DNA of 20,567 nt from a virus, in IMG/VR virus record IMGVR_UViG_3300025264_000147, positions 1-20,567 of that record. One strand, 5' to 3'. The notes under the pieces were generated by a model. The model ran no database searches, was not told the DNA's origin, and saw only the letters and a list, made by a program, of their open reading frames with translations. Made by a program: the position numbers and the translations under genes. Shown piece after piece: positions 1 to 20,567 of this stretch. Each line of letters begins with the position of its first letter. Within the stretch, counting starts at the first letter, position 1.

Positions 1-2425
1 GAACAACAAAGTCTTTTAATTCTTTAGCCCTCTTCCTTCTAGATGCTTGTAAAATATACTTATCCAGAACGGCCTTTATATTTTTTTCAACAAGACCAGC
101 TTCATTAAGTTTTGCAAATGTTTCATCTGTTATCGTTCTATTCTTTTCAAAGGAAGCAGGACTATCAACAAATGTTCTTCGATCTTTTTTATCAATATCC
201 AAACTTAAATTATCAGTATCAGGAACATACACCCCTTCGTTCCCCCTCATATTATCTATAATTTCATCAGCCCATGCTTCTCCTCTGGGATTTCCATTTT
301 CATTTAATTGTTGAGCAAGAATTTTTTTCATTCTACGTCTTTGCCAAGGAGTAGCTACTTTATACAGACGGGGAAAATATCCTGCTACAAATCCTACTTC
401 TAATCCTGCTGCTGCCATTTCACCAAATAGTCCTGTAGCTTCTAATTCTACAGCAACAGTATCCTGTAACTCTTGAAATGCTTCTGTCTCTGCTATTTTG
501 GATAGAGCTAGATTTAAATTTTTATCTGCATTTAATATAAAGCCCATTCCTCCTTCAACTCCTCTAACTTCGGCAGGAATTTCTCCAACAGTAAATCCCG
601 GCTGAAGAATACTTTTATAATTTCTACGTATCTGGTTATACAATTCTCTTAGTTGTAACTTACGAGAAGGTTGTCCAACAGTAAAGCCCATACCAGCAGG
701 AGTGGCACCTACTTGTTCAGGATCATCAGGAATAGCCTCAATTTCAGGAAGAGTTTCTAAATCATTCTTTAATGCCTCTATAAGTGTATCCTTTGTTATT
801 TTAAGTTCTGGAGAAATTAATTCTCCAAGCACATCCCTTCTAAATATAGTGGCAGCTTCTCTTACATCTGAAGCTATGGTTGCATTAGGATTATCAAGAG
901 GAGCTACACCACTTTCATCTCTTGATAAAACTCTAAATATTTCATCATTCTTTCTTTTAGACATACTCCTTTGTAATACAGGAAGTTTTAAAGTACGTCT
1001 AACCTTTCCTAAAGCTGCCTCCATAGCATCTGCATAATTTCCAATATCACTACTGACATTATTATAATATTGATCAAACATATTCACTACTTGTAATCCC
1101 AAAGGACTACGACTTGCAAATCCTGTCAGGGGAGAAGTAGCTCTGGAAACTAGATCTTTCAATAAACTTGGTTTATATTCCTTTGTTAATTTTTCTCTTA
1201 AAGCAATTAATTCATCTTTGGTAAACTCTTGTTTCTTTCCTTTTTCATCTACAGGTTGGTCGGCCTTTATTTTTTCAATGGCCTCTTCAATTTCCTGTCC
1301 TTGCTTTACAGCATTTCTACGTTGTATTCCTGTAAGAGTACCCACACCAAGGCCCATTGTTTTCCCACCAACAAAACCAATAGCACCAGCATTGATTAAT
1401 CGTTTATTATAATCTATTCCTTCATACGGATTAATGCCTTCTCCAGCAGCCAGACCAGCCCCTGCAATTTGTATGGCTTCCTGTCCTGCTTCTGTTACAG
1501 CTTCTATTCCTGCTGCCTGTACTCCTGTTCTAAGAGCTACACCAGCTATACTTTCTTTAATAAATTCTGGAGTAATATATTCATCTTTATCAATTTTATT
1601 TACAACTTTTGTAGCTGCACCTTTTGGAATACCACTTTTTACACCAGCTTTTATTAACATATCCTTTCCAAAAGCATTCATAACTCCTTTAAGAACAGCA
1701 GCAGGACCAGCTATATCTAATGCACCTATAACTGGACCAGCAGTTAAAGCAGCTTTCTGTGCTTCTTTATCAGTAGCTCCTAATCTTTTAGCTTCATCAT
1801 AAGTTTCACCAGTTCCCATTAACATTCCCGGTATGAAAGGAGCAAATAAACGTGCAACTACACCAGCACCAGCAGCCGTACCAGCCCCTATCCCTACTGC
1901 TCCTAGAGTACCAGCAAGAATACCACCAGCAAAAGTTCCTCCTACATAGGCAGCACCCATAGTTCCAAGAGATGGAAGGGCTGTAGCAGAAGCATCCTTT
2001 AACCATGCTGCCCCTCTTAATAAAGCCTCTGTTACATCTCCCTCATCCATCTCCCTCCTGATATCTGTCCATGCCTCTGTTATTTCAGCACTACGAGTAG
2101 GTTGAGGTTTACTGGTAATCTGTTCTATATTTCTTTGTATACCTTCTAGGGAATATTGTTTTAAAGATGCAGCACTCTCTGGAGAATAATCCTGTAATAC
2201 ATCAGCTATTACTCCCAGACCACTCCACATGGATTGTTGCATTTGATCTGTGGCAATAGCAAATCTATTACCCCATGAATTAGCTACAGAAGGATCAAAA
2301 ACTGGTTGACCTGTACCCAGAATATCGGCAAAAATATCTGGTTGTCCAGCAGTTCCTGTGCCACTGAATACATCTGTTGTCGTAGGTTCAGAAAGAACCT
2401 CATCAAAAATATTAGGAGGAGACAT
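1..2425 (-). CDS. Very large putative internal virion / DNA-ejection protein, C-terminus cut by window edge
   Basis: An open frame of 808 codons runs from ATG at 2425 to the left edge without a stop, so the protein is at least 808 aa. The start overlaps the stop of the upstream gene (TAATG). Residues about 145-200 form a long Gly/Ala-rich hydrophobic stretch, followed by GETYDEAKRLGATDKEA (206-222). This Y-x-E-A plus A-x-D/P-x-E-A pattern is common in very large phage polyvalent or internal proteins. A GYFPRLYK motif lies further on, and the C-terminal part seen is charged and helical. It is the third giant protein in a row after the tail genes, where podoviruses encode proteins ejected with the DNA. 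I do not recognise a catalytic domain in the visible part. One could lie beyond the edge. The ejection role is inferred from position, size and hydrophobic segment. Confidence 0.85.
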   Translation of the reverse strand, partial: MSPPNIFDEVLSEPTTTDVFSGTGTAGQPDIFADILGTGQPVFDPSVANSWGNRFAIATDQMQQSMWSGLGVIADVLQDYSPESAASLKQYSLEGIQRNIEQITSKPQPTRSAEITEAWTDIRREMDEGDVTEALLRGAAWLKDASATALPSLGTMGAAYVGGTFAGGILAGTLGAVGIGAGTAAGAGVVARLFAPFIPGMLMGTGETYDEAKRLGATDKEAQKAALTAGPVIGALDIAGPAAVLKGVMNAFGKDMLIKAGVKSGIPKGAATKVVNKIDKDEYITPEFIKESIAGVALRTGVQAAGIEAVTEAGQEAIQIAGAGLAAGEGINPYEGIDYNKRLINAGAIGFVGGKTMGLGVGTLTGIQRRNAVKQGQEIEEAIEKIKADQPVDEKGKKQEFTKDELIALREKLTKEYKPSLLKDLVSRATSPLTGFASRSPLGLQVVNMFDQYYNNVSSDIGNYADAMEAALGKVRRTLKLPVLQRSMSKRKNDEIFRVLSRDESGVAPLDNPNATIASDVREAATIFRRDVLGELISPELKITKDTLIEALKNDLETLPEIEAIPDDPEQVGATPAGMGFTVGQPSRKLQLRELYNQIRRNYKSILQPGFTVGEIPAEVRGVEGGMGFILNADKNLNLALSKIAETEAFQELQDTVAVELEATGLFGEMAAAGLEVGFVAGYFPRLYKVATPWQRRRMKKILAQQLNENGNPRGEAWADEIIDNMRGNEGVYVPDTDNLSLDIDKKDRRTFVDSPASFEKNRTITDETFAKLNEAGLVEKNIKAVLDKYILQASRRKRAKELKDFVV

Positions 2426-5190
2426 TAGCCAAATATATCCCCTATTACACTATCAAACAATCTTCCTAATTTAGTTGAGTTACCTTTATTTTCTGGATTT
2501 TCCTGTATTAATTGGAAAGCATAACTAAGCATTTCACGATCTATATCATCTTGACTTGCATTTTTATTTCTAAGACTTAGGAAATTTTGTTTCCATGCTT
2601 CCATATGATTCCCCATCATAGTTTGTATAGCAGGATCGTTAGTCCAATTATCAAGATAACTCTGCATTAATTTATCATTTTTAAGACTTGGATTTATTCT
2701 TTCTAGTTCTGCTTTAAAGCTATCATTATTCATACCTCGTCCAAACAAACCTTCTAATTCTAAACCTGTTGCTTCGTAATCTGCTTTATCTAAAAGTCTA
2801 TGTATTTTAGCATCACCAAATAAAGACTTTCTCAATGCAGCTTGAGCCGTGGTAAGTTTAGCCCCAGTAAGTATTCTGGTTATATCATTGGTATACTTTT
2901 GTTGTGCTTGAGCACTTTCACGAGAAGCTAACCCTTCTTGTATTTTTACCTTAAATTCTAATGCACCTAAATCAGCAGCACGTTCAGCTTCTCCAATTTT
3001 TTGTAGTTTCTCTATGGATGGAGGAGCAACTCTTTGTGCAACAGAAAGTAAACTCTCTCCCTCTCTGGGTGCTGTTGAACCAAGTCTTGCAGCATAGTCT
3101 GCCAAGGTCAACCATTTATCAAAACCATATCCCTTTTTTTGATACTCTGCTAAAAGTTCTTCATGAGCTTTACGTAATGATTCGGGATATACTTCAGTCT
3201 CTGGAGATTTAGGAATACCTTGCAAGTAAGCCATCATTGGATCAAGAGGATCATCAGCAGGATCACCAACACCATTAGTATCAGAAACAGTAACATCTGT
3301 ATCCTCTATAGGAGTTATAGGAGTTTCTCCTTTACTTACTAATTCTACTGCCTCTTGAGAAGATAAGGTTGGATCACCTCGTTGTAATTCAGCACCTTGT
3401 GTTTCTAAGGCTACTTCATGTGGAAATATATCTTTTGGTCCAAACATTTTAGTACTCGTTCGATCACGAAATGCTTTTGTAAGTGCATCATATTCTTCCA
3501 CAGACATACCGGGATGAGTTTCTTCTATTCTTTTTGCTTTTGAAGCTTTAAAAGCAGCTTGAGATGGACTTTCCACTACTTCTTCAAAACCAAATTCTTG
3601 GTTAGGATCAGTTTCCTCTGGAAAATTTTTCCAAGTCTCATATATTCTAGCAATTGTTTCATCTGGAAGTATATTTTTCCACACAGAAGGAACTTGTCTC
3701 TCTTCTATACTGAGAGGAACTACACTTGTCCCTCCTACCTGACCGGGAATATTCTGATGGCTAGACACAGTAAGTCCAGCCAGACCACCAGCACTACGAC
3801 CTATAAGTTTCCTTCTACGTAGTTCATCTATAATACTATTCAGATCAGTAGCAGTAGGAGCAGTCGAGGAAGGAGTGAAAGCAGGTGTATTTGCACCACC
3901 TCCTGCACCAGAAGCATGCCAACCTCCTAAATTAACTCCCAAAGGCCCACCACCCTGATATTGAGGGACACCTACTCTGGAAGAAGGCCCAGAGAAGAGG
4001 TTGTAGGGGGGTCTAAGGGGGTTCGTGGGGGTGCCACCACCCAAAAGACCTACAAGCCCTCCAGCCTTCTTAAAACCCCCAAAGGCTCCATATAGCCCTA
4101 CACCAGTACCTACACCACCCAAAAGTGTCTGGGCAAGGGAAGGTGCCAGAGGTTCTCGTTGAGATACCACTGTTTGTTGTGAAGGAGTAAGAGGGAAGCC
4201 TCTGATAATAGATCCATATCTTTGCAGGGCTGTTTGAGGGAATGCTTTCTCCTCTTCAAATTCTCTACGAGCAATATCCAGAGCCTGTTGACTCCTAGCC
4301 TGTTGAGCTTCTCCTACACCAGCCAGACCTGTTATGTCTCCTCTGGCCCTTTGAAAAGCACTTTCTCCCAGACCAGCAAATTGTCTACCACCAGCCAACT
4401 CTCTGGCTCTTTGTGCTTCAGCAGCCCTTTGAGCATTCTGGAAAGCTGTAGATAAACCTGCTGCTTGAATATCACTCAGTTGTCTTTGCAGATTTCTATT
4501 GGCCTCTGCCTCTACAATAGCTTGTCTGGAACCACCAAAGGAACCAGCCCCAACAGCCTGTGCAGCCCTTCCTTGTTGTGCTATATCTTCATCTCGTCTG
4601 GCTTCTCTCTTGGCAATGTCCACTACATTCTGTAGAAAGGGGTCCATCCTACGACCAATATCCCCTGCTCCTATCTCTGCTGTACCCAGAGCAGTTGCAG
4701 CCAAGGCAGGAGCATAGTATGTTCCAGCAGCCCCTAAAGGAGTACCAGCAAGTCCCTGTGCTCCAAACTGTTGTCTGCCTGTGGCAAATGCTGCTTGTTG
4801 TTCAGGAGTAAATGCAGCCAGTTGTGGTCCTTGAAATGGGATATATCCTTCTGCTTTTTCTCTTCCAAATTCTCCTTTGGCTTCTCCCAGAATATCAGAA
4901 ATAAAAGGTTTTAATTCAGTAGGAAATTCTGATGTTTGAGTAACTGTTTGATTAGCAGGAGGAGGAGGAGGAGGAGAACCACCACCTTTATATTCTCTTA
5001 AACCAGTAATTTCATTGATAGTTCCTGACCCACCAAGAGATTTCAGTAGAGATGCTTCAAATGTATTTACATGAGCAAGCTCTGTATCACCCTCTATGCC
5101 ATATCCTGCAAGTTCATTGTATAATTCCTTGAACAATAAAATCTTTTCAGGCATATTTAAATTTGAAATATATTTTTGTGTATCAGTCAT
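2425..5190 (-). CDS. Large putative internal virion / DNA-ejection protein (921 aa)
   Basis: The N-terminal 65 residues are charged, followed by a Gly-Pro linker with six prolines (73-78). Residues about 88-330 form an Ala/Gln/Arg-rich, probably helical domain containing PFISDILGEA (95-104), MDPFLQNVVDIAKREA (182-197) and GAGSFGGSRQAI (214-225). I recall this arrangement from many uncultured marine phage virion proteins. Residues 351-386 are Gly-rich and hydrophobic and end in KKAGGLVGLLGG. A second AGGLAGL follows at 468-473, then an acidic, low-complexity second half. The start lies in an overlap with the GNAT-like gene, with AAGGAAATAGG just upstream of the ATG. Codons for residues about 80-410 (roughly 3960-4950) are much more GC-rich than the rest. 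Ejection is the likely role by position; a scaffold or tail role is not excluded. Confidence 0.85.
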   Translation of the reverse strand: MTDTQKYISNLNMPEKILLFKELYNELAGYGIEGDTELAHVNTFEASLLKSLGGSGTINEITGLREYKGGGSPPPPPPANQTVTQTSEFPTELKPFISDILGEAKGEFGREKAEGYIPFQGPQLAAFTPEQQAAFATGRQQFGAQGLAGTPLGAAGTYYAPALAATALGTAEIGAGDIGRRMDPFLQNVVDIAKREARRDEDIAQQGRAAQAVGAGSFGGSRQAIVEAEANRNLQRQLSDIQAAGLSTAFQNAQRAAEAQRARELAGGRQFAGLGESAFQRARGDITGLAGVGEAQQARSQQALDIARREFEEEKAFPQTALQRYGSIIRGFPLTPSQQTVVSQREPLAPSLAQTLLGGVGTGVGLYGAFGGFKKAGGLVGLLGGGTPTNPLRPPYNLFSGPSSRVGVPQYQGGGPLGVNLGGWHASGAGGGANTPAFTPSSTAPTATDLNSIIDELRRRKLIGRSAGGLAGLTVSSHQNIPGQVGGTSVVPLSIEERQVPSVWKNILPDETIARIYETWKNFPEETDPNQEFGFEEVVESPSQAAFKASKAKRIEETHPGMSVEEYDALTKAFRDRTSTKMFGPKDIFPHEVALETQGAELQRGDPTLSSQEAVELVSKGETPITPIEDTDVTVSDTNGVGDPADDPLDPMMAYLQGIPKSPETEVYPESLRKAHEELLAEYQKKGYGFDKWLTLADYAARLGSTAPREGESLLSVAQRVAPPSIEKLQKIGEAERAADLGALEFKVKIQEGLASRESAQAQQKYTNDITRILTGAKLTTAQAALRKSLFGDAKIHRLLDKADYEATGLELEGLFGRGMNNDSFKAELERINPSLKNDKLMQSYLDNWTNDPAIQTMMGNHMEAWKQNFLSLRNKNASQDDIDREMLSYAFQLIQENPENKGNSTKLGRLFDSVIGDIFG
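4006..4031 (+). other. Three regularly spaced G-runs (possible G-quadruplex element)
   Basis: The plus strand carries runs of 6, 5 and 5 G (4006-4011, 4017-4021, 4027-4031) separated by two 5-base loops. On the coding strand this encodes part of a Pro-rich turn in the 921-aa protein with CCC codons, unusual for this AT-rich genome. Only three runs of three or more G are present; the nearest fourth tract is GG at 3999-4000, so a classical four-tract quadruplex is not complete. Confidence 0.4.
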
Positions 5191-5614
5191 TTCCTATTTC
5201 CTTCACTAGAACAGTATAATATTTTTTATATCCTTTATTCTTTAGTATCTTTGTCCAACCATCTCTACCAGCAGTTTCTAAATAACGTATTCCATTTTCT
5301 TTACAAAAACTTTCTACAGGCTCTATCCACTTATCAATCCAACTATCAATTGTATGATCTTTAGCTCCTGCTAAATGTACTCGTAAATGTTTCTGTCTTG
5401 GATATTGATGTATCTGTGTTGTGAATGCCAGAACAATATTCTGTTTTTCTTCATCTATACCAAGCCAAAGCTGTTGTGCTTCTCCTTTTAACCAGTTCTT
5501 AATGTCTTCCAGAGTACTCTCATCTAAAGTTCTTTCCATTGGTTTCTGTAGAAGAGGTTCTACATAAGGCCATATCACATCTATATGTCTAGCCTCTACT
5601 CTATATATAATCAT
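5183..5614 (-). CDS. GNAT-fold-like protein, comparable to T7 internal protein gp13 (143 aa)
   Basis: The size and pattern are those of a single-domain GNAT acetyltransferase fold: an N-terminal strand (MIIYRVEARHIDVIW), a helix, a central LAFTTQI strand, LRVHLAGAKDHTIDSWIDKW at 77-96 where motif A is expected, and a C-terminal GWTKILKNKGYKKYYTVLVK (119-138) resembling the 'GF/GY' end of GNAT proteins. The acetyl-CoA-binding R/Q-x-x-G-x-G/A signature is not intact, so catalysis is doubtful. T7 encodes a similar small GNAT-like protein, gp13, just before its internal core proteins. Here the gene sits between two giant putative ejection proteins, which suggests a virion assembly role. It abuts the upstream gene at 5614/5615 and overlaps the next by 8 bases. 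The function is inferred; the fold call is moderately sure. Confidence 0.75.
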   Translation of the reverse strand: MIIYRVEARHIDVIWPYVEPLLQKPMERTLDESTLEDIKNWLKGEAQQLWLGIDEEKQNIVLAFTTQIHQYPRQKHLRVHLAGAKDHTIDSWIDKWIEPVESFCKENGIRYLETAGRDGWTKILKNKGYKKYYTVLVKEIGND

Positions 5615-7789
5615 CTAGGTTGTTAAAGCTCCTCCCAAAACCTTTTGTCCATCTATTTCTGTAATTTGTTTAGGAGTACCAATAGATGCTCTCCTTACAC
5701 TCTTGACAGCATTATCTAAGATCTTTGCTCCAGCATCACTACTACCATTTCCCAGCATAGACACAGCATCTGCCGGGAAAACATATTCATCTGTACTTAA
5801 TACAGCCATGTCAGGAGCCTTTGGTATATCCTGTGGAGTTTGTGGAACTACACGAAATGGTATCTGATCTGACATTCCATCCCCTACTCCCCTTACATGT
5901 CCTGCAAATACATTAGGAATCCCTCCATTAGCTAACCCCAAAAGCCCACCTTTTTGTGCTGGTATAGCTTCTGTTGAAGTAACGAGATCTATAATAGGAT
6001 CACCTTGAGCTTGTTCAAATCTGGAAAACAAATCTGATAAAGCATCAACATCAGGAATATTTGTAGAAGGAACAAATTGATCTTCTACAGTAATCTGAGA
6101 AAAATCTACAGGAGTAGTAGATTGTCCTGCTATTGTTGCTAACCTATCAGAAGAAGAAAAAGGAGCTACAGACCTAAATGGAGTTACCTCTGGAAATTCA
6201 AATGGAGGTACTACTGTTGCAGGAATACCATCATTACCCCCTCCTGCTCCTATGCCTCCCCAACTAGAAGGCCAATCTGATCTCTGACTTAGTGCATCTA
6301 TAATTAGTGGGTGTGTCGTTGCTCTGGTTTGAGGATTTCCAAAAGCTGATGTTGGATATCTATTACCCATATGCTGTCTTTCTACTTCTTGAGCTACTGC
6401 TTGTGGTCCAGCACTAATAATAGCAGGATGTACTGATAAACCACCCGTACCTGCTGCTGTACCTATTCCAACTCCCGATCCACCTGTTGAACCACCAAGA
6501 TACAGAGAAACTATACCACCTTTCTTGGCAGAGAAAGCTGGAACAGGACCAGCTTCTTCAACCTCTTCAAAGAAACTTGAAAAAGGACCAACTTCAGCCT
6601 CCTCTTCTAATTGTGCCTGTGTAATATTAGTTTTAGGTATACGTGGATCTTTTTCTTCAAAAGTAAATTCAGAAACTTCTTTAATAGGTAATTGAAAACC
6701 AAAATCAGTCTGCTTGGGTTGTGCTGCTAATCCTGCTAACCCACTAACACCTGCTACTCCTAATCCTTGTTGAAGAGGACTTAATGATTTCCACCAAGGT
6801 AGAAAACCAGATTCTTTTCCTAAAATATCTGTATCTGCACCACCTTGAACAACTTGATCCCCTTCACCACCAGTAAAGAAATTTTGGATTCCAGTTATTC
6901 CTCGTTGCAACAAATTAGGTTGTGCAGGTGGTACAATTCCAGCAGTTTGTGTATAAGGAGTTCCTGCCATAAATCTAGCTCCTTGAGAAGCTCCTTGTGG
7001 AAAAGCACCTATTTGTCCAGCAGAAGCAGCAAGAGGAGCAGTTGCACCAGATAAAATACCAGCTTGTGTAGCAGCAGGAACAAGACTACCAGCCCCTCCT
7101 GCATAAGCTGTCCACGGTGTAGCACTAGCTAATTGTGCAGCCAAAGCTCCTTGTGTTAAAGCAGTACCACCAGTTCCAGTAGCCCCGGCAGCAGCAGCAG
7201 CTTGAGAAGCAGCACCAGCAGCACCTCCTCCTAAACCCAGAGCAGGAGCAGCAAATGCACCACCAAGACCAGCCAGACCTCCCAAGGCAGCACCTTTCCA
7301 ACTTCCTGTGGCTATTCCACCAAGAGCAGCACCAATCAGAGGTAACCACCATAGAAAGGCTTCCGGTAAACCAGTATCAGGATTAGTAGTAGTTGGTCCC
7401 AGAAGAGAAGACAAACCTTTAAGTTCATCTGGATTTACATGCATCAGCATGGTATCTCCATGCCTACCTTTAGATGCCAAGTTTTCTATTTGTTGAGGTA
7501 TAGCAGCCCTACCACCAGCTTGAGCAGTTATAACTTCTTCTTCTTCTTCCTCTATAATAGGTCTTTGAGGAGAAGAAGGAACAGGCAAACGTACTTGTTC
7601 GGCTGCTTGTGCCAAAGATCTTGGAGTATACACAACAGGAGTTTGAGCTTCCTTCAATAGTTTAGCAGCCCTCAGTGTATCAAGTCCACCTATATATGGA
7701 GCCTCGTCTGGTTCTCTAATTAATTCTTTCATTCTTCCCATTCGTTCAACAGGAGGAAGAGGTCTTGCATATATTTGTCCGTAAGCCAT
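5615..7789 (-). CDS. Large putative internal virion / DNA-ejection protein with conserved C-terminal structural motif (724 aa)
   Basis: The N-terminus is charged, with a Glu run at 80-85. Residues 145-200 form a long Gly/Ala-rich hydrophobic stretch starting FLWWLPLIGAALGG, which could insert into a membrane. KKGGIVSLYLGG (422-433) and QKGGLLGLANGG (612-623) are two copies of a lysine-Gly-Gly motif. The C-terminus has RGVGDGMSDQIPF (633-645), then EYVFPADAVSMLGNGSSDAG (668-687). This 'GDGMSD ... FV-P-ADVVS-LGNGSSDAG' signature is one I recognise from many tailed-phage virion proteins. The start overlaps the previous stop (TAATG), with GGAGAA about 7 bases upstream. Together with the next two large genes it probably forms the ejected protein set. 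The C-terminal motif is solid evidence for a virion protein; the ejection role is inference. Confidence 0.85.
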   Translation of the reverse strand: MAYGQIYARPLPPVERMGRMKELIREPDEAPYIGGLDTLRAAKLLKEAQTPVVYTPRSLAQAAEQVRLPVPSSPQRPIIEEEEEEVITAQAGGRAAIPQQIENLASKGRHGDTMLMHVNPDELKGLSSLLGPTTTNPDTGLPEAFLWWLPLIGAALGGIATGSWKGAALGGLAGLGGAFAAPALGLGGGAAGAASQAAAAAGATGTGGTALTQGALAAQLASATPWTAYAGGAGSLVPAATQAGILSGATAPLAASAGQIGAFPQGASQGARFMAGTPYTQTAGIVPPAQPNLLQRGITGIQNFFTGGEGDQVVQGGADTDILGKESGFLPWWKSLSPLQQGLGVAGVSGLAGLAAQPKQTDFGFQLPIKEVSEFTFEEKDPRIPKTNITQAQLEEEAEVGPFSSFFEEVEEAGPVPAFSAKKGGIVSLYLGGSTGGSGVGIGTAAGTGGLSVHPAIISAGPQAVAQEVERQHMGNRYPTSAFGNPQTRATTHPLIIDALSQRSDWPSSWGGIGAGGGNDGIPATVVPPFEFPEVTPFRSVAPFSSSDRLATIAGQSTTPVDFSQITVEDQFVPSTNIPDVDALSDLFSRFEQAQGDPIIDLVTSTEAIPAQKGGLLGLANGGIPNVFAGHVRGVGDGMSDQIPFRVVPQTPQDIPKAPDMAVLSTDEYVFPADAVSMLGNGSSDAGAKILDNAVKSVRRASIGTPKQITEIDGQKVLGGALTT

Positions 7790-8010
7790 TACTTCATTCT
7801 CCGTGGGTTCATGTAATTGGACTGTGCCAATGTACTATTTGCCATCATGGTACTACTACTATTATACACTGGATTGTCAAACTGTGCTAGTGGTTGTATT
7901 AATTTTTGTAAAGTTTGATTCTCCAGAAATGGAGGCACACCTGCACCCTGATTTAAATTTGTAATCAGTGTTCCTTCCTGTACAAGATTCATATAATCAG
8001 AGTTCTTCAT
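7789..8010 (-). CDS. Small hypothetical phage protein (73 aa)
   Basis: This is a 73-aa protein rich in Asn, Gln, Ser and Leu, with no membrane segment, cysteine or recognisable domain. The support is positional. It starts in a TAATG overlap with the upstream gene, with GGAAG ahead of the ATG, and ends in a TAATG overlap with the 724-aa gene, so it is translated in step with its neighbours. It lies between the DUF5872-like gene and the ejection proteins and is probably a minor virion or assembly factor, but nothing in its sequence shows this directly. Confidence 0.75.
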   Translation of the reverse strand: MKNSDYMNLVQEGTLITNLNQGAGVPPFLENQTLQKLIQPLAQFDNPVYNSSSTMMANSTLAQSNYMNPRRMK

Positions 8011-8294
8011 TAGTTAAATGCTTCCCATGCTTGTGTACCTGCCGTGCTAACATAACCCATGAACTTACCTTTACTAACTGAATAAGCTATGTTTCCCTTA
8101 TCAGGACTTTTAATACTACCTACCGTTACTACAGCATATATATTAGTAGATGGTGCTGCATCCTGTACTTGATCTCGTGTATCCATCTCATTAATTAAAG
8201 CTGCTCCCCATTGCTGGAATCGACCATAAACATAATCTACTCCTCTTTTAACATCATCAGGGAATATTAATGGAAAATCTGGATACCTAGCCAT
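8010..8294 (-). CDS. Small hypothetical phage protein, possibly virion-associated (94 aa)
   Basis: The protein starts MARYPDFPLIFPDDVKRGVD and has two aromatic-rich helical segments (YVYGRFQQWGAALI), then a short beta-rich part (NIYAVVTVGSIKSP). There are no cysteines and no transmembrane helix. A good GGTGGAG Shine-Dalgarno lies at 8304-8310, and both ends use TAATG overlaps, so it is embedded in the coupled chain of structural genes. I do not recognise the family with certainty. A small tail or head completion factor is possible. Confidence 0.75.
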   Translation of the reverse strand: MARYPDFPLIFPDDVKRGVDYVYGRFQQWGAALINEMDTRDQVQDAAPSTNIYAVVTVGSIKSPDKGNIAYSVSKGKFMGYVSTAGTQAWEAFN

Positions 8295-8563
8295 TACTTA
8301 CATCTCCACCTTTTTCTTGCTTGCCTTAATCTTGAATTAGGATTCTTGGCAGCTTTAGGAAACTTTTTCATTTGACCTTCTGAACGAGCACAATAACTTT
8401 TTCTTCTTGATGCTCGTTTACCTGTTGGTTTCTTTTCTGTTACGGCAGTCTTTAATTTACTACCGGGATTTTCTCGTCTATATTTTCTAACTCCTTTTGT
8501 AGTCATACCAGCACCTGACTTAGTAGATCTTTTATGACCACCTCCTATAGTATATCCCTTCAT
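8294..8563 (-). CDS. DUF5872-like, extremely basic small phage protein (89 aa)
   Basis: By my count 30 of 89 residues are Lys or Arg and only 3 are acidic. The sequence follows the pattern I know as DUF5872: GAGMTTKGVRKYRRENPGSK (18-37), then LKTAVTEKKPTG, RRKSYCARSEGQMKKFPKAA and a C-terminal NSRLRQARKRW. Such proteins occur in phages and in some algal viruses. Their function is unknown to me. The charge suggests nucleic acid binding, for example on packaged DNA. Two cysteines (in SYCARS and near the C-terminus) are present. The gene follows the gp10-like hub after two bases, with only a weak ribosome site, and couples by TAATG to the next gene. The family call rests on remembered motif similarity. 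Confidence 0.85.
   Translation of the reverse strand: MKGYTIGGGHKRSTKSGAGMTTKGVRKYRRENPGSKLKTAVTEKKPTGKRASRRKSYCARSEGQMKKFPKAAKNPNSRLRQARKRWRCK
8304..8310 (-). promoter_or_regulatory. Shine-Dalgarno GGTGGAG for the 94-aa gene
   Basis: GGTGGAG is read on the minus strand, about 9 bases before the ATG at 8294, inside the last codons of the DUF5872-like gene. It supports independent initiation in addition to the TAATG coupling. Confidence 0.6.
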
Positions 8564-8565
8564 AC

Positions 8566-10449
8566 TTATCTAATCCCATCCTGCTGCATACTTAATCGAA
8601 CAGATCCCCATCTCCATGATGTATTAGCAGCATCACACGAAACCCTTACTCTCCCCTGCCTTCCTCTTGCTCGTAAATCTATTTTACTTGTACTCTTGGT
8701 AATTGAGAATGGTCCTTTCTCCGTTTCCTGTTCACTATCTGGAAATTGTTTTGTCGTAATGGAAAACTTTATTGTTCCATCATTCAAAGTCATATCTGGA
8801 ATTAGCCGATCAAGAAACATTAATTGATTACCGTCCTCTATATCAAAATCTGCTGATTCAATGAAGGATGATATAGCTTCTCCATTGGCTGTAAATACTC
8901 CATCAGGTTCGTTATTATATATATTATTTCCATTTACACTCACCCCTGTAGTAATCGTATTTCCAAATACTGTTTTATCATTAAAGGTGGTAAACAGGGT
9001 ACTTCCATAAGTCCAGTAGTTTTCATCTGGACTCCATATTACATAAGAATCACATTCACCTGAATCATCAGTGGAAGGATATAACCATATTACTTCTTTA
9101 AACTCAGAATTAATACCAGCAAAGATCTTATCTTTATTATCTAAATCAAGACGATCAAATATAAACCTTCTTACTGTACAATCCAGAGTTCTTACTTGTC
9201 CATCAAATACATAGAAGTTATCAAATCCCATCCATACAGTACGACCATCATAATCTACTGCTGCATGAGGAGCAATCAATCCACAGTTTGTTCCCATCTG
9301 TGTAAACTTAAATGTAAAAGGTGGTCCGACAAAAGTCTGTAACCAAAGTGAATTATCAGTCCATACATTAATTGCATTTCTGGAACGTACTCCTCCGACA
9401 ATCCTTGTTCCATCTGTCAGTTGTACCTCTCCTGATGTGGAACTAACAGAAGGAACCCAGTTTGTATAATCTTCCTGATTGGCCCATCGTACTGTCATGG
9501 GATCATATGTTCCACTTGGAGAAGCTGTTGTACCGAATTGATTAGATCCCAGAGCAATAGCATGTCTATCATTGGGAGAAACAATTACTGCATCTACTGT
9601 GGTGGGTGTTGAGTTGGTAGCACCAGATACTTTTGCTGCTCGTATGGGAGTGGTGGAAGCATCAACATCAAAGAAATAAATAGATCCCTTTCTTCTGTTT
9701 GCCAGAACATCTTCTCCCCAGTTATCCAGACTCCATTGAGTAATCTCACTTTGAAAATTTGTAGAGTCGGCAGAAGCAGGTTCACTATATGCTCTTGCTC
9801 CTGCTGTACTTGTTCCAGCCAACCATCCAGCAGCACCATATCCAAAACCAGTGGCAGCACCAGATACTCCTCTAAAGAGTATATAATGTATTGTTGCCTG
9901 ACTTGCACTATTTTGTGCAGCACTTGCTGTAGTATCTACATCAAAGGCAAATACATTATCACTAACTACACTAACTGTAAAAATATTTGTACCCAGTATT
10001 ATATTCCCACCTATGGTTACACCCCCACTTGGACCTGAAACACTGGTAAAGAATACAAGATCTCCTGTTGATCTACCATGTGCAGTAGCACTTACTGTTA
10101 CTTTAGTGGCTGATAAGGCTACGGTAAATGCATTCTGAAGTGTTACGGAAGAAGATACAGGAGTTATATCCGTTATCGTATCTCCATCATGTTCATATAA
10201 CTTTTGAGGAGTGCCAAACATTGCTCTTTTAATTTGATCATTATCCGACCATGTAATTAAATCACGAGCAGTACCATCAAATGTGGCAGATACTTTTACT
10301 TCGTACCCTCCTACATTCTGTGGTCTACCAGCCCTAAATCTTACCCTGTCCGTATCATACCAAGAACCTTCCTCTGCATACTGAGTAGATTCCCTTCTAA
10401 TACCGGGAGTAAAGTTTAGCTTTACAAGTTTTGCATTTGATGATGACAT
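8566..10449 (-). CDS. P22 gp10-like tail hub / packaged DNA stabilisation protein (627 aa)
   Basis: The N-terminus, LNFTPGIRRESTQYAEEGSW (11-30) followed by DTDRVRFRAGRPQNVGGYE, is the typical start of gp10-like proteins of podoviruses. Next come an ITWSDNDQIKRAMFGTPQKL segment and, at about 100-190, an inserted beta-rich module with ATAHGRSTGDLVFF. The conserved propeller-like core follows: NVWTDNSLWLQTFVGPPFTF, GLIAPHAAVDYDGRTVWMGF and YVIWSPDENYWTYGS. In P22, gp10 joins the gp4 ring and closes the portal channel, with trimers of the tailspike attached around it. P22 gp10 is about 470 aa, so this one is longer, partly through the inserted module. It follows the second tail fibre after two bases. 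A gp4-like protein is present at 17906-18580, which strengthens the call. Confidence 0.85.
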   Translation of the reverse strand: MSSSNAKLVKLNFTPGIRRESTQYAEEGSWYDTDRVRFRAGRPQNVGGYEVKVSATFDGTARDLITWSDNDQIKRAMFGTPQKLYEHDGDTITDITPVSSSVTLQNAFTVALSATKVTVSATAHGRSTGDLVFFTSVSGPSGGVTIGGNIILGTNIFTVSVVSDNVFAFDVDTTASAAQNSASQATIHYILFRGVSGAATGFGYGAAGWLAGTSTAGARAYSEPASADSTNFQSEITQWSLDNWGEDVLANRRKGSIYFFDVDASTTPIRAAKVSGATNSTPTTVDAVIVSPNDRHAIALGSNQFGTTASPSGTYDPMTVRWANQEDYTNWVPSVSSTSGEVQLTDGTRIVGGVRSRNAINVWTDNSLWLQTFVGPPFTFKFTQMGTNCGLIAPHAAVDYDGRTVWMGFDNFYVFDGQVRTLDCTVRRFIFDRLDLDNKDKIFAGINSEFKEVIWLYPSTDDSGECDSYVIWSPDENYWTYGSTLFTTFNDKTVFGNTITTGVSVNGNNIYNNEPDGVFTANGEAISSFIESADFDIEDGNQLMFLDRLIPDMTLNDGTIKFSITTKQFPDSEQETEKGPFSITKSTSKIDLRARGRQGRVRVSCDAANTSWRWGSVRLSMQQDGIR

Positions 10450-10451
10450 AA

Positions 10452-11393
10452 TTATCTATCAAAATCCTTTAATACAACTGCATCAATAGTAGTAGCACTT
10501 CTAGCATTATATACTAACATATCAACATCACTTGCTCCTGTACTTAAAGTAGGAACAGTAGCAGATACAAATTGCCATGCAGTATTATATCCTAATGTTC
10601 TACTGCCTGTACTATCTTGTATAAAATATATACTTCCTCCTTGTCCTACTGTACAATTAGTAGGAGCTTTTAAAGTACGATTACCTCCAAGTGTAACAAG
10701 GAAGTTATTTGCCAAGGCAAAGTTTACACTGATACAAGCAGCATCTGTTACAGTTACAATAGCATTATAAGCTCTTGCATTTGCCCCTATAATTAAATTA
10801 CCGGGAGTACTGGCAGAAGCTCCTACAATATATTTAGTTCCTATTAAGGAAACATTGGCAGAAGTAGATACTCTAAGATAACGTATATCGGCAAGAGAAG
10901 TGTCAGGAACATTGGTAGTACACACTCCTATATCTGCACTGGCTGCTGTACCAAGATTAAATCCTGTTGCATTTAAAGAATATACAGACGTACCATCACA
11001 GATAACTAATCCTACTGCACCTAATGGTACATCATATCCATCACCACTGGCTGTTTTTATTTTAACAATATCAGAGGCTGTAGTATTGGCTGATACCTTA
11101 TTATTAATTACATAACTTTTAGAATTAGCAGGTATTACTAAAGATATAGTATTATTTGCTCCACCTACTGATCCTTTCAATTCCAAGAAAGCAGATCGTG
11201 GAACATCAGCACCACCTTGTACTGCTGATAAAGTTACCGTAGCTGCTGATCCAATTGATACAGTAGTATAGGAAGCAATTGCATCATCGACAAGACTGAT
11301 GACCTGATCATTAAGAACAGTTCCCCACGTATTAGGATTATCACCATCCCCTTGTTTTGTCAGTCTTATATTTGAAGTGTACGTTGATGCCAT
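10452..11393 (-). CDS. Second tail fibre protein, shares C-terminal domain with the large fibre (313 aa)
   Basis: The N-terminus, SNIRLTKQGDGDNPNTWGTV (7-26) then LNDQVISLVDDAIA, is the virion-attachment-type start seen in many phage fibre proteins. The middle is Thr/Ser/Ala-rich and beta-strand-rich. Residues about 228-313 (NFLVTLGGNRTLKAPTNC, GQGGSIYFIQDSTGSRTL, TAWQFVSATVPTLSTG) match the last ~90 residues of the 1066-aa fibre in order and spacing, so the two proteins share a terminal domain. TAGGAGAAGAAAATG gives a strong ribosome site. It lies directly before the gp10-like hub gene. I infer a tail appendage that touches the host or partners the long fibre. Confidence 0.8.
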   Translation of the reverse strand: MASTYTSNIRLTKQGDGDNPNTWGTVLNDQVISLVDDAIASYTTVSIGSAATVTLSAVQGGADVPRSAFLELKGSVGGANNTISLVIPANSKSYVINNKVSANTTASDIVKIKTASGDGYDVPLGAVGLVICDGTSVYSLNATGFNLGTAASADIGVCTTNVPDTSLADIRYLRVSTSANVSLIGTKYIVGASASTPGNLIIGANARAYNAIVTVTDAACISVNFALANNFLVTLGGNRTLKAPTNCTVGQGGSIYFIQDSTGSRTLGYNTAWQFVSATVPTLSTGASDVDMLVYNARSATTIDAVVLKDFDR

Positions 11394-11398
11394 TTTCT

Positions 11399-11405
11399 TC
11401 TCCTA
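11399..11405 (-). promoter_or_regulatory. Stop codon fused to Shine-Dalgarno (TAGGAGA)
   Basis: The TAG stop of the secreted-protein gene (11405-11403) is also the first bases of TAGGAGA, the ribosome site for the second fibre gene starting at 11393, five bases downstream. Termination and re-initiation are therefore physically coupled. Confidence 0.65.
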
Positions 11406-11759
11406 CTTAAAATATGGGTTCTTATCATAGGGAACACTCATCTCTCCTCCAAGAAGTCCACATGTTACTTTATCTGGAAAAGATAGCATAAATAACCACC
11501 TTCCAGAATTTTGATTTAAAAACAATTCCGAAAGATTTCCATTCTTATCTATTCCCCACCAAACTTTAACTACTTGTAACCTATCTTTTAAATCTTGATA
11601 TACCAAATTACTATGAGAACACATCATATTCTTTTGAAACATACGAGGAAAAATCTGTGTTTGATCTGGCATACTCTCTTGTGCATTTGTATTAGATGCA
11701 AAAGTAAAAATTACTCCTAAACAAATAATTGCAAATATAGTTATCAATAAAGTTTTCAT
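11403..11759 (-). CDS. Small secreted (periplasmic) protein with signal peptide (118 aa)
   Basis: The first 26 residues are a clear signal peptide: MKT, a hydrophobic core LLITIFAIICLGVIFTF, and a cleavage site after NTNA before QES. The mature part is about 92 aa with two cysteines (47 and 100) placed to form a disulphide. It has a WWGIDKNGNLSELFLNQNSG stretch (67-86) followed by GRWLFMLSFPDKVTCGL. This 'G-x-NG-x-x-x-LF ... G-x-W ... P-x-G/K-x-x-C' layout resembles small secreted proteins I associate with alphaproteobacteria and their phages, but I cannot name the family. It starts in an ATGA overlap after the 184-aa gene, with AGAGGAAC upstream. A protein exported from the infected cell inside a tail gene cluster suggests action on the host surface, such as superinfection exclusion. 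This role is speculative. Confidence 0.75.
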   Translation of the reverse strand: MKTLLITIFAIICLGVIFTFASNTNAQESMPDQTQIFPRMFQKNMMCSHSNLVYQDLKDRLQVVKVWWGIDKNGNLSELFLNQNSGRWLFMLSFPDKVTCGLLGGEMSVPYDKNPYFK

Positions 11760-12310
11760 CTGTTCCTCTTATAATGTTCTATACTTGTACTATCAGGCCA
11801 TACATTATATTGTTCACCTTCATTAAAAATTTCTGAATGTACTACTTTAAATTCATCTAAAGTATTACAATTATCTATAGCAGTACATATTGTATTACAA
11901 AAAGTACGAATAGAAGCAACATATTGTATTACATCATTTGGAATTGCTTGTGTATTATCATATACATATCTTTGAGTTAACCATGCAAAATATTGAATCT
12001 GTCTATATGCTTCATGGTCTGTTGCTGCTTTACTATTTATCTTTAAGTCTGATAAATCTTTTTCAGTTATCGTAAAATCTTCATCAACTGTTTCTTCACT
12101 TGCATTCCACGTATAAGAAGAAGATCCCATATCATAAAAATTAGTATCTGGTGAAGTCTTTCTTTTCACATCATAAATATGAATTCTTTTCTTTTCTTCT
12201 TTTGTATACATGGTAAACATATTAGATGGATATCTTACATTATCCAATATAATAGATTTAGGACTATAATATATTTCTTCTACTGTTCCATCTTTAACTA
12301 AAGCCCACAT
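11756..12310 (-). CDS. Hypothetical phage protein, possible fibre-assembly type (184 aa)
   Basis: The N-terminus, MWALVKDGTVEEIYYSPKSI followed by a YPSNMFTMYTKEEKKRIHIYD segment, resembles proteins placed after fibre genes in marine phages. These have an 'MWA-V-DG-V-EI ... YP..F...' beta-rich start that I associate with fibre assembly or accessory roles. The second half is helical, with YRQIQYFAWLTQRYVYDNTQ (101-120), and has four cysteines or near neighbours. No membrane segment is seen. It begins with a TAGGAGT ribosome site and overlaps the secreted-protein gene by four bases (ATGA). It is low in G+C (27-33% in sampled lines), like the two genes around it. The function is not known. Confidence 0.7.
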   Translation of the reverse strand: MWALVKDGTVEEIYYSPKSIILDNVRYPSNMFTMYTKEEKKRIHIYDVKRKTSPDTNFYDMGSSSYTWNASEETVDEDFTITEKDLSDLKINSKAATDHEAYRQIQYFAWLTQRYVYDNTQAIPNDVIQYVASIRTFCNTICTAIDNCNTLDEFKVVHSEIFNEGEQYNVWPDSTSIEHYKRNR

Positions 12311-12315
12311 TTTTA

Positions 12316-12322
12316 ACTCCTA
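12316..12322 (-). promoter_or_regulatory. Stop codon fused to Shine-Dalgarno (TAGGAGT)
   Basis: The TAG stop of the glycosyltransferase gene (12322-12320) forms the start of TAGGAGT, five bases before the ATG of the 184-aa gene. It is the same design as at 11399-11405. Confidence 0.65.
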
Positions 12323-13276
12323 TTTATATTTTATTTCTAAATCTTGTTTAATACTTTTAAAAGGATCTAACCAAGTTCCATATTTTTGTTGTCTATATAA
12401 AGTTACACTATCATAATAAGGAGACTTATTTCCCGGTAATGCCCATATATAATAAGATAATACTGGAACTATAATCCATGTTTCAATTCCCATTGCTGCT
12501 GATAAATGTGCAACACTTGTACAGGAAGAAATAACAAGTTCACATTCACTAATTGATTTTCTAGTAGTTTGCCAATCATCTAACGAAGCCTGTTTCATCC
12601 ATTCTGGTTTTAATTCTGTATCTTTATCTCTTTGTAATGAAACACAATCATATCCTTTAACTGCATCAAATAATAAATTAGCTGGAAAATATCTATGTTG
12701 CTCATGTTCAAATTTTGGATTACCACTCCATCTTACTCCTATTCTTCCTGGTATAGTATCAGCAGTACGAGAAATATAGGGAGTTCCTTTTAAATCTTTA
12801 TATTCATAACCTAAAGCTACTATTGAAGACATTGAAGGAAGCCAGTAATCGTGATAGACTTTACAAGCAACATCATGTTGTACTACTGCAAACTCTTCTG
12901 CAAAAATTGATGCTATTTCTGTTGAACAAGAAATTATAACACGATTCTCCAATTCTTTTAAATCAAAAGCAAATCTATAACTTTTTATTTGATCTCCTAT
13001 TCCTCCTTCTAAACTTAATAAAACTGTTCCAGATTCTTTATTCCAAATAGGTTGTTTAGATCCTATATGTCTATTTCCAAATACATTTTCAAATCTACCT
13101 TTATCTAATAATTTATGTCCTTCCAATAATTTACCTTGACGTAATAAATACCAACCTCGATTAAATGCTGCACGATTACAAGTTGGAGTCTCTTCCTTTA
13201 ATTGTTGAGCAATCAACCAACCCTTTTTAAAATCACCATGAATACCTGCATCAAGTTGTTCATCTAATTTTCCCAT
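12320..13276 (-). CDS. GT9-like (heptosyltransferase-type) glycosyltransferase with TPR-like N-terminus (318 aa)
   Basis: Residues about 10-60 look like one or two TPR-type helical hairpins (CNRAAFNRGWYLLRQGKLLE). SLEGGIGDQIKSYRFAFDL (88-106) corresponds to the Gly-rich 'GG-x-GD' loop of family 9 glycosyltransferases. RIGVRWSGNPKFEHEQHRYF (178-197) resembles the central 'G-x-x-W-x-G-x-x-x-x-x-D/H-x-x-R' donor-site motif. SISECELVISSCTSVAHLSA (241-260) resembles the 'D-L-V-I-x-x-D-S-A-x-x-H-x-A-x-A-x-G' motif, with Ser-Cys in place of Asp-Ser. Bacterial GT9 enzymes transfer heptose or similar sugars to LPS. TPR fusions of this type are frequent in marine bacteria and phages. The substrate here is unknown. 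It is embedded in tail genes, so it may modify fibres or the host surface. G+C is low (20-35% in sampled lines). Confidence 0.8.
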   Translation of the reverse strand: MGKLDEQLDAGIHGDFKKGWLIAQQLKEETPTCNRAAFNRGWYLLRQGKLLEGHKLLDKGRFENVFGNRHIGSKQPIWNKESGTVLLSLEGGIGDQIKSYRFAFDLKELENRVIISCSTEIASIFAEEFAVVQHDVACKVYHDYWLPSMSSIVALGYEYKDLKGTPYISRTADTIPGRIGVRWSGNPKFEHEQHRYFPANLLFDAVKGYDCVSLQRDKDTELKPEWMKQASLDDWQTTRKSISECELVISSCTSVAHLSAAMGIETWIIVPVLSYYIWALPGNKSPYYDSVTLYRQQKYGTWLDPFKSIKQDLEIKYK

Positions 13277-13277
13277 A

Positions 13278-14432
13278 CTATCTTACACCAAAACTCCAAT
13301 CATAACCTGCACTAACAGCCCTCCAATCTGACTCAGACCCAACTTGATTTGGAGAACTAAGAAAAGCTGTTGTATTTCCAAGACCTAATTGACCACCATC
13401 ATTTCTTCCCCATGTCCATAAAGTTCCTGTTTCTCCATCTCCAGAATCTCTGATACCAATACAATGCCCTCCTCCTATTTGAATATCTATCCAATCAGAA
13501 CTATCTCCTATTTGAATAGGAGAAGAATAAGAACCTCCTGCACCTGAAGAACTTGTTGCAAGCATTCCATTATAATTATAACCCCATCCCCAAATTGTTT
13601 CATCAGTTTTTAACACTACAACAGTATATCCATTAGACCCAAGAGCAGTTATTTTTGACCAATCTGTTAAGGAACCAACTTGAACAAATGTTCTCCTATT
13701 AGTTGTAGTTCCATCTCCATTTACTCCACCACCACCATTGCCGGTTGAATACATAGCACCTCCTGCAATGGCAAAAGAATTATCGGCAGCACATCGACAA
13801 CTTGTCCAATTTGTAGCCGATCCAATTTGAACAGGGGAACTAGAGGTAACCCAATCTTGTCCATTAGCTTCCCTACCACCCCATGTAAATAACTTTCCAT
13901 CACGAATACCCATACCAGTATTCTTTCCTATTCCCGTATCAGTCCAGCCTGTATCAGAACCTACTTGCACTGGAGATGAATAGTTTGTTTTATCACCCAA
14001 ACCTAATTGAGCAGAATAATTTCCTCCCCATACCCAAAGAGTTCCATCAGTTTTTACAGCAAGAACTCCTTGAGAACCAGTGAGTCTATCCCAATCTGTT
14101 AAGGAACCAACCTGCACTGGAGAGGAATAATCTGTTAAATTCCCAACTCCCATTTCTCCATATGTTTGGTTTCCTGTTGCCCATGTAGTATTGTCAGCTT
14201 TAACAAAATGATTAGTGGCATCTCCTGGTGACATTATTCCATTCTGAATATTTAATCCTCCTGCCCAATCCGTTAATGTACCAACTTGAACCGGAGATGA
14301 TCTATTGGTAGTGTCACCAAGACCTAGTTCACCACTACCATTAAGGCCCCATGCATATAAAGAAAATCCAGCACCACCAGAAGTAGCAGCAGCAGCAGCA
14401 CCAGCTAATAAAGCATTTTGAAATATACCCAT
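13278..14432 (-). CDS. RCC1-repeat beta-propeller protein, seven repeats (384 aa)
   Basis: A short hydrophobic start (MGIFQNALLAGAAAAATSGG) precedes seven RCC1-type repeats. Each ends in a 'S-P-x-Q-V/I-G-x-x-x-D/N-W' element, at about 46-56, 104-114, 153-163, 199-209, 248-258, 305-314 and 361-370. Repeats 1, 3, 6 and 7 show the classical W-G-x-N-x-x-G-Q/E-L-G core (LYAWGLNGSGELGLGD at 25-40; LWTWGRNDGGQLGLGN at 338-353). Repeats 4 and 5 are degenerate. The final SFGVR strand would close the ring with the first repeat. Seven repeats make one full propeller. In eukaryotes RCC1 is a chromatin-bound GEF, but bacterial and phage RCC1 proteins are usually surface or binding proteins. The gene couples by TAATG to the long fibre, so a tail or host-binding role is the best inference. 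Confidence 0.9.
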   Translation of the reverse strand: MGIFQNALLAGAAAAATSGGAGFSLYAWGLNGSGELGLGDTTNRSSPVQVGTLTDWAGGLNIQNGIMSPGDATNHFVKADNTTWATGNQTYGEMGVGNLTDYSSPVQVGSLTDWDRLTGSQGVLAVKTDGTLWVWGGNYSAQLGLGDKTNYSSPVQVGSDTGWTDTGIGKNTGMGIRDGKLFTWGGREANGQDWVTSSSPVQIGSATNWTSCRCAADNSFAIAGGAMYSTGNGGGGVNGDGTTTNRRTFVQVGSLTDWSKITALGSNGYTVVVLKTDETIWGWGYNYNGMLATSSSGAGGSYSSPIQIGDSSDWIDIQIGGGHCIGIRDSGDGETGTLWTWGRNDGGQLGLGNTTAFLSSPNQVGSESDWRAVSAGYDWSFGVR

Positions 14433-17400
14433 TATGCATATGCCTGTGAAATAATAGCCTGAATATCTCCACCTACACCATCGGAAGATGCAGATACAAC
14501 TATGTAGTCTAATCTATCTACTGCATTATCATCTGTAGATAAGGTAGGATCAGTCCCACCTATAAATTTCCAATCAGCATTATAAGCCATCGTACCACTA
14601 CCTCCATCTTGAACTAAGAAAATACTTCCTGTTTGACCTGTTCTACATCCTGTAGGTTTAGCCAATGTATGTGCTGCCGTTACAGATGTAGAAAAGTTTT
14701 GTGCTGTACCAAATGCAAGAGATACAGAAGTTATACCATTAATAGCTGTGGCACATACAACGGCTGCTGCACTCTTGGTAAGTTGAAGTTGTCCTTCCAA
14801 ACTACAATTACCAGATACTCTGACTGTACCAAGGAATCCTGCATTTCCTGTTATTGTAGCTGTACCAAGTAAATTCGTAGCTCCTCCCACACTTAATGCA
14901 CCAGCTATACTGGCAGCACCTCCTATGGTGGTAGTACCTCCAACTGTCAGATTACCTACCAGTATCGAATTACCAGAGACACATACATCATCGTCAAATT
15001 CTGCTTTACCAGCTACTGTTAATGTACTTAGTAAATTAACTGCACCTCCTACACTTAATGCACCAGCTATACTTGTAGCACCTCCTATGGTAGTTGTACC
15101 ACCTACAGCTAAGTTACCTACTAGTATCGTATTCCCTGAGACACATACGTCATCATCAAATTCTGCTTTACCTACAACAGTTACTGTACCAAGGAAATTA
15201 GCAGCCCCTCCTACACTAAGAGCACCAGCAATACTAGTTGCTCCTCCTATGGTAGTTGTACCTCCAACTGTCAGATTACCTACAAGTATCGTATTACCTG
15301 ATACACAAACATCGTCATCAAACTCAGCTTTACCAACTATAGTAGCAGTACCACCAACTCCAAGATTTCCTGTAAGAGTTGTATTACCAGCTATGGTAAC
15401 AGTACTGGCAAAATGAGCAGCACCTCCAACACTTAATGCTCCTGCTATACTTACAGCACCACCAATTGTAGTAGTACCTCCTACTGTTAGATTACCGACA
15501 AGTATAGAGTTACCAGAGACACAAACATCATCATCAAATTCTGCTTTGCCTACAACTGTAAATGTACCACCAACTCCAAGATTGGCAGTAAGAGTTGTAT
15601 TACCAACTATTGTTGCAGTACCACCTACAAATAAATTTCCACCTACTGTAGCATTACCAACTGATATATTACCTTCAATTGCAACAGGAACATTACTAAG
15701 ATTAGCACCATCACCATAAAAGGCAGAGGCACATACTCTAGCATTTGCAGCTTGTACATTTGTACCTGCAATTGTTACAGTACTGGCAAAGTTAGCTGCA
15801 CCTCCAACACTAAGAGCACCAGCAATACTTGCAGCCCCTCCTATAGTTGTTGTACCTCCAACTGTTAAATTACCTACAAGTATAGAGTTACCAGAGACAC
15901 AAACATCGTCATCAAATTCAACCTTGGATGCAAATGTAGCTGCACCACCTACACCTAATGTACCTGTAAGAGTTGTGTTACCAGCTATGGTTACTGTACT
16001 TGCAAAGTGTGCAGCACCACCTACGGATAATGTACTGGCAAGACTTACTGCACCTGCAACAGTAACTGTACTTGCAAAATGTGCAGCACCTCCAACACTA
16101 AGAGCACCAGCAATACTAACTGCTCCTCCTATTGTAGTAGTACCACCTACAGTTAAATTACCAACAAGAATAGTATTACCAGAGACACATACGTCATCGT
16201 CAAACTCAGCTTTACCTGCCACTGTTACCGTACCAAGTAAATTCGTATTACCTCCAACACTAAGAGCACCACCAATACTGGCAGCACCTGCTACTGTTGC
16301 TGTACCTCCTACAGCCAGATTACCAACTAGGACTGTATTACCAGATACACATACGTCATCGTCAAACTCAACCTTGGCAGCAAAGGTAGCAATACCTGTT
16401 TGTGCCAATGTCCCACCAAGAGATGTATTACCTGCTACATCAAGAGTACTTGCTAATGATGTTGCTCCTGATACACGAACCGTACCAAGAAAACCAGTAG
16501 CTCCTGATACAGTAGCTGTACTCAGGAAATTAACAGCACCACCTACACTAAGAGTACCACCAATCGTAGCATTACCTGTTATACGTAAAGCTGAAACAGA
16601 AGTAGCACCAGTAGCTGGAACATTTGTCAGATTAGAACCATCTCCATAAAAAGCAGAAGCACAAACTTTAGCATTAGCTGCCTGTATGCCAGTACCAGCT
16701 ATGGTAACAGTTCCTGTTATATTGAGATTTCCACCTAAAGATGTATTACCTACAACGGATAAAGCTCCTCCTACACCAAGAGAATCTGCCATTGTAACGG
16801 CTCCAGCTATGGTGACTGTATTTGCCACATTCAATGTACTGGCAAGAGATACTGCACCTCCTACATTCAAAGTACTGGCAAGACTAGTTGCTCCTGCTAC
16901 AGTTACAGTACCAAGTAGATTAGTAGCTCCACCTACAGAAAGAGCACCAGCAACACTGACGGCTCCTCCTATAGTAGTTGTTCCACCTATGTTAACATTA
17001 CCAGATACAGATACATTTGTTTTAAATGTACCAGCACCTGAAACTGTTACGGTACTTGCAAAAGTAGCTGCACCTGTTCCTTTAAATGTACCACTTACGG
17101 ATACATTACCAGCTACATCCAAGGTACTTCCCAGACTTACTGCACCTGTAATAGTTGTGGTTCCACCTACTGCAAGATTCCCTACAAGTATAGTATTACC
17201 ACTTACACATACGTCATCGTCAAATTCTACTTTACTTACAAATTGAGAAGTTCCACTTACATAGGCATTTCCAACTACGGATATATTACCTACACATACA
17301 TTCCCACCTACACTAGCATCAACTCCTGATAAATTAGATCCATCTCCATAAAAAGCAGAGGCACATACTTTAGCATTAGCTGCCTGTACATTTGCACCAG

Positions 17401-17632
17401 CTATGGTTACTGTACCAGCAATACTTACATTTCCAGATGCAGCTAAAGAACCTACAACATCCATTCTTCCAGTTGCTTTTACTGCATTCGTAGCAACCAT
17501 AAAAGAAATATTAGTTCCATCTCCAGTTTGAAGTTGGGTAAGAGAAGCACTTACACCTCTATTAGCACTAACACCTAATTTTACGATCTGCTTATAGGTA
17601 TCTGATATTTGTCTTCCAGTTAATGTACTCAT
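14432..17632 (-). CDS. Large repetitive trimeric-type tail fibre protein (1066 aa)
   Basis: The N-terminus MSTLTGRQISDTYKQIVKLG, then SLTQLQTGDGTNISFMVATN, is the attachment-type start of marine phage fibres. Residues about 50-970 are short beta repeats of the type 'GNLTVGGTTTIGGAVSIAGA', as in beta-helical or beta-roll trimeric fibres. They include eight copies of FDDDVCVSGN and three of VCASAFYGDG. The last ~90 residues (SIFLVQDGGSGTMAYNADWK, then PTLSTDD) form a globular end domain also found in the 313-aa fibre. I chose ATG 17632, which overlaps the upstream stop as ATGA, over the in-frame ATG 17647 five codons earlier. The protein is very likely the long host-recognition fibre. High repetition makes copy number prone to change. 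Confidence 0.9.
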   Translation of the reverse strand: MSTLTGRQISDTYKQIVKLGVSANRGVSASLTQLQTGDGTNISFMVATNAVKATGRMDVVGSLAASGNVSIAGTVTIAGANVQAANAKVCASAFYGDGSNLSGVDASVGGNVCVGNISVVGNAYVSGTSQFVSKVEFDDDVCVSGNTILVGNLAVGGTTTITGAVSLGSTLDVAGNVSVSGTFKGTGAATFASTVTVSGAGTFKTNVSVSGNVNIGGTTTIGGAVSVAGALSVGGATNLLGTVTVAGATSLASTLNVGGAVSLASTLNVANTVTIAGAVTMADSLGVGGALSVVGNTSLGGNLNITGTVTIAGTGIQAANAKVCASAFYGDGSNLTNVPATGATSVSALRITGNATIGGTLSVGGAVNFLSTATVSGATGFLGTVRVSGATSLASTLDVAGNTSLGGTLAQTGIATFAAKVEFDDDVCVSGNTVLVGNLAVGGTATVAGAASIGGALSVGGNTNLLGTVTVAGKAEFDDDVCVSGNTILVGNLTVGGTTTIGGAVSIAGALSVGGAAHFASTVTVAGAVSLASTLSVGGAAHFASTVTIAGNTTLTGTLGVGGAATFASKVEFDDDVCVSGNSILVGNLTVGGTTTIGGAASIAGALSVGGAANFASTVTIAGTNVQAANARVCASAFYGDGANLSNVPVAIEGNISVGNATVGGNLFVGGTATIVGNTTLTANLGVGGTFTVVGKAEFDDDVCVSGNSILVGNLTVGGTTTIGGAVSIAGALSVGGAAHFASTVTIAGNTTLTGNLGVGGTATIVGKAEFDDDVCVSGNTILVGNLTVGGTTTIGGATSIAGALSVGGAANFLGTVTVVGKAEFDDDVCVSGNTILVGNLAVGGTTTIGGATSIAGALSVGGAVNLLSTLTVAGKAEFDDDVCVSGNSILVGNLTVGGTTTIGGAASIAGALSVGGATNLLGTATITGNAGFLGTVRVSGNCSLEGQLQLTKSAAAVVCATAINGITSVSLAFGTAQNFSTSVTAAHTLAKPTGCRTGQTGSIFLVQDGGSGTMAYNADWKFIGGTDPTLSTDDNAVDRLDYIVVSASSDGVGGDIQAIISQAYA
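14820..17300 (-). repeat. Tandem protein-coding repeats inside the long fibre gene
   Basis: Eight copies of a unit centred on EFDDDVCVSGN plus 'S/TILVGNLTVGGTTTIGGA' are spread across the gene, spaced from about 160 to 860 bases with shorter related strands between them. Three copies of a second unit, 'QAANAKVCASAFYGDG', lie near 15700-15780, 16625-16690 and 17335-17400. Amino acids are nearly identical between copies while third codon positions differ (for example catcatcgtc, gtcatcatc and tcgtcatcatc for the Asp run on the plus strand). Boundaries are approximate. Confidence 0.9.
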
Positions 17633-17904
17633 ATTGCTTGCCACCATCTATCTTCTGCATCCCAATTATTAGTAGCAGCTTCCCAATTAATTTGTCTGCC
17701 ACCAGTATCAGGACGAGGGTTACGTATTATTGGATTATCACTTACATCAGGAACCTTGTTTAAAGGACTATTCTTTAAATCATATGCTCCATCAAAATCT
17801 TGTGGGCATACCAGCATTCCATAACTATTTAATCTCATAACTCTATGTGGATACACAAATCCACATGTATCACACATTGCTAAAGCATTTTTATTACTTG
17901 CCAT
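17629..17904 (-). CDS. Small zinc-ribbon-like phage structural protein (91 aa)
   Basis: The N-terminal half has ALAMCDTCGFVYPHRVMRLN (7-26) and GMLVCPQDFDGAYDLKN. Cysteines at 11, 14 and 33, with Asp or His as a possible fourth ligand, give a zinc-ribbon-like knuckle. The 'CD-x-CGF ... VCPxDFE/D' pattern is typical of a small protein encoded next to tail genes in many podoviruses and siphoviruses. The C-terminal half is Trp/Asn-rich (NWEAATNNWDAEDRWWQAI). It follows the gp4-like gene after one base and overlaps the long fibre gene by four bases (ATGA), so it may help attach or assemble the fibre. The fourth metal ligand is not obvious and the role is inferred from position. Confidence 0.8.
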   Translation of the reverse strand: MASNKNALAMCDTCGFVYPHRVMRLNSYGMLVCPQDFDGAYDLKNSPLNKVPDVSDNPIIRNPRPDTGGRQINWEAATNNWDAEDRWWQAI

Positions 17905-17905
17905 T

Positions 17906-18580
17906 TTATATTGGACTTAATCTAGGTTTTAAAAATAAGTTAGCTCTTTGTCGATCTTCTTCCAGTGCTCTCCCTAATAATTCTTCATAATTAGCTTTTA
18001 ACATTCCTATACGATCTCCTTCTATACCGGGAGTCTTCATGGAAAGATAATAGGAAAGACCACAAGTAAGAGGAGGAAGAAATCTTTTTGGAAGATCTGC
18101 ATTTTGTTCTGCTGATCTATTTACATCTTCCAATTCTCTTACTCCTTCTACATTAAGAATATCAGTTGTATTCTCAGGAATAGGCCATACCAGAATTGTA
18201 GGATTATCTCTATTTCTTTTTATGGTAAATTGACTTGGCCTTCCAGTTTGCTTCTTATTAGGAATAATTTGATATTCTTCAAAACTGATTCGTTGTAATT
18301 GTAAGTCAGTATCATCTCTTCGTAATACTACTTCCAATGCATCCAAAGTATCACTTGATAATGCATAGGAAGTAACACTTGTCGAAACTGTAACTAGTGT
18401 AGTATAGGTAGTCCAAAGAAGTATACCTCTGTTCTGCCAATCTTTCAACATTAGATTAATAGAACGACGAGCAGATGCAGGAGTATGACCAAGGGTTTGT
18501 TCACCCCCGATCATCTCCGTAGCCTCTTGGATCACCTCATCTATATCTAAGTTAAAGTTAAATGTTCCTGACGTTGCCAT
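17906..18580 (-). CDS. P22 gp4-like tail accessory / head-tail connector protein (224 aa)
   Basis: The all-helical profile and length (P22 gp4 is 166 aa; marine homologues are longer) fit the gp4 family. Conserved-looking elements are DEVIQEATEMIGGEQTLGHT (14-33), then ARRSINLMLKDWQNRGILLW (37-56, the 'A-R-x-x-L-N-x-x-L-x-x-W-x-x-x-G-x-x-L-W' motif of these proteins), YALSSDTLDALEVVLRRDD and a C-terminal KPRLSPI. In P22, gp4 binds the portal ring, closes the packaged head and anchors gp10 and the spikes. Here a gp10-like protein lies downstream at 8566-10449, as expected for such a tail. I am confident about the family and less so about exact stoichiometry or partners. Confidence 0.85.
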   Translation of the reverse strand: MATSGTFNFNLDIDEVIQEATEMIGGEQTLGHTPASARRSINLMLKDWQNRGILLWTTYTTLVTVSTSVTSYALSSDTLDALEVVLRRDDTDLQLQRISFEEYQIIPNKKQTGRPSQFTIKRNRDNPTILVWPIPENTTDILNVEGVRELEDVNRSAEQNADLPKRFLPPLTCGLSYYLSMKTPGIEGDRIGMLKANYEELLGRALEEDRQRANLFLKPRLSPI

Positions 18581-18586
18581 TTTAAA

Positions 18587-18775
18587 CTATTTCTTTTTAC
18601 CATGATTATGGTGATGTTCACCCATAAAGATACCAACAACACCTGTTACACCACATGCAAGCATAGCAACAGTCTGCCACGGACCGATTGGTGAAATAAG
18701 ACCAATCATGGCAAGAATAGCTGCCATTGCTGCATACGATGAAGGCTCTTTAAATCTACATATAATATGATTCAT
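18587..18775 (-). CDS. Small two-helix membrane protein, candidate holin (62 aa)
   Basis: The protein has a short cytoplasmic start (MNHIICRFKEPSSY), two hydrophobic segments (about 14-29 and 33-52, the second containing MLACGVTGVVGIFMG) joined by a Pro-Gly-Pro turn, and a charged histidine-rich tail (GEHHHNHGKKK). Size, two helices and a charged C-terminus fit class II-like phage holins, and 'FKEPSSYAAMAA' resembles starts of short phage membrane proteins. The start is set by AAGGAGAAAAACATG and overlaps the 42-aa gene by four bases (ATGA). No endolysin lies in this window, so the holin call rests on topology only. Confidence 0.65.
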   Translation of the reverse strand: MNHIICRFKEPSSYAAMAAILAMIGLISPIGPWQTVAMLACGVTGVVGIFMGEHHHNHGKKK

Positions 18776-18900
18776 GTTTTTCTCCTTCTACTTTTTGTTT
18801 TCTTTTTAACTTTTGTGTCATACTTATTCTTCCACTCATCATAAATCTTACGTTTATTTTTTTTAAGATACTTCTTTTGTTTCTCAGATTTAAAAGGCAC
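18772..18900 (-). CDS. PFKSEKQ-type small basic phage protein, GTG start (42 aa)
   Basis: A GTG at 18900 opens a 42-codon frame that ends at TGA 18772-18774, overlapping the next ATG. The product begins VPFKSEKQKKYLKKNKRKIY, the well-conserved start of tiny phage proteins usually written 'MPFKSEKQRRYL..N.PEIAKKW...Y'. The following residues DEWKNKYDTK fit too. By my count, 16 of 42 residues are Lys and 4 Arg. The start codon lies one base after the TAG stop of the upstream gene, so it is probably translated by re-initiation. The role in the family is unknown to me; nucleic acid binding is plausible. It fills what would otherwise look like a 126-base gap. Confidence 0.8.
   Translation of the reverse strand: MPFKSEKQKKYLKKNKRKIYDEWKNKYDTKVKKKTKSRRRKT
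18781..18787 (-). promoter_or_regulatory. Shine-Dalgarno AAGGAGA inside the 42-aa gene
   Basis: AAGGAGA precedes the ATG at 18775 by five bases and is embedded in the last Arg/Lys codons of the 42-aa gene. It supports the candidate-holin start and suggests that this gene has its own strong initiation. Confidence 0.7.
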
Positions 18901-18901
18901 A

Positions 18902-19102
18902 CTACTTTACATGAATATTTGGAACACTCATGTCCTCTGTCTTGAATGATTTCCCCTTTTCATAACTTTCATTTGTTACGACAGGATGGGGTGTTCCTAC
19001 AACATCTGGTCCTTTTCTGGCTGCACCATAGCCTTGCCCTGTAGGTTTCCCATTGATCTTTTCCAGATCAGGGGGATTTTTTAATAATGTATGTGGTCCC
19101 AT
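18902..19102 (-). CDS. Small conserved phage protein of unknown function (66 aa)
   Basis: The protein is polar and Pro/Gly/Lys-rich: MGPHTLLKNPPDLEKINGKP then GQGYGAARKGPDVVGTPHPV. It has no membrane segment or cysteine. The 'GKPTGQGYGAARKGPDVV' run looks like a conserved, possibly extended segment. The start has a strong AAGGAGA site (19108-19114) that overlaps the stop region of the 71-aa gene. The next gene begins one base after this gene's stop. I do not know its function; it belongs to a block of small basic proteins upstream of the tail connector gene. Confidence 0.75.
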   Translation of the reverse strand: MGPHTLLKNPPDLEKINGKPTGQGYGAARKGPDVVGTPHPVVTNESYEKGKSFKTEDMSVPNIHVK

Positions 19103-19107
19103 TTCAT

Positions 19108-19114
19108 TCTCCTT
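19108..19114 (-). promoter_or_regulatory. Shine-Dalgarno AAGGAGA for the 66-aa gene
   Basis: AAGGAGA is read on the minus strand, five bases before ATG 19102 and directly after the TAG stop of the 71-aa gene. It is one of the clearest ribosome sites in the window. Confidence 0.7.
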
Positions 19115-19116
19115 TA

Positions 19117-19332
19117 CTAAACTTTTCCACCAGCTTTGTAACCAACCATGATCTTCTTACCTCTCTTACGAGAAACAGTTCCTCCACGTTTATTACCTTT
19201 ACGTTTTCTACGTCTTTCTTCTTGTATATCTTGTAAAGCCTGATCTTCTGCTTCTTTATGTCCTTGGGGATTATCAGCATCCCATTCTTCAGCAAGTTCT
19301 TTTAGTAGCTTTTCAATATTCCAATCAGCCAT
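19117..19332 (-). CDS. Small charged phage protein with C-terminal GG motifs (71 aa)
   Basis: The first half is acidic and helical (MADWNIEKLLKELAEEWDAD), and the second half very basic (EERRRKRKGNKRGGTVSRKR). It ends KKIMVGYKAGGKV. The C-terminal GGTVSR is shared with the 301-aa protein upstream (KKGGTVSRWKGG), and the 'YKAGGKV' end is familiar from other small phage proteins. AGGAGA at 19339-19344 sets the start. An overlapping frame at 19104-19295 is a shadow. The acidic/basic division suggests a protein-nucleic acid or protein-protein adaptor; the function is unknown. Confidence 0.75.
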   Translation of the reverse strand: MADWNIEKLLKELAEEWDADNPQGHKEAEDQALQDIQEERRRKRKGNKRGGTVSRKRGKKIMVGYKAGGKV

Positions 19333-19338
19333 ACTCTA

Positions 19339-19344
19339 TCTCCT
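19339..19344 (-). promoter_or_regulatory. Shine-Dalgarno AGGAGA for the 71-aa gene
   Basis: The upstream gene ends TAG, immediately followed by TAGGAGA, placing the ribosome site six bases ahead of ATG 19332. Confidence 0.65.
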
Positions 19345-19345
19345 A

Positions 19346-20251
19346 CTAATCATAAAATTGGGAAACTTCAAGGTTTCCACCCTTCCAACGAGATACTGTA
19401 CCACCTTTCTTCCGATCTCTATAAATACCCTGAGTTCCAATTCCAGAAGCAGGTGATGTTCTTCCTCCTCTAGCTTCAATATCTTTTTTAGATGCTACTC
19501 GTTTAAGATATCTACGTAATTTCTTTATATCTACTTGTCCTTTTTGAAGTGGACCTTTTCCCGTTTCTCCAGAAGTTCTAGTAAGTTTTGGTTTATCATG
19601 GGTAAATAAACCTGCTGTAGTTCCTCTAGAATATGGTCCTTTTCTTTTAACTCCAGAACTTGTATATTTTTTCTGTCTAGGATCAGTATAAGTTCCTCCA
19701 AATGTGTGTGTAGCAGGACCACGTAATGGTCCCTTTCCTCTATCTGTTTCTTCTGTTTTCATCCTTTCTTTAATAGTAGGATCTTTAAGTTTTCTTACTT
19801 CTACACGAGTATGAGGATCTGGAGAAGCTGTTTTTCTTCTACCAGTATAAAGTTTATCTCTAGCTGTTTTTCCTCTAGCTTTTCTTCGTTTCTTTATTAT
19901 ATCTGCTTCTTTCTGTAAACTTTTATATTTTGGTTTAGTTTTTGTTCTACCTTTGGCTTCATACATAGTTGGATTAACTTTTGCTGCATCTACAGTTTTC
20001 TTTTTTGTTGTTGTTTTTTTCTTTTCTTGTAATGCTTCTGTACCTGCTTCAATTCCTGCTCCTCTTGCTCCAGCCCCTAAAGCTGTTGTAACTTTACGTT
20101 TTGGTTTATCTTTCCTAGCAGCTTCATAGGTACTGGATATACCTTCATATTTTTTTGGTTTACGTTTAAGTTTAGAGATATCTATTCCTTTACCAGTTTG
20201 TTGAGAAACACCTCCTATACGTCTACGAATTATTCCATTATTCTTTGCCAT
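19346..20251 (-). CDS. Very basic, low-complexity phage protein (301 aa)
   Basis: The protein is Lys/Arg/Thr/Gly-rich throughout, probably disordered, with no cysteine and no membrane helix. An Ala/Gly patch (TTALGAGARGAGIEAGTEAL) sits at about 55-74. Basic repeat-like units 'GKGPLRGPATHTFGG', 'KGPYSRGTTAGLF' and 'GKGPLQKGQ' lie between 173 and 240. The C-terminus carries KKGGTVSRWKGG. The start overlaps the upstream stop (TAATG), with AGGAGCAC ahead. The charge and placement among virion genes suggest packaging with DNA or binding to it inside the head. No recognised domain supports this, so the function is open. Shadow frames inside (19531-19722) are ignored. Confidence 0.8.
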   Translation of the reverse strand: MAKNNGIIRRRIGGVSQQTGKGIDISKLKRKPKKYEGISSTYEAARKDKPKRKVTTALGAGARGAGIEAGTEALQEKKKTTTKKKTVDAAKVNPTMYEAKGRTKTKPKYKSLQKEADIIKKRRKARGKTARDKLYTGRRKTASPDPHTRVEVRKLKDPTIKERMKTEETDRGKGPLRGPATHTFGGTYTDPRQKKYTSSGVKRKGPYSRGTTAGLFTHDKPKLTRTSGETGKGPLQKGQVDIKKLRRYLKRVASKKDIEARGGRTSPASGIGTQGIYRDRKKGGTVSRWKGGNLEVSQFYD

Positions 20252-20567
20252 TATTGTGCTCCTTGTAATACGGTATCTGGACCTCCCACTGGATTACGGG
20301 GATTCTCCATGTCATCCTGTCTCATACGTCTGGCTTGATTTCTCAAAGCATCTACTGAATTTGTATAACTACTCTCCCATACTTGTACAATATCCCAACT
20401 CTTGGTAAACTTGGATGCTTCCACCATACAGGCATTGAACAGAGCATTATAGGTAAATTCACTAAAGTAATTAGAAGTTGTAGCACTTGTTCCTGTGGCA
20501 GAAGATAAAGGAATAGGTCTACGAGTATATTGTATTTCTCCTGATAAAGCTGATGTAGGAGTTGGTA
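20251..20567 (-). CDS. C-terminal 104 aa of a virion protein cut by the right edge
   Basis: An open frame on the minus strand runs from the right edge to TAA 20251-20253 without an internal stop. The visible part is RRPIPLSSATGTSATTSNYF, then SEFTYNALFNACMVEASKFT and KSWDIVQVWESSYTNSVDAL, followed by a helical RNQARRMRQDDMENPRNPVG and a C-terminal GGPDTVLQGAQ. The 'LFNACMVEASKF ... VWESSY ... A-L-R-N-x-A-R-R-x-R-x-D-D' pattern looks like a conserved structural protein encoded near the connector genes of marine podoviruses, but I cannot assign it more precisely. Its stop overlaps the next start (TAATG). Confidence 0.7.
   Translation of the reverse strand, partial: PTPTSALSGEIQYTRRPIPLSSATGTSATTSNYFSEFTYNALFNACMVEASKFTKSWDIVQVWESSYTNSVDALRNQARRMRQDDMENPRNPVGGPDTVLQGAQ

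What the first reader, a model, noticed from the sequence alone, without database searches (positions are those of the whole stretch)
13278..14432. Complete seven-repeat RCC1 propeller encoded in a phage tail cluster
Seven 'SPxQVGxxxxW' repeat ends fit one closed propeller, and the gene is translationally coupled to the long fibre. RCC1 repeats are best known from eukaryotes, where they act on Ran. A phage use next to a fibre points to a receptor-binding or fibre-tip disc. Repeats 4 and 5 are degenerate, so one face may have specialised. The N-terminus MGIFQNALLAGAAAAATSGG could be an anchor to the tail.
Basis: partly seen in the sequence, partly recalled or inferred. Interest (0 to 1): 0.65.

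Follow-up and report, generated by a model that had tools for sequence, protein, structure and literature searches.

The report
Phage propeller protein with sugar-adding partner
A virus of bacteria carries a ring-shaped "propeller" protein, probably mounted on its tail fibre, next to a gene for an enzyme that probably attaches sugars to it; the same pair of genes recurs in many phages and some bacteria, and I found no published description of the pairing.

Summary
The minus-strand gene 14432..13278 encodes a closed seven-bladed RCC1-type propeller (AlphaFold pLDDT 82; Z 48 to HERC2), and its start codon overlaps the stop of the long fibre gene. RCC1 propellers in phages are already known, and in E. 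coli phage W70 three are virion proteins. The next gene (13276..12320) encodes a TPR domain plus a GT-B glycosyltransferase fold resembling WaaC and TibC. This enzyme sits beside RCC1 genes in 76 of 80 viral relatives; in the other four it lies at a contig end. In 79 tail loci chosen without regard to RCC1, five had both genes and 74 had neither. Across 141 Bdellovibrionales genomes, all seven with at least four copies of the 'SPxQ[VI]GxxxxW' motif carry the enzyme, although 90 genomes have RCC1 repeats. The N-terminal 20 residues are an exchangeable leader that tracks the fibre-tip type; in relatives it heads other adhesin-type proteins. The propeller evolves far faster than its neighbours (dN/dS 0.64-0.80 against about 0.1). 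Best explanation: a fibre-mounted adhesin glycosylated by its dedicated partner, working like AIDA-I/AAH or flagellin/FlmG. Glycosylation and receptor binding are inferred, not shown.

The parts
13278..14432 (-). 384-aa seven-bladed RCC1-type propeller, presumed fibre-mounted adhesin
14373..14432 (-). N-terminal leader MGIFQNALLAGAAAAATSGG (residues 1-20), exchangeable virion/fibre anchor; low-confidence helix 6-16 in the model
14265..14297 (-). motif copy 1 SPVQVGTLTDW (46-56)
14091..14123 (-). motif copy 2 SPVQVGSLTDW (104-114)
13944..13976 (-). motif copy 3 SPVQVGSDTGW (153-163)
13806..13838 (-). motif copy 4 SPVQIGSATNW (199-209)
13659..13691 (-). motif copy 5, degenerate: TFVQVGSLTDW (248-258)
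13491..13523 (-). motif copy 6 SPIQIGDSSDW (304-314)
13323..13355 (-). motif copy 7 SPNQVGSESDW (360-370)
12320..13276 (-). 318-aa partner enzyme: TPR helices (residues 1-66) plus GT-B glycosyltransferase fold (residues 83-318, invariant G94-D95 and H257)
14430..14434 (-). TAATG: fibre stop and RCC1 start overlap by one base
14432..17647 (-). long repetitive tail fibre, 1071 aa
   Evidence: (PHROG tail/baseplate families)
14432..14800 (-). exchangeable fibre C-terminal tip (about residues 950-1071, ends SASSDGVGGDIQAIISQAYA), proposed dock for the leader
   Evidence: (phrog_4757)

Best explanation
The gene encodes a seven-bladed RCC1-type propeller that is displayed on the virion, most likely at or near the tip of the long fibre made by the gene just upstream. 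It docks through a short exchangeable N-terminal leader. It works with the next gene, a cytoplasmic enzyme with a TPR substrate-binding module and a GT-B (heptosyltransferase-type) catalytic domain. This enzyme recognises the repeated propeller, probably through the SSPxQ[VI]GxxTxW repeat ends, and glycosylates it before virion assembly. In many relatives a fused sulfotransferase would further modify the glycan. The product would be a repeat adhesin or receptor-binding protein carrying a regular array of sugars. Shown here: fold, operon, near-obligate gene pairing, motif-enzyme association, leader/tip modularity, fast evolution. Inferred: that the enzyme acts on the propeller, the sugar, the acceptor residue, the fibre-tip position, and receptor binding.
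For: Fold: the propeller model matches RCC1-like domains (Z 48). Enzyme model pLDDT 94, pTM 0.92; its GT-B domain matches WaaC (Z 15.6, 222 residues) and the adhesin heptosyltransferase TibC (Z 14.7, 231 residues), and its N-terminus matches TPRs (consensus TPR by sequence profile). G94 and D95 are invariant; by aligned offset D95 falls at WaaC residue 13. Pairing: an RCC1 gene lies within the fetched locus in 76 of 80 viral relatives of the enzyme, and in the other 4 the enzyme gene is at a contig end. All are on the same strand; where an RCC1 gene is upstream the median gap is 1 nt, with 65 of 72 within -80..+60. All 47 loci of the divergent S-SRM01-type enzyme have RCC1. In 50,697 phage records only 5 encode the enzyme and 4 of these also encode RCC1. 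Unselected control: 79 gp10-like tail loci give 5 with both, 74 with neither (p 4e-8); of 47 with a homologous fibre, 42 have neither, so the enzyme follows RCC1 and not the fibre. Motif: 7 of 10 enzyme-positive Bdellovibrionales genomes have at least 4 motif copies against 0 of 131 negatives (p 6e-10), while 90 of 141 have RCC1. G042, whose enzyme gene has no local RCC1, has 24 motif copies at other RCC1 loci. Linked bacterial RCC1s carry Tat-type signals such as SRRDFLK, which fits folding and modification in the cytoplasm. Accessory enzymes: sulfotransferase or methyltransferase fused to the enzyme; sulfotransferase, 2OG oxygenase, glycosyltransferase and epimerase genes in S-SRM01. Virion and fibre: W70 and GAP32 RCC1 proteins are virion proteins; RCC1 follows a long tail fibre distal subunit in S-SRM01; RCC1 is fused to Ig-like or Gly_rich_2 domains; a structure match falls on a protein named for a T7 tail-fibre N-terminus. 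Leader A lies behind tip A and leader B behind tip B. dN/dS 0.64-0.80 for RCC1 against 0.07-0.11 for the fibre.
Against: No biochemistry. No Pfam family matches the window's enzyme even at E 1. L025/L028 (one phage) have motif-type RCC1 on 54-64 kb contigs with no enzyme. L262 and L264 have the enzyme without local RCC1. Distant enzymes (25-29% identity) lack RCC1. Three enzyme-positive Bdellovibrionales genomes have 0-1 strict motif copies, and two negatives have 3. The motif and the enzyme may simply be co-inherited by one clade. The control's 5 positives are about 3 independent lineages. Tip-leader agreement could be linkage over about 100 bases.
Confidence: 0.55

Rival explanations
1. The enzyme modifies something other than the propeller: a host surface glycan (receptor masking or superinfection exclusion), the long fibre, or another tail protein. 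The propeller is then simply the receptor-binding protein that has to match that modification.
For: The closest fold is an LPS heptosyltransferase (WaaC); phage glycosyltransferases that change the host surface are well known (own knowledge). Phage RCC1 genes also occur without the enzyme (L025/L028).
Against: The enzyme follows RCC1 and not the fibre type. It pairs with RCC1 in bacterial genomes too, some on multi-megabase contigs. It has a TPR module, as the protein-acting OGT does. The association is with one RCC1 repeat motif.
Confidence: 0.22
2. No functional link: enzyme and motif-type RCC1 are an old neighbouring pair spread together as a cassette, and the propeller acts alone as a binding protein.
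For: Cassette exchange between conserved flanks is evident (L056, L065), and adjacent genes hitchhike.
Against: The link persists over large divergence (enzyme identity down to about 27% in S-SRM01), across phages and several bacterial phyla, with changed gene order (RCC1 on either or both sides) and in trans in G042.
Confidence: 0.12
3. The protein condenses or organises DNA, or acts on a Ran-like GTPase, as its family name suggests.
For: Phage papers infer this from the name (PMC7247149; PMC11370258).
Against: It sits in the tail-fibre cluster, has a fibre-associated leader shared with LamG, SPRY and glycine-rich bodies, is fused to adhesin-type domains in relatives, and follows a tail-fibre distal subunit gene in S-SRM01.
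Confidence: 0.04

Closest known systems
Phage RCC1-like virion proteins (E. coli phage W70_237-239, Cronobacter phage GAP32 gp1; PHROG 4219)
   Same: Same propeller family (the window protein matches PHROG 4219; GAP32's protein is a fold match); virion-associated by mass spectrometry in published work
   Different: Assigned there to DNA condensation by name. No relative of the partner enzyme was found by tblastn in such records (only 5 phage records matched), though W70 itself was not looked up
AIDA-I/AAH and TibA/TibC autotransporter adhesin heptosylation (BAHT family)
   Same: Repeat adhesin with a dedicated cytoplasmic glycosyltransferase; GT-B fold match to TibC, Z 14.7 over 231 residues (PMC4358343)
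   Different: The substrate is a propeller and not an autotransporter; the enzyme has TPR helices; the iron finger and dodecamer were not examined; sugar unknown
FlmG flagellin O-glycosyltransferase of Caulobacter
   Same: Modular enzyme in which an N-terminal domain gives substrate specificity and one enzyme serves several paralogous substrates (PMC7591256)
   Different: The substrate is flagellin; homology was not tested here
Eukaryotic RCC1 / UVR8 / HERC2 RLD
   Same: Fold, Z 40-48
   Different: Only 19-24% identity; no evidence here for GTPase or chromatin function; different repeat motif
BLIP-II of Streptomyces
   Same: Prokaryotic RCC1-type propeller used as a protein binder, Z 26
   Different: BLIP-II inhibits beta-lactamase; no glycosyltransferase partner is known to me

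Membership tests
RCC1 / RLD propeller family (PF00415, PF25390) | RCC1 repeats over the curated cut-off | tested here: met
   106 bits against 21.7, and 157.2 against 150
RCC1 / RLD propeller family (PF00415, PF25390) | Closed seven-bladed four-stranded propeller | tested here: met
   Model; Z 48.1 over 345 residues to HERC2 RLD2. Prediction, not a solved structure
RCC1 as Ran exchange factor / chromatin binder | Guanine-nucleotide exchange or nucleosome-binding activity | not testable with these tools
   Needs biochemistry; no GTPase partner gene was looked for
Phage receptor-binding protein / adhesin | Present in the virion | not testable with these tools
   No proteomics for this phage; relatives in W70 and GAP32 are virion proteins
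Phage receptor-binding protein / adhesin | Encoded in the fibre slot with modular exchange and fast change | tested here: met
Phage receptor-binding protein / adhesin | Binds a host receptor | not testable with these tools
   Host not identified; no assay
GT9 / bacterial autotransporter heptosyltransferase (BAHT) | GT-B heptosyltransferase-type fold | tested here: met
   WaaC Z 15.6 and TibC Z 14.7
GT9 / bacterial autotransporter heptosyltransferase (BAHT) | Catalytic Asp in the N-terminal G-D motif | tested here: inconclusive
   G94-D95 invariant; matched to the WaaC position by aligned offset only
GT9 / bacterial autotransporter heptosyltransferase (BAHT) | Sequence match to the Pfam glycosyltransferase family 9 profile | tested here: not met
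   No Pfam family at E 1 for the window protein, so it is not filed as GT9
GT9 / bacterial autotransporter heptosyltransferase (BAHT) | Iron finger and dodecamer (BAHT) | not tested
   not examined
FlmG-type modular TPR glycosyltransferase | N-terminal substrate-binding domain plus GT domain | tested here: inconclusive
   TPR helices 1-66 and a GT-B domain are present; substrate binding not testable; FlmG not compared directly

The most novel reading that the evidence does not exclude
A widespread dedicated system for glycosylating a beta-propeller adhesin, shared by phages and bacteria: the SSPxQ[VI]GxxTxW repeat end is the recognition signal or acceptor for a TPR-GT-B enzyme that sugar-coats each blade, in many phages followed by sulfation by a fused sulfotransferase. 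The result would be a phage receptor-binding protein that is itself a glycoprotein.
Probability: 0.5. Interest if true: 0.82.

Novelty: new variant of a known kind. Interest (0 to 1): 0.7.

Why it matters
Phage RCC1 proteins are annotated as chromosome or DNA condensation proteins, and published work has followed the name. The gene neighbourhoods point to a fibre-mounted adhesin with its own glycosylation enzyme. If that is right, hundreds of phage genomes carry a decorated receptor-binding module that can be recognised by two genes and one motif. It would also be a compact soluble protein-glycosylation system with a testable acceptor motif. The same pair in Bdellovibrionales and other bacteria, there with Tat-type export signals, suggests exchange of surface adhesins between phages and bacteria.

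Tried and rejected
Name-based function (Ran exchange, DNA condensation) was set aside for lack of any supporting neighbour. The prasinovirus paper PMC12906663 looked relevant, but the 'RCC1' matches in the passages I read are Roscoff strain codes such as RCC1123. Pfam and single-sequence PDB searches with the enzyme gave nothing useful; a profile found mainly designed TPR proteins, and the catalytic domain was identified only through the predicted structure. Queries from a distant enzyme (MW202512) led to a family without RCC1, which marks the limit of the association. Searching the N-terminal domain of L018 in phage records found nothing. Full-text searches found no paper that links RCC1 propellers with such an enzyme; the library holds open-licence papers only. 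One 'RCC1' label in the leader table (L151) came from a loose regular expression; I read its body as DUF7483-like, by resemblance of the sequence to its neighbours.

Full report
WHAT IS THERE. The window is a 20,567-base virus record. The gene of interest runs on the minus strand from ATG 14432 to stop 13278, 384 residues. Seven repeat ends of the type SPxQ[VI]GxxxxW are present, six strict and the fifth TFVQVGSLTDW; shuffled sequences give practically none. Pfam RCC1 and WD40_RLD match above their cut-offs. PHROGs 4219, 7220 and 16766, all named 'regulator of chromosome condensation', also match.

FOLD. AlphaFold2 on an alignment with 23 relatives gives pLDDT 82 and pTM 0.83. The strand pattern fits seven four-stranded blades, with the first strand closing the last blade; residues 1-20 (a tentative helix) and 58-70 are uncertain. 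Foldseek and VIA-align place it among RCC1-like domains: HERC2 RLD2 Z 48.1 over 345 residues at 1.6 A, UVR8 Z 42, human RCC1 Z 40.6, BLIP-II Z 26. Among viral structure predictions the best matches are other phage RCC1 proteins. Two lower matches are proteins named for a T7 tail-fibre N-terminus and for a tail fibre.

POSITION AND ANCHOR. The start codon shares its first base with the stop of the 1071-aa fibre gene. In related phages that keep the fibre and the gp10-like gene, the gene in exactly this slot begins with the same leader, MG[VI]FQNxL(L/M)xGAAAAA, with the same one-base overlap. It then continues into a different body: LamG-like, SPRY plus DUF7483, or a glycine-rich domain. Eleven distinct leader-A genes that directly follow a fibre all sit behind the fibre end SASSDGVGGxI(Q/H)xxxSxxY. 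Five leader-B genes (MPN[IL]RRGMM) with a readable upstream gene all sit behind the fibre end FITTDGGxIWHGMVxSADSK. In L056 and L065 the fibre shaft is 88-89% identical to the window's, while the tip, leader, propeller and enzyme differ. Leader and tip therefore travel together, as a docking pair would, although short-range linkage cannot be excluded.

RATE OF CHANGE. Against the two closest relatives with differences, the propeller is 95% identical, the fibre 99.5-99.7% and the enzyme 99.7-100%. dN/dS is 0.64 (L007) and 0.80 (L008) for the propeller, 0.11 and 0.07 for the fibre, and 0.05 for the gp10-like gene (L007). The excess of amino-acid changes over the pooled other genes has p 3e-4 and 2e-3. 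In L008, 16 of 18 changes fall in residues 120-214, around blades 2-4; in L007 10 of 18. A recombined patch is possible.

THE PARTNER ENZYME. The gene starting one base downstream (13276..12320, 318 aa) has no Pfam match. Its model (pLDDT 94, pTM 0.92) has N-terminal TPR helices and a GT-B domain. The GT-B domain matches the LPS heptosyltransferase WaaC (Z 15.6) and TibC (Z 14.7), the enzyme that heptosylates the adhesin TibA. G94, D95 and H257 are invariant over a 21-member alignment that includes the distant S-SRM01 enzyme. In most viral relatives the enzyme is about 590 aa, because a domain is fused in front; in the two examined that domain is a sulfotransferase, and in BUCT-ZZ01 a methyltransferase-like domain follows.

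THE PAIRING. Of 42 viral loci found through the propeller, 29 encode the enzyme within the fetched stretch and 5 more somewhere on the same record, one of them weakly. In the reverse direction, 76 of the 80 closest viral relatives of the enzyme have an RCC1 gene beside it, and in the remaining 4 the enzyme lies at a contig end. The genes are on one strand. Where an RCC1 gene is upstream the median gap is 1 nt, and 31 loci have RCC1 on both sides. All 47 loci of the divergent S-SRM01-type enzyme have RCC1 genes. In 50,697 phage records the enzyme occurs in 5, and 4 of these are among the top RCC1 records. In S-SRM01 an RCC1 gene overlaps the long tail fibre distal subunit gene, and more RCC1 genes alternate with the enzyme, a 2OG-Fe oxygenase, a sulfotransferase, a glycosyltransferase and an epimerase. 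To avoid the bias of starting from either gene, 79 tail loci were taken through the gp10-like gene: 5 have both, 74 have neither, none has one alone (p 4e-8; the five stand for about three lineages). Among 47 of these with a homologous fibre N-terminus, 42 have neither, so the enzyme follows the propeller and not the fibre.

THE MOTIF. In bacterial genomes the enzyme also sits beside RCC1 genes: Bdellovibrionales, Patescibacteria, Methylobacter, Planctomycetota and others. In 141 Bdellovibrionales genomes, 90 have RCC1 repeats but only 10 have a close enzyme. RCC1 repeats beside the enzyme carry SSPxQ[VI]GxxTxW (W 65%, Q 78%, G 67%) as in phages (81, 85, 84%), whereas the other Bdellovibrionales RCC1 repeats sampled do not (9, 23, 12%). 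A blind DNA pattern for the motif is found four or more times in 7 genomes, all with the enzyme, and in none of the 131 without it (p 6e-10). In G042 the enzyme has no RCC1 within 19 kb, but the genome carries 24 motif copies at RCC1 loci elsewhere, a trans pairing. Several linked bacterial RCC1 proteins begin with twin-arginine-type signals (SRRDFLK, TRRQFLE, SRRTFLV). Export of a folded protein would allow cytoplasmic glycosylation first (inference).

MECHANISM. The most economical reading is that the TPR-GT-B enzyme glycosylates the propeller in the cytoplasm and that the decorated disc is then mounted on the fibre through its leader, where it contacts or samples the host surface. The arrangement resembles AIDA-I/AAH and TibA/TibC (repeat adhesin plus dedicated heptosyltransferase; PMC4358343) and FlmG, whose N-terminal domain gives specificity for several flagellins (PMC7591256). 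The fold match to TibC is a tested likeness; membership in GT9 or BAHT is not claimed, because no Pfam profile matched. Whether the motif is acceptor, recognition site or merely a structural mark of the linked clade is open. The donor sugar is unknown.

EXCEPTIONS. Motif-type RCC1 without an enzyme on long contigs (L025/L028, one phage); enzymes without local RCC1 (L262, L264); distant enzymes of 25-29% identity without RCC1; three enzyme-positive genomes with few strict motifs and two negatives with three motif copies. These limit the claim to one clade of the enzyme.

NOVELTY. Phage RCC1 proteins and their presence in virions are known (PMC11370258, PMC5259590), with function assigned by name. 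I found no report of the enzyme partnership (open-licence papers only). I rate it a new variant of a known kind, dedicated adhesin glycosylation, with high interest if the glycosylation is confirmed.

Noticed in passing
L081:7212-8981, L060:1227-2966, L048:7071-8786, L276:1649-5698: Fused versions of the partner enzyme: sulfotransferase in front (L081, L060), methyltransferase-like domain behind (L048), and a 1349-aa sulfotransferase + enzyme + methyltransferase + TPR + GT41 protein (L276).
   Followed up: partly
L266, L270, L271, L345-L348 (Bdellovibrionales): Bacterial RCC1 proteins next to the enzyme start with twin-arginine-type signals, which suggests export of a folded, possibly pre-glycosylated propeller.
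   Followed up: partly
L046:2447-16162 and L047: A 4571-aa phage protein with many RCC1 repeats and Reelin subrepeats; its enzyme lies about 30 kb away on the same record.
   Followed up: no
window 11756-12310: 184-aa protein MWALVKDG..., a family kept between the adhesin slot and the gp10-like gene in many relatives, with no functional match.
   Followed up: no
window 10452-11393: 313-aa protein that shares its C-terminal domain (phrog_4757) with the tip of the 1071-aa fibre, so two proteins of the cluster end in the same kind of tip.
   Followed up: no
window 5183-5614: 143-aa protein in the virion cluster that looks like a GNAT-type acetyltransferase by eye only.
   Followed up: no
window 8294-8563: 89-aa very basic (Lys/Arg-rich) protein present in L006 but not found in L007, where the flanking genes are 99-100% identical.
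   Followed up: no
L049 (S-SRM01): RCC1 genes alternate with 2OG-Fe oxygenase, sulfotransferase, glycosyltransferase and epimerase genes behind the long tail fibre, which looks like an adhesin-decoration island.
   Followed up: partly
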